Source: Cyanobacteria bacterium QS_4_48_99
GTDB taxonomy: Bacteria > Cyanobacteriota > Cyanobacteriia > Cyanobacteriales > Rubidibacteraceae
Length of the DNA stretch: 64,000 nt
Assembly (NCBI GenBank): GCA_003021505.1
Contig: PXPT01000166.1
Span: forward strand, 1-64,000
Reading direction: 5' to 3'
Positions 1-64,000 of the stretch are shown here, in pieces. The notes under the pieces are model-generated. The model ran no database searches. It was not told the origin of the DNA and was given only the letters and a program-made list of their open reading frames with translations. The translations under genes and the position numbers were made by a program. Numbering within the stretch: the stretch's first letter is position 1; each line of letters opens with the position of its first letter.

Positions 1-103
1 AGCCTTGGTGGCAAACAATCAAGACTGCAATTACCAAAGAGCTACCTAAATACAACTTTCGTGTTCCTCGCCGACGCCGCTTTTCAAACATGGTAAACAG
101 TTT

Positions 104-587
104 GCTGCTCGCTGCTATAATTGCAAATAAAGTAAAAATAATTCGGGCAAAATTACCCTGTTTCCTTACCAATACGACCTAAAAAAATCCTTTTAGAAAG
201 CAAATTAATCGCAAAATCCGAAATCACCTCATAACGCGAATAAAGGTCATGTCAAGTCGCCCTAGAAAAAAAATGGCAAGATGGTAATTAAATCGATGAA
301 GGAATAAAGGCTAAACAGATGCTTTAGGTTTTGCTCTGTACACCAGAAACGTAGTAAATACTCCACTGCAAAAATCAGCAATATTGAGGAATCCAAAATA
401 TCAAGCTGTATCCGAATGGCATCGGGAAGTGAGAAAATTCTGCAACAAAAATTGCTGAAGAGATTAAAATTAGTCCGGTAATAATAATATCAACAGCCTG
501 ACCAACTGGCGTGCTCAGGTCTTCTAGATAAAAAGCAATCGTTTTTCGCAGCAACATTATTGAAGACATTTTTCTTGGAATATGCAA
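104..587 (-). pseudogene. Decayed voltage-gated ion channel gene
   Basis: Remnant of a six-helix voltage-gated cation (potassium-type) channel, an inner-membrane protein. The first 55-60 codons from the ATG at 587 give an amphipathic start (FYLEDLSTPVGQAVD) and a first membrane helix (ITGLILISSAIFVAEF). Near position 405 the frame shifts, and the neighbouring frame continues the family pattern with SSILLIFAVEYLLRFW and LFSLYSFIDLITILPFF, which look like S2 and S3. A stop (TAG) follows near 264. A third frame at about 154-104 resumes with NFARIIFTLFAIIAASS, resembling S5. The pore and selectivity filter are not found. Family assignment rests on helix pattern and remembered homologues. Several lesions make it non-functional unless there are sequencing errors. 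Confidence 0.6.
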
Positions 588-597
588 TTCATATCAA

Positions 598-681
598 AGG
601 TGAGGAGTAAGGAGAAATCCTGTGCGGAGGTCGGAGGTAATGGATTGATCTGCTTGTTTCCCCTCTGCTCCCCTTCCCGGC
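598..681. repeat. G-rich/C-rich dispersed repeat element
   Basis: GGTGAGGAGTAAGGAG, TGTGCGGAGGTCGGAGG, the core TTGATCTGCTTGTTT, then CCCCTCTGCTCCCC. It lies between the broken ion channel gene and the OB-fold lipoprotein gene. Confidence 0.6.
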
Positions 682-781
682 CCAAGCTCTTACCTCTTCT
701 CGCGCAATGGGAGTAGTTTGTATACTGGCTTGGAGATTAACAAGGAATACCTAAACAGGTGTAAAAACTTTAACCAGTATA

Positions 782-1210
782 GTGATGAAGCTTTTCCATC
801 TGCTATCGAAGCTCCGAGTTTTCCGAGTTGGTATTTTACTGCTACTGGTGGGCATTCTGACTGGCTGTAGTCAATCGGGCATCACGCTCTCGAATCGGGA
901 GAATATCGATTTCACCGCAATAGAGGAACTGCAACAGTCTGAGCGGGGTGACAAGATCATTTATCTTAGAGGTAAGGTTAGCAGCAGAGCGTCTTTTTTG
1001 GACAGTGGCGCTTACTATTTACAGGATACTACTGGTCAAATCTGGGTACTCACAGAGGAGAGCTTGCCGCAAGAAGGCGATAAAGTTGTCGTCCAAGGTG
1101 AGGTGAAATATCAAAGCATTCCCATCGACGAGCAAAATATGGGAGAAGTTTACGTTCGGGAAATAAAGCAGCTTACGATACCGAGCAATGTTGGGAGTAG
1201 TGCAGAATGA
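782..1210 (+). CDS. Putative lipoprotein with OB-fold-like domain
   Basis: A 142-residue protein with a basic N-terminus, a hydrophobic stretch (about residues 13-27) and the lipobox-like ILTGC, so it is probably a lipoprotein anchored in a membrane and facing the periplasm. The rest (about residues 40-130) has alternating beta strands typical of a small OB-fold: IIYLRGKVSSRASFLDSG, then YYLQDTTGQIWVLTEE, then KVVVQGEVKYQS. Similar small OB-fold lipoproteins are annotated in cyanobacteria without a known ligand. It lies 121 bp upstream of the C-terminal processing protease gene on the same strand and could be cotranscribed. The exact role is unknown. Confidence 0.7.
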   Translation: MMKLFHLLSKLRVFRVGILLLLVGILTGCSQSGITLSNRENIDFTAIEELQQSERGDKIIYLRGKVSSRASFLDSGAYYLQDTTGQIWVLTEESLPQEGDKVVVQGEVKYQSIPIDEQNMGEVYVREIKQLTIPSNVGSSAE

Positions 1211-1331
1211 AAGGAAAGGGAAGCAGTGGGAGCAGTTCTCCGCGTCTGTTGCCTGAGTTAATCTCGGAGTAGTTGCCGATAATATTTCTATGTCAGTATT
1301 AGCCTAAAAACGCCTTCGAGCAAGCTTTACC

Positions 1332-2594
1332 ATGAACCAACCTCTAAACCTCCGGTTTTCGCTCCCCAGTCTCTTTTGGCGAGGGACAATTGCCACCCTA
1401 ACCACTGGCTCTTTGTTAGCACCAGGTTTAACTCCTGCTGCTAAGGCAACTCTCGAAGAAAGTCCCAAGGCGGTTATTGATGAAGTCTGGCAACTTGTCA
1501 ACCAGAAATACGCTGGTAAAAATTTTAATCAAAACGAGTGGCAAGCAACGCGACAAGAACTGCTGAGTAAAGACTACGCCTCGCGCGAACAAGCTTACAG
1601 CGCCATCGAACAAGCTTTGGAAGAACTGGGAGATCCCTATACTCGTTTTCTTGACCCCGAAGCATTTAAAAACCTCAGCAATCAAACTTCTGGCGAACTC
1701 TCTGGTATTGGTGCCCGCCTCAAAATTGATCAAAAAAACAAGCTACTGACAGTAGTGTCACCGTTGGAGAATTCTCCAGCTAGCAAAGCAGGTATCAAAG
1801 CTGGTGATCGCATTTTGGCGATTAATGGTCAACTAACTTCCCTGATGAGCCTAGAGCAGGCAACGGAAATACTTCGGGGCAAGTCGGGAACCGACGTTAA
1901 TCTCAGGCTTTCACGCCCAGGTAAAGGGAAATTTAACGTCACCCTGACTCGCGCTCAAATTGAAGTTCCTGCGCTAAGTTACTCCCTTAAAAAAGAAAAT
2001 CAGAAGCGGGTGGGCTATATCCAGCTCAAGGAATTTAGTTCCCATGCCGCAGAACAAATGAAGCAGGCGATTCAAAATCTCAAACAAAAAAACGCGAATG
2101 CTTTTGTTTTAGACTTGCGGGACAATCCGGGCGGATTGCTGTTGTCTGGTGTTGAAATTGCCCGGATGTGGATGGAAAACGGCAAGATTGTTAGCATTGT
2201 GAATCGTGAGGGAAGTGATCGCCAATTTTCTGCTAACAACAAGGCTCTGACTGAGCTTCCTTTAGCGGTGTTGATTGATGGACAATCAGCCAGTGCCAGC
2301 GAAATTCTTGCAGGTGCTTTGAAAGATAGCGGACGTGCCCAAGTAGTAGGCACACGCACCTACGGGAAAGGAACAGTGCAGTCGGTCAATTCCCTTTCGG
2401 ACGGTTCAGGACTAGCGGTAACAATTGCTCGCTTTTATTCCCCAAGCGGCACCCCAATTAATCAGCGGGGAATTAAGCCTGATGTTGCAGTTGATTTAAG
2501 CACAGCGAAACGACAGCGTTTAAAAGCTAACCCATCTTTGTTAGGCACAGAGAATGACCCGCAATACGAACGCGCAGTCAGGGTTCTAAAATAA
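1332..2594 (+). CDS. ctpB: C-terminal processing peptidase (S41 family)
   Basis: A 420-residue serine endoprotease of the Ctp/Tsp family, which trims or degrades exported proteins in the periplasm or thylakoid lumen. An N-terminal signal-like segment (about residues 15-36) is followed by a helical region, a PDZ domain (about 115-195, with SGIGARL and AGIKAGDRILAING) and the S41 catalytic domain. The Ser/Lys dyad is visible: Ser321 in GQSASASE and Lys346 in YGKGTVQ, with the usual 25-residue spacing. Cyanobacteria have three paralogues, CtpA (D1 maturation), CtpB and CtpC. The ALEESPK-type N-terminus and the ending IKPDVAVDLS resemble CtpB from memory, so the symbol is tentative; the family call is secure. 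Confidence 0.9.
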   Translation: MNQPLNLRFSLPSLFWRGTIATLTTGSLLAPGLTPAAKATLEESPKAVIDEVWQLVNQKYAGKNFNQNEWQATRQELLSKDYASREQAYSAIEQALEELGDPYTRFLDPEAFKNLSNQTSGELSGIGARLKIDQKNKLLTVVSPLENSPASKAGIKAGDRILAINGQLTSLMSLEQATEILRGKSGTDVNLRLSRPGKGKFNVTLTRAQIEVPALSYSLKKENQKRVGYIQLKEFSSHAAEQMKQAIQNLKQKNANAFVLDLRDNPGGLLLSGVEIARMWMENGKIVSIVNREGSDRQFSANNKALTELPLAVLIDGQSASASEILAGALKDSGRAQVVGTRTYGKGTVQSVNSLSDGSGLAVTIARFYSPSGTPINQRGIKPDVAVDLSTAKRQRLKANPSLLGTENDPQYERAVRVLK

Positions 2595-2653
2595 GCATTC
2601 GTTAGTAGTAGGGTAGGGGGCTAATAAGCACTCTCCAATTCAATTAAAAATTG

Positions 2654-2678
2654 TTATTAGTCATTAGTCATTAGTAAC
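2654..2678 (+). repeat. Heptamer-type tandem repeat (TTAGTCA)
   Basis: About three tandem copies of ATTAGTC in the ctp-DUF89 spacer, followed at 2707-2740 by degenerate relatives (GGACTAACGACTAACTG). The same motif recurs at about 24795-24822 beside gltX and at 54672-54745 after nblS. It resembles the short tandemly repeated repetitive sequences known in cyanobacterial genomes. Confidence 0.6.
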
Positions 2679-2775
2679 TAAGAGTTAAATATGTTAGGCG
2701 CTAGCACTACGGACTGATGACCAAGGACTAACGACTAACTGATTTTACATTTTGAATTGCTTTGTAATCGAGCCA

Positions 2776-3957
2776 ATGCAGCGTCCCCGATTACCGATTC
2801 CACCACCGCTGAGAATGTCTGAGCCAGGCTCCTTTGCCTATCATACTCTGACGCAACGGTGGCCTGCGATCGCGCAACAAGTGATTACAGACAACGACTT
2901 CCCCCCCGAAATTGTGGAAGCATTGGAAGCACTCATGGAAGAGTTGCCTGATGGCAAAGTGCGATCGCTTCAAGACCAAAACGCCCCCGATGCAGCTGCC
3001 TGGAGAGATTATCTGCAACCTTTTTTAGGGCAATCCTGGTTAGAGATGCCCTGGTACTTTGCTGAGAGCTATTTCTATCGCCGCATCCTAGAAGCAACCC
3101 GCTATTTTCTTCCTGGTGCTGGGCAAGGAGTTGATCCCTTTGCAAACAAAAAACGCGCCGGTTTAGCAACGGCATTGGATAGACTTCAGGCAACTAGCAA
3201 CCAAGTTAACCACATTCACCATGCTAATCTAGATTCCCTTATTTATAGAGGACTGTGGGGAAATCAAGCGGATTTGAGCCTTCAGCCTCGCCGCACGTAC
3301 AGCAACACCGAGACAAATGCCGACTATATCCTGGTAGATGATACCTCGCTTGTTCTAGATAGGATTGCTAATCTTCAAGACAGCCGCATCGACTTTATTT
3401 CCGACAACGCTGGCTCGGAACTTCTCTGTGACCTCTATTTAGTAGACTTTCTCCTCAGTAGCAACGCAGTTAGCACATTTCACCTCCACCTGAAGCCGCA
3501 TCCCACCTTTGTTTCCGATGCCACGCTTGCAGACTTGCATCACACTCTAGAAATTCTAGCTACTGATACCGACAGCAACCTTAATTCCTGGGCACAGAGA
3601 CTAGAAAGCTATATTAGTTCCGGTCAACTACAGCTTCGGGAGGACTTCTTTTGGACAGCACCGCTAGTTTTCTGGGAAATGCCTCCATCCCTGCGCCAGG
3701 ACATTTCCGAAGCCAGCCTCGTTTTCCTGAAAGGGGATGCCAATTACCGCCGTTTGCTCGGAGATCGCCACTGGCAGTTTACCACCGCGTTTGAAGATAT
3801 TGTTTGCTATTTCCCAGCGCCGTTTGTGGTGCTACGCACTCTCAAGTCGGAAGTTGCGGCAGGTCTTAAACAAGATCAGCTCGATTGGGTAACTCAGGAA
3901 GATCCGCAATGGCTAACGGATGGTCAATGGGGAATGATTCAGTTTGCCCAACCATAG
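2776..3957 (+). CDS. DUF89/ARMT1-like family protein
   Basis: A 393-residue protein of the DUF89 (ARMT1-like) family. Characterised relatives are metal-dependent phosphatases acting on damaged phosphometabolites, and one branch has been described as carboxyl methyltransferases. The family hallmark SDNAGSELLCDLYLVDFL lies at about residues 208-226, with the Asp-Asn pair expected to bind the metal; a second conserved block, HLHLKPHPTFVSDA, follows. The N-terminal helical part contains WLEMPWYFAESYFYRRI. I chose the ATG at 2776; a TTG 24 bp upstream is also open, and an internal ATG at 2815 is possible. The gene stands alone, 83 bp before the metallophosphoesterase gene. The substrate cannot be inferred. 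Confidence 0.75.
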   Translation: MQRPRLPIPPPLRMSEPGSFAYHTLTQRWPAIAQQVITDNDFPPEIVEALEALMEELPDGKVRSLQDQNAPDAAAWRDYLQPFLGQSWLEMPWYFAESYFYRRILEATRYFLPGAGQGVDPFANKKRAGLATALDRLQATSNQVNHIHHANLDSLIYRGLWGNQADLSLQPRRTYSNTETNADYILVDDTSLVLDRIANLQDSRIDFISDNAGSELLCDLYLVDFLLSSNAVSTFHLHLKPHPTFVSDATLADLHHTLEILATDTDSNLNSWAQRLESYISSGQLQLREDFFWTAPLVFWEMPPSLRQDISEASLVFLKGDANYRRLLGDRHWQFTTAFEDIVCYFPAPFVVLRTLKSEVAAGLKQDQLDWVTQEDPQWLTDGQWGMIQFAQP

Positions 3958-4040
3958 TAAGGTGATAACGAAAATATCATCTGCTTTCAGCTAACTGATA
4001 TATTACTTAATGATTTCCGTGTCCAGCGTGAGGAAGATTA

Positions 4041-5777
4041 ATGGCGAGGCGCTCTCTTTCTAGTTTAGCTGTTCTTGTCTTTATTGCCCTTGCCGCGATC
4101 GCTGTACTACTCACTAGGCAGCCTCCCATGAACTCTGCTCCCAAGCTTCTCACTGACCCTTTTTTGCAACTGCCCACCGAAACAAGCGTGCGAGTGGTTT
4201 GGTTTACAGAGTTTCCCGGTACAGAACATACCGTTGCCTATGGAGAGGGACTCAATCGCACTGCCAGCGCCACCACTACTTTACTCAGCCGCACTCGCGA
4301 AGACCACAAATCCCACATCGAAGATGCTCCGGTTGAGCCAACTAGACGGAAAATCTGGCGTCACGAGGCGGAAGTGACGGGGCTAACCTCTGGCATTCGC
4401 GTCTCCTATCGCGTCACAAGTCGGCAAGAAGATGGGCAAGCTGCCAGTAGCGAACAGTTTAGCTTAGCTCCCTTACCGCCACCCGAAACCCCACTGAAAA
4501 TTCTGCTAACTTCTGATCACCAACTCAAGCCCATGACTACTGCCAATCTCCAAAAGGTGGGTGAAACGGTTGGGCAAGTGGATGGGGTATTTTTTGCGGG
4601 CGATTTGGTTAATGTTGCCGATCGCGCCTCGGAATGGTTTGATGATAAGCGGGGAGGGGCATTCTTTCCATCTCTTCAGGGTTATGCGACTTACGCGCTG
4701 GAGCAGGAGGGGGTAAAAACTTCCTACAGCGGCGCACCCTTGATTCAATCTGCTCCCCTATTTACTGCCATTGGCAACCACGATGTCATGGGGCGCTTCT
4801 CTACAGAAAGTAGCTTGAGCGCTCAGTTTAGCGATGCGATTCCCCGCAGCGTTGCCAAGCAATTGTATTCCCCACCGCAGTCGCAGCAAAAGGAGTGGCT
4901 GAAAAACCATTCTTTCAACACAGATACGTATAACGAGATGTTTACCTTACCGCAGAGTAATACTGGTGGGGAAAATTATTATGCTGTCACCTTCGGAAAT
5001 GTTCGCCTGATTGTACTGTACGCCACTAATATTTGGCGCACACCTAGCCTGGAATCTGATGCTAGGGGTAAGTATCGAGAAGCGGAAGCAGATTTGCCAG
5101 AGCCAAAAAAATGGGGCTACGGACAGCATATCTTTGAGCCATTGCATCGGGGTAGCACTCAATACCGCTGGTTGGAGGCAGAACTCAACAGCCCAGAATT
5201 TCAGCAGGCGAAGTACAAGGTGGTGATGTTTCACCATCCTCCCCATTCGCTAGGCTCTAATGTTGTCCCTCCGTATACTGACCCCGTGCAGAAAATTGAT
5301 CGGGATGCGGAGAACAACACGACAGCTGTGCGTTACGAGTATCCCCAAGCCAAGGATTACATCATTCGGGATGTAGTGCCCTTGCTAGAGTCAGCAGGGG
5401 TGCAACTCGTGTTTTATGGACATTCCCATCTCTGGAACCGCTTTGTGAGTGCCAGTGGGATGCACTTTTTGGAAACTTCCAATGTGGGCAATACTTATGG
5501 CGCATTTGTTGAGGACAAGCAACGGCAAGTCCCCACGGGCTATGAAGCGGAGTATGTCGCTACAGGAAACCCGAATGGGCTAGAGCCAATCGTGCCCAAC
5601 CTGGAACCACTACGGGGAGAAGATCACCATCCCTTGCCTTATCTGGCGAGTAACGAGATTACGGTTTTCAGTATTTTAGACACAGGGACGGGGCTGGTGA
5701 GCAGCTACTACTTCGATACGCGATCGCCCTCTTCCGAAGTAGTAAAATTTGATGAGTTCTCCTGTCTTACTAATTGA
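4041..5777 (+). CDS. Exported calcineurin-like metallophosphoesterase
   Basis: A 578-residue protein with an N-terminal signal or anchor (about residues 8-26, [16 protein letters not shown]), a fibronectin/purple-acid-phosphatase-like beta domain (about 35-140) and a metallophosphoesterase domain (about 150-500). Metal-binding motifs are FAGDLVN, IGNHD, FHHPPHS and YGHSHLWNR, which match the D-x-H, GDxxN, GNHD, H and GHxH pattern of the superfamily. It probably cleaves phosphate esters outside the cytoplasm; the substrate is unknown. Its 3' end overlaps the 3' end of the convergent hpnH gene by 8 bp, so the two transcripts may interfere or share termination signals. Confidence 0.85.
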
Positions 5778-6792
5778 CAAGACCCAATAGCGTGCCAGCA
5801 GAACGAGCCAGGTTTTTAGGTCGCATGGCATCCGTCGCTGCTGTGGGTTCATAGCCACAATGCACCATACAATCGGCACACTTGGGATTTCCGCTAGCGC
5901 GACCATAATTCTCCCAATCCGTTTCTTCTAGCAGTTCCTTAAAGGTATCATAATGACCCTCATCGAGGAGATAGCAAGGCTTTTGCCAACCGAAAACGCT
6001 ATAGCTGGGACTTCCCCAAGGCGTGCATTCGTAGTCCTTTTCCCCGGTTAGAAAATCTAAGAACAGGGGATTGTGATTAAATTTCCAAGATTTTTCACCC
6101 GCTTTGAAGGGGGCGAGAATTTCTCGGAAAAGTGACCGCGTTTGTTCACGTTTGAGAAAATGTTCTTGGTCTGGTGCCAATTCGTAGCTATAACCAGGGG
6201 AAACCATCATGCCATCAACCCCTAGCTCAGTTACATAATCAAAGAACTCCTGCATTTCTTTCGCATCAGCTCCATCAAAAAGCGTGGTATTGGTGGTGAC
6301 GCGAAATCCCTTAGCTTTGGCGGCACGAATCGCTTGCACTGCTTTATCAAAAACCCCTTCGCGGTTAACGCATGCGTCGTGCTTTTCCCGCATACCATCC
6401 AAATGCACGCTAAAGGTTAGGTAGGGAGAAGGCTCGAATTTATCCAGGTACTTTTCGAGTAGTAACCCATTGGTACATAGGTAAACAAACTTTTTGCGTT
6501 CTACTAGCCCTTCGACAATTTCATCAATCTGAGGATGTAGTAGCGGTTCTCCCCCAGGAATAGAAACCATCGGGGCACCGCATTCTTCCGCTGCATCAAA
6601 ACACTGTTGGGGGGTCAAGTTTTGTCTGAGCACTTCCTTGGGGTGTTGGATTTTGCCGCAACCAGGACAAGCTAAGTTACACCGAAATAAGGGTTCTAAC
6701 ATTAAAACTAGGGGAAAGCGTTTGCGCCCCTTGAGGCGCTGAGTCATTAGGTATTTCCCCACTGTCAAGGCTTGTTTGAAATGGATTGCCAT
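5770..6792 (-). CDS. hpnH: Adenosyl-hopene transferase HpnH (radical SAM)
   Basis: A 340-residue radical SAM enzyme that joins the 5'-deoxyadenosyl group to diploptene, giving adenosylhopane, the first step of the extended hopanoid side chain. The 4Fe-4S/SAM motif is CNLACPGC (Cys38, Cys42, Cys45), followed by the GGEPLLHP segment typical of the SAM-binding barrel. Further cysteines sit in the C-terminal part ([14 protein letters not shown]). Length and sequence fit the family without truncation. hpnA lies 85 bp upstream on the same strand, so the two probably form an operon, and a divergent HpnG-like gene lies beyond it, consistent with a hopanoid cluster. Squalene-hopene cyclase is not in the window. 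Confidence 0.95.
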
Positions 6793-6877
6793 GAATATCC
6801 TCCTACCTGATAGATGCAGCTCATTGCGGTTAACTAATTTGTAGCGTTAGGGACAAAATGCCCAAAAGCTAGTGCTA

Positions 6878-7873
6878 TCATGCTATATCAACATAATTTT
6901 CACTTACAAACCAATTCACGGCATCTTTTAAAGCAGTGGTTATCGGAGTTTGGGGTAAACCTAGTTCTCTGACTGCTTTTGAGGCATCATAGTACATGAA
7001 CTGACGCGCCATGCGAACCCCGTCTAGCGGAATTGAAGGCGGTTTGCCCAAAGGGGCAAGCATTTGCTCATCGATCCAGGCGGCACTGAGAGGCAACCAG
7101 GCAGGTATGGTACGTTTAGGGGCTGTTAAATCCGTGATTTGGGCGAGTTGATCGAGCAGAGTTTTTAGGGTAAGGTTTTGGTTGCCTAGGATGTAGCGAT
7201 CACCTGCTTTCCCTCGCTCTAAAGCTAGCAGGTGTCCCCGCGCCACATCCCGCACGTCGATAAAATTCAACCCTGTATTCATATAAAAATGCATTTGCCG
7301 ACGCAAGAAGCGCAAAATAATATCGCCAGCGGGTGTCGGCTTGATATCCTGAGGACCAATCGGAGTGCTAGGATTAACGATGGCGATATCCTGTCCCGCC
7401 TCAACTGCTCGTGTTGCTTCCTGTTCAGCGAGAAATTTAGACTTTTTGTAGTAACCCACATGTTTTTCCAGAGGACTTTGATGGGTTTCATCTACTACTG
7501 TCCCTGATTCACCTACCCCAATGGCAGCAACAGAACTGGTGTAGACAGTGCGCTCAATGCCTGCTTGACGAGCTGCTGCTAACACGTTGCGCGTTCCCAG
7601 GACATTGTTATTGTAAAGCGCCTCTTTGTCGGCTTGCCAGATGGAATTGTGGGCAGCGACGTGAAAAAGGACTTGACAATCCTGCATTTTTGTGGGTAGA
7701 TGTGGGTCATTCAATTCCCCGTTGACAATCTCTACCTCCAGAGAGCGTAAATTGTCCAAGCGACTGGACGGGCGAACCAGCACCCGGACTGCATAGCCTT
7801 CTTGGAGGAGCGATTGTACCAAATTGGCACCGATGAAGCCTGTACCACCTGTAACGAATGCGCGAGTTGTCAT
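6878..7873 (-). CDS. hpnA: Hopanoid-associated sugar epimerase HpnA
   Basis: A 331-residue extended short-chain dehydrogenase. The NAD(P)-binding motif TGGTGFIG is at residues 8-15, the catalytic Tyr/Lys pair lies in VGYYKKSK, and the Ser/Thr partner is in VYTSSVAAIG. The closest family I recognise is HpnA, a dihydroflavonol-reductase-like protein conserved in hopanoid clusters whose exact reaction is not settled. It lies directly upstream of hpnH in the same orientation and diverges from the HpnG-like gene, with a 270 bp spacer that holds repeats. A general nucleoside-diphosphate-sugar epimerase is the fallback call. Confidence 0.88.
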   Translation of the reverse strand: MTTRAFVTGGTGFIGANLVQSLLQEGYAVRVLVRPSSRLDNLRSLEVEIVNGELNDPHLPTKMQDCQVLFHVAAHNSIWQADKEALYNNNVLGTRNVLAAARQAGIERTVYTSSVAAIGVGESGTVVDETHQSPLEKHVGYYKKSKFLAEQEATRAVEAGQDIAIVNPSTPIGPQDIKPTPAGDIILRFLRRQMHFYMNTGLNFIDVRDVARGHLLALERGKAGDRYILGNQNLTLKTLLDQLAQITDLTAPKRTIPAWLPLSAAWIDEQMLAPLGKPPSIPLDGVRMARQFMYYDASKAVRELGLPQTPITTALKDAVNWFVSENYVDIA

Positions 7874-7924
7874 TTTTCTTAAAGCCTGGTTGACCTTTTA
7901 AATAAACCGCAGATACGAAGACAC

Positions 7925-8095
7925 GGGTGCCTGTCAGGGTGATCCGGCGGCTCGTCCCTGCTTCCCCGCCACAAGCTCTCCGTAGCAAAGAGCGCTGAGG
8001 TTCAAGGAAGGCAGCGGTTTTGGGAAAAGGTAAGGGGCAAAGGAACTCTCCCTGTCCCCTTTAACTTTTCCCCGCGCCATAGACACTTTCCCCCA
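7925..8095. repeat. Repeat-rich spacer with long hairpin
   Basis: The divergent hpnA/hpnG-like spacer carries GATCCGGCGGCTCGTCCC (from about 7941), related to palindromes at 12950 and 57862, and an imperfect inverted repeat from 8022 to 8074 (GGGAAAAGGTAAGGGGC against GTCCCCTTTAACTTTTCCC). No ORF is apparent. A TATAAT at 8128-8133 faces the phosphorylase gene. Confidence 0.45.
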
Positions 8096-8143
8096 GCCAA
8101 TGATCGAGTGTCGCGACTATAGAAATTTATAATACTGATTGAG

Positions 8144-8854
8144 TTGACTACTTCTATTGATGCCATTTTAGTTCCCCAAGGCGCTGAGTATAGATCGGTT
8201 TGCAAGGGATTAAGTCGCGCCTCGGTTGCAACACCGCCAGTCTTTGCGATTCCTGCTGGAGGAGTGCCACTAACTCAGTATTTAGAAAGATGGCAACAAG
8301 CGGGACACTTTTCTAATCTTGCTCAACCTAACGTTTTGCTGATGGGTTTATGTGGGAGTTTGTTGCCTCAGTATTCGGTTGGAGATGTGGTGCTGTATGA
8401 GAGTTGTTGGGAGTGGAAATCTGATCGTAAGGGGGGGGATTATAGGCAGTGCGATCGCGAATTAACTGCTTCGGTGCATAGTGTGCTACAAAAAAGAGTT
8501 ACCCTAGTAAAAGCTTTAACGAGCGATATCCTCATCTATTCTGCCCCCCAGAAGTGCGATCTAGGTCAACTCTATGGTGCTGAGGTTGTAGACATGGAAG
8601 GATTGGCAGCACTAGAAGTTCTGACTCGCGCGGGAGTTGCCGTAGCCATGCTGCGAGTCGTTAGCGACGATTGCCGCCACGATCTCCCTAATCTTAGCGC
8701 TGCTTTCCACTCAGATGGTTCGTTTAAACCGCTACCTTTAGGCATGGGACTGTTACGCCAACCCCTTGCTGCGACTCGGTTAGTTTCGGGGGCAATGCGG
8801 GGATTGCGAGTGTTACAACACGCGACAACTAGTTTGTTTTCTACGCGAAGGTAA
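8144..8854 (+). CDS. hpnG: HpnG-like nucleoside phosphorylase family protein
   Basis: A 236-residue member of the nucleoside phosphorylase superfamily. The N-terminus has ILVPQGAEY; VLLMGLCGSL and the purine-nucleosidase block AEVVDMEGLAALEV (Glu of the DMEG motif) are present. In hopanoid synthesis HpnG removes adenine from adenosylhopane made by HpnH, giving ribosylhopane. Placement 270 bp from hpnA-hpnH supports this role, although the genes are divergent. The start is a TTG (no in-frame ATG precedes the conserved N-terminus; a stop lies at 8120), only ten bases after a TATAAT, so a leaderless or misplaced start is possible. A different nucleosidase is the alternative. Confidence 0.75.
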   Translation: MTTSIDAILVPQGAEYRSVCKGLSRASVATPPVFAIPAGGVPLTQYLERWQQAGHFSNLAQPNVLLMGLCGSLLPQYSVGDVVLYESCWEWKSDRKGGDYRQCDRELTASVHSVLQKRVTLVKALTSDILIYSAPQKCDLGQLYGAEVVDMEGLAALEVLTRAGVAVAMLRVVSDDCRHDLPNLSAAFHSDGSFKPLPLGMGLLRQPLAATRLVSGAMRGLRVLQHATTSLFSTRR

Positions 8855-8873
8855 AAAATACAGCCCATTGCAT

Positions 8874-9188
8874 CTCTATGAAGTACAGTGTTTCGCTACG
8901 CTACACGAAGTCAAAGTCAAGTTCGCCCTCGCTGAAGCTCAGGATGAGCAATTCTTCTGGGAGTGCAAGCATAACTTACCAGAACTTAGTGAGTAGGAAG
9001 AGCGATCGCTCGCTCAACTCAAAGCTTAATATCTCCACCTAGCCGAGTTCACCATGCCGGAAAACTTAGTCAAAATGGTGGTGCTATCTCCATTACTTTT
9101 CCTCTCCTTTCCGAGTCGCAACAGAAACACCTGTACAAATTACGGCTGAGGATGAGAAAGAAACTATCCGAGGACACATTAGTTGGAA
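8874..9188 (+). pseudogene. Decayed gene, nuclease-like cyanobacterial family
   Basis: One frame reads LHEVKVKFALAEAQDEQFF, then KHNLPELSE, a TAG, then RSLAQLKA, a TAA, then YLHLAEFTMPENLVKMVVLS. After a frameshift near 9105 the next frame continues with FRVATETPVQITAEDEKE and TIRGHI. Together they recall the N-terminal part of a widespread cyanobacterial family (pattern LSPLL, then F-R-V-T and EDEG-x-I-x-G-x-I) thought to carry a restriction-enzyme-like fold. That assignment is from memory. At least two in-frame stops and one frameshift make it dead. The remnant ends where the dispersed GTGAGGAGTGAGG repeat begins (9189-9205). Confidence 0.5.
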
Positions 9189-9231
9189 AGTGAGGAGTGA
9201 GGAGTAAAAAATTAATTCATAATTCTACTAA

Positions 9232-10047
9232 CTATACCTGAGCGCCCTCTAAAACCTGATTGAGTTTGCCACTGCGATAGCCTTCCAAGTCGAGGGTGAC
9301 GTAGACAAAGCCGTATTCTTGGAGAGCTGATACCAGTTTGGGCAAATCTGTCTGGAGAACAAACTCCTTAATCTGTTCGGGCGGGATTTCAATGCGGGCA
9401 GTGTCACCTTGGGAACGAACGCGGAGATTTTTCAGTCCCAGTTTATGGAGGTAAACCTCAGCTCGTCCTACTCGTTGTAGTTTCCCCACTGTAATTTCTT
9501 CTCCATAGGGAAAGCGAGAACTTAGGCAGGGCTGGGAAGGTTTATCCCACCAGGGAAGCTCTAGTTGTTGGGAGAGTTGGCGCACATCAGCTTTAGTGAT
9601 GCTCACCTCCGCTAAAGGCGATCGCGCCCCTCGCTCTTGTGCTGCCTGTATCCCTGGGCGATAGTCTTGCAAATCATCCGCATTTACCCCATCGACAACA
9701 TAGGGATAACCGCGTTGGAGGGCTAGGGGTTTGAGTGTGTCGTGGAGTTCACTTTTACAAAAATAGCAGCGGTTAACCGGATTAGAAGTGTAGTTGGGAT
9801 TATCCATCTCATGAGTTTCTACCATCTCATGAGCAATCCCGATTTGTGCTGCCTGAATCCGGGCATCTTCCAATTCCTCTGGCAGTAGGGAAGGAGAAAC
9901 CGCTGTAACTGCCAAAGCGCGATCGCCAATTGCTTCTTGAGCCACCTTTGCCACGAAGGTGCTATCAATTCCTCCCGAATAGGCAATTAAAGCCCGATCC
10001 ATTTCGGCAAATAACGTTTTTAGTTGTGCGAGTTTTTGTTCCAGCAT
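9232..10047 (-). CDS. larE: ATP-dependent sacrificial sulfur transferase LarE
   Basis: A 271-residue PP-loop ATPase. The ATP motif SGGIDS is at residues 24-29. In the characterised enzyme, a cysteine is converted to dehydroalanine while its sulfur is given to the nickel-pincer cofactor precursor of lactate racemase; the equivalent here is Cys174 in PCLSSRFPYG. A CYFC pair follows at residues 94-97. No larB, larC or lactate racemase gene is nearby, so the sulfur acceptor in this organism may be something else. The gene lies 39 bp downstream of the histidine kinase gene on the same strand; the spacer is filled with a TAATTCG-type tandem repeat. Confidence 0.88.
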   Translation of the reverse strand: MLEQKLAQLKTLFAEMDRALIAYSGGIDSTFVAKVAQEAIGDRALAVTAVSPSLLPEELEDARIQAAQIGIAHEMVETHEMDNPNYTSNPVNRCYFCKSELHDTLKPLALQRGYPYVVDGVNADDLQDYRPGIQAAQERGARSPLAEVSITKADVRQLSQQLELPWWDKPSQPCLSSRFPYGEEITVGKLQRVGRAEVYLHKLGLKNLRVRSQGDTARIEIPPEQIKEFVLQTDLPKLVSALQEYGFVYVTLDLEGYRSGKLNQVLEGAQV

Positions 10048-10054
10048 TTCGATA

Positions 10055-10089
10055 GTAATTCGTAATTCCTAGTTCGTAATTCGTAATTA
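10055..10089 (+). repeat. Tandem repeat of GTAATTC units
   Basis: About four degenerate tandem copies of GTAATTC(G/C) separate larE from the kinase gene. A similar array (ATTACGCATTACGAACTACG) lies at about 45920-45945 between the cysteine desulfurase and WD40 genes. Confidence 0.6.
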
Positions 10090-11349
10090 CTGCCCCTCTG
10101 CATCTCCGTTCCCCTTGTCTCCTTGTCCCTTTGTCCCCGCGTTTTTCTTGCTCCTGGCTGGTAAATGTAGAGTAAAACGACTGCCGTGTCCAACGCTTGA
10201 ACTTACTGCTATATCTCCTCCGTGGAGCCTTGCGAGCTTAAGAGATAAAGCCAATCCTAAACCGCTTCCTTGATGTTGACGACGGGAATGGCTCTTCACT
10301 TGCTCGAAAGGTTGAAACAGGGTTTGTTTGTCAGCTTCGGAGATACCAATTCCAGTATCGATCGCAGAAAACGCGATTGTCTGTTGCCGATCTTCTACTT
10401 TCAGGGTAACTGAACCCGCTTCGGTAAATTTGACCGCATTCGAGAGAAAGTTGACTAAAATTTGCTTCAAGCGTCGCTGATCGGCTGTACATACTGTCAC
10501 GCTACGATCAATTTTTAGTAATAATTCTAAACCTTTCTCCCTTGCCCTCTCCCGCACTAGGGATAAAGATTCCAGACAGACTTCTTGAACTGGCACTGTT
10601 TCCCAAGATAGTTCTTCTTTACCTGCTTCAATTTTGGAGATATCGAGCAAGTCATCCATTAAGGCTAACAAATGCTCTCCAGAGTGAGAGAGGGCGCTAA
10701 GGTATTCCATCTGTTTTTCGTTGAGGGAACCATAAATTTGCTGCCTCAGCACGCGAGAAAAACCTAGAATGCTCGCGAGCGGTGTACGCAGTTCGTGGCT
10801 CATGGTGGCAATCAATTCGCTTTTAGCATGGTTTGCCGCACTCAGGCGTTGGTTTTCCTCTTCCAGTTGCTCTAGGCGTTGGTGGCTTTCAGATGTGGGT
10901 TTAGCGATCGCCTGCTGCAAGGCGCTTGGCAAACGAAATAACCTTTGCTTCAAAACATAGTCCGTAATTCCGGCTTTGATGCACCTCACTGCCCATTCCT
11001 CACCCAAAGCTTCCGTAATCAGGATTAAGGGGATGTCTTGCCCGGAGTATCTTAATAGCCCCAGTGCTTTGAGGGGGGAATCGCTATTGTTAGAGGGAGC
11101 TGTTGCTACTTCACTAGCGTCATTCCTATCGGAGGTTTGAGTGAGGGGATAGCTGAATAGAACCGCGTCGTAAGCATTTTCTTGCAATAACGACAGGTAT
11201 GCCCCTTCTGTAGTGGCTACCTCATAGCTACAGTTAATCTGAGCAGTTTTGAGAGTGTTTACAATCGTTGTCGCCTCTTCAGTTGTGCCCGCCAAAATCA
11301 GCAGGCAGAGAGTGGAACTCGATTGTTGTCTGAGTTGTGAGTTGGGCAT
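10087..11349 (-). CDS. Histidine kinase with degenerate receiver domain
   Basis: A 420-residue soluble sensor kinase. Residues 14-145 resemble a receiver domain, but the position expected for the phosphoacceptor Asp reads VLFSYPL (Ser66), so it is probably a pseudo-receiver used for binding or dimerisation. A coiled linker (about 155-175) leads to the HisKA domain with SHELRTP (His185), then the HATPase domain with N-box [10 protein letters not shown]1 DTGIG and G2 GSGLGLAL. No transmembrane segment is seen, so input must be cytoplasmic. No cognate regulator is adjacent. The C-terminal tail is short and charged ([12 protein letters not shown]) and is encoded by a low-complexity stretch resembling intergenic repeats. 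Confidence 0.85.
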
Positions 11350-11548
11350 GAGTCCAGAGCAAGCTGAGAAAAAGTTTCTCTCTGGTGGGGAGGAGGAACT
11401 CGTTCAATCTGAGCATGCTCAATGGGATTGAAAGCGAGATTTACATGAGAAATCACGGTTGATCAAGTGTTATTCGAGACATTATAAGGGGTTTCTTCCG
11501 TAAATTTTAGTCACTTTTGCCTAGTAGGGATTAAACTTTCACCTGTGA

Positions 11549-12322
11549 TCAAAATTCGCGCCGTGAGAAAATAAAAACAGCGATCGCCAACAGCAGCATG
11601 GTATAAAGCCCGCCATACAAAGCATGAGCTAAAAGTTCCTGGGTTGGTGGCAACAAACCATAGACTGCCTCATTTCTGAAATTGAGCCTCGATAAATCGG
11701 GCAAAATTAAATAAAGCGTTTGGGTAAACACCTCCACACTCTTGTTATCGCTGAGATTACCCAACTCGACTAAATCACGGCTAAAGTGTCCCATCAAATA
11801 AACGCCAAAGGCAAGCAGTGTGGCTAGTAAGGAACTGGTGAATCCTCCCAATAGGAGTGCCACAGCAACTAGCAGCCCTAATTCTATTAACAGATAAACA
11901 AGCGAGACAACAATGCTCCCCAGGGGATAAGCAATGTCGGAAATACTGAGAAGGCTAAAATAAATTCCTCCCATCACTGCCACTAGTATTGCCAACACTC
12001 CCCATAGTCCCAGGTGCTTGCCAATCATCAATTCAGCGCGACTAATTGGCTTCGGAATCAAAACCAATACGGTGCGCTTTTCGATTTCCTTATTAATCAA
12101 TCCCGTACCCACAAAGATGGCAACAACTACACTCAAAAGACCAATTGCCCCCAAACCAAAATCTAAGAGAATTTTTCCATCAGTGGCGGCGGCAATTTCT
12201 GGGAGAATGCGCGAAGCAATGCCTAGCAGGAGCGCAAAAAAGCCGATAAAATATAAGACGCGATCGCGAATCACTTCTCGAAACCCATTGGCAGCAATTG
12301 CCCAGATTCTTACCCAACCCAT
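11549..12322 (-). CDS. ABC-2 type transporter permease
   Basis: A 257-residue polytopic membrane protein from the ATG at 12322; an upstream in-frame ATG at 12394 adds 24 basic residues that do not look like the family's start (GWVRIWAIAANGFREVIRDR). About six hydrophobic segments are visible, for example LYFIGFFALLLGIAS, LLSVVVAIFVGTGLI and LGLLVAVALLLGGF. The KEIEKRTVLVLIPKPISR stretch is typical of ABC-2 permeases that pair with a separate ATPase. No matching ATPase is adjacent. The substrate is unknown; relatives are annotated as polysaccharide, drug or multicopper-related exporters. It diverges from the CobA-like gene. Confidence 0.82.
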   Translation of the reverse strand: MGWVRIWAIAANGFREVIRDRVLYFIGFFALLLGIASRILPEIAAATDGKILLDFGLGAIGLLSVVVAIFVGTGLINKEIEKRTVLVLIPKPISRAELMIGKHLGLWGVLAILVAVMGGIYFSLLSISDIAYPLGSIVVSLVYLLIELGLLVAVALLLGGFTSSLLATLLAFGVYLMGHFSRDLVELGNLSDNKSVEVFTQTLYLILPDLSRLNFRNEAVYGLLPPTQELLAHALYGGLYTMLLLAIAVFIFSRREF

Positions 12323-12444
12323 TTCCTTGGTGTTTTTTACTTCCTCTCTTTTATACTTCAATTTTTTGGCTTTAGCTAACAGAATAGTTGGCAAGTTTTC
12401 GTAATCGCTAAACTAAGGGATGGAAATCGCTCCTTGGGGTAAGG

Positions 12445-13587
12445 ATGACTAGAACTATCGGGATTCGCACAGCACAAGCGCGCTCAGAGCGGATGGTTGG
12501 ACAGCTTCACGTTTATGATGGAGACGGCAAGGGCAAGTCTCAGGCAGCCCTCGGTGTAGTCTTGCGCTCCATTGGTTTAGGGATTAACGCCTCGCAAACC
12601 CCACGGGTGTTACTGTTGCGGTTTCTGAAAGGACCAGGACGCACTTATGATGAAGATGCCGCGATCGCAGCTTTGCAGGCAGGGTTTCCCCATCTAGTTG
12701 ACCAAGTTCGTACCGGACGGGCAGAATACTTCGGGCGCGACGAAATTACCCGCTTTGATGAAGTGGAAGCGCAGCGAGGCTGGGACATTGCCAAGGGCGC
12801 GATCGTCTCTGGTTTATACTCTATTATTGTTCTCGATGAGTTGAATCCGGTTGTAGAGTTGGGGTTACTCCCAGTCGAAGAAGTTGTTAAGGCGCTGAAG
12901 CAGAAGCCCGAGGAATTAGAAATTATTCTTACTGGCAGGGCTGCCCCCCAGGAAGGGCGATCCGGCGGATCGCCCCTTCTCGATCTCGCCAACTTACACT
13001 CCGAAATGAAGCCTCATGCCGCTACTGATGGGGCTGTAGAAGGAATAGAACTCTATACCGGGGCTGGTAAAGGCAAATCTACCAGTGCCCTAGGAAAGGC
13101 ATTGCAAGCCATTGGGCGCGGGATTAGTAACGATCAGTCCCACCGTGTTTTAATTGTGCAGTGGCTCAAAGGCGGTACAGGCTACACCGAAGATGCTGCC
13201 ATCGCCGCACTGAAACAGAGTTACCCTGATCTAGTCGATCATCAGCGTTGCGGCAGGGATGCAATTGTTTGGCGGGGGCAGCAGCAAGAAATTGATTACG
13301 TTGAGGCGCAGAGGTGCTGGGAAATTGCCCAGGCAGCGATCGCTTCGGGTGCTTATAAAACCATCATTCTCGATGAACTCAACCCGACAGTAGACTTAGA
13401 GTTGCTGCCTGCTGAACCGATTGTACAAACCTTGTTGCGTAAACCTCGCACTTGCAACGTAATCATTACAGGTCGCTGTCGCAATCAACCGCCCTACTTT
13501 AATCTTGCTAGTATCTATTCTGAAATGGTTTGCCACAAGCACTATGCCGAACGCGGTGTGGATTTGAAGCGTGGCGTAGATTTTTAG
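12445..13587 (+). CDS. Tandem-duplicated CobA/BtuR-like P-loop ATPase
   Basis: A 380-residue protein made of two homologous halves, each resembling the corrinoid adenosyltransferase CobA/BtuR/CobO. Each half has a Walker A (GDGKGKS at residues 26-32, GAGKGKS at 206-212), the block EVEAQRGWDIA or YVEAQRCWEIA, the acidic motif IIVLDELNP or TIILDELNP, and an ITGR/LTGR motif near the end. The canonical enzyme is about 200 residues and single-domain, so this is an internal duplication or fusion. It may adenosylate cobalamin or may have become another P-loop enzyme. The first half carries extra residues at about 169-180, encoded by a palindrome (see the separate entry). Confidence 0.8.
   Translation: MTRTIGIRTAQARSERMVGQLHVYDGDGKGKSQAALGVVLRSIGLGINASQTPRVLLLRFLKGPGRTYDEDAAIAALQAGFPHLVDQVRTGRAEYFGRDEITRFDEVEAQRGWDIAKGAIVSGLYSIIVLDELNPVVELGLLPVEEVVKALKQKPEELEIILTGRAAPQEGRSGGSPLLDLANLHSEMKPHAATDGAVEGIELYTGAGKGKSTSALGKALQAIGRGISNDQSHRVLIVQWLKGGTGYTEDAAIAALKQSYPDLVDHQRCGRDAIVWRGQQQEIDYVEAQRCWEIAQAAIASGAYKTIILDELNPTVDLELLPAEPIVQTLLRKPRTCNVIITGRCRNQPPYFNLASIYSEMVCHKHYAERGVDLKRGVDF
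12951..12981. repeat. Palindromic insert inside the CobA-like gene
   Basis: GGGCGATCC and GGATCGCCC flank a three-base loop, extending to GAAG and CTTC with one mismatch or bulge. It falls in frame inside the first half of the duplicated protein, at a loop where the second half is shorter. Similar CCGGCGG(A/C)TCG(C/T)CC sequences occur at 7941 and 57862 in spacers. Confidence 0.55.
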
Positions 13588-13617
13588 GGATTGCCTATAT
13601 GCAGAGGTAAGGAATAA

Positions 13618-13775
13618 GGAGTTCCGAGTAAAAGAGGTGAGGCGTGAGGAGTGAGGAGGTAAATGGGCTTGTTTGCTCGAAAAATTTCTTCCTATTTCCC
13701 ACTCTGGAACCCTCTCACGCGCTCACGCTCACTTACCCAACTCTCACCCTCTCGCGCGCTCACACCCTCACCTCT
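13618..13775. repeat. G-rich/C-rich dispersed repeat element
   Basis: Contains AGGCGTGAGGAGTGAGGAGG, then the core GGGCTTGTTTGCTC, then a pyrimidine-rich arm with CCCTCTCACGCGCTCACGC and CCCTCTCGCGCGCTCACACC. It occupies the whole spacer after the CobA-like gene and overlaps the 3' end of cimA. Same family as elements near 598, 31318, 38701, 49803, 57788 and 58541. Confidence 0.55.
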
Positions 13776-15400
13776 TCTTCTGAGTTTGCCCAAGATTGCA
13801 ATAGCAAACCGTACTCGATACCTTCTACAACTGCTTGATAGGAAGCCTCTAGAATATTGGTCGAAACCCCTACTGTTGTCCAGCGTTGCTCGCCGTTGCT
13901 CGATTCTACCAGCACGCGAATCTTAGCAGCAGTTCCCGCAGCACTATCGATAATCCGTACTTTGTAATCCGTGAGGTTATAGGCAGCAATCGCCGGGTAA
14001 AATTTCACTAGTGCTTTACGTAACCCTGCATCTAGTGCCGAGACAGGACCATTCCCTTCCGCTGCTTCGAGAATATCCTCACCGTTAACGGCAACTTTAA
14101 TCGTCGCCAGGGCATCACTCAGAGGAGTATTTTCCCCGCGCGGCATATCACAGTGAACCTGAAATCCCTTGAGTTGAAACATCTCCTGCCGCTGTCCCAA
14201 AACAGAACGAATCAGCAGCTCAAAACTCGCCTCTGCTGCTTCAAATTGATATCCCTGACTCTCTAGCGCTTTGAGGCGTTCGAGAATTTGACGACAAGTG
14301 GGGTCTTGTTTATTTAGTTCGATACCGAAACTACGAGCTTTTGATATGATATTGCTCAACCCCGCCTGCTCAGAAATGACAATCCGGCGCTGGTTACCAA
14401 TCGCTTCGGGGTTCAGGTGCTCGTAGGTGAGCGGATTACGCTCCACTGCCGAGACATGGGTACCGCCTTTGTGAGCAAAGGCAGAGCGTCCAATAAAGGG
14501 AGCATGGTCATCGGGAGCAAGATTGACAATTTCGCTAATGGAGCGGCTGGTGCGAGTGAGTTGGGCAAGTTGGTTCTTCTCAATACAGTGATAACCCAGT
14601 TTCAGTTGTAAATTGGGGAGCAAAGAGCAAAGGTTAGCATTCCCACAACGTTCCCCGTAGCCATTGATCGTTCCCTGCACCATCTCTGCTCCTTCCATGA
14701 CTGCTGCTAAGGCATTGCCAACAGCGGTTTCGGAATCGTTATGCGTGTGAATTCCCAGTTTTGGGCACTCAGGATTCTGAAGATCTAGATTTAGCACCTC
14801 AACCACATCGCGGACAACTCGGCTAATTTCGTGAGGAAGCATACCACCGTTCGTGTCGCACAGAACCAGCCATTCCGCCCCCGCATCTAGAGCAGCTTTG
14901 AGGGTAGAGAGCGCATAATCAGGATTGTGTTTGTAGCCATCAAACCAGTGTTCGGCATCGTACATGACGCGACGCCCTTGGCTACGGAGAAACTCAATCG
15001 TATCAGCAATCATTGCCTGGTTTTCTTCTAGGCTCGTGTTGAGTCCTTCGGTGACGTGGAGATCCCAGGATTTGCCAAAAATTGTTACCCAGCGCGTACC
15101 AGCAGCAAGAATTGCTTGCAGCATGGGGTCATCGGCTGCCAATTTGTTGGGGCGTCGGGTAGAACAGAAAGCAAGGACCTCGGCTTGCGTGAGGGGTTCT
15201 TCTTGAAGCTGCCAAAAAAACTGTACGTCTTTGGGGTTTGCTCCGGGCCATCCGCCCTCAATGAAGGGGATTCCAAGCTGATCAAGCTGGCGAGCAATTC
15301 TGAGCTTATCTTCAATCGAGAGGGATAGCCCTTCGTGTTGAGCGCCATCTCGTAGTGTGGTGTCGTAAATCCAAAGCTGGTTTGAGTTCTCTGAGTTCAT
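13760..15400 (-). CDS. cimA: (R)-citramalate synthase
   Basis: A 546-residue enzyme of the HMG-CoA lyase-like/LeuA family. Citramalate synthase condenses acetyl-CoA with pyruvate, the first step of the threonine-independent route to isoleucine. The N-terminal TIM barrel begins with the signature DTTLRDGAQHEGLSLS (metal-binding Asp and catalytic Arg), and IHTHNDSETAVGNALAA is the HxHND metal motif. The C-terminal third (about residues 400-540) fits the LeuA-type allosteric dimer domain, expected to sense isoleucine. GGWPGANPKD distinguishes the CimA group from isopropylmalate synthases. The extreme C-terminus (LLLQSWANSEEEVRV) is encoded within the flanking repeat element. Confidence 0.93.
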   Translation of the reverse strand: MNSENSNQLWIYDTTLRDGAQHEGLSLSIEDKLRIARQLDQLGIPFIEGGWPGANPKDVQFFWQLQEEPLTQAEVLAFCSTRRPNKLAADDPMLQAILAAGTRWVTIFGKSWDLHVTEGLNTSLEENQAMIADTIEFLRSQGRRVMYDAEHWFDGYKHNPDYALSTLKAALDAGAEWLVLCDTNGGMLPHEISRVVRDVVEVLNLDLQNPECPKLGIHTHNDSETAVGNALAAVMEGAEMVQGTINGYGERCGNANLCSLLPNLQLKLGYHCIEKNQLAQLTRTSRSISEIVNLAPDDHAPFIGRSAFAHKGGTHVSAVERNPLTYEHLNPEAIGNQRRIVISEQAGLSNIISKARSFGIELNKQDPTCRQILERLKALESQGYQFEAAEASFELLIRSVLGQRQEMFQLKGFQVHCDMPRGENTPLSDALATIKVAVNGEDILEAAEGNGPVSALDAGLRKALVKFYPAIAAYNLTDYKVRIIDSAAGTAAKIRVLVESSNGEQRWTTVGVSTNILEASYQAVVEGIEYGLLLQSWANSEEEVRV

Positions 15401-15729
15401 GGGTTACTGAAAACCTGCGAGGCAAACGTAAAAGTGTATTGTGACACTCGGCAACAACTAAAGCGGTTACACCCCTTCCCATTTTCCCACCAAAACTTCC
15501 CGTTAACTTGCCCAAGGCACTGGCAAATCCAACTACCGAAACTAGAAAAGTAAGCCTTGAAATAGATTTAACCGCAGAGTCACAGAGAAGAGAATAAGAG
15601 AGTAGAAGTTTGTTCAATTCACGGGCACGATGCTGGTTTGGGTGCAAGGCGTGATTGCGTAATTTCTAATGATATCAGTGCCAGCGGTAACATTTTATAA
15701 AGGAACGTTTAGATACAAAAATTTACGCC
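15401..15729. other. Gene-free spacer between cimA and membrane protein
   Basis: A divergent spacer of 329 bp that must hold the promoters of cimA and of the gene at 15730. It contains AACCGCAGAGTCACAGAGA, a common repeat-like phrase in such genomes, but no ORF or RNA that I can support. No convincing -35/-10 pair was found. Confidence 0.4.
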
Positions 15730-16311
15730 GTGTCACTTAACCAACAAATCCAGTCTGAGCAGCATTATCCTTCGGTTTTCAGGATTTCTCCCCTCATTCG
15801 CATCACACTATTGAGCCTCCATGTGGCGCTCACCATTCCCCTCCCCTTTCTGGCGCAGGCATCTTCGGCTCCCGTGCCGCCCTTATTACTCTGGTTAGGC
15901 ATTGCTTTGGGAGCAGTAGCGCTCGGCGGTGCATTGAGCGAACGAGTGATTCTCGACGAAGAACAAATTCAAGTGAGCTACCCGCGTTGGGTGTGGTGTT
16001 TTTTCCGCAGAGGTTGGTGTTTGAAGTGGGCAGAGATCAAAGATTTAAAACTGCGTACCACGGGACAAGGGGGACTGGTGTATTATTTTGTTAGCCAGTC
16101 GTCTGAAAAGGCTTACTTGCTGCCCATGCGCGTTGCGGGATTCGCACGTTTGGTAAGGTTGGTGGAAGACAAGACCAGTATTGACACGAGCGACGTTCGC
16201 CCCCTGGCACAGCCCTGGATGTATCTTATTTTGCTAGTGTTTACGCTGCTGTTGCTGTTAGTGGATGGGTGGACAATTACGACAGCAGTTAACCAGGGAT
16301 TGCTAGTCTGA
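15730..16311 (+). CDS. Membrane protein with PH-like region, unknown role
   Basis: A 193-residue protein not recognised as a named family. Two membrane helices lie near residues 24-45 and 52-72 and a third near 166-190, enclosing a beta-rich stretch (about 78-150: VILDEEQIQVSY, IKDLKLRTTGQGG, YYFVSQSSEKAYLLPM) that resembles bacterial PH-like domains. The start is GTG. The gene ends 15 bp before an ABC ATPase gene on the same strand, so the two are almost certainly cotranscribed. It could be an unusual permease or an accessory subunit of that transporter; three helices are few for a canonical permease. Confidence 0.7.
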   Translation: MSLNQQIQSEQHYPSVFRISPLIRITLLSLHVALTIPLPFLAQASSAPVPPLLLWLGIALGAVALGGALSERVILDEEQIQVSYPRWVWCFFRRGWCLKWAEIKDLKLRTTGQGGLVYYFVSQSSEKAYLLPMRVAGFARLVRLVEDKTSIDTSDVRPLAQPWMYLILLVFTLLLLLVDGWTITTAVNQGLLV

Positions 16312-16326
16312 GGAGACTTCCTTGCT

Positions 16327-17085
16327 ATGGAGCAACGTTCTAGTTCTGCGGTTCTGCAACTGGAGGGGGTGAGTATATCGGCAAGGGTGGGTTCTGCCTA
16401 TTTGTTGCAGGATATCTCATTTGCGGTGTTTAGAGGCGATCGCGCTTGCATCCTGGGACCTTCAGGCGCAGGAAAAACCACTCTATTGCGGCTACTCAAT
16501 CGGCTCAGCGAACCCACTGCGGGGTCAATCATTTTCAACCATCGAGACTTTCGCCAAATCCCGGTCAGACAACTTCGGCAACAGATCGTGCTTGTGCCTC
16601 AAGAACCAAAGCTTTTGGGAATGACACCCCAGGAGGCTTTAGCCTACCCATTAGTTTTACAGCAGCTTCCCAAGCAAGAGGTGCAGCAACGAGTGGAAAA
16701 AACGCGAGAGAGGCTGCGTATTCCCCAAGAATGGTTAGATCGGGATGAATTGCAACTTTCGCTAGGACAGCGGCAATTAGTGGCGATCACCCGTGCCTTG
16801 GTGATGCAACCGACAATCTTACTGCTAGATGAACCCACCTCGGCTCTCGATGCAGGTCGAGCTTTCCAGCTCCTAGAAATTTTAACCCAAATGGCGAGTA
16901 GTGACGAAACCACCATACTCATGGTCAATCACCAGCTTGAATTGGCACAGCAGTTTGGCGATCACGTTTTATACCTCCACGATGGGCAGTTAATTAAGGA
17001 CGCGGTAGCCACCGAGATCGATTGGGCAAAGTTACGCCAAGACTTCATCGAAGCCCAGGCAAAAGCCGCTCAGGAGTGGAGTTGA
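16327..17085 (+). CDS. ABC transporter ATP-binding protein
   Basis: A 252-residue ABC ATPase. It has Walker A GPSGAGKTT (about residues 45-53), a Q-loop in IVLVPQEPKL, the signature LSLGQRQLVAITRAL, Walker B TILLLDEPTSALD and an H-loop in MVNHQLELA. It is closest in style to phosphate- or FetA-type ATPases that pair with a separate membrane protein. The only partner in the transcription unit is the small membrane protein 15 bp upstream; no typical permease follows. The start ATG has a purine-rich stretch (TGAGGAGAC) upstream. The transported substrate is unknown. Confidence 0.88.
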   Translation: MEQRSSSAVLQLEGVSISARVGSAYLLQDISFAVFRGDRACILGPSGAGKTTLLRLLNRLSEPTAGSIIFNHRDFRQIPVRQLRQQIVLVPQEPKLLGMTPQEALAYPLVLQQLPKQEVQQRVEKTRERLRIPQEWLDRDELQLSLGQRQLVAITRALVMQPTILLLDEPTSALDAGRAFQLLEILTQMASSDETTILMVNHQLELAQQFGDHVLYLHDGQLIKDAVATEIDWAKLRQDFIEAQAKAAQEWS

Positions 17086-17124
17086 ATGAACAAGGATGAG
17101 GGATGAGGGAAGAAGGTAGGCGAA

Positions 17125-17179
17125 GGGGACAAGGAAAAACCCTGACAGACTCATATTCCCCCCATCTCCTTGTCTCCCC
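17125..17179. terminator. Inverted repeat between convergent genes
   Basis: GGGGACAAGG (17125-17134) pairs with CCTTGTCTCCCC (17168-17179) between the convergent ABC ATPase and response regulator genes. It may act as a bidirectional terminator, but there is no clear T-tract and it also resembles the dispersed G-rich/C-rich repeats. Confidence 0.35.
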
Positions 17180-17189
17180 CTCCCCACTC

Positions 17190-17981
17190 CTAGGAGCGAA
17201 GCGACTTCCCCGCTGGCACTTTAGAAGTCTGTCCATTCTGTCGGTAAGCTTTTTGTTCGCCTGCTGAGAATGCCGGGGGTGGCGCTTCTCCTTGATTGAT
17301 AATCTCTGCATTGAACCGATAGCCCAGATTACGAACTGTTTGAATCAAACTAGGTCGTTGGGGATCGGTTTCGATCTTTTTGCGTAGCGATAAAATGTGT
17401 GTGTCAATGGTGCGCGGATTGTCAATCGCGTCTGGCCAAGCGCGACGCAGTAGTTCCCAGCGACTCAATGCTGTCCCATCCGCCTGAGCAAGCACGTAGA
17501 GCAAGCTAAACTCTTGAGGTGTTAATTCAACCAACTCGCCTTGGAGTTGGACGCGGCGGTGTACCAAGTCAATTTTGAGATCGCCATAATCTAAAAAGAG
17601 AGGGGCTGAACTCATACGCAAGCGTCGAGTTAGTGCCTCAACTCGCGCCATGAATTCTTGCATCCCAAAGGGCTTGGTAAGGTAATCGTCTGCGCCAGCC
17701 CTCAAAGCGGTGACAATCTCCCTTTCACTACTACGGGCAGATAGCATTAAAACCATGAGCTTCCGCTGTTGGTATAGCCAGCGGCAGAATTCCATGCTAT
17801 CTCCATCTGGTAAGTCTGAGTCGATAATGACAAGCGTGAGTTGAGGACTATACAATACGCTTTTTGCCTGCTGAAGGTTAGCAGATTGTTTTACCCCATA
17901 ACCTGCTTGCTGCAAGTGCCAGCCTAAAAGTGATCGCAGGTGATGATTGCCCTCGACGATTTGAATATGAATCGAGTCCAC
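17190..17981 (-). CDS. OmpR-family response regulator
   Basis: A 263-residue transcription factor with a receiver domain (residues 4-118) and an OmpR-type winged helix (about 130-228, with LTPQEFSLLYVL, RAWPDA and TIDTHILSLRKKIE). The phosphoacceptor is Asp54 in VIIDSDLP and the conserved Lys is in YLTKPF. The N-terminal acidic pair is weak (Glu10, Gly11 instead of two acids), so phosphorylation may be atypical. The start is GTG. A 35-residue tail follows the DNA-binding domain, and its last codons (GKSLRS) are encoded by a dispersed GGAGCGAAGCGACTT repeat. No kinase is adjacent, and the target genes are unknown. Confidence 0.87.
   Translation of the reverse strand: MDSIHIQIVEGNHHLRSLLGWHLQQAGYGVKQSANLQQAKSVLYSPQLTLVIIDSDLPDGDSMEFCRWLYQQRKLMVLMLSARSSEREIVTALRAGADDYLTKPFGMQEFMARVEALTRRLRMSSAPLFLDYGDLKIDLVHRRVQLQGELVELTPQEFSLLYVLAQADGTALSRWELLRRAWPDAIDNPRTIDTHILSLRKKIETDPQRPSLIQTVRNLGYRFNAEIINQGEAPPPAFSAGEQKAYRQNGQTSKVPAGKSLRS
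17193..17207 (+). repeat. Dispersed GGAGCGAAGCGACTT motif
   Basis: The identical 15-mer occurs at 39675-39689, on the minus strand at 23172-23186, and degenerately near 30383. This copy forms the 3' end of the response regulator gene. Confidence 0.6.
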
Positions 17982-18084
17982 GTTTGCTAACTCCCCTCGA
18001 ATCCGGTAAGGGTTAGAGTAACAAAGCTCATGTCAAGGTTTTGTAACAGCAGTTACGTCGAGCCTGAATCGCAATCGCCAAAGA

Positions 18085-18771
18085 TTAGCGTTGTTGCGGA
18101 ATTCTCTCGGAGAGGGCGTCTCGTACATCAAAAAAGTCCCTCCAGGGTATGTAAGGCTGGTTTTCTGCGTCGAGATATTTCACTAAGCGATCGCGGGCAA
18201 AAACTACATCAGCTTGCAGTGCCATGTTAATGTCGGTTAGCGAGTCACCGATGGCGATTTGTTCTGCTGCTGGGTATTTTGCCATTACCCACACTTTGGC
18301 GACTAATTCTATATCCCCTTCAAACTCCGAGTGAACGCGCAAATAATCCCCACTAGTATCAATCTCCATTGCAGAAATGGACGCAACACGCTCAATTAGC
18401 GGCTTTTTGCCTTCATTCTGGCGACTCAGCACCTTCTCCACCATCTCGCGCAATCCTCCCGAAATTATATGGATCGGAATGCCTCGAACATCGAGAAAAT
18501 CGACTAATTCATCCAAACCAGGGCGAGTGGGCTGATGTTCAACATAATCAATCATTTCGGGATAACGTGCTGAAGGAATTGCCTCTAGGATTTTTCGCAC
18601 TCCTTCCCGTAGCGTTAACCTCTTGGCATACATTTCTGGTAAAAGTTTTGCCGATAAATCTGGAGCAAATGCCTTAAGCATTCCAGCAAAAGTTTCTACG
18701 GCTGTGATTGTTCCATCAAAGTCACAGAAAACGATTTGTTTTGGCGAATTCGAGTCGGATTTCAATGGCAA
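18085..18771 (-). CDS. mtnX: HAD phosphatase, MtnX-like
   Basis: A 228-residue haloacid dehalogenase-superfamily phosphatase. Motif I is FCDFDGT (Asp17 nucleophile, Asp19), motif II lies in HIISGG, and motif III/IV is IAIGDSLTDINMA. The overall layout, with a helical cap inserted after motif I, fits the HAD-IB group that contains 2-hydroxy-3-keto-5-methylthiopentenyl-1-phosphate phosphatase (MtnX) of the methionine salvage pathway. No other salvage genes are in the window. A phosphoserine phosphatase-like enzyme is the main alternative. The gene is convergent with nothing; upstream is a 430 bp gene-free spacer. Confidence 0.75.
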   Translation of the reverse strand: MPLKSDSNSPKQIVFCDFDGTITAVETFAGMLKAFAPDLSAKLLPEMYAKRLTLREGVRKILEAIPSARYPEMIDYVEHQPTRPGLDELVDFLDVRGIPIHIISGGLREMVEKVLSRQNEGKKPLIERVASISAMEIDTSGDYLRVHSEFEGDIELVAKVWVMAKYPAAEQIAIGDSLTDINMALQADVVFARDRLVKYLDAENQPYIPWRDFFDVRDALSERIPQQR

Positions 18772-19107
18772 CTTCCACCTCTAGAGCAACATCTTGATTT
18801 TGCCATTTTGCAGTAGCAGTAGGGGCGAATCGACGGCTTGCCCCTACACAGAAGCCGAAAAGTAAAGTGATATTAAAATCTTAAGATTACTCGTAAAAAA
18901 AATTTCTCCGCCCCTTCGGGGCAGTCCTTAGTTCTTAGTCCTAAAGTTTATTTAAGTTAACTAATGACTATTAGGTGTTCAACCGGATTCGGCATGAGAG
19001 GCGATCGCTCTCCTTACTATAATCTGCCCAAGCTATGAGGGCAATCCTGGAGTGAATTTTGGCGGGGGAAAACAAGGAATACGCTGCGCTCCAAGGAGTG
19101 GTTTCCT
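18772..19107. other. Gene-free spacer with palindromes
   Basis: The spacer between mtnX and the small gene at 19201. It holds an eight-base-pair palindrome at 18819-18847, a small GCCCC-TTC-GGGGC hairpin at about 18910-18922, TTAGTCCT-type repeats near 18930, and an HIP1 site near 19000. I see no ORF. Confidence 0.45.
18819..18847. repeat. Short palindrome GTAGGGGC...GCCCCTAC
   Basis: A perfect eight-base stem (GTAGGGGC/GCCCCTAC) with a 13-base loop. A close relative, less perfect, lies at 34780-34806 (TAAGGGCG, then TTGCCCCTACC) between rpsG and fusA. This is a common miniature repeat type. Confidence 0.55.
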
Positions 19108-19137
19108 TTGAAAACACTCAAGGAAAAGTTTTATAAT
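19108..19137 (+). promoter_or_regulatory. Sigma70-type promoter of small gene
   Basis: TTGAAA (19108-19113) and a perfect TATAAT (19132-19137) separated by 18 bp, giving a 5' leader of about 57 nt before the ATG at 19201. Confidence 0.55.
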
Positions 19138-19185
19138 GCGAGTATAAAAAACTAGTTTTACTAAACAACTAAGAATCTTTTAATT

Positions 19186-19193
19186 GAGGAGGT
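19186..19193 (+). promoter_or_regulatory. Strong ribosome binding site
   Basis: GAGGAGGT, a full anti-Shine-Dalgarno match, seven bases before the ATG at 19201. It is among the strongest in this window. Confidence 0.7.
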
Positions 19194-19200
19194 AATCCTT

Positions 19201-19341
19201 ATGGGTATCTTTAGGCGATTGGGAGAAATGCTTCAATACGTCTGGGATGGTGCAGCGAGAATTTTTTCTCCTAACGATGACAACCCTCCTGAGACAGATA
19301 CTCAACCATACGAAGGCGACAAATATCAGGAACAAAGGTAA
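19201..19341 (+). CDS. Small conserved-looking protein, 46 residues
   Basis: A 46-codon gene easily missed because of its size. It is supported by a TTGAAA-18-TATAAT promoter and a GAGGAGGT ribosome binding site at ideal spacing. The protein starts with an amphipathic basic helix (MGIFRRLGEMLQYVWDGAAR), then a segment IFSPNDDNPPETDTQPYEGD, and ends in a polar tail. I recall similar tiny cyanobacterial proteins with the pattern Y-V-W-x-x-x-A-R-I-F-S-P-x-D-D-N-x-P, but no function. The helix could bind a membrane or a partner protein. No cysteine or metal motif is present. It stands alone, convergent with hom. Confidence 0.72.
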   Translation: MGIFRRLGEMLQYVWDGAARIFSPNDDNPPETDTQPYEGDKYQEQR

Positions 19342-19459
19342 AACTACTAACAGTACAATCTTTAAGTCGCAATTGCCGGGCTGCAAATTGTTAACCGACG
19401 CGCAGCCCAGAGGGCAAGCATCAGCGAATTGGTGTGACGAGTGTTTTTGGTTAGATATG

Positions 19460-20761
19460 CTAAAGCACTCGTAAAACGCTAGGAATGCTAACGTTGTTGA
19501 TCGCATCTAAGTTACGAATTTCATCGAGGGCACTGCGAAAATTCCCTTCTCTAACATCGTGGGTAACAACAACAATTTCGGCTAGCCCATTTTGAAAGTC
19601 AATTTGCACGATGGACTCTAGGCTGACATCGTGCCTGCCGAAGCAAGTTCCTAGAGAACCAATCACTCCAGGATAATCCACGCAGAGAATGCGAGCATAA
19701 AACCGGGTGACTAATTTCTCCATAGGAGTGACACTGCATTGTTGCTGGGGGGCAGTGCTTAAGAGGGGATGAGGAGTCTCGGTACGTCCGCAGGTTTGGA
19801 GAATACCTGCTATATTCATAATATCTGAGACAACTGCACTGGCAGTAGCTCCGCCACCCGCACCGGGACCAAAGAACATTACTTGCCCAATCGGTTCGCC
19901 TTCGACAAGAATGGCGTTGTTTACACCGTTGATGCTAGCGAGGGGATGGTCTTTCGGGACTAGGGTGGGATGCACTCTCACCTCGAGGGAGTCTGGTGTT
20001 GCAGGGGAGTCTTGAGCGATCGCCAGTAATTTAATTGCAAATCCTAACCGTTCTGCATAGCCAATATCGAGGGCACTCACTTTACCAATGCCTTCGCGGT
20101 GGACATCTTCAAGTTCCACTTGTTCGCCAAAAGCAGTCTCAGCAAGAATGACGATCTTATCTGCGGCATCGAAGCCATCCACATCGGCAGTGGGATCAGC
20201 TTCAGCATAACCGAGTTGCTGCGCTTCTGCCAGGACATCGGCAAAGTCACTCCCTTCTGCTGCCATTTCGGTGAGGATGTAATTAGTTGTGCCGTTGACA
20301 ATGCCGAGGATGCGATTAATCCGGTTCGCGCTGAGGGAGTGTTTTAGGGGTTGAATTACCGGAATCCCCCCACCTACGGCTGCCTCTATCAAGACGTAGA
20401 CACCCGCCTGAGAAGCTGCGCTAAAGATTTCACTGCCATAGCGCGAAATTACCGCCTTGTTGGCAGTGACGACATGCTTGTGATGGGAAATCGCTTTGAG
20501 GATGAGCGATCGCGCTGGTTCCAATCCCCCAAGTAATTCCACCACAATGTCAATGCTGGAATCGCTAACAATTGCCTCTAAATCTGTTGTGATTATATCT
20601 GGTGGCAGTTGCACATCTCTAGACTTGTCAGGTGATCGCACCCCCACTCGCTGAATCTCTATCTCTTGCAAGAGAGGGTGACGCTTTTGCGGGTTCAGCA
20701 AAATTTCTGCTGTTGCTGTTCCCACTGTACCTAATCCCAGTAAACCGATTTTAAAAGCCAC
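19460..20761 (-). CDS. hom: Homoserine dehydrogenase
   Basis: A 433-residue NAD(P)-dependent enzyme that reduces aspartate semialdehyde to homoserine, the branch point to threonine and methionine. The Rossmann motif GLLGLGTVG is near residues 6-14. The catalytic domain contains VVTANKAVIS, GGGIPVIQPL and the YAEADPTADVDGFDAADK substrate block. A C-terminal ACT domain (about 355-430, YPGVIGSLGTCFGRHDVSLESI) is expected to bind threonine for feedback control. Length matches the cyanobacterial enzymes. It is monocistronic here; the downstream spacer contains a GACGCGCAGCCC-type repeat, also found near 30176. Confidence 0.95.
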   Translation of the reverse strand: MAFKIGLLGLGTVGTATAEILLNPQKRHPLLQEIEIQRVGVRSPDKSRDVQLPPDIITTDLEAIVSDSSIDIVVELLGGLEPARSLILKAISHHKHVVTANKAVISRYGSEIFSAASQAGVYVLIEAAVGGGIPVIQPLKHSLSANRINRILGIVNGTTNYILTEMAAEGSDFADVLAEAQQLGYAEADPTADVDGFDAADKIVILAETAFGEQVELEDVHREGIGKVSALDIGYAERLGFAIKLLAIAQDSPATPDSLEVRVHPTLVPKDHPLASINGVNNAILVEGEPIGQVMFFGPGAGGGATASAVVSDIMNIAGILQTCGRTETPHPLLSTAPQQQCSVTPMEKLVTRFYARILCVDYPGVIGSLGTCFGRHDVSLESIVQIDFQNGLAEIVVVTHDVREGNFRSALDEIRNLDAINNVSIPSVLRVL

Positions 20762-20798
20762 AACTGAATACTTTGACGACTCACCCGATCTATCCTAA

Positions 20799-20963
20799 TT
20801 ACTCATCCCTTCCTATGATCTTGGGAAGGATAGTCACTAGCATGACAACACTAATAAAAAACACAAGCACAAAGACAGGACTTCTCCCTGTTATTCCCAA
20901 AGCGAGATCGAAAGCAACATCCGCAATGTTTGGGACAATCCCTATCTTGCGCGAGTGGGTTAG
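20799..20963 (-). pseudogene. In-frame continuation beyond TGA, second membrane helix
   Basis: Directly after the TGA of the coiled-coil gene, the same reading frame continues without a stop for 54 codons. It contains KIGIVPNIADVAFDLALG and a 20-residue hydrophobic helix ending in PKIIGRDE, then TAA. It has no start codon of its own near its beginning. It looks like the detached C-terminus of the upstream gene. Confidence 0.45.
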
Positions 20964-21275
20964 TCATAAAATGTATGCCCAGACTGCGTTAGTTGCCAAG
21001 CCAATTCCCATCATCGACAGCACTGTTAATATCCCGACTCCTATCCATTTAACCCATCCTAGAGTGGACTCAATACTAGAAAATCTAGCATCGAGACTAG
21101 AGACGTTGACCTTGAGTTCAGAGACATCTTGCTTTAACCCAGAAACGTTTTGCTTAACCTCCGAGATCTCTGATTGAGTCGCATCCAGCTTGTTCTCTAC
21201 AACTGCTATCCGTTCACCATTGCTAGTTAGCTTCTTGAGGGTTGCTTCCCTCCGTCTCTTCTCAGCGTTAGTCAT
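20964..21275 (-). CDS. Coiled-coil protein with C-terminal membrane helix
   Basis: A 103-residue protein with a charged start, a heptad coiled coil (about residues 22-72, ISEVKQNVSGLKQDVSEL and on) and one membrane helix (about 76-100). It resembles small haemolysin-XhlA-like tethered coiled-coil proteins in layout; function unknown. After its TGA stop (20966-20964) the same frame stays open for 55 more codons to a TAA at 20799, encoding a second hydrophobic segment (VFVLVFFISVVMLVTILP). It may therefore be a longer two-helix protein cut by a nonsense mutation. A 134-codon frame on the opposite strand overlaps but has unlikely composition. Confidence 0.6.
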   Translation of the reverse strand: MTNAEKRRREATLKKLTSNGERIAVVENKLDATQSEISEVKQNVSGLKQDVSELKVNVSSLDARFSSIESTLGWVKWIGVGILTVLSMMGIGLATNAVWAYIL

Positions 21276-21326
21276 CTTTAAAAATCTAGTTCAATTAACT
21301 CGCTAATTGAGGAGAGCTTAAAATAT

Positions 21327-21455
21327 CATACCCAATCCAGCCTAGCGGCAACTTGTGGGCATTATATTATTGGGCAGCCGATCAGAACCTATAGCTGCAC
21401 TAACTTACGCGCACGGTCAAAACGCGAGTCTTCTAGGCGGAATCCATCGGGATTG
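21327..21455. repeat. Direct repeat copy 1 (129 bp)
   Basis: About 90 percent identical by eye to 22241-22368. On the minus strand both copies end a reading frame with the tail GFRLEDSRF(D/A)RARKLVQL followed by TAG. The two copies bracket the Uma2 gene. Confidence 0.75.
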
Positions 21456-21530
21456 GTGCTACTTTCCAGGCTAGGTAATAAGTGGAGATGTCAAAAATAG
21501 ACTGAGGGTAGTCCCATCTCAAAAAAAGTC

Positions 21531-22109
21531 ATGCCTTCCCTCAACCAACTCAAACAATTCTCTGTTGCCGAGTATCACCAACTCATTGCCTCAGGCATCA
21601 TCTCAGAAGACGAGAAGGTGGAACTCCTGGACGGCTTCATTGTCAAAATGTCTCCTCAACATCCTCCTCATGCTGCCACAATTAGCCGTAGCTTAGATTA
21701 TTTACAAAAAATTGTTCCTGAGGGAGTAAGCCTTCGCGCTCAACTTCCGGTTACGCTCTCAACCTCTGAACCTGAACCTGATATAGCAGTTGTACGCTCT
21801 GACCTAGACGATTATGTAGAGCACCATCCCTACCCTCAACATATCTATTGGCTCATTGAGGTGGCAGACTCCTCTTTGGCTGTAGATAAAAGCGAGAAAG
21901 CTAACCTCTATGCCCGAGCAACAATCAGAGAATATTGGATCTTAGGAGTGCGCGATCGCACTCTCACTGTTTATCTAGATTCTAGTAATTCAGGCTACCA
22001 GTCAGAGTTGCGTTACGCAGAGACTGAGATAGTTAGCCCACAAGCCTTTCCGGAGTTAGGAATTGAGGTAGGAAGAATGCTGCCCAGAGACATTCATCAG
22101 TCATCATAG
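21531..22109 (+). CDS. Uma2 family putative endonuclease
   Basis: A 192-residue protein of the Uma2 (DUF820) family, very abundant in cyanobacteria and built on a PD-(D/E)XK nuclease-like fold; no physiological substrate is established. Typical blocks are ISEDEKVELLDGFIVKMSP, PEPDIAVVRSD (candidate catalytic Asp), IYWLIEVADSSLAVD (Glu of the ExK-like motif) and LYARATIREYWILGVRDRTL. Length is normal. The gene lies between two 128-129 bp direct repeats, which suggests it arrived or moved as a cassette. No partner gene is adjacent. Confidence 0.88.
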   Translation: MPSLNQLKQFSVAEYHQLIASGIISEDEKVELLDGFIVKMSPQHPPHAATISRSLDYLQKIVPEGVSLRAQLPVTLSTSEPEPDIAVVRSDLDDYVEHHPYPQHIYWLIEVADSSLAVDKSEKANLYARATIREYWILGVRDRTLTVYLDSSNSGYQSELRYAETEIVSPQAFPELGIEVGRMLPRDIHQSS

Positions 22110-22240
22110 AAAGTCAGAAGGCAGAAGTCATACTATGCCTGCTTTTTAGTTGCAACACACTACCCCTCTCCATCTCCCCTAGAAGTGATTCTGGGAGTCT
22201 GCAAGTGTCTCACCAAAATCGGAAAATGGTATTGCAATGT

Positions 22241-22368
22241 CATACCCCATCTAGCCTAGCGGCAACTTGGGGCATTCTACTATTGGGCACCCGATCAGAA
22301 CCTATAGCTGCACTAACTTACGCGCACGGGCAAAACGTGAGTCTTCTAGGCGGAACCCATTTCGATTG
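22241..22368. repeat. Direct repeat copy 2 (128 bp)
   Basis: The second copy of the element at 21327-21455. It abuts the truncated 3' end of the SIS pseudogene, whose reading frame runs into the repeat and stops within it. The minus strand again encodes GFRLEDSRFARARKLVQL plus TAG. Confidence 0.75.
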
Positions 22369-23174
22369 ACATTCCTTCCGTCTGCAAATCAGAAGTTTCC
22401 TTAATCTTCAGTGCTATTTCCTGAGCAGTGACAGCACTTGCACTACCACCACTAACCATAAACGTCGCCGATTAAGGTGTTTACGTGCCAGGTGTGCCAT
22501 CTCACTTTCTGTTTCCATATAGGCACGCAATGCTTTGGGGATTTCCTCAGAGAGAAAACTATCTGGAAGGAGGCGCTTGCCAGTGCGATGATAGCCGAGA
22601 GATTCTGCTAAAGATGCCAAAACCGTGATCGCAGCAACATAGCTAACAGTATGTGCTGATGACTTTTCCTGGGCGACTGTGTGAAAGCTAATGTCGGAAT
22701 TGATTGCCGAGGTATCGATTCCCTCACCAGTAATAAGAGCCGTGTAGCAACCTGCCTTACGAGCACGCTTTAATGAATCCTGGGTATAAAGCTTATTTCC
22801 GCGATGGCTAATCCCAATCACGCCATCTTTTGAGTTCAGTGGTTGCCCATATAGAGCAAAATCAAAGGAGTGAGCTGCATATGTAGTTAACCACCACCAT
22901 AAAAGCGCATCAGATGTTCGCCCACCTGAGCAGCATGATATAGCGTTTCTTAGGCTCATGAGGTACACCCTGCCTCACTATGTACCTCACCAGTATGAGA
23001 ATTGCTATAGGAGGTAGCAATACCAACGAGAAATAACCGCTCACAGGAGGAAATACTAGTAGCAAGCTGCTCAATTACACACCTAACAGCATGAGCAAAT
23101 CCCTCTGGTTGCTTCAGGATAGCCTCATGCATGTAAAAGGGATGCTGCGCCCGTGGTTCAGTGGGCGTATCAAG
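22369..23174 (-). pseudogene. Broken SIS-domain sugar isomerase-like gene
   Basis: Remnant of a phosphosugar-binding SIS protein related to the isomerase domain of glucosamine-6-phosphate synthase. The first frame (from 23174) gives HPFYMHEAILKQPEG and CERLFLVGIATSYSNSH, then TGA at 22956. A second frame (22968-22414) gives a 184-codon piece with DGVIGISHRGNKLYTQDSLK and CYTALITGEG. A third frame near 22440-22380 gives SAVTAQEIALKIKETSDL, which should follow LWLV of the second. The C-terminal portion is missing where repeat copy 2 begins. Two frameshifts plus truncation make it a pseudogene; the 184-codon piece alone is unlikely to be functional. Confidence 0.75.
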
Positions 23175-23344
23175 TCGCTTCGCTCCAATGAAAAATTAAA
23201 AGTTAAAAATTCAAAGTTAAGACCCAATTCCTTAAAAGGAATAAGTTTGGAAGAGGGGTAATATTTAGGCTTTTATCTTCTGAAAGGGATGAATATGTAC
23301 CCTTTTTTTGAATTTTGAATTTTGCATTTTGAATTGAATGTGTT

Positions 23345-24796
23345 CTATCCCCCCGAAGACACCAAACGCAACGCCTGCTGCAAGCGAGGTTTATCCCAGC
23401 CATGCTGATTCAGTAGAAGCCAGGATTGCATCAAATCGTGCCCCCGTAACTCACCCGTCAAAGCTGCCCGTAGCGATCGCATTACCAATCCCTTCTTCAC
23501 ATTCTTCTCTTTAGTCACTTGTTTGACAAGTTGCTGGGCATCAGCTTCACTTAAGCGCGGCTGAGTCTCTAAGGCATCGACAATCGCTTCTAGCGCCTCA
23601 GTCGAACCAGGTTGTTGCAGTTGCGATATCCCTTCCTCGCTAATCTCGACAGATTTCACCAAGAAAGATTTAGCTTGCTCAACTGCATCGCTTAAGCGGG
23701 TGAGACTGGAAGCAATCAAAGCCGCAACTTCTTCTAACCAGGCGCGATCCACATCCAAGTCATACCCTGCCGCTTGCCAGTAGGGAATTAGTAATTCTAC
23801 CAACCGATTCGCTGGCATCTGATGGATATATTGACTGTTCAGCCAATCTAGTTTTGCCCAGTCAAACCTGGCCCCTGCCTTACTCACCCGATCCAAACTA
23901 AATTTTTCCGCCGCTTGGGAGAGAGTGAAAATTTCCTCTGTCGAATCTGGCGGTGTCCATCCCAGCAGCATCATGTAATTCGCCATTGCTTCTGGCACAA
24001 AGCCCATCTCCTGAAAATCGGAAATAGCGGTGACATTTTCTCGCTTCGATAGCTTCTGCCCCTGCATATTCAAAATTAGCGGCGTGTGGGCAAACTTGGG
24101 CAGCGAACTTCCTAGTGCCTCATAGAGTAAAATCTGCTTGGCAGTGTTGGCAATGTGATCCTCGCCCCGAATCACATGGGTAATCTGCATATCCATGTCA
24201 TCAACGACTACTGCCAGGTTATAAAGTGGCTGACCAATATCGCCTTCGGGGGAAGTCCGGGCAATCACCATATCGCCACCGAGATCACTGCCCTTCCAGA
24301 AGAGTTTCCCTCGCACCTGGTCATGCCAAATAATGTCTCGGTTGTCCTCTATCTTAAAGCGAATCACAGGTCGCCGCCCTTCGGCTTCAAAGGCTGCCTG
24401 TTGTTCTGGGGTTAGATTGCGGTGTCGGTTGTCATAGCGAGGTGCTTCACCCCGGGCTTTTTGTGCCTCCCGCATCTGGTTTAGTTCTTCTTCGGTGCAG
24501 TAGCAGCGGTAAGCTAAACCTTTATCTAACAGGGTTTGAGTCGTTTCTCGATAGAGGTGAAGCCGTTGGGATTGGAAGCGGAGTTGTTCATCCCAGTCCA
24601 GTCCTAGCCAGGTGAGTCCCGCCTTGATATCCTCAGTGTATTCGGGGCGTGATCGCGTTTGATCTGTATCTTCGATGCGTAAAATAAACTTACCGCCATG
24701 ACAACGCGCATACAGCCAGTTAAATACGGCTGTCCTTGCTGTCCCGATGTGTAAGTTTCCTGTCGGACTGGGTGCGATACGAACTCTAACTGTCAT
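23345..24796 (-). CDS. gltX: Glutamyl-tRNA synthetase
   Basis: A 483-residue class I aminoacyl-tRNA synthetase that charges tRNA-Glu; the product also feeds tetrapyrrole synthesis through glutamyl-tRNA reductase. The HIGH motif is [13 protein letters not shown] (His16-Gly18), the KMSKS equivalent is KLSKRE near residue 249, and [19 protein letters not shown] is the glutamate-binding and acceptor-stem region. The C-terminal anticodon-binding domain is complete. In cyanobacteria a single non-discriminating enzyme usually serves tRNA-Gln too, which would need GatCAB. The spacer upstream holds TTAGTCA-type repeats. Confidence 0.96.
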
Positions 24797-24957
24797 TAGT
24801 CATTGGTCATTAGTGCTAACGTTTATCTAACTTTACTGATGACTAGCTATTTTTTAATTGTTTTGCTGCAATACATTCTTTTTTAAACATATAGTTACTT
24901 GAGCGGGTAAGAAAGAAATGTTGCCATCTCCTCCTCACCCACCAGAAGCAGTTGGAA

Positions 24958-27900
24958 CTACTGCACAGAAGTCAGCACTTTCTCTTCAGAGACCTCTGGA
25001 TTGGCTTGGGGAGTATCTTCTTCCGAAGGCGGGACAACTTGCCAAAATTGCCCCACATAGGACTTCCAGTTTTCCAGAATCATTTGACATTTATGGCTTC
25101 CTGTGCGCTCTAAGTGAGCAGTAATCAACTCTTTAAGCTCTTTTTCGGCAGCCGGAGTGTTTACCCGCTGAATTTTAACAATGCCACGGTTGACTTTTTC
25201 GGCGAACTTACCATCTTCATCCAGGAAGTAGCCTAATCCCCCAGTCATGCCAGCAGCGACGTTACGTCCCACCGTGCCGATAACCACGACTGTACCACCA
25301 GTCATGTATTCACAACAGTGATCGCCAGCGCCTAAAATTACCGCTTTACCAAAGGAGTTACGCACTGCGAAACGCTCGCCAGCTCTGCCATTGGCATACA
25401 ACACTCCGCCGGTTGCTCCATAGAGGCAGGTGTTACCAACGATAACATTTTCCGCTGGATCGTAGGTTGCTTCGGCAGAAGGCTTAATCGTAATTTCGCC
25501 GCCGTGCATGCCTTTACCCACATAGTCGTTGGCTTCGCCTTCTAGGAAGAGGCTCATGCCGGGAAGGTTGAAAGCACCAAAGCTTTGACCAGCAGCGCCT
25601 TTGAAGTTGAGGTTGATCTTTCCTCCAAAACCAGTGTCACCATACTCTTTGGCGATCGCTCCAGCAAGTTTTGCTCCCACGGCGCGATCCGTATTAACCA
25701 CTTCCATGTCCTTAGTCACCCGACTCTGCTCGCGGATGGCGTGGCTGATTTCGGGGTCACTCAGCAGCAGGTTATCCAAAACCGGACCATTGCTATGCAC
25801 TGTTTCATGCTCTAACCAGCCTCGATTTTCTCTGGCATCGGGCAGCTCGCGTAAGCATTGCAGAGTTAGGGCATTGGTTTTGTTCAACTGCGCGTCTTCT
25901 CGCACGCTGAGCAAGTCTGAGCGACCGATAATCTCATCAAGACTACGATAACCTAGGCGTGCCAGTAGCGATCGCACTTCTTGAGCGACGAAGCAGAAGA
26001 AATTGACCACATGCTCAGGTGTTCCACTAAAGCGCTCGCGCAACTCTTCTTTTTGGGTTGCCACCCCCACAGGACAGTTATTGGTGTGGCAAATTCGTGC
26101 CATGATGCAGCATTCGGCAATCATGGAGACAGAGCCGAAGCCGTATTCCTCTGCTCCCATCAACGATGCCATGATCACGTCCCAACCGGTTCGGAAACCA
26201 CCGTCCGTGCGGAGAGTAATGCGATCGCGCAGTCCATTGTCCATCAACATCCGATGCACTTCGCTCACGCCCAACTCCCAAGGCAAGCCGGCGTGCTTAA
26301 TCGAGGAAAGGGGAGAAGCTCCTGTACCGCCATCATGCCCGGACACTTGAATGATATCGGCATTTGCCTTCGCTACCCCAGCAGCGATTGTACCGATGCC
26401 AAGTTCTGCCACCAGCTTCACAGATACCCTTGCCTGGGAATTAATTTGGTGCAGGTCAAAAATGAGCTGTGACAGGTCTTCAATCGAGTAAATATCGTGG
26501 TGCGGAGGCGGTGAAATTAGCGGTACTCCTGGCTTCGACCGCCGCAGCTTCGCAATATAGGGACTTACCTTCTTACCAGGCAGTTGACCGCCTTCTCCGG
26601 GTTTAGAGCCTTGGGCGATTTTAATTTCAATCTGCTTGGCGCTCATCAGGTATTTGGGTGTCACCCCAAAGCGTCCCGAAGCTACCTGCTTGATCGCAGA
26701 ACTGGCAGTATCGCCGTTACGCAATCCCCTCAAATGAGGCATCGTCGGCGATTGCCCATTCTCATCCACATCATCGAGGACTTCAAAGCGAACGGGATCT
26801 TCCCCGCCTTCACCGGAGTTGGAACGCCCGCCGAGGCGATTCATGGCAACTGCTAGGGTTTCGTGTGCTTCTGGTGAGAGAGAACCGAGCGACATTGCCC
26901 CGCTGTTGAAGCGCTTCACAATTGATTCGACGGATTCAACCTCCTCAATGGGCACGGACTCGCGATCACTGTCCAAATCTAGCAAATCTCTCAGCTCGGT
27001 GGCTGGACGCTCTTGCAAGTGTTGTTTATAGACCTCATAGTGGTCATACTGAGGGTCCCGCACCGCCTTATGCAAAGCTTTCGCCATTTGAGGGCTATTG
27101 ACGTGGTACTCACCCCCTGGTCTGGCATTAATAAAGCCAAAGTTTTCGAGCTTTTTGCCTTGGAGTTCTGGGAAGGCGCGGCTATGGAAGGTAATCACTT
27201 CCTGAGCCAACTCTGCCATACTCAAACCACCCACACGGGAAGTTGTGCCAGCGAAGCCGAATTCAATTAAATCTGCACCGAGACCAACTGCTTCAAAAAT
27301 CTGCGCTCCGTGATACGAAGACAGCAGAGAAATACCCATTTTGGAAAGGATTTTCAATATCCCCGTCTCGACTGCTTTACGGTAATGCTTTTGGGCATCC
27401 ACAACCGAGACTTTCTCGATTTTGCCCTTCTCCATTAAGTTTTGCGTCTTCGAGTCATTAACCCATTGCCGCACTGTTTCTAGTGCCAGGTGAGGACAAA
27501 CTGCGGAAGCGCCGTAGCCAATTAAGCAGGCGAAGTGATGGGTACTCCAACACTGGGCTGTATCCACTACCAACGAGGCTTTCATCCGCAGCCCTTGCTG
27601 GATGAGGTGATGATGCACTGCCCCCACTGCTAGTAGGGGGGGGATGTAGGTGTAGTCTTGGCTAACGCCTGGGGAGCGTACGCCTTTGGCGTTGGCGTAG
27701 CCATCGCTCAATACCAGAATCTCTGCCCCGGAGTTTACTGCCTCAGCCGCCCGTTGACAAAGATTTTCGAGTGCCGTTTCTAACCCTTTTGGTCCTTGAG
27801 CAATCTCATACAGAGTGGACAACTGGCGCGTGACAAAGGAGGGATGATTGACTATCGACGACAACTCGGCATCATTGAGTACGGGACTCTCCAGACTGAG

Positions 27901-29646
27901 CAACCGAGCATTCTCCGGCTGTTCCTTCAGCAAATTCCCTCGCTCGCCGAGCTGCATATTTAACGACATCACCAGGCTTTCCCGTAAGGGATCGATGGGC
28001 GGGTTAGTTACCTGGGCAAAGCGCTGCTTGAAATAGTTGTAAAGCGGATGGGGCTTTTGGGATAGTACCGCTAGGGGAATGTCATCTCCCATGCAGAAAG
28101 TGGGCTCTTTCCCGTCTCTCGCCATCGGCTGGATGATCATCTCGACATCTTCCGCCGTGTAGCCAAAGGCAGTTTGTACTTGCCTCAGGGCTGATTCATC
28201 CATTTGAGGCGCTTTGGCAAACGGTTGCTCGGCACTATCAACTCGCTGGGTTCGCACCCATTCACCGTAGGGTTGCTCGCCAGCAATGCGCTGTTTAATT
28301 TCCCAGTTTTTGAGGACTTCATTTCTCTCTAAGTCCACTGCAATCATCTGCCCAGGACCGAGTCGCCCTTTTTCCACAATCTCAGCTTCGGGTAAGTCCA
28401 CTACCCCAGCTTCTGACCCCACGACTACGTAGCCATCTCTGGTAATACTATAGCGGGCGGGACGCAAGCCGTTGCGATCGAGGTTGGCTCCCACAGTCTT
28501 GCCGTCACTGAACACCAGCAGGGCGGGACCATCCCAAGGTTCTTGAATGCCACTGTAGTAGTCGTAAAAATCGACAATTTCGGGATATGGCTCTAAATCT
28601 GGCTGATTTTGGTACGCTTCTGGCACCATAATCATTAACGCTTTGGTGGGGCTACAGCCAGAGCGCACTAGTAACTCCATGACGTTATCGAGGTTGGCTG
28701 AGTCGCTTTTATCCTGGTCAACCAGCGGTTTCAAGTTATCCAGTTCCTCGGCTTCCCAGCCCGGAGAGGCTAAGTCGCTTTCTCGCGCCGCCATCCAATT
28801 GATATTCCCCAGCAGCGTGTTAATTTCGCCATTGTGCCCTAGCAATCGCATCGGTTGAGCTAGGGACCACTTGGGCATGGTATTGGTGCTAAAACGCCGA
28901 TGGTAAACCGCAAAGGGGCTTACATAATCGGGGTTTTTGAGGTCTGGGTAATACTCGCCCAGAACTGTGGAGCGCACCATGCCTTTATAGACAATTGTGC
29001 GGCTGGAAAAGGAGCAAATGTAGAAATCCTCGGATTTTTCTAGAATTCCTGACGATGCCAGCTTTTGCGCGATCGCAGCACGAGCAACATACAGCGCTTG
29101 CTCTAATTTATCTCCTTGCTGATTGTCACCGGAAGCCACCAACACTTGTTCGATGCGAGGTTGGTTAGCTAGGGCTTCGGAACCCAGCACTTCTGTTTGC
29201 ACTGGGACTTCGCGCCAACCCAGTACCCCCAAATCTTTCTCTGTCAGAACTTCCTCGACGCAGGTGCGTGCTTGGCTAGCAAGAGTCTCATCTTGAGGTA
29301 AAAAGATCATTCCCACTGCCAAGTTTTCCCGTGCAGGAACGGAAAGATTCTGTGCTTGTAACCAATCCTGGAAGATTTTCCAGGGGATGGCTGTCATGAT
29401 GCCGCCGCCATCACCCGTATCGCGATCGGCGCTGCAAGCACCGCGATGTTCTAGGCATCCTAAGGCAGATATGGCTTGTAAGACAAGATCATGACTCGCT
29501 TGCGCGTTTTGAGAGGCAATGAAGCCGACACCACAAGCATCCCTTTCTTCGGCTAACCATCGTTGACCAATATAGGGACTTCCTTGGGCGGCAAAGCTTC
29601 GGTTGTTAGATTGTTCCATGCTTAAATCATCCATGTTGGTTAGCAA
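24958..29646 (-). CDS. glsF: Glutamate synthase, ferredoxin-dependent type
   Basis: A 1562-residue enzyme converting glutamine and 2-oxoglutarate to two glutamates, the second half of the GS-GOGAT cycle. A short propeptide precedes the catalytic cysteine of the class II amidotransferase domain ([10 protein letters not shown], Cys about 38). A central domain, the FMN-binding synthase domain (about 850-1220, with [21 protein letters not shown] and cluster cysteines in CHTNNCPVG) and the GXGXG beta-helix follow. Length and the ending [11 protein letters not shown] resemble cyanobacterial ferredoxin GOGAT. No small NADPH subunit gene (gltD) is adjacent, but NADH-type GltB is the alternative. ATGs at 29634 and 29619 are possible starts. 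Confidence 0.9.
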
Positions 29647-29754
29647 TACAATTTTGTTGTGAGAGCTGCAATTGAGCGATTACACCGAATCAATCAACCT
29701 GATAAATTTAATTTTGCTAGATAATCTCGACAGTTATTCATTTCATCCGAGAGG

Positions 29755-29885
29755 GACGGAAATACAGGAGTAGAAACAGGCTAACAGCCCACTATCCGCG
29801 CAACTAGGCAGGCAGACTGTGGAAGTCTGAACTTCGAACTTCCTGGCAGCGATAGCGAGGGTCAGGAGCAATCAGTGCACTTTTT
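29755..29885 (+). ncRNA. Candidate structured RNA, weakly cobalamin-riboswitch-like
   Basis: Contains CTATCCGCGCAACT, reminiscent of the CCGCAACTGT core of cobalamin riboswitches, followed by a perfect CAGACT/AGTCTG hairpin and GGAAGTCTGAA, which resembles the start of a B12 box. Further stems can be drawn (GGAAGT with ACTTCC). The canonical GGTG element and ACCTGCC end are not present, and the next plus-strand gene begins about 770 bp away. The call is therefore weak; it could be a divergent or decayed riboswitch, another RNA, or a repeat. Confidence 0.3.
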
Positions 29886-30284
29886 AAGTCTCAGCTTTTT
29901 TGATGCCATGCGCGGTGACTTAGCGTGACTGGTTAGTTATATTACCGGGAATGCTCCGCTTTAACAATACGTACAGCTCACAGGTGCGAATTAGTTTGCA
30001 TCCCTTGTCTTTGATCTTCTATCTTCCCACTCTCTTATTTGAGATTCGCAATCCTGCCTGGTTCGTCAACCAATTTTGGACTTGCGATTGACGATTTGGG
30101 ATTACCTAGGGGGCTTGCTTATTGCTGATTGCCAAAGGAATGGGCATGAGAACCATGAATACCTAAATCCATAACCGACGCGCAGCCCGAAGGGCTCGCT
30201 GGAACGCAAAATCCAAAATCTAAAATTCTTTGTCAGAGATTACTTATTCTGCTGTGTCCGGCATAAACGCGGGCGTGAAACAGC

Positions 30285-30440
30285 GATCACAGGACGGGGC
30301 ATTCAAGGACTGGAGGTTTCCTCAAGTGAGGCTACCTTCCCCGTACTCGGACTTGTAAAGCTGAGCACACCAAGGGAGCGAAGTGATTCACCCCCTAGAG
30401 ACGTCCTTAAGGGAGCCTACTCTGACCTTTGTCAGGTTGA
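30285..30440. ncRNA. Candidate structured RNA or leader hairpin
   Basis: AGGACG near 30289 can pair with CGTCCT near 30400, enclosing GGGG/CCCC and GGAGG/CCTC stems, and is followed by an ACCT-loop-AGGT hairpin near 30425. The segment is GC-richer than its surroundings and has no ORF. It lies about 220 bp before the gene at 30655. No known RNA family was recognised, and the strand is uncertain. Confidence 0.3.
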
Positions 30441-30654
30441 GCGACTAAGAGAATGTTCATTTTTATTATGAAACATTGTTTGGACATCAAAGTCATTATT
30501 TTTTGATTTGTTGAGGAAACTTTTTTAATTTAAGTTTTGCGACAAGGCAGCAAGCTTACGTAGCAGAGAGAAAGCGAAGGAAGGAATGAGGTCTCCACAG
30601 ACGCTTTTCTCTTCTGCCTTCTTGAACCTGGGAAAACACGACTGATGAAAGGGA

Positions 30655-32607
30655 GTGGATGTGAGCAGAATCAGACTAGAGAGAGAAAGCTGCGTTAAGT
30701 GGAAAGTGAGGAAATGGCGACAAGGTCTCAGATTGCTCTCGTTCCCGCTACTACTGACAGCATTAATCAATCCCACCCATCTTGTAGTTACTCGGGCACA
30801 GGATCCACCAAAGCGGAACCTGGAAAGCTCGACTTCAGTACTCCAACAGGGTCGCCAAATCTCGCTCAATGGAAAACAAATCCCGGTTGCCTGGAGTCAA
30901 TGGCAGCAGGGCAACTCAGTACGCACCGGCATTAGTGACACTGCTGCTAAAAGGTTGGGGCTGAAACTTTTAAGCACGGACAACCCGAAAAAGCAGCCGA
31001 TACAGTGGTTCTCATCTTCGAGTTCGCCGCCGCTAGTTTTGCCAGCTCGACGAATAGGCGCTTATCGCTATTTAGATATTAGCAAGTTGCTCCAACGCAC
31101 AGATAGCCAGCTCCAAATTGTAGGGGACACCCTCAAAATCAACTCATCCCCAGTCAAAATCGAGAATATCCGCCTGGGAAATCACCCCTGGGGAAAGCGG
31201 ATTGTGGTGGATTTAAACCGCCCTACCTTTTGGCAGCTTCAGCCTGGAAAAAGTAAAGCTGCAATTACGTTTGAGGGTATCGCCAAGCCTGCTTTAATCA
31301 AGCGCTTTTCTACTACAAGGGAGCAGGGGAGCAGAGGAGCAGAGGGGCAGAGGGGCAGAGGAGAGGCTAACGCGCAGGGCATTATCCCCCCCCCACACCT
31401 CCACACCTCCGCACCTCCGCTTTTAGCTATCCAAAGCAGCGGGGAAAGAACTGACCTCCGCCTCAACATCCCAGATGGGTTAGGTTTGCAGGTGGAAACC
31501 CTCGCCCATCCCTATCGCCTTGTGATTGATCTTCGCGCCGAAGCTTTCAGCAAGCGGAAGATTCACTGGGCACAAGGATTATATTGGCATCGCAAGATTG
31601 TCACTCTAGAGCAGTCTAGCTTTCCGGTGGTATGGCTGGAAGTTGACCCTTCTTCCCCTTACCTTTCTCTCAAACCCATTCGGGGCAATTCCCATGCGAT
31701 GAAGGGTATCTCCCCACTGCTTCAGATGGCAAGGCGCAAGCAAGCGTCTGCTGCTATCAACGGTGGCTTTTTCAATCGCGACAACAAGCTGCCCTTGGGG
31801 GCAATTCGCCACCAGGATCGCTGGCTGTCTGGTCCCATTTTAAACCGAGGCGCGATCGCTTGGAATAACCAAGGAGAGATAAAAATTGGTCGTCTCAGTG
31901 TTGAGGAAACCCTAACGACTTCAGCAGGGCAGCGTCTTTCCATTCGCTTGCTCAACAGTGGCTACGTCCAAGCCGGTATTGCCCGTTATACCCCAGCGTG
32001 GGGAGATACCTATACCCCCTTGAGCGATCGCGAAATCATTGTTACCGTTCAGGATGAGCGAGTTACTGGTCAAATTTCTGGGGGTGAGGCAGGTCAAGTC
32101 TCCTTTCCTATTCCTTCGGACGGCTACTTACTTGCTCTGCGCTCCAACCAAACAGCAGCTAGCTTTCTTGAAGCTGGCACTTCCGTTCGTCTCGAAAGTA
32201 AGACGGTTCCAGCGGAGTTCGGTCGTTACCCCAACATCCTAGGGGCTGGTCCGCTACTGCTACAAAATAGTCAGCTAGTCCTCGATGCCAAAGCAGAAAA
32301 ATTTAGCGAAGCATTTCGAGAGGAAACTGCCCCCCGCAGCGTAATTGGAACTACCCAAAACCGCGATTTGATTATTGCTGCCATTGGTCGCTCTGCCGAC
32401 GGAGCCACCCCCACCCTAACCGAAACGGCACGGCTAATGCGGCAGTTAGGAGCGGCTGATGCTCTCAATCTAGATGGGGGTAACTCCGCCTCGCTTTACT
32501 TGGGCGGTCAATTGCTTAATCCCTCTCGGGCAACTTTTGGTCGCGTCCATAATGGTCTCGGTATCTTTGTTGAACCTTCTGCTGCTACTGCTGGTAAGGT
32601 TAACTAG
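30655..32607 (+). CDS. Phosphodiester glycosidase family exported protein
   Basis: A 650-residue protein. The basic N-terminus and a hydrophobic segment (about residues 22-42) indicate export. Residues about 50-330 are a cell-wall-associated, AMIN-like region (NHPWGKRIVVDLNRPTFWQL). The C-terminal half is a NAGPA/phosphodiester glycosidase domain with the signatures AAINGGFFNRDNKLPLGAI and ALNLDGGNSASLYLGG. Relatives cleave or modify exopolysaccharide or wall phosphodiesters; the substrate is unknown. The start is GTG at 30655 (a second GTG at 30661). Residues about 223-257 are a low-complexity insertion encoded by the dispersed G-rich/C-rich repeat, in frame (see the separate entry). Confidence 0.83.
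   Translation: MDVSRIRLERESCVKWKVRKWRQGLRLLSFPLLLTALINPTHLVVTRAQDPPKRNLESSTSVLQQGRQISLNGKQIPVAWSQWQQGNSVRTGISDTAAKRLGLKLLSTDNPKKQPIQWFSSSSSPPLVLPARRIGAYRYLDISKLLQRTDSQLQIVGDTLKINSSPVKIENIRLGNHPWGKRIVVDLNRPTFWQLQPGKSKAAITFEGIAKPALIKRFSTTREQGSRGAEGQRGRGEANAQGIIPPPHLHTSAPPLLAIQSSGERTDLRLNIPDGLGLQVETLAHPYRLVIDLRAEAFSKRKIHWAQGLYWHRKIVTLEQSSFPVVWLEVDPSSPYLSLKPIRGNSHAMKGISPLLQMARRKQASAAINGGFFNRDNKLPLGAIRHQDRWLSGPILNRGAIAWNNQGEIKIGRLSVEETLTTSAGQRLSIRLLNSGYVQAGIARYTPAWGDTYTPLSDREIIVTVQDERVTGQISGGEAGQVSFPIPSDGYLLALRSNQTAASFLEAGTSVRLESKTVPAEFGRYPNILGAGPLLLQNSQLVLDAKAEKFSEAFREETAPRSVIGTTQNRDLIIAAIGRSADGATPTLTETARLMRQLGAADALNLDGGNSASLYLGGQLLNPSRATFGRVHNGLGIFVEPSAATAGKVN
31318..31425. repeat. G-rich/C-rich repeat inserted within a gene
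   Basis: GGGAGCAGGGGAGCAGAGG followed by GGGGCAGAGG units, then CCCCCCCCACACCTCCACACC and CGCACCTCCGC. It is the same sequence type as the spacer elements at 38701, 49803, 57788 and 58541, but it sits inside the coding region, keeps the frame, and encodes a glycine/arginine/glutamate-rich then proline-rich stretch. Confidence 0.65.
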
Positions 32608-32753
32608 TCACTATTCCCCCCAAAATTGGTTACTTCCGACACGGGTGTTTTAAAAACTCATCTGCTATCGTTGCGTGAGAAGAATGCGCTCGCCGCACCA
32701 ATTAACGGTAAAAACTAAGTTAAATTCCATATTGAATTCTTAGGAAAAAAAAC

Positions 32754-33170
32754 ATGGTTCAGATTCAAGAAGCTTCTCAAACCACTCAAATCCCAGCACC
32801 GCCTTCGGTATCCCCACAGGAGGTCGTTGCGACGGAACTACGTCCTTGGGGGGCTTTCACACTTTTAGAAGAAGGACAGGGATACAAAATCAAGCGCATC
32901 GAAGTTAAACCCGGTCATCGCCTGAGCTTGCAAATGCACCACCACCGGAGCGAACACTGGATCGTGGTGTCTGGCACTGCTAGTGTTGTTTGTGGAGAGC
33001 GAGAAATGATCCTGGGCAACAATCAATCCACCTACGTCCCCCAATGTACGCCTCATCGGCTGGAAAATCCCGGTGTCATTAACCTGGTGTTGATTGAGGT
33101 TCAAAACGGGGAATACTTGGGCGAGGATGACATCATTCGTTTCCAAGACGACTATGCTCGTAGCAAATAG
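32754..33170 (+). CDS. Cupin, mannose-6-phosphate isomerase type II-like
   Basis: A 138-residue single cupin domain. PWGAFTLLEEGQGYKIKRI and KPGHRLSLQMHHHRSEHWIV match the C-terminal isomerase domain of bifunctional ManC/AlgA proteins; the His cluster (HHHRSEHW) binds the metal, and VPQCTPHRLENPG is the second cupin motif. Free-standing versions are annotated as mannose-6-phosphate isomerase or mannose-1-phosphate guanylyltransferase-like. It would interconvert fructose-6-phosphate and mannose-6-phosphate for GDP-mannose and polysaccharide synthesis, which fits its neighbour, an exopolysaccharide-type glycosidase. It has its own 146 bp upstream spacer. Confidence 0.85.
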   Translation: MVQIQEASQTTQIPAPPSVSPQEVVATELRPWGAFTLLEEGQGYKIKRIEVKPGHRLSLQMHHHRSEHWIVVSGTASVVCGEREMILGNNQSTYVPQCTPHRLENPGVINLVLIEVQNGEYLGEDDIIRFQDDYARSK

Positions 33171-33323
33171 TGCAAGGATAGGTGGTGGGTAATCGCCCAT
33201 CCCCTTTACTTAAGCTATAATAACAATCATTTGCGATGCAGGAAAAGTACCCACAGTAGGGTGGAACTCCCGTTTTCGGTTGTAGCATGGTTAGTGGTAG
33301 GCGATTGGTGAAAACCCAAGGAA

Positions 33324-33647
33324 ATGATTCATCTTAGCCAAGCAGCACAAAACGAAATTAGGCGCTTGCAGTTGAGGAATCAACAACCAGACACCCGACT
33401 TCGCCTGGGCGTTCAAGAGGGCGGGTGTTCTGGGTTATTCTATACAATGGAATTCGACCAAGCCACTAATCCAGGTGATCTCATTTACCAAAGTAACGGC
33501 ATCTCAGTCGTACTTGATGAGCAAAGCCATGACTATCTCAGTGGTCTTACCCTCGACTACTCAGAAGATCTAATGGGCGGAAGCTTTCGCTTTTACAACC
33601 CTGTGGCTGCCACTACTTGCAGTTGCGGTCACTCTTTTTCCCTTTAA
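33324..33647 (+). CDS. HesB/IscA family iron-sulfur carrier
   Basis: A 107-residue A-type carrier. The three conserved cysteines are present: EGGCSGL (Cys near residue 36) and the C-terminal TCSCG pair. Such proteins accept or donate Fe-S clusters during assembly. The phrase GGSFRFYNPVAATTCSCGHSF is the family's C-terminal signature. The gene lies 83 bp before rpsL on the same strand; a strong promoter sits in that gap, so the ribosomal operon can be transcribed independently. A possible -10 (TATAAT, 33216-33221) precedes this gene. Paralogues (IscA, SufA, HesB) cannot be told apart here. Confidence 0.9.
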   Translation: MIHLSQAAQNEIRRLQLRNQQPDTRLRLGVQEGGCSGLFYTMEFDQATNPGDLIYQSNGISVVLDEQSHDYLSGLTLDYSEDLMGGSFRFYNPVAATTCSCGHSFSL

Positions 33648-33650
33648 ACC

Positions 33651-33679
33651 TTGAACTAGCCTATTTGGGGGGCTATAAT
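33651..33679 (+). promoter_or_regulatory. Promoter of the str operon
   Basis: TTGAAC (33651-33656) and TATAAT (33674-33679) with exactly 17 bp between them, 52 bp upstream of the rpsL start. This is a near-consensus sigma70-type promoter. Confidence 0.65.
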
Positions 33680-33730
33680 AGTGAGGTTGTCAACTATGTG
33701 ATGGTTACAAAGCTTGGTGGTATTTAACCC

Positions 33731-34102
33731 ATGCCCACTATTCAGCAACTCATTCGCAAAGAACGCTCCAAAGCAAAGCAAAAAACTAAATCTCCCGCGC
33801 TCAGGCAATGTCCGCAGCGCCGGGGGGTTTGCACCCGAGTGTATACTACAACACCGAAAAAACCGAACTCAGCCCTGCGGAAAGTAGCAAGGGTTCGTTT
33901 GACATCGGCATACGAGGTGACCGCTTACATTCCAGGGATTGGTCACAACTTACAAGAACACTCCGTAGTTTTAATCCGTGGTGGTCGCGTTAAAGATTTG
34001 CCAGGAGTAAGATACCACATTGTTCGTGGCTCTCTAGACACCACCGGAGTCAAAGATCGACGTCAAAGCCGCTCCAAGTACGGAACTAAACGTCCCAAGT
34101 AA
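33731..34102 (+). CDS. rpsL: 30S ribosomal protein S12
   Basis: The 123-residue S12, which sits at the decoding centre and monitors codon-anticodon fit. The typical start [12 protein letters not shown], the [20 protein letters not shown] loop (site of streptomycin-resistance Lys) and the [14 protein letters not shown] loop are intact, and the streptomycin-sensitive residues KPNS and [12 protein letters not shown] appear wild-type. First gene of the rpsL-rpsG-fusA-tufA-rpsJ cluster, with its own promoter immediately upstream. Confidence 0.98.
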
Positions 34103-34262
34103 GTGGAAACTTTCCTACGAGCCTATCCCTACTTACCTAACTAGTGAAGGAGGCGAGGTAGGCTCAAGTTGCTTCCCTCTGGTGTCAGCCGTGCTGTTGC
34201 TGCCTTCACTTCCTTTTCAGCTATCTTAGCTTGTCTTTTGATTAGTCAGGTAAACCCCAACT

Positions 34263-34733
34263 ATGTCTCGTCGCACTGCCCTTAAACAACGCTCAGTTCC
34301 TCCAGATCCGGTCTATAATAGCCGCCTAGTCAGCATGATGGTGCGGCGAATCATGATCGATGGCAAAAAAACTGTCGCCTCGGGAATCATCTACGATGCC
34401 CTCAACACCGTCGAGGAACGTACTGGCTCCGACCCCCTAGAAACCTTTGAAACTGCCGTGCGGAACGTCACACCGCTGGTGGAAGTTAAGGCGCGTCGGG
34501 TTGGGGGCGCAACGTATCAAGTCCCCATGGAAGTACGCTCTGGTCGCGGAACAGCCCTTGCCCTGCGCTGGCTAGCGCGATTTTCCCGCACTCGCCCTGG
34601 TCGGACGATGGCGACTCGATTTGCCAACGAAATCATGGACGCTGCTAATGAGACCGGGAGTACGATTCGTAAACGGGAAGAGACTCACAAGATGGCAGAA
34701 GCTAATAAGGCGTTTGCCCACTATCGTTTCTAA
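34263..34733 (+). CDS. rpsG: 30S ribosomal protein S7
   Basis: The 156-residue S7, which nucleates assembly of the 3' domain of 16S rRNA and lies near the E site. [20 protein letters not shown] and the conserved [12 protein letters not shown] loop are clear; length is standard. In many bacteria S7 is the translational autoregulator of this operon. The 160 bp gap to rpsL holds a possible seven-base stem (GAGCCTA 34119-34125 with TAGGCTC 34159-34165) that could be such a site or an attenuator; this is inference. Confidence 0.98.
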
Positions 34734-34779
34734 TGCTGGCAATTTGCCGTCCTACAGGCGGCATCAAAGCGAGGGATTC

Positions 34780-34806
34780 GTAAGGGCGCAGGTGCTTGCC
34801 CCTACC
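34780..34806. repeat. Short palindrome in rpsG-fusA spacer
   Basis: GTAAGGGCG and TTGCCCCTACC form a stem related to the palindrome at 18819-18847. It lies inside the str operon and must be transcribed as RNA. Confidence 0.45.
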
Positions 34807-34866
34807 TCCGCGCTGCCACTGAAGGAAAATTAAAAAAAGTATAGAATTGTAACAGCAATGGATTGG

Positions 34867-34874
34867 AAGGAGGT
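34867..34874 (+). promoter_or_regulatory. Ribosome binding site deciding the fusA start
   Basis: AAGGAGGT four bases before the ATG at 34879. It shows that the upstream in-frame ATG at 34858 (seven extra codons) is not the start, because those codons are the ribosome binding site itself. Confidence 0.8.
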
Positions 34875-34878
34875 AGCT

Positions 34879-36954
34879 ATGGCACGTACGATTCCGCTAG
34901 AGAAAGTCCGCAACATCGGAATTGCGGCGCACATCGATGCAGGGAAGACAACCACAACCGAACGAATCCTGTTCTACTCCGGGATCGCTCACAAGTTGGG
35001 TGAAGTCCATGACGGTAATGCTGTGATGGATTGGATGTCCCAAGAGAAAGAGCGGGGGATTACCATTACCGCCGCTGCCATTAGCACAAGCTGGCTAGAT
35101 CACAAGATCAATATTCTTGACACCCCTGGTCACGTGGACTTCACCATCGAAGTGGAACGCTCCATGCGGGTTTTGGATGGCGTAATTACTGTCCTTGACT
35201 CTGTTGGCGGCGTTCAGCCTCAGACCGAAACGGTGTGGCGGCAGGCAGACCGATATCAAGTACCTCGGATTGCCTTCGTGAATAAAATGGATCGCGCCGG
35301 GGCGGACTTCTACAAAGTTTATAACCAAATTAAAGAGCGCCTTAGAGCCAATGCTGTGCCCATCCAATTGCCGATTGGTCAGGAAAGCGAATTTCGAGGG
35401 CTGGTCGATCTGGTGAAGATGCGGGCATACATCTACCACAATGACCTCGGAACCGAAATCGAAGAAACCGAAATTCCTCAGGATGTCCTTGAAACTGCCC
35501 AAGAGTACCGCACCAAACTAGTTGAGGCAGCCGCAGAAACAGATGAGGCACTGTTAGAGAAGTACCTCGCTGAAGAAGAACTCACCGAAGATGAGATTCG
35601 TGGTGCACTTCGTAAGGGAACCCTCGATGGTACAGTTGTACCTATGCTAGGCGGTTCTTCCTTTAAAAACAAGGGTGTACAGTTGTTACTCAACGCCGTG
35701 GTGGATTACCTCCCGGCTCCCACCCAAGTGCCTCCGATTCAGGGAGTTTTGCCAGACGGAACCGAAGATACCCGACCGTCTGACGATGAGGAACCGACAT
35801 CCGCTCTCGCTTTCAAGGTGGCATCTGACCCCTACGGACGTTTAACCTTCGTTCGCGTCTATTCGGGAGTGCTACAAAAAGGCAGCTATATCTACAACGC
35901 CACCAAAGAGAAGAAAGAGCGGCTCTCGCGCTTGATTGTCATGAAATCCAACGAGCGGATTGAGGTGGACGAACTGCGCGCTGGAGAGTTGGGTGCTATT
36001 GTCGGACTGAAAGAGAGCACTACCGGCGATACCCTTTGCGATCAGAAGCATCCTATCGTCTTGGAATCGATTTACGTTCCCGAACCGGTGATTTCGGTGG
36101 CAGTGGAACCCAAAACGAAGCAGGATATGGACAAACTCTCCAAAGCACTTCAGGCTCTCTCGGACGAAGACCCCACTTTCCGCGTCAACCTCGATCCTGA
36201 AACGAACCAAACCGTGATTGCCGGAATGGGAGAGTTGCATCTGGAAATCTTAGTTGACCGGATGCTGCGAGAGTTCAAGGTAGAAGCCAATATTGGTCAA
36301 CCGCAAGTTGCCTACCGGGAGACGATTCGCCAGCCTGCCGATGCAGAAGGGAAATTTATCCGCCAAAGCGGTGGCAGAGGTCAATACGGTCACGTCGTTC
36401 TCAAAGTGGAACCAGCAGAGCCTACGAGTGGCTTCGAGTTTGTCTCGAAAATTGTTGGTGGCGTGATTCCCAAGGAGTACATTCCCTCTGTAGAAGAAGG
36501 GATTAAAGAAACCTGCGAATCAGGCATCCTCGCAGGATATCCTATGATTGACCTGAAAGCAACTTTAGTCGATGGTTCTTACCACGATGTGGACTCCTCG
36601 GAGATGGCTTTCAAGATTGCTGGTTCTATGGGAATCCGGGAAGCGGTCAACAAAGCAAAACCGGTTCTGTTGGAGCCGACGATGAAAGTTGCGGTGGAAG
36701 TCCCAGAAGATTTCCTTGGGGATATCATTGGCGACCTCAACTCCCGTCGGGGCAGCATTGAAAGCATGAACACCGAAGCGGGACTGGCCAAAGTTTCTGC
36801 TCTGGTTCCCCTGGCAGAAATGTTTGGTTACGCTACAGATATCCGCTCAAAAACTCAAGGTCGAGGGATTTTCTCGATGGAGTTTAGCAAATACGAGGAG
36901 GTGCCTCGCCATGTTGCTGAGGCAATTATTGCCAAAAATAAAGGGAACGCATAA
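34879..36954 (+). CDS. fusA: Elongation factor G
   Basis: A 691-residue translocation GTPase. GTP-binding motifs are AHIDAGKTT (G1), the switch I/G2 region [14 protein letters not shown] (G3) and NKMD (G4). Domains II-V follow with [11 protein letters not shown] and [11 protein letters not shown]; the domain IV tip [12 protein letters not shown] is conserved. The start at 34879 is fixed by the adjacent Shine-Dalgarno sequence. It is the third gene of the str operon, 23 bp before tufA. Cyanobacteria often carry further fusA paralogues; this operon copy is the canonical one. Confidence 0.98.
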
Positions 36955-36977
36955 CTAGCAAGAGGAACGATTAATTC

Positions 36978-38207
36978 ATGGCACGCCAAAAATTTGAACG
37001 GAATAAAGACCACGTCAATCTCGGCACAGTTGGTCACGTAGACCACGGCAAAACGACGCTTAGTGCAGCAATTTCGCTGACGTTAGCTTCAGCAGGTACA
37101 GGAAGAAGCTGGAAGTTTGAGGAAATCGATGCTGCCCCAGAAGAAAAGGCACGGGGTATCACGATTCAAACTGCCCACCTGGAGTATGAAACAAACAATC
37201 GTCACTATGCTCACGTAGACTGCCCAGGACACGCTGACTACGTGAAAAACATGATCACTGGGGCAGCGCAAATGGACGGTGCCATCCTGGTGGTATCTGC
37301 CGCTGATGGACCTATGCCCCAAACCCGGGAACATATCCTGCTGGCAAAGCAGGTGGGGATTACCAACCTGGTTGTCTTTTTGAACAAGCAAGACCAGGTA
37401 GACGACGAAGAACTCCTGGAACTGGTGGAGCTGGAAGTGCGTGAACTCTTGAGCGAGTACGAGTTTCCTGGAGATGAGATTCCCATTGTTTCCGGTTCAG
37501 CGCTGTCCGCTCTTGATGCCCTGAGCCAAGATCCCAATATTGAGCGAGGTAGCAATGAATGGGTGGATAAAGTCTATCAACTCATGGATGAGGTAGACCA
37601 ATACATTCCTACGCCAGAACGGGCAGTGGATCAGCCCTTCCTAATGGCAGTGGAAGACGTCTTCTCCATCACGGGTCGGGGAACAGTCGCCACTGGTCGG
37701 ATTGAGCGCGGCAAAATCAAAGTTGGCGAAACCGTGGAACTGGTAGGCATGCAAGATACTCGCAAAACCACTGTAACCGGCGTGGAAATGTTCCAGAAAA
37801 CCCTGGACGAGGGAATGGCTGGCGATAATGTCGGTGTGCTGCTGCGAGGAGTCCAAAAGGATCAAATTGAGCGGGGAATGGTGGTTGCCAAACCCGGTTC
37901 CATTACCCCTCACACTCAGTTTCAGTCTGAGGTATACGTCCTGAAAAAAGAAGAAGGTGGTCGGCACACACCTTTCTTTACAAATTACCGCCCCCAGTTC
38001 TTTGTGCGAACCACTGATGTCACTGGCACCATTCAATCATTTACTGCCGATGACGGTAGTACTGCCGAAATGGTGATGCCAGGCGATCGCGTAAAAATGA
38101 CAGTGGAGCTAATTAGCCCGATTGCAATTGAGCAGGGAATGCGCTTTGCCATCCGAGAAGGCGGTCGCACCATTGGTGCTGGCGTAGTCACCGAAATTGT
38201 CAAGTAG
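36978..38207 (+). CDS. tufA: Elongation factor Tu
   Basis: A 409-residue GTPase that delivers aminoacyl-tRNA to the ribosome. Motifs are GHVDHGKTT (G1), [13 protein letters not shown] (switch I), [10 protein letters not shown] (G3) and NKQDQVDD (G4). Length of 409 with the short insertion after G1 ([18 protein letters not shown]) is typical of cyanobacteria and plastids. The domain III ending [16 protein letters not shown] is standard. It follows fusA closely and is separated from rpsJ by a strong hairpin. Confidence 0.98.
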
Positions 38208-38228
38208 CTCACCAACTCAATCAGTTAT

Positions 38229-38262
38229 AGGAGCAGAAAGGCACTTGCCCTTCTGCTCCTTT
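38229..38262 (+). terminator. Hairpin between tufA and rpsJ
   Basis: GGAGCAGAA pairs with TTCTGCTCC (extended by GG/CC next to the loop), followed by TTTGT. A strong stem but a weak T-tract, so it may be a partial terminator or a 3'-end stabilising structure that lowers rpsJ expression relative to tufA. Confidence 0.6.
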
Positions 38263-38363
38263 GTACGGTAAGAGGTTGCCTCTAGCAACTAACCTTCAAC
38301 AGGCGCGTAAATTCGCATCTCTACCACCTGAATTCAAACACCTTCGAACCTAGAAAACTAAAC

Positions 38364-38681
38364 ATGGCAACGATCGCTCAACAGAAAATTCGCATTCGCC
38401 TCAAAGCGTTCGACCGACGCTTACTCGATACCTCTTGCGAGAAAATTGTCGATACTGCTAATCGCACTAACGCCACTGCTATTGGTCCGATTCCCTTGCC
38501 AACTACGCGGAAAGTATACTGTCTGCTGCGATCGCCCCACGTGGACAAAGATTCGCGGGAACACTTCGAGACTCGCACCCATCGGCGAATTATTGATATT
38601 TATCAGCCTTCCTCTAAAACCATTGATGCTCTCATGAAGCTCGACTTGCCCGCAGGCGTCGATATTGAAGTCAAACTTTAG
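38364..38681 (+). CDS. rpsJ: 30S ribosomal protein S10
   Basis: The 105-residue S10, a component of the 30S head that also acts as NusE in transcription antitermination. [34 protein letters not shown] and [13 protein letters not shown] are diagnostic. In cyanobacteria it typically follows tufA, as here. The 156 bp gap contains the hairpin described separately. Confidence 0.98.
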
Positions 38682-38700
38682 AGTTGTGCAGGCTGCGGAG

Positions 38701-38862
38701 ATGGAGTCTGTATCGAGTTGGAATTGAGGGGTGGAGGTTGCACCAAGTGCGGAGGTGCGGAGGTTTCTGTGCAGAGGGGAGGAGGAGATGGTGGGCTTGT
38801 TTGCTCTCCTGCTCCCCTGCCCCTCTGCTTCCCTGCTCCCCTGCCCCTGGAGCTCCTCTACG
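38701..38862. repeat. G-rich/C-rich dispersed repeat element
   Basis: A purine-rich arm (GTGCGGAGGTGCGGAGG, GTGCAGAGGGGAGGAGG), the core GGGCTTGTTTGCTC, and a pyrimidine arm (CCTGCTCCCCTGCCCCTCTGC). The arms can fold back on each other. It fills most of the rpsJ-LON domain gene spacer (38682-39008); the remainder shows no ORF. Confidence 0.6.
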
Positions 38863-39008
38863 ACCTTAACTATCCCATTATCGTGCAACACCCATCTAGG
38901 TGGGCGAGGTGTGGTGATCGCTATCCAGCAATGGTATAAGAGCAAACAATTAACACTTGCGTTACAATTCTTTATAGATAAAAGTAGCGCAGTTCTGACC
39001 CACGCAAA

Positions 39009-39650
39009 ATGGCATCTTCTTCCTCACTTGCTGTAAGAGAACTTCCCCTATTTCCACTGCCAGAGGTGGTTCTTTTTCCGGGACGTCCTCTCCCCTTACA
39101 TATTTTTGAGTTTCGCTACAGAATCATGATGAACACGATTCTAGATAGCGATAGCCGTTTTGGTGTGTTGATGTTCGACCCCACTCAAGGTGAAATTGCA
39201 TCTGTAGGCTGCTGCGCTGAAACCATTCACGTCCAGCGTTTACCAGACGACCGCATGAAGATTGTAACGCTAGGACAGCAAAGGTTTCGCCTCCTGGAAC
39301 ACGTCCGTGAAAAGCCCTATCGGGTTGGTTTGGTGGAATGGATCGAGGATGAACCGCCCGAAGAAGATATTAAACCCATGGCAACGGAAGTAGAGCAGCT
39401 ATTGCGCGATGTTGTACAGTTGTCTGCCAAGTTGACAGATCAAACCATCGAACTGCCTGAAGACCTTCCCAGCTTGCCTACCGAGTTGTCTTACTGGGTG
39501 GCGAGTAACCTTTATGGTGTCGCAAGTGAGCAGCAGACTCTCTTAGAAATGCAGAATACCGCAACTCGCTTGCAACGAGAATCAGAAATTCTTTCTTCTA
39601 CTCGGAATAATCTTGCTGCTCGGACGGCGCTTAAGGACGTTCTGGAGTAA
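39009..39650 (+). CDS. LON-substrate-binding-domain protein
   Basis: A 213-residue protein consisting only of the N-terminal substrate-binding domain of Lon protease (PUA-like fold). It has RELPLFPLPEVVLFPGRPLPLHIFE and the FRYRIMM stretch, followed by a helical C-terminus. It lacks the AAA ATPase and the Ser-Lys protease domains, so it is not a protease. Free-standing LonN proteins are common in cyanobacteria and plants, where they may act as adaptor or substrate-recognition proteins. Its neighbour pheA is convergent. Confidence 0.85.
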   Translation: MASSSSLAVRELPLFPLPEVVLFPGRPLPLHIFEFRYRIMMNTILDSDSRFGVLMFDPTQGEIASVGCCAETIHVQRLPDDRMKIVTLGQQRFRLLEHVREKPYRVGLVEWIEDEPPEEDIKPMATEVEQLLRDVVQLSAKLTDQTIELPEDLPSLPTELSYWVASNLYGVASEQQTLLEMQNTATRLQRESEILSSTRNNLAARTALKDVLE

Positions 39651-39674
39651 TTGGGGATGGGTTGATTCCGAATT

Positions 39675-39689
39675 GGAGCGAAGCGACTT
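39675..39689 (+). repeat. Dispersed GGAGCGAAGCGACTT motif
   Basis: The 15-mer is identical to 17193-17207. It lies in the convergent spacer between the LON-domain gene and pheA. Confidence 0.55.
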
Positions 39690-39782
39690 GACAGAAGAAT
39701 TTTGGAAATGGAGTTAAGAATTGCCACAGGTTTCTTGCTTTTAATCGTGGGATAATCCGCGCATCAAGTGATGTGGTGAGTC

Positions 39783-40637
39783 TCAATCATCTGGAAGCGG
39801 AATAGTCAAAGTGCTGTAATTACCAAAAATTTTCAGAATTTCTGTGTAACCTGGTAATTCCTCTAAAGCAGCCTGGACAGAGGGTTGATTGGTATCTCCT
39901 TCCAAGTCAATAAAGAACAGGTATTCCCCGAGTGATCGCTTCGTGGGACGAGACTCGATTCGACTCAGGTTTATCCCCCGTTGAGCAAAAACGGAGAGCG
40001 GCTTAGCCAAGGAACCAGGCATATTGGCAGGCATACTAAATGCTAGGGAGATGTGACTACCGTTAGTGGAAGGCTGTAAGCCCAGTACCCAAAAACGAGT
40101 GCAGTTGTCAGGATAATCATTAATTTCAGAGGCTAGAATCGACAAATCGTAGAGCTGGGATGCGCGAGGCGAAGCAATCGCTGCAGCATGAGCATCGCCA
40201 GCAAGATATTGCAGAGCCTCCGCACTAGATTGAGTAGGGGAAAGCTCAACTGAAGGAAGAAACTGCTCTAGCCACCCTCGACACTGAGCTAAAGCTTGGG
40301 GATGGGAATAAACCGTTCGGATTGTCTCCAAAGATGACTCCCCAGACAAGAGGGCATGCGAGATAGGTAAGACCAGCCCTTGCTGAACTTGTAATTTGTC
40401 TAACTGCCAGAGAGTATCCAAAGTAATCGCCACGCTGCCCTCTATCGAATTTTCGACAGGGACAACAGCTAAATCCGCCTCTCCCTGAGCCACCGAATGT
40501 AGTGTCTGGGTAATACTAGGGTAAGGAGATAACCAACATTGCTGATCTCTCTGCTGGGCGAGCCAGCTCGAATACGCTAAAGCCGCAGCTTCAGCATAAG
40601 TACCCGTTGGTCCTAAATGGGCAATAGAAATTGCCAT
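39783..40637 (-). CDS. pheA: Prephenate dehydratase
   Basis: A 284-residue monofunctional enzyme that converts prephenate to phenylpyruvate for phenylalanine synthesis. It starts with AHLGPTGTYAEAAAL and contains the VPVENSIEGSVAITLD catalytic block and the TRFWVLG motif (Thr essential in the family). A C-terminal ACT domain (about 195-275) with the NLSRIESRPTKRSLGEYLFF signature gives phenylalanine feedback inhibition. No chorismate mutase domain is fused. The gene is alone on its strand here, divergent from the DUF1997 gene. Confidence 0.96.
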   Translation of the reverse strand: MAISIAHLGPTGTYAEAAALAYSSWLAQQRDQQCWLSPYPSITQTLHSVAQGEADLAVVPVENSIEGSVAITLDTLWQLDKLQVQQGLVLPISHALLSGESSLETIRTVYSHPQALAQCRGWLEQFLPSVELSPTQSSAEALQYLAGDAHAAAIASPRASQLYDLSILASEINDYPDNCTRFWVLGLQPSTNGSHISLAFSMPANMPGSLAKPLSVFAQRGINLSRIESRPTKRSLGEYLFFIDLEGDTNQPSVQAALEELPGYTEILKIFGNYSTLTIPLPDD

Positions 40638-40842
40638 AGATTACCTGCTCCCAGCTCACAGCCTTACCTAAATTCCCAAGTTTTCCAACATCATGCCGCT
40701 TTTATCCTGCTTCAGAAAGAGGGATTGGTATAAGTTGAAATTTTATGATCAACATTAGACTCAATCAACAGTTAAGTTTAAAAGCTCACCTTAATCCAGG
40801 AAGAGCTGCAAAGTAAAATTAACTTAGAACTCATCCTTCTTT

Positions 40843-41412
40843 ATGAAGAATATCCGCTTTACTGCTTCCGAGTCAGTAGAAATCCCTGTCGAGGAGCAAT
40901 ATGTCCCCATTGAGCATTATCTACGCCAGCCTGAACGCCTAGTAAAAGCGATCGCTGATCCCAACTTAACCGAGCAGCTTTCTCAGGAGCGTTTTCGCGT
41001 CAAAATGCGCCCCAAAAGCTTCTTAATGTATCGCTTTCAGCCTGCCGTGGTTCTCAAAGTCTCGCCTGCTAGCGACGGAACCATCCATTTAAACTCCCAA
41101 GATTGTGCCATTCTAGGAAACGAGTATATCAACAAGCGTTTTGGGTTGGATGTCATCGGTAAATTATCTGCCACTCCAGTCGAAGGGACAACCCATCTCA
41201 AAGGAAGAGCAGACGTAGAAGTTAGGGTGGAACTGCCTCCTGCTCTTTGGTTTACGCCACAGTCTCTTTTAGAAAAGACGGGCAATAGTTTAGTCAAAAT
41301 GGTACTGGGCAGAATTAAACAACAATTACTCAACCAGCTAATCGCAGACTATTATCAGTGGGCAAATAGCGATACCTCGCAAGAGACTACTAGTCATACG
41401 ACAGCATCGTAG
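40843..41412 (+). CDS. DUF1997 family protein
   Basis: A 189-residue soluble protein of the DUF1997 family, found in cyanobacteria and plastid-bearing plants and without a firmly known function. Recognised by RFRVKMRPKSFLMYRFQP, followed by beta strands (VLKVSPASDGTIHL) and VELPPALWFTPQSLLEKTGN, then a C-terminal amphipathic helix (MVLGRIKQQLLNQLIADYYQW). The fold probably resembles a lipid-binding START-like cavity. No signal peptide is present. It is convergent with rnhB. Confidence 0.8.
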   Translation: MKNIRFTASESVEIPVEEQYVPIEHYLRQPERLVKAIADPNLTEQLSQERFRVKMRPKSFLMYRFQPAVVLKVSPASDGTIHLNSQDCAILGNEYINKRFGLDVIGKLSATPVEGTTHLKGRADVEVRVELPPALWFTPQSLLEKTGNSLVKMVLGRIKQQLLNQLIADYYQWANSDTSQETTSHTTAS

Positions 41413-41441
41413 GTAATTCGGAATTATTTTTTGTTCCCGCG

Positions 41442-42080
41442 TTATCTGTTTATCCGACAAGCAAAAAAAGACATGCGGTGCTGGGGGGAACAACCATACT
41501 GGCGCAATGCTAGCTTATGCCGCTTCGTTGCGTATCCCTTATTGGCAGCGAGATCGTAGATGGGATACTTTTGAGCAAGGCGCACGATTTGATCGTCTCG
41601 CCAGACTTTAGCAATAATACTAGCAGCCGCGATCGCTCGTGATCGCTGATCCCCTTTCACTAAGGTTTTTTGTGGCACTGACAACTCAGGAATAGTAAAA
41701 TTCCCATCCACCAAGCAAATGGCTGGCTGCACCTCCAGCTTGACGACTGCTCGCCTCATCGCCAGTAACGATGCCTGGAAAACATTGATGCGGTCGATTT
41801 CGTCAGGGGTGGCGTAGCCAATTGCCCAACCCATAACTAGTGCTTGAATCCGTTGAGCTAGTTCTAAACGCCGTTTGGCAGAGAGTTGCTTACTATCAGT
41901 AACCCCTGCCTCATCGAGTTGTGGCAATGCCGACATCGGTAAAATTACGGCTGATGCCACCACTGATCCAAACAAAGCCCCTCGTCCCACTTCATCCACT
42001 CCAGCCACTCGTGCTGAGTTGTCTGCTAACTCCGGCAACTGAGAGCAATCAAAGGGCGGGAGGGTTTGCTTTTTTGGCAT
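41442..42080 (-). CDS. rnhB: Ribonuclease HII
   Basis: A 212-residue enzyme that cleaves RNA in RNA-DNA hybrids and removes misincorporated ribonucleotides. The GVDEVGRGALFGSVVASAVI start supplies Asp and Glu of the DEDD active site; DGNF and DDQIV supply the later acidic residues, and KGDQRSRAIAAASIIAKVWRD is the family signature. It is downstream of rne on the same strand with a 154 bp repeat-bearing gap, an arrangement often seen in cyanobacteria that places two RNA-processing genes together. Confidence 0.95.
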   Translation of the reverse strand: MPKKQTLPPFDCSQLPELADNSARVAGVDEVGRGALFGSVVASAVILPMSALPQLDEAGVTDSKQLSAKRRLELAQRIQALVMGWAIGYATPDEIDRINVFQASLLAMRRAVVKLEVQPAICLVDGNFTIPELSVPQKTLVKGDQRSRAIAAASIIAKVWRDDQIVRLAQKYPIYDLAANKGYATKRHKLALRQYGCSPQHRMSFFACRINR

Positions 42081-42195
42081 CGATTAAAGGGTTGAAGGCT
42101 TGAAAGTTGTTCGCGTTCGCCGTAAGGCGTTCTCGAAGAGTAGCGTTCTCTGTAGGAGTAGGTTGAAGGTTATGTATAAGTCAATTCACTTGTAA

Positions 42196-42231
42196 CATTC
42201 AACCTGCAACCTGTAACCCCTAACCTATAAC
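42196..42231. repeat. AACCTGCAACCTGTAACC tandem repeat
   Basis: Several tandem seven- to eight-base units of the AACCTG(C/T)A type; the complement TTGCAGGT recurs near 47362, 48077, 50030, 58499 and 61768. It lies between rne and rnhB. Confidence 0.6.
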
Positions 42232-42234
42232 GTT

Positions 42235-44145
42235 TCACGCTTGGGAGGCTTGAGCAAAACTGGCGGAAGAGCGACGGCGGCGGCGACGCGCTGAATGGTT
42301 GTTATCGGAGTCGTTGTGGTTGGATTCGCTATCGTCTGATTCGGGTTTAGACGCTGTATTATTTGTGGAATCGGGATAGGTTTCAGCAGAGGAATTTTCC
42401 GCTGTGGAGTTCGACGCTTCTGGCTGTTTAACTGTCAAAATAACTGAGTTGGGGTCTTTAACCTCTTGCTCTAAACGCACCAGCGGAGACAGTCCCATCA
42501 ACGCATAGACATCTTGCTCCCGTGGTGTCATTTCTACTGAAACAGTTTTGGGCTTCTGCTCCTCTCGCCGAGAACTACTAGTGGTCTGAGGCTTTTTTGT
42601 GGGTTCAGGAGTTGTCGTAGAAGTTTCTTTTTCCGGTTTTGAGGGATGCTCTTTACCATTAGCCTTGCGAGACTTGCCTTTGCCACCCGATTCTTTTTTA
42701 GGTGTTGGTTCGCTTAAGCGACCGCGGCGACGGCGAGTGTTGTTGTTGGTTGCCCCGGAATAACTGGGATGATGTAGCAACTCCTGGTCTTGGTCGCTCT
42801 GGTCAGCCGTAGTATCCCATGTCTCCACTTCCTCAGCCTGGGGATTTGCCGATTTTCCACGCATAGATGGAACAGCAGAGGGCGCTACTTCAGCGGATTC
42901 GCCTTCAGACTCACCAGGCAAGCGAACCAAGTGCCCCAATCCACCGCAGCTTGGGCAGGAGTCACCAAACAACTCGTAAACACTCTGACCCTGGCGCTTG
43001 CGAGTCAATTCAATCAAGCCTAGTTCCGAAAGTTGCGAAATCTGCGGTCTAGCTTTGTCCTCTTTCAGTGCTTGGTTAAAGTATTCCAGCACTTTTAGTT
43101 GGTCACGCCGCGAATCCATATCGATAAAGTCCACAATGATCACACCGCCAATCTTGCGCAGGCGTAGCTGGCGGGCAATCTCGGAAGCCGCTTCGCAATT
43201 GGTCCAAAGAACCGTCTCTCGTGACGTTGCAGAACGAGTAAAGGAACCGGAGTTGACATCAATCACCGTCAAAGCTTCTGTGGGCTCAATAATGATGTAG
43301 CCACCGGAAGGGAGCTCTACTCTGGGCTTCAGGGCTGCTTGAATCGCAGCATTGACGCGGAAGTATTCTAAAATGGGCTGGCGATCGCGGTAGTGGTCAA
43401 TTAAGACACCACTGGGCGCACGTCCCCCATTCCAATTTGTAAGTTGCTCTTTGACTTGCTTCACCCCAGCCTGGGAGTCCACTACAATGCGATTGACCTC
43501 GGTGGTGTAAGTATCGCGCAGGACACGCTGAATAAAATCGTCGTCGCGGTTAAGCAATGCGGGGGAGCGAGAGGAGTTTGCCTGCTGCTGAATCGACTCC
43601 CACTGCTTTTGCAGCGCCTCCAAGTCTTCCATAATTGCTTCTTCTGGTTGCTCCTCGGCTTCAGTTCGCACCAGCAACCCCATTCCAGCAGGTTTAATTA
43701 AAATTGCCAGTGCTCTCAGGCGAGAGCGTTCGTTGTCACTACTGACACGCCGGGAAAGATGCACCCCTCGTCCGTAAGGCATCAGAACCAGATAGCGCCC
43801 CGGTAAGGTAATGTTGCCCGTGAGTCGAGGACCTTTATTGCCGGTGGGTTCTTTCATTACCTGCACCAGGACTTTCTGCTGGGGAGTAAGGAGCTCTGTA
43901 ATCGCACCTGCACTCCGTTTCAAGCGCAGTGGACCTAAATCGGTGACGTGCATGAAACCATTGCGCTCAGCATCGGCAATATTGACAAACGCCGCATCTA
44001 TCCCTGGTATGACATTTTCAACAACGCCGAGATAAATATCACTAACCTGTTGCTTATTCGCGGCAACAACTAGTTCTTCGATTTGATCTTCGGAAAAGAC
44101 AGCAGCAATTTGATGTTGCTCCGCAATGATAATTTGCTTTGGCAT
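42235..44145 (-). CDS. rne: Ribonuclease E/G
   Basis: A 636-residue endoribonuclease, the core of cyanobacterial RNA decay. It has an S1 RNA-binding domain (about residues 35-120), a 5'-sensor and RNase H-like region, catalytic acidic residues in TVIDVNSGSF and IVDFIDMDSRRD, and a zinc-link CPSCGGLG near 396 for tetramer assembly. The C-terminal 220 residues are disordered. The RRRRRRSS stretch near the end matches the arginine-rich peptide reported to bind PNPase in cyanobacteria. rne genes typically have long autoregulatory leaders; the 540 bp upstream spacer fits this. Confidence 0.96.
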   Translation of the reverse strand: MPKQIIIAEQHQIAAVFSEDQIEELVVAANKQQVSDIYLGVVENVIPGIDAAFVNIADAERNGFMHVTDLGPLRLKRSAGAITELLTPQQKVLVQVMKEPTGNKGPRLTGNITLPGRYLVLMPYGRGVHLSRRVSSDNERSRLRALAILIKPAGMGLLVRTEAEEQPEEAIMEDLEALQKQWESIQQQANSSRSPALLNRDDDFIQRVLRDTYTTEVNRIVVDSQAGVKQVKEQLTNWNGGRAPSGVLIDHYRDRQPILEYFRVNAAIQAALKPRVELPSGGYIIIEPTEALTVIDVNSGSFTRSATSRETVLWTNCEAASEIARQLRLRKIGGVIIVDFIDMDSRRDQLKVLEYFNQALKEDKARPQISQLSELGLIELTRKRQGQSVYELFGDSCPSCGGLGHLVRLPGESEGESAEVAPSAVPSMRGKSANPQAEEVETWDTTADQSDQDQELLHHPSYSGATNNNTRRRRGRLSEPTPKKESGGKGKSRKANGKEHPSKPEKETSTTTPEPTKKPQTTSSSRREEQKPKTVSVEMTPREQDVYALMGLSPLVRLEQEVKDPNSVILTVKQPEASNSTAENSSAETYPDSTNNTASKPESDDSESNHNDSDNNHSARRRRRRSSASFAQASQA

Positions 44146-44690
44146 GCAATTTCCTCAAAATTTTGTAGCAGCTTGAGGCACCACGACCTTGTGCCTTTCA
44201 ACCCTAAGCTCGTTACGCTGTTAGCATACCTATGGTGCAACTATTACGCCTTGAGCTTATAGGAAAACTGCGTAAGTGAATCATTCTAGCTATGCGTAGA
44301 GAAGAGAATTAGAAGACCTGTGCTTACTTCACAATGTTTACTTCTGCTAGTCGCTCAACTGGCCACATCCTTTCTGGCAGACTCTCCAGTTTCAAGCGCT
44401 CCATCTTGCTTTGATAGACGCGCTTAACCAGTCTGGAGAAGTTCTAGAGTGCCGACCAGCTTTCGATTGCATCTGCCAATGGTTTTTCATTGATATCAAG
44501 CCAGTGGAGCTACCATGCCACAGTTGCTCCGATTGAGCAGTTTCATCCTGCTGACTTTAGATGCTGTCGAATTTCAGCAGAGAGCATCCTCTAATCTTAA
44601 TCCGACTATAACTGTAATTTGGAATGAGTGACAAGTTAGATGGGAAGGGAAAGGAAGCAGAGTCTGATTAACAACAGCACTAACCCAGCC
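44146..44690. other. Spacer upstream of rne
   Basis: A stretch of 545 bp between rne and the cysteine desulfurase gene, both on the minus strand. Its rne-proximal part (44146-44320) would be the rne leader. The middle (44324-44590) may be a decayed gene (separate entry). I see no RNA motif. Confidence 0.45.
44324..44590 (-). pseudogene. Possible decayed small gene with three in-frame stops
   Basis: From an ATG near 44587 a single frame reads MLSAEIRQHLKSAG, stop, NCSIGATVAW, stop, LHWLDINEKPLADAIESWSAL, stop, then NFSRLVKRVYQSKMERLKL and ESLPERMWPVERLAEVNIVK to TAA. Composition is protein-like throughout and the frame never shifts, which suggests a gene inactivated by point mutations. The family is not recognised; a transposase tail or a small cyanobacterial hypothetical are possibilities. 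Three stops in 88 codons are close to chance, so confidence is low. Confidence 0.35.
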
Positions 44691-45863
44691 TTATACTTGA
44701 GGCACTACCGATTGTGCCTGACGGAGGGATGGGATAGTAGTGACCGCCTGCTCTGCCACCTGATCCATCTCAGCCGCCGTGTTGAATCGCCCGATTCCAA
44801 ACCTTACCGACGCATAAGCCAGCGAGTCGGGATGTCCCAAGGCAGTCAGGACGTGAGAAGGAGCTGTGGATGCCGAGGAGCAAGCCGAACCCGAAGATAC
44901 TGCTGCCACCGGCTGTAGTCCCAGCAACAGCGCTGAACCATCAACACCTTCCACACTGATATTCAGATTACCAGGAAGCCGCTTGGTGGGATGACCATTG
45001 AGATGAATACCTTCCAACTGAGAGAGTTGTTCCCACAATCGCTGCCGCAACTGCATTTGACGTTGCGATTCTGACTCCCGCTCTGCTAGCCCCAACTCTA
45101 CTGCTTTAGCAAAGCCCACAATCTGAGGCGGATAGAGCGTACCAGCACGTAGCTCTCGCTCTTGCCCACCCCCTTGGATTTGAGAAGCCAGCCGCACTCG
45201 CGGATGACGACGCCGCACATAAAGTGCCCCGATGCCCTTAGGTCCATACATCTTATGCCCCGTCAGCGACATCAGGTCAATTTTCATTGCCTCCACATCC
45301 AACGGGATTTTGCCGATTGCCTGGGCAGCATCAGTGTGAAACAAAACTTGATGCTGGCGACAGATTGCCCCAATCTCTGCCAAGGGCTGCAAAACGCCAA
45401 TTTCATTATTAGCTGCCATTACCGACACCAAAATCGTATCGGGACGAATGGCTTGCTCAAGTTCTGCTAAGTCGATCACTCCATCGGACTGCACAGGCAA
45501 ATAAGTTATCTCAAATCCTAAACTTTCTAAGTAGCCACAGGGATCAAGCACTGCCCGATGCTCAGTTTGCACCGTGACAATGTGACACCCTTTGCTAAAG
45601 TAAGCCTCAGCAACTCCCTTAATGGCTAAATTATTCGCTTCCGTAGCACCGCTGGTAAAAATAATCTCTTCTGGTGCGGCATTAATTGCATCCGCCAACA
45701 TCTGCCGTGCTTGTTTAACCCCCGCTTCTGCTTCCCAACCATAAGCGTGCGTCGTGCTGGATGGGTTGCCAAAGTGTTCGGTGAAGTAAGGTAGCATCGC
45801 CTCTAACACCCGTTCATCCATGGGCGTAGTAGAGTGGCAGTCAAGATAGATTGGACGTTGCAT
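44691..45863 (-). CDS. Cysteine desulfurase (NifS/IscS type)
   Basis: A 390-residue PLP enzyme that takes sulfur from cysteine for Fe-S clusters and thiolation. From the ATG at 45863 it begins MQRPIYLDCHSTTPMD, the family start; an upstream ATG at 45929 would add 22 unlikely residues. The FTSGATEANNLAIKG block, the PLP lysine in SLTGHKMYGPKG, and the catalytic cysteine loop SSGSACSSAS are present, the long loop marking group I (IscS/NifS) enzymes. The gene is alone, without iscU or iscR, as usual in non-nitrogen-fixation loci of cyanobacteria. Confidence 0.93.
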   Translation of the reverse strand: MQRPIYLDCHSTTPMDERVLEAMLPYFTEHFGNPSSTTHAYGWEAEAGVKQARQMLADAINAAPEEIIFTSGATEANNLAIKGVAEAYFSKGCHIVTVQTEHRAVLDPCGYLESLGFEITYLPVQSDGVIDLAELEQAIRPDTILVSVMAANNEIGVLQPLAEIGAICRQHQVLFHTDAAQAIGKIPLDVEAMKIDLMSLTGHKMYGPKGIGALYVRRRHPRVRLASQIQGGGQERELRAGTLYPPQIVGFAKAVELGLAERESESQRQMQLRQRLWEQLSQLEGIHLNGHPTKRLPGNLNISVEGVDGSALLLGLQPVAAVSSGSACSSASTAPSHVLTALGHPDSLAYASVRFGIGRFNTAAEMDQVAEQAVTTIPSLRQAQSVVPQV

Positions 45864-45942
45864 AAAACTTTGATTGGGAATAGCCCTCTGCTCCCAGTGT
45901 AAAATCTCCACCCCACACGCATTACGCATTACGAACTACGAA

Positions 45943-46818
45943 TTACCCCATTGACCAGACTCTAATATCGTAGCTGCGGCTACCACTCACGATTGTCTGC
46001 CCGTCGGGACTAATCGCCACTGACAAAGCTGCTTCGATTAAATCGGTGAAGGTGTGAATTTCTTCACCCGTGTTTAGATCCCATACCTTAACTGTTTTGT
46101 CATTACTGCCACTGACTATCTTGCTTCCATCCCAGCTAATCGCCACGGCGGTGACAGCCCCAGAATGACCCGTCAGTGTGCGAATTTCTTTACCCGTACT
46201 CAAGTCCCATAGTTTGATGGTTTGGTCAATACTACCACTAACAATCGTTTGCCCATCTGGGCTGATTGCCACACAAGTGACATCGCTAGTACGACCTGTA
46301 AGTCTTCCCTTCGTTCCAAGTTGAACGGTAGCATCTGCACTTCCACTCACTAGTGTCTGCCCGTCTGGACTAATAGCTACTGCATAAACCCAGTCTGAGT
46401 GAGGTGTTAGCGTGCGGATTTCCTCACCACTGTTGAGGTTCCACACTTTCACCGTTGCGTCTTGGCTGCCACTGTAAATAGTTTGCCCATCAGGACTAAT
46501 CGCCACTGAATAGACTCGATCAGAATGACCCTTGAGCGTGCGAATTTTCTTACCGCTTTTGAGGTTCCACACTTTAATAGTGCGATCAAAACTGCCGCTA
46601 ACGAGAGTTTGCCCATCGGGGCTAATGGCGACGGAGTGAACCCAGTCTGAGTGACCATCAAGGATGGACTTGGGGTCGCCGCTGGGCAATTCCCACACTC
46701 GAACTGTCCGGTCTGCACTACCGCTAACCAAGGTTTGTCCATCGTGCGCGATCGCTACCGAATAAACAGAATCTCGATGTCCAGCAGCCCAAATGCCAAG
46801 AATATTGTCTAGCGCCAT
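45943..46818 (-). CDS. WD40-repeat protein, seven blades
   Basis: A 291-residue protein made only of WD40 repeats, enough for one closed seven-bladed propeller. Repeats start at about residues 14, 56, 98, 140, 176, 218 and 260, with the phrase VAISPDGQT(L/I)VSGS in most. Blade four ends ADATVQLGTKGRLTGRTSDV instead of the usual KVWNLNSGEEIRTL pattern, so its outer strand is altered at about residues 165-178. Cyanobacterial WD40 proteins of this type serve as scaffolds; the partner is unknown. No signal peptide or kinase domain is attached. It is divergent from folK. Confidence 0.9.
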   Translation of the reverse strand: MALDNILGIWAAGHRDSVYSVAIAHDGQTLVSGSADRTVRVWELPSGDPKSILDGHSDWVHSVAISPDGQTLVSGSFDRTIKVWNLKSGKKIRTLKGHSDRVYSVAISPDGQTIYSGSQDATVKVWNLNSGEEIRTLTPHSDWVYAVAISPDGQTLVSGSADATVQLGTKGRLTGRTSDVTCVAISPDGQTIVSGSIDQTIKLWDLSTGKEIRTLTGHSGAVTAVAISWDGSKIVSGSNDKTVKVWDLNTGEEIHTFTDLIEAALSVAISPDGQTIVSGSRSYDIRVWSMG

Positions 46819-46875
46819 CTAGATCTCCGTGAGGGACGTTGCGTTAAATATTAAATAAATCATCAAGAAGGTAGC

Positions 46876-47361
46876 ATGGCAAAAGATTCTCAATGCGCGA
46901 TCGCGCTCGGCAGTAATCTGGGTGACTCCCTCACCACCCTCGAAGGGACGATCAACCAGCTTTCCCAGACTGCAGGCATAACTGTCCAAGCTTGCTCTAG
47001 TTGGTATCAAACTGCACCTGTTGGTCCCCCACAACCCGATTTTATCAATGGTTGTGCCTTGCTGGAAGTTGAACTAACGCCCCAGGAGTTGCTTCGAGAC
47101 TTATTTGGGGTAGAAAATCAGTTTGAGCGCGTGCGTCAACAACGCTGGGGAGCGCGAACCCTAGACCTAGATTTATTGCTATTTGATGATTTAATTTTAG
47201 AAACATCGGATCTCCAAATTCCTCACCCGCGCATGAATGAGAGAGCTTTTGTGCTGGTTCCCTTAGCCGAAATTGCCCCCAATTGGATTGAACCAAAATC
47301 TAAAGAGGCGATCGCTCGACTCGTCCAAGCGGTAGACTGTTCTGGAATTCGTCGACTATAG
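46876..47361 (+). CDS. folK: HPPK, dihydropterin pyrophosphokinase
   Basis: A 161-residue enzyme that transfers pyrophosphate from ATP to 6-hydroxymethyl-7,8-dihydropterin in folate synthesis. Signatures are AIALGSNLGDS near the N-terminus, RQQRWGARTLDLDLLLFDD (Arg and the Asp pair that binds two magnesium ions) and IPHPRMNERAFVLVPLAEI. Monofunctional and full length. It is followed after about 97 bp of repeat-bearing spacer by a Nudix hydrolase gene in the same orientation, an association also seen in other cyanobacteria. Confidence 0.96.
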   Translation: MAKDSQCAIALGSNLGDSLTTLEGTINQLSQTAGITVQACSSWYQTAPVGPPQPDFINGCALLEVELTPQELLRDLFGVENQFERVRQQRWGARTLDLDLLLFDDLILETSDLQIPHPRMNERAFVLVPLAEIAPNWIEPKSKEAIARLVQAVDCSGIRRL

Positions 47362-47400
47362 ATTACAACTTACAGGTTGCAAGTTGCAGGTTACAGGTGC
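47362..47400. repeat. TTGCAGGT/TTACAGGT tandem repeat
   Basis: Consecutive degenerate units ACAACTT-ACAGGTTGCAAG-TTGCAGG-TTACAGG in the folK-Nudix spacer, the same family as at 42196 and 58499. Confidence 0.6.
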
Positions 47401-47458
47401 CGGTTAGCAAATCCGAGTTCCAGCTTTCTAAAACGTTCAAAATTCAACCTTCCAACCC

Positions 47459-48016
47459 ATGATTCCAGGTTACGAACCCCCACAACTGCTCAAACAACGC
47501 CTCTTCTACCAAGGACGAAAGCTTAATTTTGAAGTCAGCACCATGCGTCTTCCTAACCAAGCCGAGGGAGACTGGGAATGTATTCGTCACCCAGGGGGGG
47601 CGCTTGCAGTCCCTGTAACCAAGGAAGGAAAGTTCGTGCTGGTAAGGCAGTATCGCTTTACCGTTGCGGGGCGGCTTTTGGAATTCCCCGCTGGCACAGT
47701 TGAGCAGCAAGAAGCTCCAGAAGAGACAATCAAACGAGAAATTGAAGAAGAAGCCGGGTATCGCGCTCACCAGTGGCGCACGATCACTAAATTTGCCCTT
47801 GCTCCTGGTTATTCGGATGAATACATTTATGCCTTTCTTGCTCAAGATTTAGAGCAACTAGAAACGCCACCAGCACATGAAGACGATGAGGACATCGAAA
47901 TTGTGTTGATGAGCGCTCAGGAATTGGAGGAAGCGATTCGAGCAGGAGAACCAATTGATGCGAAATCGATTTGTAGCTTCTTTCTAGCGCGTCCATTATT
48001 GGAGTTGAAGGGATAG
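47459..48016 (+). CDS. Nudix hydrolase, ADP-ribose pyrophosphatase-like
   Basis: A 185-residue hydrolase of nucleoside diphosphates linked to another moiety. The Nudix box [20 protein letters not shown] starts at about residue 79 and matches G-x5-E-x7-R-E-U-x-E-E. The upstream [19 protein letters not shown] is typical of the ADP-ribose pyrophosphatase (NUDT5/NudF-like) subgroup, suggesting ADP-ribose or a sugar nucleotide as substrate. The start ATG is followed by IPGYEPPQ; no better start is seen. It lies between folK and the photolyase gene on the same strand. Confidence 0.9.
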
Positions 48017-48076
48017 AGCGCTTTGCATGACGAACCGCAAAGTTACAGAAGGCACGGAGAAGAGTGAGGAGCGAAG

Positions 48077-48108
48077 GTTGCGGATTGCAGGTTGCAGGTT
48101 GCAGGTTA
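48077..48108. repeat. TTGCAGG tandem repeat
   Basis: Four near-tandem copies of TTGC(A/G)GGT-type units, directly followed by a G-rich/C-rich element (48109-48340). Both sit between the Nudix and photolyase genes. Confidence 0.65.
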
Positions 48109-48340
48109 TTCGAGTGAGGAGAGTCCCGTTGGGACTGACGCGGAGAGGGGATGACGCGGAGACAAGGACACCGGGTTCGAGGAACGCGCTTGATCCCTTG
48201 AGATGTCCGTGCGGAGATCTGTGTGTCCCGCAGCTCCCTGCGTTCCCGTGTCTCGGTGTCCCGGTGTCCTCTTTTTTTCCCTGTTCCCCTGCTCCCGCTA
48301 CTCACCCTGCCTCCCCTGCTCTACACCTCCGCTTTGTTCT
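48109..48340. repeat. Inverted G-rich/C-rich repeat before photolyase
   Basis: GGACACCGGG (48166-48175) pairs with CCCGGTGTCC (48260-48269), and the latter is followed by TCTTTTTTT. Pyrimidine-rich CCCTGTTCCCCTGCTCCCGC follows. The stretch is open as codons in the photolyase frame, but its translation is repeat-like and not part of the enzyme. Confidence 0.5.
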
Positions 48341-48371
48341 CTATACTGATCAAAGAACCTACAATTCTCTA

Positions 48372-49799
48372 ATGTCTGAGTTAATCCTCTTCTGGCATCG
48401 TCGGGATTTACGAATTTCTGATAACGTGGCACTATCAGCTGCTCGTCAGCAGAGTCGCAAGGTAGTGGGAGTATTCTGTCTTGATCCCTACCTTTTAGAA
48501 CGAGACGACGTTGCCCCCGCGAGAGTGACTTACATGATGGGCTGCTTAGAAGAATTGCAGCAGCGTTATCAGCAAGCGGGTAGCCAGCTATTAATTCTCC
48601 AAGAGAAACCCGACCAAGGAATTCCCACCCTAGCAACCGCACTCAATGCCCAGGCTGTCTTCTGGAGTTGGGATGTGGAACCCTATTCACAACAGCGCGA
48701 TGCTCTTGTTAAAGATGCTCTGAAAGAAAAAGGCATTGCTGTCCACTATTACTGGGATCAACTGCTGCACGCGCCAGGGGAAATTCTTACCAATTCTGGC
48801 GATCCTTATAAAGTCTACAAGCCCTTCTGGAAAAACTGGAGTGACCAACCCAAGGCTGAACCCGCAGCCGCGTTGGAGAATGCCCAGGGATTGACAAAAA
48901 AAGAACAGTCTGCTTATGAAAAAGCCGGGGCAGTCACCCTTCCTTCTGCTCGCGATTTGGGGTTTGCCTGGGAGAATGAATTGCTGTTGGCACCAGGAGA
49001 AGCAGCAGCTCACCAGAGGTTGGAGGAATTTTGCGAGACCACCCTTGGTGAATATGACCAACTGCGCAACTTTCCTGCGGTTGACGGCACATCTCGGCTC
49101 AGTCCTGCCCTCAAATTTGGCGCGATCGGCATCCGCAGCGTTTGGCAAGCTGCCAGCCGTGCTTACAATCAAAGCCGCAGTGATGAAACTCGCAACAATG
49201 TCGAGGCATGGCAACAGGAACTCGCGTGGCGGGAGTTTTATCAGCACGCCATGTATTTCTTTCCTGAGTTAGAGAGAGGTCCCTATCGTGACACGCTCAA
49301 AAACTTCCCCTGGGATAACGACTCAGAGCGTTTCCAGGCTTGGTGCGCGGGGAAAACGGGCTATCCCATCGTGGATGCTGCTATGCGTCAAATCAATACT
49401 GTCGGCTGGATGCACAACCGCTGTCGCATGATTGTCGCCAGCTTTCTCACCAAAGACCTCATCATCAACTGGCAGTGGGGAGAAAAATACTTCATGCAGA
49501 CACTCTACGACGGCGACCTTTCTGCCAACAATGCCGGCTGGCAGTGGAGTGCCTCTAGCGGCATGGACCCCAAACCACTGCGGATTTTTAATCCTGCTAC
49601 GCAAGCTCAAAAATATGACCAGGAGGGCGAATATATCCGCCAATGGATTCCAGAACTTAGTTCTCTCGATACAAAAGAACTAGTAACTGGCGAGATTCCT
49701 TCTGAGGAACGTGAAGCGCTTGGCTATCCCCAACCCATTGTCCATCACCAACAACAGCAACGGGAATTTAAACAGCGCTATCAGCAGCATAAAGGGTAA
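48372..49799 (+). CDS. phrA: Deoxyribodipyrimidine photolyase
   Basis: A 475-residue FAD-dependent enzyme that repairs cyclobutane pyrimidine dimers using blue light. The N-terminal Rossmann domain starts [18 protein letters not shown]. The FAD-binding helical domain has [41 protein letters not shown] and [19 protein letters not shown], with the Trp residues expected for electron transfer and substrate binding. The ATG at 48372 is preferred; the frame is open 115 codons further upstream, but that part is intergenic repeat. Class I CPD photolyase, 8-HDF-type by cyanobacterial precedent. Confidence 0.94.
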
Positions 49800-49802
49800 T
49801 GG

Positions 49803-50020
49803 AAGGGAGCTAGAGGGGCAGGGGAAAAGACGCGGGGACGCGGAGAGCAGAGGAGCAGGGGAAGCAGGGAAGAAGTGAGAGCGTGAGAGCGTGAGAGCGT
49901 GAGAGAGTTGGGGAAGCAGGGAGGTAGAGGAGAGACTAACGCACTCGGAAACTATTTCCCCTCTGCACCTACCACCTCTGCGCCTCTGCACAGAAACCTC
50001 CTCATCCCTCACTCCTGACT
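49803..50020. repeat. G-rich/C-rich repeat between photolyase and epimerase
   Basis: Contains GGGCAGGGGAAAAG, GGAGAGCAGAGGAGCAGGGG, three tandem copies of AGAGCGTG (about 49878-49901), then CCCCTCTGCACC and CCTCTGCACAGAAACC. It is oriented opposite to the elements at 38701 and 58541 and fills the convergent spacer. Confidence 0.6.
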
Positions 50021-50058
50021 TGAATCACCTGCAACCTGTAAGTTTTCACCTGTAACCT

Positions 50059-51018
50059 TCAACCTTCACTCCCATACAAAGACTGAATCCAGTGCCATTG
50101 CTGGCTTAGTCCTTCTTCTAGGGGGACTTGGGGATTGTAGCCCAGAAGTTTTTGCGCTTTGGAGACATCTGCGCCGGTGTGGCGGGCATCTCCCATTGCT
50201 CTTTCGATGTGGTTGCGGCGAATGGGGCTTCCCACGATTTGTTCCATTGTTTGGAGAACATCGGCTAACACGACTCGGCTGCCGCCACCAATGTTGAATA
50301 CTTCTCCGACTGCCTCTGGCACTGTTGCAGCGGCAAGATTCGCGGCAACGGCATCACTAATAAAAGTAAAATCTCGCGTTTGTTGCCCATCTCCGTAAAT
50401 GGGAATGGCATGGTCAGCGAGTACCGCTTTTAAAAACTTGTGAAACGCCATATCCGGGCGCTGGCGAGCTCCATAAACGGTAAAGTAGCGCAACGCCACC
50501 ACAGGCACGCCAAAATTTTGGTTATATAGCCAACATAGGCGTTCGGCAGCTAGTTTGGTAATGCCGTAGGGAGAAACGGGCTGAGGGCAAATTGATTCAG
50601 GAGTGGGAAGCGTTTCCGCATTGCCGTACAGTGAGGAAGTGGAGGCAAACACAAGCCGCTTTAAAGTTGGTGTATTTTTGGCTGCTTCGAGTAGTATCTG
50701 CGTAGCATTAATATTGCGCTCGGTGTAACCCCGGAATCCTTGACCCCAGCTTGCTCGAACACCCGCTTGTGCCGCTTGATGATAAACTACTTCTACATCA
50801 GCCAGAAGAGGTTGCCAATTTAAATCCTGAATGTCGGCTTCAATCAGCTCAAAAGCGGGATTATCTTGAAAGGCAACAAGATTTTTTCGCTTTAGTTGGG
50901 GGTCATAGTAATCATTAATATGATCGATACCAATTACCCTCTCACCTTGAGCCAAAAGTGCCTCAACTAGGTGAGAACCAATGAAACCCGCTGCCCCAGT
51001 AACAATATGAGTTGCCAT
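50059..51018 (-). CDS. NAD-dependent epimerase, UDP-glucuronate type
   Basis: A 319-residue extended short-chain dehydrogenase from the ATG at 51018 (MATHIVTGAAGFIGSHLVEA); an upstream ATG at 51123 would add a non-family N-terminus. NAD motif TGAAGFIG, catalytic YGITK (Tyr-x3-Lys) and Ser in FASTSSLYG are present. The phrases HINDYYDPQLKRKNL and YFTVYGARQRPDMAFHKF are typical of UDP-glucuronate 4-epimerases and related dehydratase-like enzymes making precursors of surface polysaccharide. GDP-mannose or UDP-glucose epimerases are alternatives. Divergent from purD. Confidence 0.87.
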   Translation of the reverse strand: MATHIVTGAAGFIGSHLVEALLAQGERVIGIDHINDYYDPQLKRKNLVAFQDNPAFELIEADIQDLNWQPLLADVEVVYHQAAQAGVRASWGQGFRGYTERNINATQILLEAAKNTPTLKRLVFASTSSLYGNAETLPTPESICPQPVSPYGITKLAAERLCWLYNQNFGVPVVALRYFTVYGARQRPDMAFHKFLKAVLADHAIPIYGDGQQTRDFTFISDAVAANLAAATVPEAVGEVFNIGGGSRVVLADVLQTMEQIVGSPIRRNHIERAMGDARHTGADVSKAQKLLGYNPQVPLEEGLSQQWHWIQSLYGSEG

Positions 51019-51231
51019 AAGATTACAATTTAGAATAACGTGACTCTCACTGGCTGGTATGGCTGATTTTTTAGCGATTCCGGTAGCAGACTCAGTGAGT
51101 TGTAACCCCCAAGATTGTGGCACATTTTTTTGGGAAGGTCACCAACCAAACAGTGAGATTCACAAAGCGCATTCGGCAAAGATAGTGGAATTGCATCGAA
51201 TAAATTGAATGTTTCTGGAAAACAAAAGACA

Positions 51232-52515
51232 ATGAAGGTTTTGGTGGTTGGCAACGGGGGGCGCGAACACGCACTCGCCTGGAAACTGCTACAATCTCAA
51301 CAAATTGAACGAGTAATCTGCGTTCCTGGTAATGGCGGCACAGCTCTGATCGAGCGCTGCCAGAATGTGTCCTTGCGTGTGGATGATTTCGAGGGAATTG
51401 CCCGAGTTGCTCGTGAAGAGGGGATTTCGCTAGTCGTAGTTGGCTCAGAACTGCCGCTCTCGTCGGGAATTGCTGACTATCTCCAACGCCAAAATATTCC
51501 GGTTTTGGGTCCTACGCAAGCGGGAGCGCAAATTGAGGCGAGTAAGTCTTGGGCAAAGGAGTTGATGGAATGGGCTGGAGTCCCTACTGCCCATTCTGCC
51601 ACGTTTACCGAAGTTGAGGCGGCAAAAACCTACGTCGCCCAGCAGGGAGTTCCCATTGTGGTCAAAGCCGATGGTTTAGCAGCCGGGAAGGGCGTAACCG
51701 TAGCAAAAACGGTAGCGGAAGCGCAAGGGGCGATTGAATATTTGTTCGGCGATCACTTCTCACCCATTGTTATTGAAACTTGTTTGAGAGGTCAAGAGGT
51801 ATCTGTCCTTGCCCTGAGTGATGGTTTAACAGTTCGTTCCTTACTTCCTGCTCAAGACTACAAGCGCATTGGCGAGGGGGATACTGGGGCAAATACGGGG
51901 GGAATGGGGGGTTATGCTCCCGCGCCTGTGGCAACACCCCAGTTGATGGAACAAATTGAGCGCCAAATCCTTCAGCCTGTGGTCAATGCTTTACGAGCCA
52001 GGGGAATCGACTACCGAGGTGTTCTCTATGCGGGGTTAATGATTACTCCCGAAGGAAAGCCTCTGGTACTAGAATTTAACTGCCGCTTGGGAGACCCAGA
52101 GGCACAAGCGATTCTGCCGTTGTTGGAGACACCTCTAGAAGAACTGCTGCTTGCCTGTACCCAGCAACGCCTAGAAGCACTGCCTCCCATCCGTTGGAAG
52201 CAAGAGAGTGCTATCTGTGTGGTGGCAGCTTCACAGGGGTATCCAGGAAGTTACACTAAAGGATATGCGATCACGGGCATAGAAGAGGCACAAAACTTGG
52301 GAGCAACTATCTTTCACGCGGGGACTAAAATTAATCCGCAGCAACAACTCGTTACCGATGGCGGTCGTGTCTTAGGGGTGGCAGCCACAGGAGAAGATTT
52401 TGCTCAGGCAACGGCAAAGGTCTACAAGGCAATTAATTGTATCCACTTTGAGGGAAGTTACTATCGACGGGATATTGGTCGCACCAAGACCGACTCAGCA
52501 AAGTCAGTGCCCTAG
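51232..52515 (+). CDS. purD: Phosphoribosylamine-glycine ligase
   Basis: A 427-residue ATP-grasp enzyme, step two of purine synthesis, forming glycinamide ribonucleotide. MKVLVVGNGGREHALAWKL is the canonical start; an ATG at 51205 adds nine residues and is less likely. GPTQAGAQIEASKSWAKELM, VKADGLAAGKGVTVA and GDTGANTGGMGGYAPAP are ATP- and substrate-binding blocks; LEFNCRLGDPEAQAILP supplies the metal ligands. nblS follows 88 bp downstream in the same orientation, an arrangement known in other cyanobacteria. Confidence 0.96.
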   Translation: MKVLVVGNGGREHALAWKLLQSQQIERVICVPGNGGTALIERCQNVSLRVDDFEGIARVAREEGISLVVVGSELPLSSGIADYLQRQNIPVLGPTQAGAQIEASKSWAKELMEWAGVPTAHSATFTEVEAAKTYVAQQGVPIVVKADGLAAGKGVTVAKTVAEAQGAIEYLFGDHFSPIVIETCLRGQEVSVLALSDGLTVRSLLPAQDYKRIGEGDTGANTGGMGGYAPAPVATPQLMEQIERQILQPVVNALRARGIDYRGVLYAGLMITPEGKPLVLEFNCRLGDPEAQAILPLLETPLEELLLACTQQRLEALPPIRWKQESAICVVAASQGYPGSYTKGYAITGIEEAQNLGATIFHAGTKINPQQQLVTDGGRVLGVAATGEDFAQATAKVYKAINCIHFEGSYYRRDIGRTKTDSAKSVP

Positions 52516-52603
52516 CACTTAGCCCGAATGTTAAAATATCTTAAGTAAGAATTTTTATAGATTTCCCTAACTCTGTTCCAAATTGTCATTTTTACCCAAC
52601 TAA

Positions 52604-54661
52604 TTGGCAGTCTTGATTTTGTCGGCTCCATTCCAAACGATTCGAGAAGTAATTGCCCGCTGGTGGTCAGATTTTACCCTCCAGACTCGCTTAATGGCTG
52701 TAGCGACTTTGGTTGTCTCCCTAGCGATGAGTGGTCTGACCTTTTGGGCGGTCAATGCCATCCAGCAAGATGCCCGGATGAATGATACTCGCTTCGGTCA
52801 AGACCTGGGTCTATTGCTAGCTGCCAATGTTGCACCATTAATTGCAGAAGACAATCTGACCGAGCTAGCTCGTTTTTCGGGGCGCTTCTATAGTAGTACC
52901 TCCAGCGTGCGTTACATGCTCTACGCGGATAAGAATGGTAAGATTTTCTTTGGCATTCCTTTTTCAGAAGCAGAAAGGCAAAACTCCCTGACGATTCAGC
53001 GCCGGATTCAGCTCCCTGAGAGTTACGCTAAAAATTCCGAAGTGCCCTTTGTACGGCAGCACCTCACCCCTAACGGGGAAGTGGCGGATGTTTTTGTTCC
53101 CCTCAACCAGCAGGGAAAATATCTAGGCGTGTTGGCAATTGGGATTAACCCCAATCCCACTGTAGTTGCCTCCTCAAACTTGACCAGAGATGTCACAGTT
53201 GCCGTTTTTATCTCGATTTGGGCATTGGTCATTCTGGGAGCAGTGTTTAATGCTTTAACCATTACCAAGCCGATTAAAGAGCTGCTGGTGGGTGTTAAAA
53301 ATATCGCTGCCGGGAACTTTAAGCAGCGGATTGAAAAGCCCTTGGGTGGTGAACTGAGCGAGTTAATTTCCAACTTTAACTACATGGCAGAACGGCTGGA
53401 GAGCTATGAAGAGCAAAATATTGAAGAACTAACTGCCGAGAAAGCCAAGTTGGAGACGCTGGTTTCTACTATTGCTGATGGGGCAGTCTTGCTCGATACC
53501 AATTTACAGGTAATCTTAGTGAACCCAACTGCACGACGGATTTTTGGTTGGGAAGAGCGTAATTTAGTGGGAGAAAATGTGTTGCATCACCTCCCCTCAG
53601 CAGTGACGGTAGAAATTACCAGACCTCTGTATCGAGTTGCTGAGGATAAAACCGCTACAGAATCCCAGGAATATTCACATGCGGAATATTCGGGCAGCGA
53701 GGATGCTGAAGCACTTTCTCATCTGCGCGAGGGAGGTGAGTTTCGCATCACGCTAGAGCAGCCTCACAAGCGCACAGTTCGCATTCTCTTGACTAAAGTG
53801 CTCAACCAATACCGCGAGGGAATCAAGGGAATTGCTATGACAGTGCAAGACATCACCCGCGAGGTGGAGCTGAATCAAGCCAAGAGCCAATTTATCAGTA
53901 ATGTTTCCCACGAGCTGAGAACGCCGCTGTTTAATATCAAATCTTTTATCGAAACCCTCTATGAGTACGGAGAAAGCCTCACTCAACAAGAGCGTCAAGA
54001 GTTTCTGGAAACGACAAACCACGAAACGGATAGGCTCACCCGTTTAGTCAATGATGTTGTAGATTTATCTCGACTAGAATCCTCCAAAACTTATCACTTT
54101 GCCGCCGTAGACTTGGCGCAGCTTACTGAGCAGACACTACGTAGCCATCACCTCAATGCTCGGGATAAGGGAATTACCTTGAACCAGGAAGTGGAAGCGG
54201 ACTTACCCGCTGTGCAGGGAAATTACGATTTGTTGCTTCAGGTGTTTGCCAATTTAGTCGGGAATTCCCTAAAGTTTACAGAATCAGGGGGAGAGGTAAC
54301 GATTCGCGCCTATCTGCTCGAAGAACACCAGGTTTATGAAGCAATCCCTCGGGTGCGAGTAGCAGTCTCTGATACCGGAATGGGAATTGACCTAGAAGAC
54401 CAACAGGCAATTTTTGACCGTTTCTTCCGGGTGGAGAATCAGGTTCATACCCTAGAAGGAACTGGACTGGGACTCTCGATTGTCAAAAATATTATTGAAA
54501 AGCATCACAGCACAGTTCACCTCGCCACCGAAGTGGGGGTAGGGACAACGTTCTGGTTTGACCTCCCTATTGAGCAAAAGCAAGCAACCTCGTCGTCGCC
54601 AACTGCGGAGTCTTCTTCGGTAACAGACACTGACTCACCGGACAAAACAATTAAAAATTAA
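52604..54661 (+). CDS. nblS: Sensor histidine kinase NblS (Hik33/DspA type)
   Basis: A 685-residue membrane sensor kinase that controls responses to high light, cold and nutrient stress, with RpaB as its usual partner. Layout: membrane helix 1 (about 30-50), an extracytoplasmic loop (about 55-195), helix 2 (about 197-220), HAMP (about 222-275), PAS (about 285-420), HisKA with SHELRTP (His436) and HATPase with NLVGNSLKF, DTGMG and GTGLGLSI. The start is a TTG; the next in-frame ATG (52691) would remove part of the first helix. The polar C-terminal tail is Ser/Thr-rich. It is downstream of purD, as in other cyanobacteria. Confidence 0.93.
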   Translation: MAVLILSAPFQTIREVIARWWSDFTLQTRLMAVATLVVSLAMSGLTFWAVNAIQQDARMNDTRFGQDLGLLLAANVAPLIAEDNLTELARFSGRFYSSTSSVRYMLYADKNGKIFFGIPFSEAERQNSLTIQRRIQLPESYAKNSEVPFVRQHLTPNGEVADVFVPLNQQGKYLGVLAIGINPNPTVVASSNLTRDVTVAVFISIWALVILGAVFNALTITKPIKELLVGVKNIAAGNFKQRIEKPLGGELSELISNFNYMAERLESYEEQNIEELTAEKAKLETLVSTIADGAVLLDTNLQVILVNPTARRIFGWEERNLVGENVLHHLPSAVTVEITRPLYRVAEDKTATESQEYSHAEYSGSEDAEALSHLREGGEFRITLEQPHKRTVRILLTKVLNQYREGIKGIAMTVQDITREVELNQAKSQFISNVSHELRTPLFNIKSFIETLYEYGESLTQQERQEFLETTNHETDRLTRLVNDVVDLSRLESSKTYHFAAVDLAQLTEQTLRSHHLNARDKGITLNQEVEADLPAVQGNYDLLLQVFANLVGNSLKFTESGGEVTIRAYLLEEHQVYEAIPRVRVAVSDTGMGIDLEDQQAIFDRFFRVENQVHTLEGTGLGLSIVKNIIEKHHSTVHLATEVGVGTTFWFDLPIEQKQATSSSPTAESSSVTDTDSPDKTIKN

Positions 54662-54818
54662 AAATGCAAAAAGTCCGTAGTCACTAGTCCGCAAGTCCAT
54701 AGTAGTTAACGCTCATCAAACTTGACTAACGACTAATGACTGATAATTCAATTAATGACATTGTGCATTTTCCATGCAGAAGCGTTGGGGAATGTAAGCG
54801 CAACTCGGGCAACGGTAG

Positions 54819-55181
54819 TCACGCAAAGGCAATCACGAAACTCAAAATAAGAATACTGAGCAGAATCAGCAATCCACGATTTCTTCGGTACCAAGCTTTG
54901 AAGCCTTCAATACCACCCAATTTACGGGAGCGAGATGAGCTTAACTCACTCTCAGGCTTAAAGCGATTCTCGTACAAAGTACAGGTCTTGGCGTAGGGAC
55001 GTTGGGGAAGCGTACATGTGTCATCCTCATGGTAGAGGCAGCTATCGCACAAAAACTCATCTCCGGTCGCTTGGTGCAAGGGAATCCCAGGATGACCGTA
55101 TGCTTTTAGAGGAGCTTTGCAGCGGGGACAGCTCACTGCCTGAGCATCAACGAATTGTTGACAGCGGTGACATTGGGGCAT
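54819..55181 (-). CDS. Zinc-ribbon protein with C-terminal membrane anchor
   Basis: A 120-residue protein not tied to a known pathway. The N-terminus is a double-CxxC zinc ribbon (CHRCQQFVDAQAVSCPRC), then a cysteine-rich centre (FLCDSCLYHEDDTCTLPQRP and YAKTCTLY), a charged linker, and one hydrophobic helix (about residues 102-120, LLILLSILILSFVIAFA) that would anchor it with the ribbons in the cytoplasm. Similar proteins appear across cyanobacteria as hypothetical. It is convergent with nblS. Confidence 0.8.
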   Translation of the reverse strand: MPQCHRCQQFVDAQAVSCPRCKAPLKAYGHPGIPLHQATGDEFLCDSCLYHEDDTCTLPQRPYAKTCTLYENRFKPESELSSSRSRKLGGIEGFKAWYRRNRGLLILLSILILSFVIAFA

Positions 55182-55516
55182 CGGTTACAGCTTGGTAAGT
55201 TTTGGGCAGATATTGGTGGGATGTATTCTTGCCGCAGCTTAATCGGATACATCTCTAGTTTTAGCGATTAGCCACCGGTGATTGCTCTGCCCCTAAGCTT
55301 TCGATTACCATGCTAATTGCCTTGAGGAGTGCGCTGCATCATCCTAATGATATTTAACCAAGCAGCCTAATTATGCCATTATGTAGGGGTCAAGGGAGAT
55401 AATGTGGCAGGGAAGCTGTCTGAAGAGATAGTTGGCGTTTTTGCCGATTCCAACTTCCCGGTTGCTTCACAGCTTGCTTATGATACCCGGTTGAGCCAAA
55501 TCATTAGGAATACGGT
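55182..55516. other. Gene-free divergent spacer
   Basis: 335 bp between the zinc-ribbon and phasin-like genes. I recognise no ORF, palindrome or repeat element; TTGAGG and TAATGA at 17 bp spacing (about 55322-55350) could be a weak promoter. Confidence 0.35.
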
Positions 55517-55840
55517 ATGGAAAGTAATAACTGGATTAAGCAGCTACTCATGATTGGTGTGGGAACAACCTCTGTGGTAGCTGAGAAACTGCAAGAAGTT
55601 AGTGAGCAATGGGTGAGAGAAGGGAGGATCAACCCTGACCAAGCTAGGGAGTTGGTCGATGATTTGATGCAGCGGATTCGCTCTGAGCAAGGAAACTTTG
55701 AAGAACAACTAGAGCGGCAAATGTATCAGGTATTGCAGGACTTAGGAGTTCCTCGTAAAGGGGAACTCGATGAGCTGCGCGGACGCATTGATCGCTTAGA
55801 ACGCCAGGTAAGGGATCTCGAAAATCGGAGCTGGCGCTAA
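55517..55840 (+). CDS. Phasin-family-like helical protein
   Basis: A 107-residue, almost wholly helical protein. It begins with a short hydrophobic helix (IKQLLMIGVGTTSVVAEK), then charged helices with DQARELVDDLMQRIRSEQ and a C-terminal coiled coil (DELRGRIDRLERQVRDLE). The pattern matches the cyanobacterial proteins annotated as phasin or polyhydroxyalkanoate-granule associated, which coat granules or other hydrophobic surfaces. No PHA synthase gene is near, so the role is inferred only. It lies 27 bp before the FKBP isomerase gene and is probably cotranscribed. Confidence 0.75.
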   Translation: MESNNWIKQLLMIGVGTTSVVAEKLQEVSEQWVREGRINPDQARELVDDLMQRIRSEQGNFEEQLERQMYQVLQDLGVPRKGELDELRGRIDRLERQVRDLENRSWR

Positions 55841-55867
55841 ATTATAGCTTCTCAAGAGGAATCGTGC

Positions 55868-56422
55868 ATGAGAGAAATTGTAATTAGCTTTGGGGTCATG
55901 GTTGCCTGTGTTTTAGTACTGCTAATCGCTCAAGGGTTCAATAGCGGTAGTGCGCAGCAAGCCATCGCCTCGGAGTCGAGTAACAACCAAGCCGAAGCGA
56001 GTGCAGAAACTCTAGACAAGCAATCTGAGGACGACAACACTAATCTGAGTTCGCCCAACATCCAGGGAATTGATAGCGATGAAATGGTCACTACTTCCTC
56101 GGGATTGAAGTATATCGACATTAAAGAAGGAGACGGGGAATCGCCCAGTCAAGGGGAAACAGTTGTAGTTCACTACACCGGAACCCTAAAAGATGGGACG
56201 AAATTTGATAGTTCGCGTGATCGCAATCGCCCTTTTTCGTTCAAACTAGGCGAAGGACAAGTGATCGAAGGCTGGGATGAGGGTGTTGCCTCGATGAAGG
56301 TTGGTGGGCATCGCAAAATGGTCATTCCGCCACAGCTAGGTTATGGGGAAAATGGAACTGGGGGCGTGATTCCCTCGAACGCAACCTTGATATTTGATGT
56401 AGAACTGCTCAAAATTAGCTAA
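55868..56422 (+). CDS. FKBP-type peptidyl-prolyl isomerase
   Basis: A 184-residue isomerase with an N-terminal signal or anchor (residues 5-22, VISFGVMVACVLVLLIA), a Ser/Glu-rich linker (about 30-70) and one FKBP domain (about 78-184). Active-site residues follow the family (VVVHYTGTLKDGTKFDSS, FKLGEGQVIEGWDEGV and GYGENGTGGVIPSNATLIF). It acts on proline bonds of exported or lumenal proteins. It resembles the lumenal FKBP of Synechocystis in layout. The gene is cotranscribed with the phasin-like gene and convergent with dnaB. Confidence 0.94.
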   Translation: MREIVISFGVMVACVLVLLIAQGFNSGSAQQAIASESSNNQAEASAETLDKQSEDDNTNLSSPNIQGIDSDEMVTTSSGLKYIDIKEGDGESPSQGETVVVHYTGTLKDGTKFDSSRDRNRPFSFKLGEGQVIEGWDEGVASMKVGGHRKMVIPPQLGYGENGTGGVIPSNATLIFDVELLKIS

Positions 56423-56433
56423 CACAAAATGAA

Positions 56434-57789
56434 TTAACTGGGTTGGCCTGCTAAGTTCCGAAACTTCGTCAACTCTGGGGCAAACAGCAGTTTAATCGTT
56501 CCGGTGGGACCGTTGCGATGTTTGGTAATAATTGCTTCGGCAACTCCTCTGTCGGGCGAATCGGGATTGTAGTATTCATCCCTGTAAAGCATGAGAACTA
56601 AATCCGCATCTTGCTCAATACTTCCGCTCTCGCGTAAATCCGACATCATCGGTCGCTTATTTGTCCGCTGCTCCACTCCCCGAGAGAGCTGAGACAGAGC
56701 GATAACGGGCACTTTCAGCTCGCGGGCTAGCGTTTTGAGGCTTCGGGTGATGCGAGATAACTCTTGCACGCGGTTATCGCTGCCATTGCCTTCCATTAAC
56801 TGCAAATAATCGAGCAAAATTAAGCCCAAATCTCCCTGTTCTGCCTGGAGGCGGCGCGCCTGCGATCGCATCTGCATCACGCTCTGATTGGCGGTATCGT
56901 CGATAAAAATTGGCAACTCCGATAGGTTCCCAATCGCTCTACTTAGGGATTCGAGGTCATTCTGAGTAATCCGCCCTGAGCGCAAGCGATTACTATCAAC
57001 TTCTGCTTCACTCGCTAGTAGCCGCTGTGACAACTGCTCTTGCGACATCTCCAGGCTAAACATCGCCACTGGTAACTGATGTTCCCCAGCAATACTGCGG
57101 GCAATATTTAGTCCAAAGGCTGTTTTTCCCATTGACGGTCTGCCTGCGAAGATTAGCAAGTCAGAGCGCTGGAAACCACTCGTTATGGCATCTAAGTCAT
57201 AGAAGCCACAGCGGATACCTGGTAATGTACTTTGGGTGTGCCGATTTTCAATTTCGTTAAATGTTTGAATGATGGTATCGGCAATGGGAACCAAGCCTTG
57301 CTGAGGGCGCTCCTGGGTAAGGCTGAAAATTTTTTGCTCGGATTGGTCGAGGACAGACTCTAGCTCCGTGGCGGTATCGTAACCTAGCTCGGTAATCTCG
57401 TTGCCCACAGAAATCAACTGACGGCGCAGGTATTTGTCTCTAATTAACGCCCCATACCCATCAATATTGACCGCCGAAACCGTGCGGTCTACTAACTGCG
57501 CTAACTTGCTTTTGCCTCCGACTTTCTCAAGGATGCCATTGTCCTGTAACCAAGTGGTAACGGTCATTAAATCAGTCGGCTTCCCCTGGGTATGAAGCTT
57601 CAACGCCGCTTGATAAATCGCTCGGTGTGCCTCAGTGTAAAACGCTTCTGGAGCAAGCAACTCAGCTACCCGACCCATTGCTTCTGGGTCCAGCAAAATA
57701 CCGCCAAGAATGGACTCCTCAGCCTCCAGATTTTGTGGGGGAAGGGAGTTGCCAGAAACCTGAGAGTTAAATCCGTGTGCCATTGCCAT
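56434..57789 (-). CDS. dnaB: Replicative DNA helicase
   Basis: A 451-residue hexameric helicase that unwinds DNA at the replication fork. The N-terminal domain has PPQNLEAEESILGGIL; the RecA-like domain has Walker A AGRPSMGKTAFG (near residue 215), LILLDYLQLM for Walker B, and the VIALSQLSRGVEQR arginine-finger region. Many cyanobacterial dnaB genes hold an intein in this domain; this one is continuous with no insertion. It lies after rplI on the same strand, the common rplI-dnaB order, but the 235 bp spacer between them is filled by repeats. Confidence 0.97.
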   Translation of the reverse strand: MAMAHGFNSQVSGNSLPPQNLEAEESILGGILLDPEAMGRVAELLAPEAFYTEAHRAIYQAALKLHTQGKPTDLMTVTTWLQDNGILEKVGGKSKLAQLVDRTVSAVNIDGYGALIRDKYLRRQLISVGNEITELGYDTATELESVLDQSEQKIFSLTQERPQQGLVPIADTIIQTFNEIENRHTQSTLPGIRCGFYDLDAITSGFQRSDLLIFAGRPSMGKTAFGLNIARSIAGEHQLPVAMFSLEMSQEQLSQRLLASEAEVDSNRLRSGRITQNDLESLSRAIGNLSELPIFIDDTANQSVMQMRSQARRLQAEQGDLGLILLDYLQLMEGNGSDNRVQELSRITRSLKTLARELKVPVIALSQLSRGVEQRTNKRPMMSDLRESGSIEQDADLVLMLYRDEYYNPDSPDRGVAEAIITKHRNGPTGTIKLLFAPELTKFRNLAGQPS

Positions 57790-58023
57790 AGTTCGGTGCG
57801 GAGGAGCGGAGGTGCGGAGGCGCGGAGGTGCAGAGAGAGCAAGTGAGGAGTGAGGGGTAGGGGTGGCCGGCGGCTCGCCCGTACAGGAGTGAGGAGCAAA
57901 ATTAGCTGATTTGATGCAAGGATTCTATCAGAATTTCTAACACTCTCACCCTCTCACGCCCTCACTTCTTTCCCCTCTATTCCTCTGCTCCCCTGCTCCC
58001 CTGCTCCCCTGCCCCCCTACTCC
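57788..58023. repeat. G-rich/C-rich repeat between rplI and dnaB
   Basis: Starts with GTGCGGAGGAGCGGAGGTGC and repeats of GCGGAGG, then AGTGAGGAGTGAGG, a GGCCGGCGGCTCGCCCG palindrome-like unit, and a pyrimidine arm with CCCTCTCACGCCCTCACTTC and four CCCCTGCTCC-type units. The arms are complementary over much of their length. Confidence 0.6.
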
Positions 58024-58024
58024 C

Positions 58025-58486
58025 CTAACTGGGAGAAACTTGAAGTTCAATCTCGGCAGTGACTTCTGAGTGCAGCCTTACTTGTGCCTGGTAGAACCCT
58101 GTCTTACTGATGTCCTCGGGAAGGCTAATTCCCCGTCGGTCTACTTCCTGACCAGTTGTTTCTTTAATTGCCTCTGCCAGTTCTTGGGTGGTGACTGTTC
58201 CAAAGATGGCATCTCCTTCTCCCACCTGTTTGCGAATGGTGAAGCGACCAATTGTTTCGAGGGCAGTCTTGCGCTCCTCTGCTTTCCGTTTCTCTTCTAG
58301 CAAGCGTTGTCGCTCTTTCTCTTTTCGGTGTTCAGCTTGCTTGAGAATCCCGGGAGTCGCTACTGTGGCTTTCCCTTGGGGCACTAAATAGTTGCGAGCG
58401 TAGCCCGGTGCGACTTCAACTAAATCATCGGTTTTGCCCAGTTTTCTAACATTTTGATTCAATACAACTTGTACGCGCTTTGCCAT
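58025..58486 (-). CDS. rplI: 50S ribosomal protein L9
   Basis: A 153-residue L9, two domains joined by a long helix. [17 protein letters not shown] and [15 protein letters not shown] form the N-terminal RNA-binding domain with the conserved GYARNYL; the linker [19 protein letters not shown] is typical; the C-terminal domain (about 80-150) ends [12 protein letters not shown]. Length is standard for cyanobacteria. It is encoded upstream of dnaB on the same strand. Confidence 0.97.
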
Positions 58487-58498
58487 AGTTCCTCCTAG

Positions 58499-58538
58499 AG
58501 TTACAGGTTATAGGTTACAGGTTACAGGCTACAGGTGA
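58499..58538. repeat. TTACAGGT tandem repeat
   Basis: Five near-tandem units of the GTTACAG/GTTATAG type immediately upstream of rplI on the gene's 5' side, so it must lie in or near the rplI leader. Same family as at 42196, 47362 and 48077. Confidence 0.65.
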
Positions 58539-58540
58539 TT

Positions 58541-58712
58541 CAAGTGAGGAGTGAGGAGGTGTTCTGTGCAGAGGTGCTCCAGGTGCGGAGGAGAGGAATT
58601 GATCTGCTTGTTTTTCCTTTGCCCCTCTGCTCCCCTGCTTCCCCAGCTCCCCCTGCTTTCCCAACCCTCTCACGCTCTCACGCGCTCACGCCTCACTTTC
58701 CCAACTCCCCGC
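58541..58712. repeat. G-rich/C-rich dispersed repeat element
   Basis: AAGTGAGGAGTGAGGAGG, TCTGTGCAGAGG, AGGTGCGGAGGAGAGG, the core TTGATCTGCTTGTTT, then CCCCTCTGCTCCCCTGC and CCCTCTCACGCTCTCACGC. The core matches the element at 598-681 closely. Confidence 0.6.
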
Positions 58713-58721
58713 GTCATCCTA

Positions 58722-59495
58722 TTAAAATCGGTCTTTCATGCCTCGCAGATACCCAAATGTCTGTACGGGGTCTTTACTGTTAGCTGCTGTTTGTAGCGCC
58801 GAATCCTCCCAGCGGAGAAAGGGATTGGTGCGCTTTTCAATGCCCAGTTGAGAGGGAATAGTTGCCTCTTGGTGACGGCGTGCTTGTTCTACTTCAGCGT
58901 AACGGGTTTGTAAGTCTGAGTTTTGGGAATCGACACTCAGGGCAAATTTGAGATTCTTCAGGGTATACTCATGACCGCACCAGACGCGCGTATTATCGGG
59001 TAAATCCCGTAGTTTGCCTAGGGACTCCACCATTTGAGCGGCTGTTCCTTCCAATAGCCTGCCACAGCCTCCGGCAAATAAAGTGTCGCCAGAAAACAAC
59101 TCTCCTGTTTCCTCGGGGGATTCTGGGGGAAAATAGTAGGCAATCTGAGCGCGGGTGTGCCCTGGCGTAAAAATAACCTTGCCAACGCGGCCTGCAAACT
59201 CCACATGGTCCCCCTCTTGCAAAAACTCCTTTTGCTCGGGGATTCTGCCTTTATCTTCTACTCCCCCATAAACTCTGGCATCGGGGAAACTTTCTTTGAG
59301 CTGCCGATTGCCTCCCACATGGTCAAAATGATGGTGAGTATTTAAAATGGCGACTAACTCTGCCCCCAACTCTTCCAAAAGCTGCAATACAGGTTTGGCT
59401 TCTGCCGGGTCAACGACTGCTGCGGTCTGCCGTTGGGGGTCATGCAGTACGTACATGTAGTTGTCAGATAGTGCTGGAAGCCGTTTTATCTGCAT
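58722..59495 (-). CDS. gloB: Hydroxyacylglutathione hydrolase (glyoxalase II)
   Basis: A 257-residue metallo-beta-lactamase-fold thioesterase that releases D-lactate from S-lactoylglutathione, completing methylglyoxal detoxification. The metal motif is NTHHHFDHVGG (HxHxDH), with VDPAEAKP upstream, TPGHTRAQIAYY, LFAGGCGRL and CGHEYTL supplying the remaining ligands. The C-terminal domain ends TFGYLRGMKDRF, as in the family. Full length. It is upstream of rplI and downstream of rpaA on the same strand but with a repeat-filled gap, so probably separately transcribed. Confidence 0.95.
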   Translation of the reverse strand: MQIKRLPALSDNYMYVLHDPQRQTAAVVDPAEAKPVLQLLEELGAELVAILNTHHHFDHVGGNRQLKESFPDARVYGGVEDKGRIPEQKEFLQEGDHVEFAGRVGKVIFTPGHTRAQIAYYFPPESPEETGELFSGDTLFAGGCGRLLEGTAAQMVESLGKLRDLPDNTRVWCGHEYTLKNLKFALSVDSQNSDLQTRYAEVEQARRHQEATIPSQLGIEKRTNPFLRWEDSALQTAANSKDPVQTFGYLRGMKDRF

Positions 59496-59571
59496 CTGTT
59501 ACTTCCTCGGATTATTCTGCTGTCTACTAGGGTTTCTTTCATCGCGCTTCGTTATTGATAAACTTTCCACT

Positions 59572-60315
59572 TTACACCGCTGCTGAGTCAGTCTCTGCTT
59601 CTGAGCATTCGTTACTAGACAACTCCAGGCAATAACCCGCACCGTACACAGTCTTAATATAGTGGGGATGACGTGGCTCAGGCTCTAACTTGGTTCTCAA
59701 ATGCCTAACATGAACCCGGATAGTTTCTACATCGTCATCTGGGTCGTAGCCCCAAACTTCTTTAAGGATTTCACTGGGGGAAACGGTTTGCCCATGACGC
59801 TGCAATAAACAGTGAAGTAACTCAAACTCTAAATGGGTGAGCTTGATGGTTTTGTTAAACCAAATCACCTCGAATCGTTCCGGAACCAGCGTCAAAGGAC
59901 CGTAATTAAGTATTTCAGAGTGCTTTGCCGCTTGGGGAATGCGGTCTGCTCGCCGTAGTAAAGCTCGCACCCTTGCCAACATCTCTTCCACTTCAAAGGG
60001 TTTAGTTAGGTAATCGTCAGCACCCGCATTCAACCCCTCTACCTTGTCATGAGTTTGACCAAGAGCTGTCAGCATTAGAACCGGAATATCGGCAGTGCGC
60101 TTATCCCGACGCAGTCGCTGGCAGATGGTGAAGCCATCAACTCTGGGCAACATCAAATCAAGCATAGTCAGCTCTGGCTGTAATTGCATCGCTAGAGCTT
60201 GACCTTTAATGCCGTCTTTGGCCAGCTTGACCTTGTATCCAGCCATCCCCAAGTTGATAGATACTAACTCTGAAATTGCAGGGTCATCTTCAATGACGAG
60301 TATTCGAGGCATCAT
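59572..60315 (-). CDS. rpaA: Response regulator RpaA
   Basis: A 247-residue OmpR-type regulator. The receiver begins [20 protein letters not shown]; the phosphoacceptor is Asp53 in [11 protein letters not shown], the position known in RpaA, and [10 protein letters not shown] carries the conserved Lys. The winged-helix domain has [20 protein letters not shown] and [20 protein letters not shown]. This matches RpaA, the SasA/CikA-controlled output regulator of the circadian clock, and not the similar RpaB (which has a different receiver start). The start could be the ATG at 60315 or 60312. kai and sasA are not in the window. The upstream spacer is AT-rich. Confidence 0.93.
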
Positions 60316-60700
60316 GGAAAGGCGTTGGCTATACTCTAATTTTTTAAGTTTCGATAATAAATGTAGTCACAACATTAAGAATACTGTACTTATTATAAGC
60401 ATGAATTCTGAATTTTTTCTAAAGACAACTGGAGCTGGCTTACTCCTTTCAGAGAAAATAAGCCGCTAGCCTAACATATATTAAGATAGTTTGACATATT
60501 ATAGCTGGCGTAATTTCAACTTTTTTGCTTCTGCATGGAGTTGCGATCGCCTTTTTTGATCGAACTCCATCAATCTCTCAGCAGCGCTCGTCAACTAAGT
60601 GCTAAAAAAAATTGCAGTATTTTTTATACTTTAATACTCCCGTATTTTTTCGGAAGTTAGGCGCAGCACCTCTCTGCCAAATTCGCAAAAAGTATTAACA
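60316..60700. other. AT-rich divergent spacer upstream of rpaA
   Basis: 385 bp between rpaA (minus) and the alpha/beta hydrolase gene (plus). It contains TATAAT on the minus strand at about 60499, an HIP1-like GCGATCGC near 60543 and several TATTTTTT runs near 60620-60650. No ORF or RNA is recognised. A possible rpaA promoter lies here, but the -35 is unclear. Confidence 0.4.
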
Positions 60701-61738
60701 ATGAAGCATAAAGTACCTTATCAACCTCCCTGGTATCTCAAGAATGGCTTGTTTCAAACTCTAGCCACCAGCTTCTGGTATGGAAAGAGCTGGCAACGCT
60801 GGGGGAATGGGGTTCGGTGGTTATCTCACCTGCCCGTTGTTCGGTGGCAGGAGAAAGTGTTTACCGGGGCGGAGGATGTGCCTTTATGGGGATTGTGGAG
60901 TTGTCCAAACCCGGCAAAAGCCACTCTCATTATTAACTATGGCATTACAGGAGAGACAGATAATGCCTGGTACGCTCACGTCCTTGCACGTAAAGCCTAC
61001 GCAAGGGGTTGGGCAGTGTTGCTCTACGATTGGCGAGGTCACGGTAAGAGCGCGGAACTCTCGCCTGTGCCCACTTCGGATGGCTGGCGGGAAGGGGTTG
61101 ACCAAGTGAAGTTGGCACAGCAGTTAGTGGATTTGGGATGTCCAGCAGCAGTGGCACTGGCCGGCTTTTCTCTGGGAGGACAGTTAGTTCTGTGGGGATT
61201 GAAGGCAGCAGTGGAAGAAGACAGTGCTTTGATTCTCACCGGTGCGGTACTTTCTCCCAATCTGGAATCCAATCGTTCTCTAGACTATTTGACTACCAAG
61301 CCCGCTGGAAGGATAATTGAGCAGGCTTTGACCAATCAGTTACGCACTGAGGCAAACAAACGTCGGGAACGCTTCCCGGAAGCAGTTAAACCAGCGGCAG
61401 TGGAGCGAGTGGACTCGATTCGGGCGTTTGACCGAGAGATGGTGATTAATTACTACGGGTTCGCTAGTGTGAGTGAATACTATCAAAAGACCAGTGGGCT
61501 CTACCTGTTGAATCGGTTGGAGTTGCCTTATCTGGTGATTTATGCAGGGGATGACCCCATGTTTGATCCAGCCTTAGTGCCAGAGATAGAACGGCGCGTG
61601 AGTTGTAATCGGTATGGTCATTTAATGTTGACTCCTCAAGGGGGTCATGTGTCTCATATTGCGGCAAAGACAGGTTTAGAAGATGAGTTTTGGGGTCTCA
61701 ATCGGTTGCTGGAGTTTTGCGAGGAGCAGGTGGAGTAG
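60701..61738 (+). CDS. Alpha/beta hydrolase, YheT-like
   Basis: A 345-residue alpha/beta-fold hydrolase of the YheT (COG0429-type) family. The nucleophile elbow is AGFSLGGQ; the acid is Asp in YAGDDPMFDP and the histidine is in TPQGGHVSHIA. An oxyanion-hole segment INYGITGETDNAWY and LLYDWRGHGKSAEL precede. There is no signal peptide. Relatives are predicted esterases acting on membrane lipids; the substrate is unknown. The gene stands alone, facing the kinase gene convergently. Confidence 0.87.
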   Translation: MKHKVPYQPPWYLKNGLFQTLATSFWYGKSWQRWGNGVRWLSHLPVVRWQEKVFTGAEDVPLWGLWSCPNPAKATLIINYGITGETDNAWYAHVLARKAYARGWAVLLYDWRGHGKSAELSPVPTSDGWREGVDQVKLAQQLVDLGCPAAVALAGFSLGGQLVLWGLKAAVEEDSALILTGAVLSPNLESNRSLDYLTTKPAGRIIEQALTNQLRTEANKRRERFPEAVKPAAVERVDSIRAFDREMVINYYGFASVSEYYQKTSGLYLLNRLELPYLVIYAGDDPMFDPALVPEIERRVSCNRYGHLMLTPQGGHVSHIAAKTGLEDEFWGLNRLLEFCEEQVE

Positions 61739-61767
61739 GGGGAGCGGAGGGGCAGAGGAGCAGAATA

Positions 61768-61797
61768 TACCTGCAATCTGTAACCTGTAACCTTAAA
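61768..61797. repeat. CTGTAACC-type tandem repeat
   Basis: CCTGCAATCTGTAACCTGTAACC, another member of the TTACAGGT family, preceded by GGGGCAGAGGAGCAG (61748-61762), the purine arm of the G-rich elements. It fills the convergent spacer between the hydrolase and kinase genes. Confidence 0.6.
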
Positions 61798-61834
61798 GCT
61801 CATCCCGCAGCGGTGCAACGCCAAAAAAGGTAGT

Positions 61835-64000
61835 CTAGTTGTCCTTCTTGTCCTTCTTGTCCTTCTTGTCCTTCTTGTCCTTGTCTTCTTTGTCTTCCTT
61901 GTCTTCATCTTCTTGTTTTGATTCCAGTTCGCGCTGTGCCTGCTCTTTTTTCTTCTGGGCTTTTTTATAATCGGGTTGATAGCGCAGGGCTTTGTCGTAG
62001 GAAGCGATCGCGTCTTTGTATAGCTCTAAGTTAAACAGGGCATTGCCTCGGCTATACCAGGCTTGATAGTAGTCGCTTTGGAGGTCAGTAGCTCGCTTGT
62101 AAGCCGCGATCGCTTTTCGATATTTGCCTAAATTATAGAGAGCATTGCCCTTGCTAGACCAAACTTGAGCATCGTCATCTTCTAATTTCAGCGCTTTCTG
62201 GTAAGAATCAACCGCATCGGCGTAGCGCTTTAGTTGATGGAGTGCCCAACCGCGACCATACCAGGCTTCGTAGGAGTTGGGATTAAACTCAACTGCCTGG
62301 TCAAATGCTTCCACTGCCTCTTCATACCGTTGCAAATGATTTCGCGCACTCCCCAGACTATACCAGGCTTGTGAGAACTTGGGCTGGAATTCTACTGCTT
62401 TCTCGTAGGATTCCACTGCTTTTTTGTACTCCTGCAAATTCATTAAGGCATTGCCCCGCTGATACCAGCTAAAGTGAGCATCAGGCTTCAACTCCACCGC
62501 TTTGTCGTAAGACTCAACCGCATCCTCATACCGTTGCAAATTGTGCAGTGCCCAGCCGCGCGACTGCCAAGCGGAAGCATCCTCTGGTTGTAAATCCAGC
62601 GCTTTCTCAAAAGAAGAGATCGCTTCTGAATATTGCTGCAACTGGAGTTGGGCGTTCCCTTGTCCCTTCCATGCCTCCACCTCTTTAGGCTCGCGTTGAA
62701 TGACCTCATCAAAAGCAGCGATCGCTTCTTCATAGCGCTGCAAAACTGCAAGTGCCTGGGCGCGACCTAACCAAGCTGGCGTTGACTCAGGCTGGAGTTG
62801 AATGGCTTCGTCATAGGCTGCGAGGGCATCTTCGCTGCGATTCAAAGCTTGCAGCGCATCGCCTTGCCCAATCCAGGCTTGGTGCATATTCGGTCGAATT
62901 TCCAGCGCTTGTTGGTAAGATCTGAGGGCATCTTTGTAGCGATTCAACTCATAGAGAGTATCGCCCCGATTCTCCAACTCCTTGGCATTCGCAGAATCCA
63001 TAAAGTGGCTAATCGAGATTGCTGCCGCTGCACCCACGCCTAATACCCCAAGAGTAACTAACCCGATAGGTAGCCAGGAATGCGATCGCTTGGGCTTCTC
63101 TACCTCAGACTTTTCTACCTCAGAAGCAGCGGATGGACGCGCTGGCGACACGGCGAAGGTAGCGCCAGTAGCAGTATTCAACCCTTGCAGCGCTTGCAGA
63201 GCCTCCGTTGCTGAGGAGTAACGCTGCCGAAAGTCATAGCGCACCATTTGATCTAAAACTTGGGCGAACTCAGAGCTAACCGTTGCCTGCTCGTTCCAGC
63301 TAATTTCACCCGTTTCTGGATGAGTGGACAGTTGCTCTGGAGGGCAACCGGTGAGGGCTTGAATGCCGATAATTCCCACTGCATAGACATCGCTACTTAA
63401 TTTCGGATCACCGTTGGCTTGTTCGCTGGGACGGTAGCCAGGAGTGCCAATCGCGATGGTGAAGTTCGTCTTTTTCTGCGAAACGACTTGGGTGCTGACT
63501 TGTTTAACTGCACCGAAATCAATTAAAACTAACTTGCCGTCTTGTTTGCGTCGGAGGAAGTTGTGCGGATTGACATCGCGGTGAATCACATTCTGCTGAT
63601 GAACGAATGCTAAGATTTCGAAGATATCTCGCAACAGAGAATGGACTTCCGCCTCACTTCTGACTCCCCCTTGGTTAAGTTCTTCAGCTAGCTCCTCACC
63701 TTCGATGTATTCCTGAACCAGATAAAACTCTTGATTTTGCTCAAAGTAAGCCAAAAGCCGAGGAATTTGTGCGTGAGTTCCCAGGCGATCTAGCGTTTGG
63801 GCTTCCGTATCAAACAGCCGCCTCGCGGTTTCCAAGCTTAGTGAGTCAGATGCTTGCGGTTTGAGTTGTTTGACTACGCACTGTTGGTTCCCTGGTAAGT
63901 GCTGATCTTCTGCTAGGAAAGTTGTACCAAATCCCCCTTGCCCAAGCTGAGAGAGAATTTGGTAACGTCCACTGAGTTGTTGTCCAGAAGCCAAATTCAT
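61835..64000 (-). CDS. Ser/Thr protein kinase with TPR domain
   Basis: A 721-residue Pkn2-type kinase. The ATP loop LGQGGFGTTFLAED, Lys44 in CVVK, Glu66, the catalytic loop HRDVNPHN (Asp142) and DFG (Asp161) are present, with an APE-like GTPGYRPSEQ. The residue normally Lys in HRDxKxxN is Asn144. A membrane helix (about 308-334) follows, then ten TPR units of 34 residues (about 340-690), each starting A-W-x-x-x-G, and an acidic-lysine tail of repeated KDK units encoded by a nine-base tandem repeat (about 61838-61885). The TPRs would lie outside the membrane on the other side from the kinase and sense or bind partners. The ATG coincides with the window edge, so an upstream start cannot be excluded. 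Confidence 0.92.
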   Translation of the reverse strand: MNLASGQQLSGRYQILSQLGQGGFGTTFLAEDQHLPGNQQCVVKQLKPQASDSLSLETARRLFDTEAQTLDRLGTHAQIPRLLAYFEQNQEFYLVQEYIEGEELAEELNQGGVRSEAEVHSLLRDIFEILAFVHQQNVIHRDVNPHNFLRRKQDGKLVLIDFGAVKQVSTQVVSQKKTNFTIAIGTPGYRPSEQANGDPKLSSDVYAVGIIGIQALTGCPPEQLSTHPETGEISWNEQATVSSEFAQVLDQMVRYDFRQRYSSATEALQALQGLNTATGATFAVSPARPSAASEVEKSEVEKPKRSHSWLPIGLVTLGVLGVGAAAAISISHFMDSANAKELENRGDTLYELNRYKDALRSYQQALEIRPNMHQAWIGQGDALQALNRSEDALAAYDEAIQLQPESTPAWLGRAQALAVLQRYEEAIAAFDEVIQREPKEVEAWKGQGNAQLQLQQYSEAISSFEKALDLQPEDASAWQSRGWALHNLQRYEDAVESYDKAVELKPDAHFSWYQRGNALMNLQEYKKAVESYEKAVEFQPKFSQAWYSLGSARNHLQRYEEAVEAFDQAVEFNPNSYEAWYGRGWALHQLKRYADAVDSYQKALKLEDDDAQVWSSKGNALYNLGKYRKAIAAYKRATDLQSDYYQAWYSRGNALFNLELYKDAIASYDKALRYQPDYKKAQKKKEQAQRELESKQEDEDKEDKEDKDKKDKKDKKDKKDN
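61838..61885 (-). repeat. Nine-base tandem repeat at kinase 3' end
   Basis: About five copies of TCCTTCTTG (plus strand), with degenerate neighbours to 61915, encoding alternating Lys-Asp runs. A microsatellite-like tract that could change length by slippage. Confidence 0.7.

Follow-up and report, generated by a model that had tools for sequence, protein, structure and literature searches.

Dispersed octamer-based repeats read in frame in about 30 predicted genes of a cyanobacterial genome

A repeat-bearing NAGPA-domain gene

The window analysed here, a stretch of 64,000 nucleotides from Cyanobacteria bacterium QS_4_48_99, contains a 650-codon gene for a putatively exported protein, which has a signal-peptide-like N terminus by inspection. 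The gene is single copy, as a search of its own genome yielded only one full-length match, and it carries within its open reading frame a copy of a repeat that is also found elsewhere in the window and the genome. The features of the gene are as follows:

30655–32607, plus strand: host gene, 650 aa, with a NAGPA domain (phosphodiester glycosidase family); 650-codon ORF and Pfam
31315–31420, plus strand: in-frame dispersed element, about 106 nt or about 36 codons; profile R1, E=1.2e-21
31315–31362, plus strand: purine-rich octamer arm of GGAGCAGA/GGGGAGCA units; direct repeats with a spacing of 8
31363–31389, plus strand: core, a variant of GAGAGGCTAACGCRCTCCGAAACTATTTCCCC; alignment of element copies
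31390–31420, plus strand: pyrimidine-rich arm of GCACCTCC units; sequence, inverted repeat and alignment of copies
32056–32569, plus strand: NAGPA catalytic domain, residues 468–638; Pfam, E=7.7e-33

A sequence-only reading of the window had placed a G-rich repeat inside this coding gene at 31318–31425, which was confirmed to within a few bases. The same reading had put the repeat between a wall-like region and a catalytic domain. The catalytic domain was identified as NAGPA; the wall-like region is at most a candidate, Pfam giving only a sub-threshold AMIN match at residues 264–297. The element encodes REQGSRGAEGQRGRGEANAQGIIPPPHLHTSAPP, corresponding to residues ~221–256 of the 650-residue protein. 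In an AlphaFold2 model built with 21 sequences, pLDDT was below 50 at residues 222–252 and about 85–90 on either side, and a beta-rich domain was predicted at residues 61–217. Residues 222–252 are thus modeled as a disordered segment between folded parts.

Make-up and dispersal of the element

Copies of the element are roughly 90–110 bp long and consist of a purine-rich octamer arm (GGAGCAGA/GGGGAGCA), a core and a pyrimidine-rich arm, (GCACCTCC)n. The core, of 25–30 nt, occurs in two variants and is common to most full-length copies, both genic and intergenic. A BLAST search with a 110-nt segment of the window as query returned 48 matches in the own genome. Profile R1, built from an alignment of 16 complete copies and applied with a cut-off of E<=0.01, returned 109 matches in the own 3.62-Mb genome and none in eight other genomes of the family. 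In an order-wide sample of 60 genomes, 15 had profile matches (the own genome included), those in the other genomes being weaker and frequently confined to the purine arm. The counts for the own genome rest on searches and on fetched stretches, and a reversed-pattern control was not neutral because the pattern matches another repeat module (GGGGACGC). The earlier description of the repeat as dispersed was upheld by copies throughout the genome and by three further copies in the window:

38745–38846, minus strand: non-genic copy adjoining a ribosomal-operon gene; R1, E=2.4e-8
49911–49986, plus strand: intergenic copy; R1, E=3.8e-16
58566–58650, minus strand: intergenic copy; R1, E=1.4e-9

An antisense open frame around the copy at 38745 was set aside as apparently spurious, as it crosses the ribosomal-operon gene antisense.

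Several other repeats were seen alongside the element. Neighboring modules often stood in a fixed order, with GTGAGAGC arrays, GGGGACGC/GGGGACAA arrays and the element followed by ACAGAAACCTCCTCACTCCTCAC and AACCTGCAACCTGCAAC, and some of these modules were also read in frame (GTRGHGDT..., and SSLLTPHSS in SMC, LdpA and FolC). The window also held a nonamer tandem array, TTGTCCTTC, at 61830–61901, where a minus-strand ORF ends, an octamer array close to it at 61732–61766, and a direct repeat of ~100 nt in two copies (21357–21455 and 22270–22368) that were 91% identical and 913 nt apart.

Arrays of short units can raise the question of local growth, in which an octamer array would have arisen separately in each gene through replication slippage and without a mobile element. 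Several genic sites that consist of the G-rich octamer arm only (C117:17419, C51:72842 and C1:7602) and the presence of octamer arrays in many other cyanobacterial genera are in keeping with this. However, the shared core would have had to arise independently at dozens of loci, which is implausible and largely refutes slippage for full copies; the core points instead to spread from common sources. As an account of the element, slippage is improbable.

Host genes, empty sites and reading frame

The flanking DNA of about 105 sites was inspected, and a site was considered genic where an open frame ran for 75 residues or more past both ends of the element. By this measure 32 of the approximately 105 sites, representing 31 ORFs, lay in long open frames. 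Pfam matches were obtained for 29 of the 30 host ORFs scanned (the window gene apart), and many of these were core enzymes. The hosts included carB, PEP carboxylase (PEPC), murD, lysA, nadE (NAD synthase), cobN and thiO, along with SMC, RecJ, MiaA, a TrpE-type enzyme, LdpA, dihydroorotase and a nitrate-reductase-type molybdoprotein. One tRNA-nucleotidyltransferase-type host (locus L169; C166:121162–121441, beyond the window), with DHH, CBS and poly-A-polymerase/tRNA-nucleotidyltransferase domains, had two in-frame copies about 50 residues apart.

Nineteen of the host genes, the window gene not among them, were compared with relatives fetched from genomes of the family. In all 19 the host protein was longer, by a median of 34 residues, and the matching segment in the relatives was a variable loop with a median length of 13 residues, while the flanks of the insert were mostly 50–95% identical between host and relatives. 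The MenE-type host is a weaker case since its extra length was small (5–10 residues), as are SMC, SucC and LdpA, in which flank conservation was weak on one side. In CarB the insert lies between the counterparts of E. coli residues 655 and 660, and in PEPC, which a search showed to be single copy in the own genome, it lies directly before QEVMLGYSDS. Because these 19 genes have empty sites in relatives, the general proposal that the element can enter genes and be tolerated, originally made from the window gene, is settled in its favor. Chance open frames were also considered as an explanation for the genic copies and were ruled out by the empty-site orthologues. On these sequence comparisons, repeat DNA is turned into predicted protein, with in-frame copies in about 30 genes, each contributing a predicted flexible loop of about 30 residues that relatives are without.

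The genic copies were strongly biased in orientation, the purine arm leading on the coding strand at 31 of the 32 sites (31 forward to 1 reverse; binomial P=1.5e-6 against the 60% forward expected from open frames in non-genic copies, an expectation that takes stop codons into account). The sole reverse site, in MiaA (C83:21195), added only about four residues and is doubtful. The octamer is translated as GAEEQRSR in the forward direction and as SAPLLLCS in reverse, in each case as an identical cyclic octapeptide in every frame. In whatever phase it is read, the forward octapeptide (SRGAEEQR) is hydrophilic and without stops, whereas the reverse one is hydrophobic and contains cysteine. Since a unit of 8 nt yields the same cyclic octapeptide whatever the phase, the element is almost frame-agnostic in coding, and this accounts for the use of all three phases in the genes at about equal frequency (11:10:9 for the G arm and 7:6:6 for the C arm). 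We infer that the orientation bias stems from purifying selection on the proteins, with an insertion preference as the alternative.

Tolerance of the inserts could also be explained if they were excised from the RNA or the protein, in the manner of an intron or intein, and the proximity of some inserts to conserved motifs, as in PEPC, would suit such removal. Nevertheless, no splicing domain or intron structure was found, the inserted sequence is degenerate and read in every phase, the insertion sites are variable loops, and the strong bias towards the hydrophilic reading is not something that removal would need, all of which make excision very unlikely.

The window gene itself was examined in an alignment of its protein with 63 orthologue rows, including a few duplicates, that came from other genomes. 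The position of the element corresponds in orthologues to a hypervariable linker of about 10–60 residues that is usually Pro-rich, and the window protein minus its 36 element codons would resemble the short-linker orthologues. The SRGA and PHLxTS peptides of the element occurred in 0 of the 63 rows; this agrees with the expectation that orthologues would lack these linker residues, although the linker varies in any case. Among the same rows, none came from a distant genus having the same linker with no repeat nearby. Taken alone, and judged from the sequence, the window gene may represent a replacement instead of a clean insertion, given the variability of the linker. A functional low-complexity linker of old, vertical descent, whose resemblance to the spacer repeats is due to chance, would fit the Pro-rich variable linker at this position in orthologues, but it has next to no probability when no orthologue row contains the element peptide and the same DNA recurs at dozens of unrelated loci of the own genome but in none of the eight family relatives.

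Spread of the element and its relation to known repeats

The reading that we consider very probable is that a lineage-specific dispersed repeat has spread between and into genes, giving rise to tolerated disordered loops. Under this proposal, an element of roughly 90–110 bp would spread through the genome into intergenic and genic positions, and a genic copy would survive if it were net in frame, if its purine arm came first on the coding strand, so that the encoded peptide was hydrophilic and free of stops (SRGAEEQ..., then ...PPHLRTSAPP), and if it landed in a variable loop or linker. The outcome would be a translated loop, long and disordered, that is tolerated and that the protein presumably retains.

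Movement may have occurred by a DNA mobility process, a Y1/IS200-type transposase and recombination from repeat to repeat being possible routes. The ends of the element differ from copy to copy, with copies fused to further repeat modules. Neither target-site duplications nor fixed ends were seen by inspection, which is a weak test made without close empty-site DNA. Six matches to Y1 transposases were found in the own genome, and no link between these and the element was found. One of the six is a Y1/IS200-type transposase gene at C166:64722–65072 (locus L295), just past the right end of the window. A hairpin or palindrome was rejected as a defining feature, as the window copy had a z of -0.25 against shuffles, although its arms could pair; in the alignment of copies the consensus fold was weak, and covariation and compensatory pairs were absent.

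In-frame "selfish" insertions in housekeeping genes are best known from the intracellular bacteria Rickettsia and Wolbachia. The Rickettsia palindromic elements (RPE; Ogata et al.) and their Wolbachia counterparts, the protein-coding palindromes, as described in two reports, are small dispersed repeats that lie in frame within housekeeping genes unrelated to one another, for the most part at positions without structure, and that have a recognizable peptide, a sizeable share of the copies being genic (PMC10969869, PMC2996958). The cyanobacterial element behaves similarly in being multi-copy and in frame in unrelated genes (32 sites in 31 ORFs), and its insertion positions may also be comparable, judging by the variable segments in relatives, the predicted disorder in the window protein and the 655/660 site in CarB. 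It differs from RPE in consisting of tandem octamers, such that the peptide is identical in all frames, in lacking a hairpin above shuffles, in having essentially one orientation in genes and in residing in a free-living host.

Within the cyanobacteria, Elhai et al. (2008) reportedly described short tandemly repeated repetitive (STRR) sequences and small dispersed repeats (SDR) in Nostoc-type species, in which short dispersed cores are said to lie within short tandem arrays. The element resembles these in having a short dispersed core between short tandem arrays in a cyanobacterium; it differs from the Nostoc STRR in its unit of 8 nt rather than a heptamer, and from STRR and SDR in its many in-frame genic copies. 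Dispersed repeats of other kinds are already known in cyanobacteria (PMC4390886, PMC4692102, PMC4666352), among them the G-rich heptamer repeats of Nostoc, which also occur in Xanthomonas (PMC4692102), and triplex-type G/C-rich motifs (PMC4666352). The element shares with both its G-richness, strand asymmetry and dispersal in cyanobacterial genomes. However, the Nostoc heptamer was reported to be under-represented in coding regions (PMC4692102), while the element has a strong in-frame coding subset. A MITE has terminal inverted repeats, a target-site duplication and fixed ends; in the element the ends varied between copies and inspection showed no duplication, a weak comparison made without close empty-site DNA. 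In a literature search of incomplete coverage, no account was found of repeats carried in frame by the housekeeping genes of cyanobacteria.

Forty matches were fetched from other Cyanobacteriales genomes, of which 15, from eight genomes, were in long ORFs by ORF position alone, all 15 with the purine arm first. Ten of these hosts were scanned, and RecJ, a MutS2-like protein, a TrpE-type enzyme and TPR-CHAT proteins were among them. The PEPC of one genome (G049, locus L245) had an octamer-like insert (RGAEGQKASGAEETKGRN...) that is independent of the insert in the own-genome PEPC and lies in the same loop, and that of another (G048, locus L244) had a long unusual insert there too. The PEPC loop looks like a hotspot for repeat insertion. 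We speculate, with rather less than even confidence, that across Cyanobacteriales new disordered protein loops have a general source in purine-first octamer elements, which would have evolved repeatedly. On that speculation, an octamer that is stop-free and gives the same peptide in every frame would survive unusually well, and protein selection would thereby have shaped which repeat DNA spreads.

These findings extend in-frame "selfish" insertion to a cyanobacterium and to central enzymes, PEP carboxylase and carbamoyl-phosphate synthase among them. The octamer make-up offers a simple, testable reason for a repeat being able to enter genes whatever the frame. With so many examples in a single genome, both the tolerance of loops and the way in which disordered regions originate can be tested directly.
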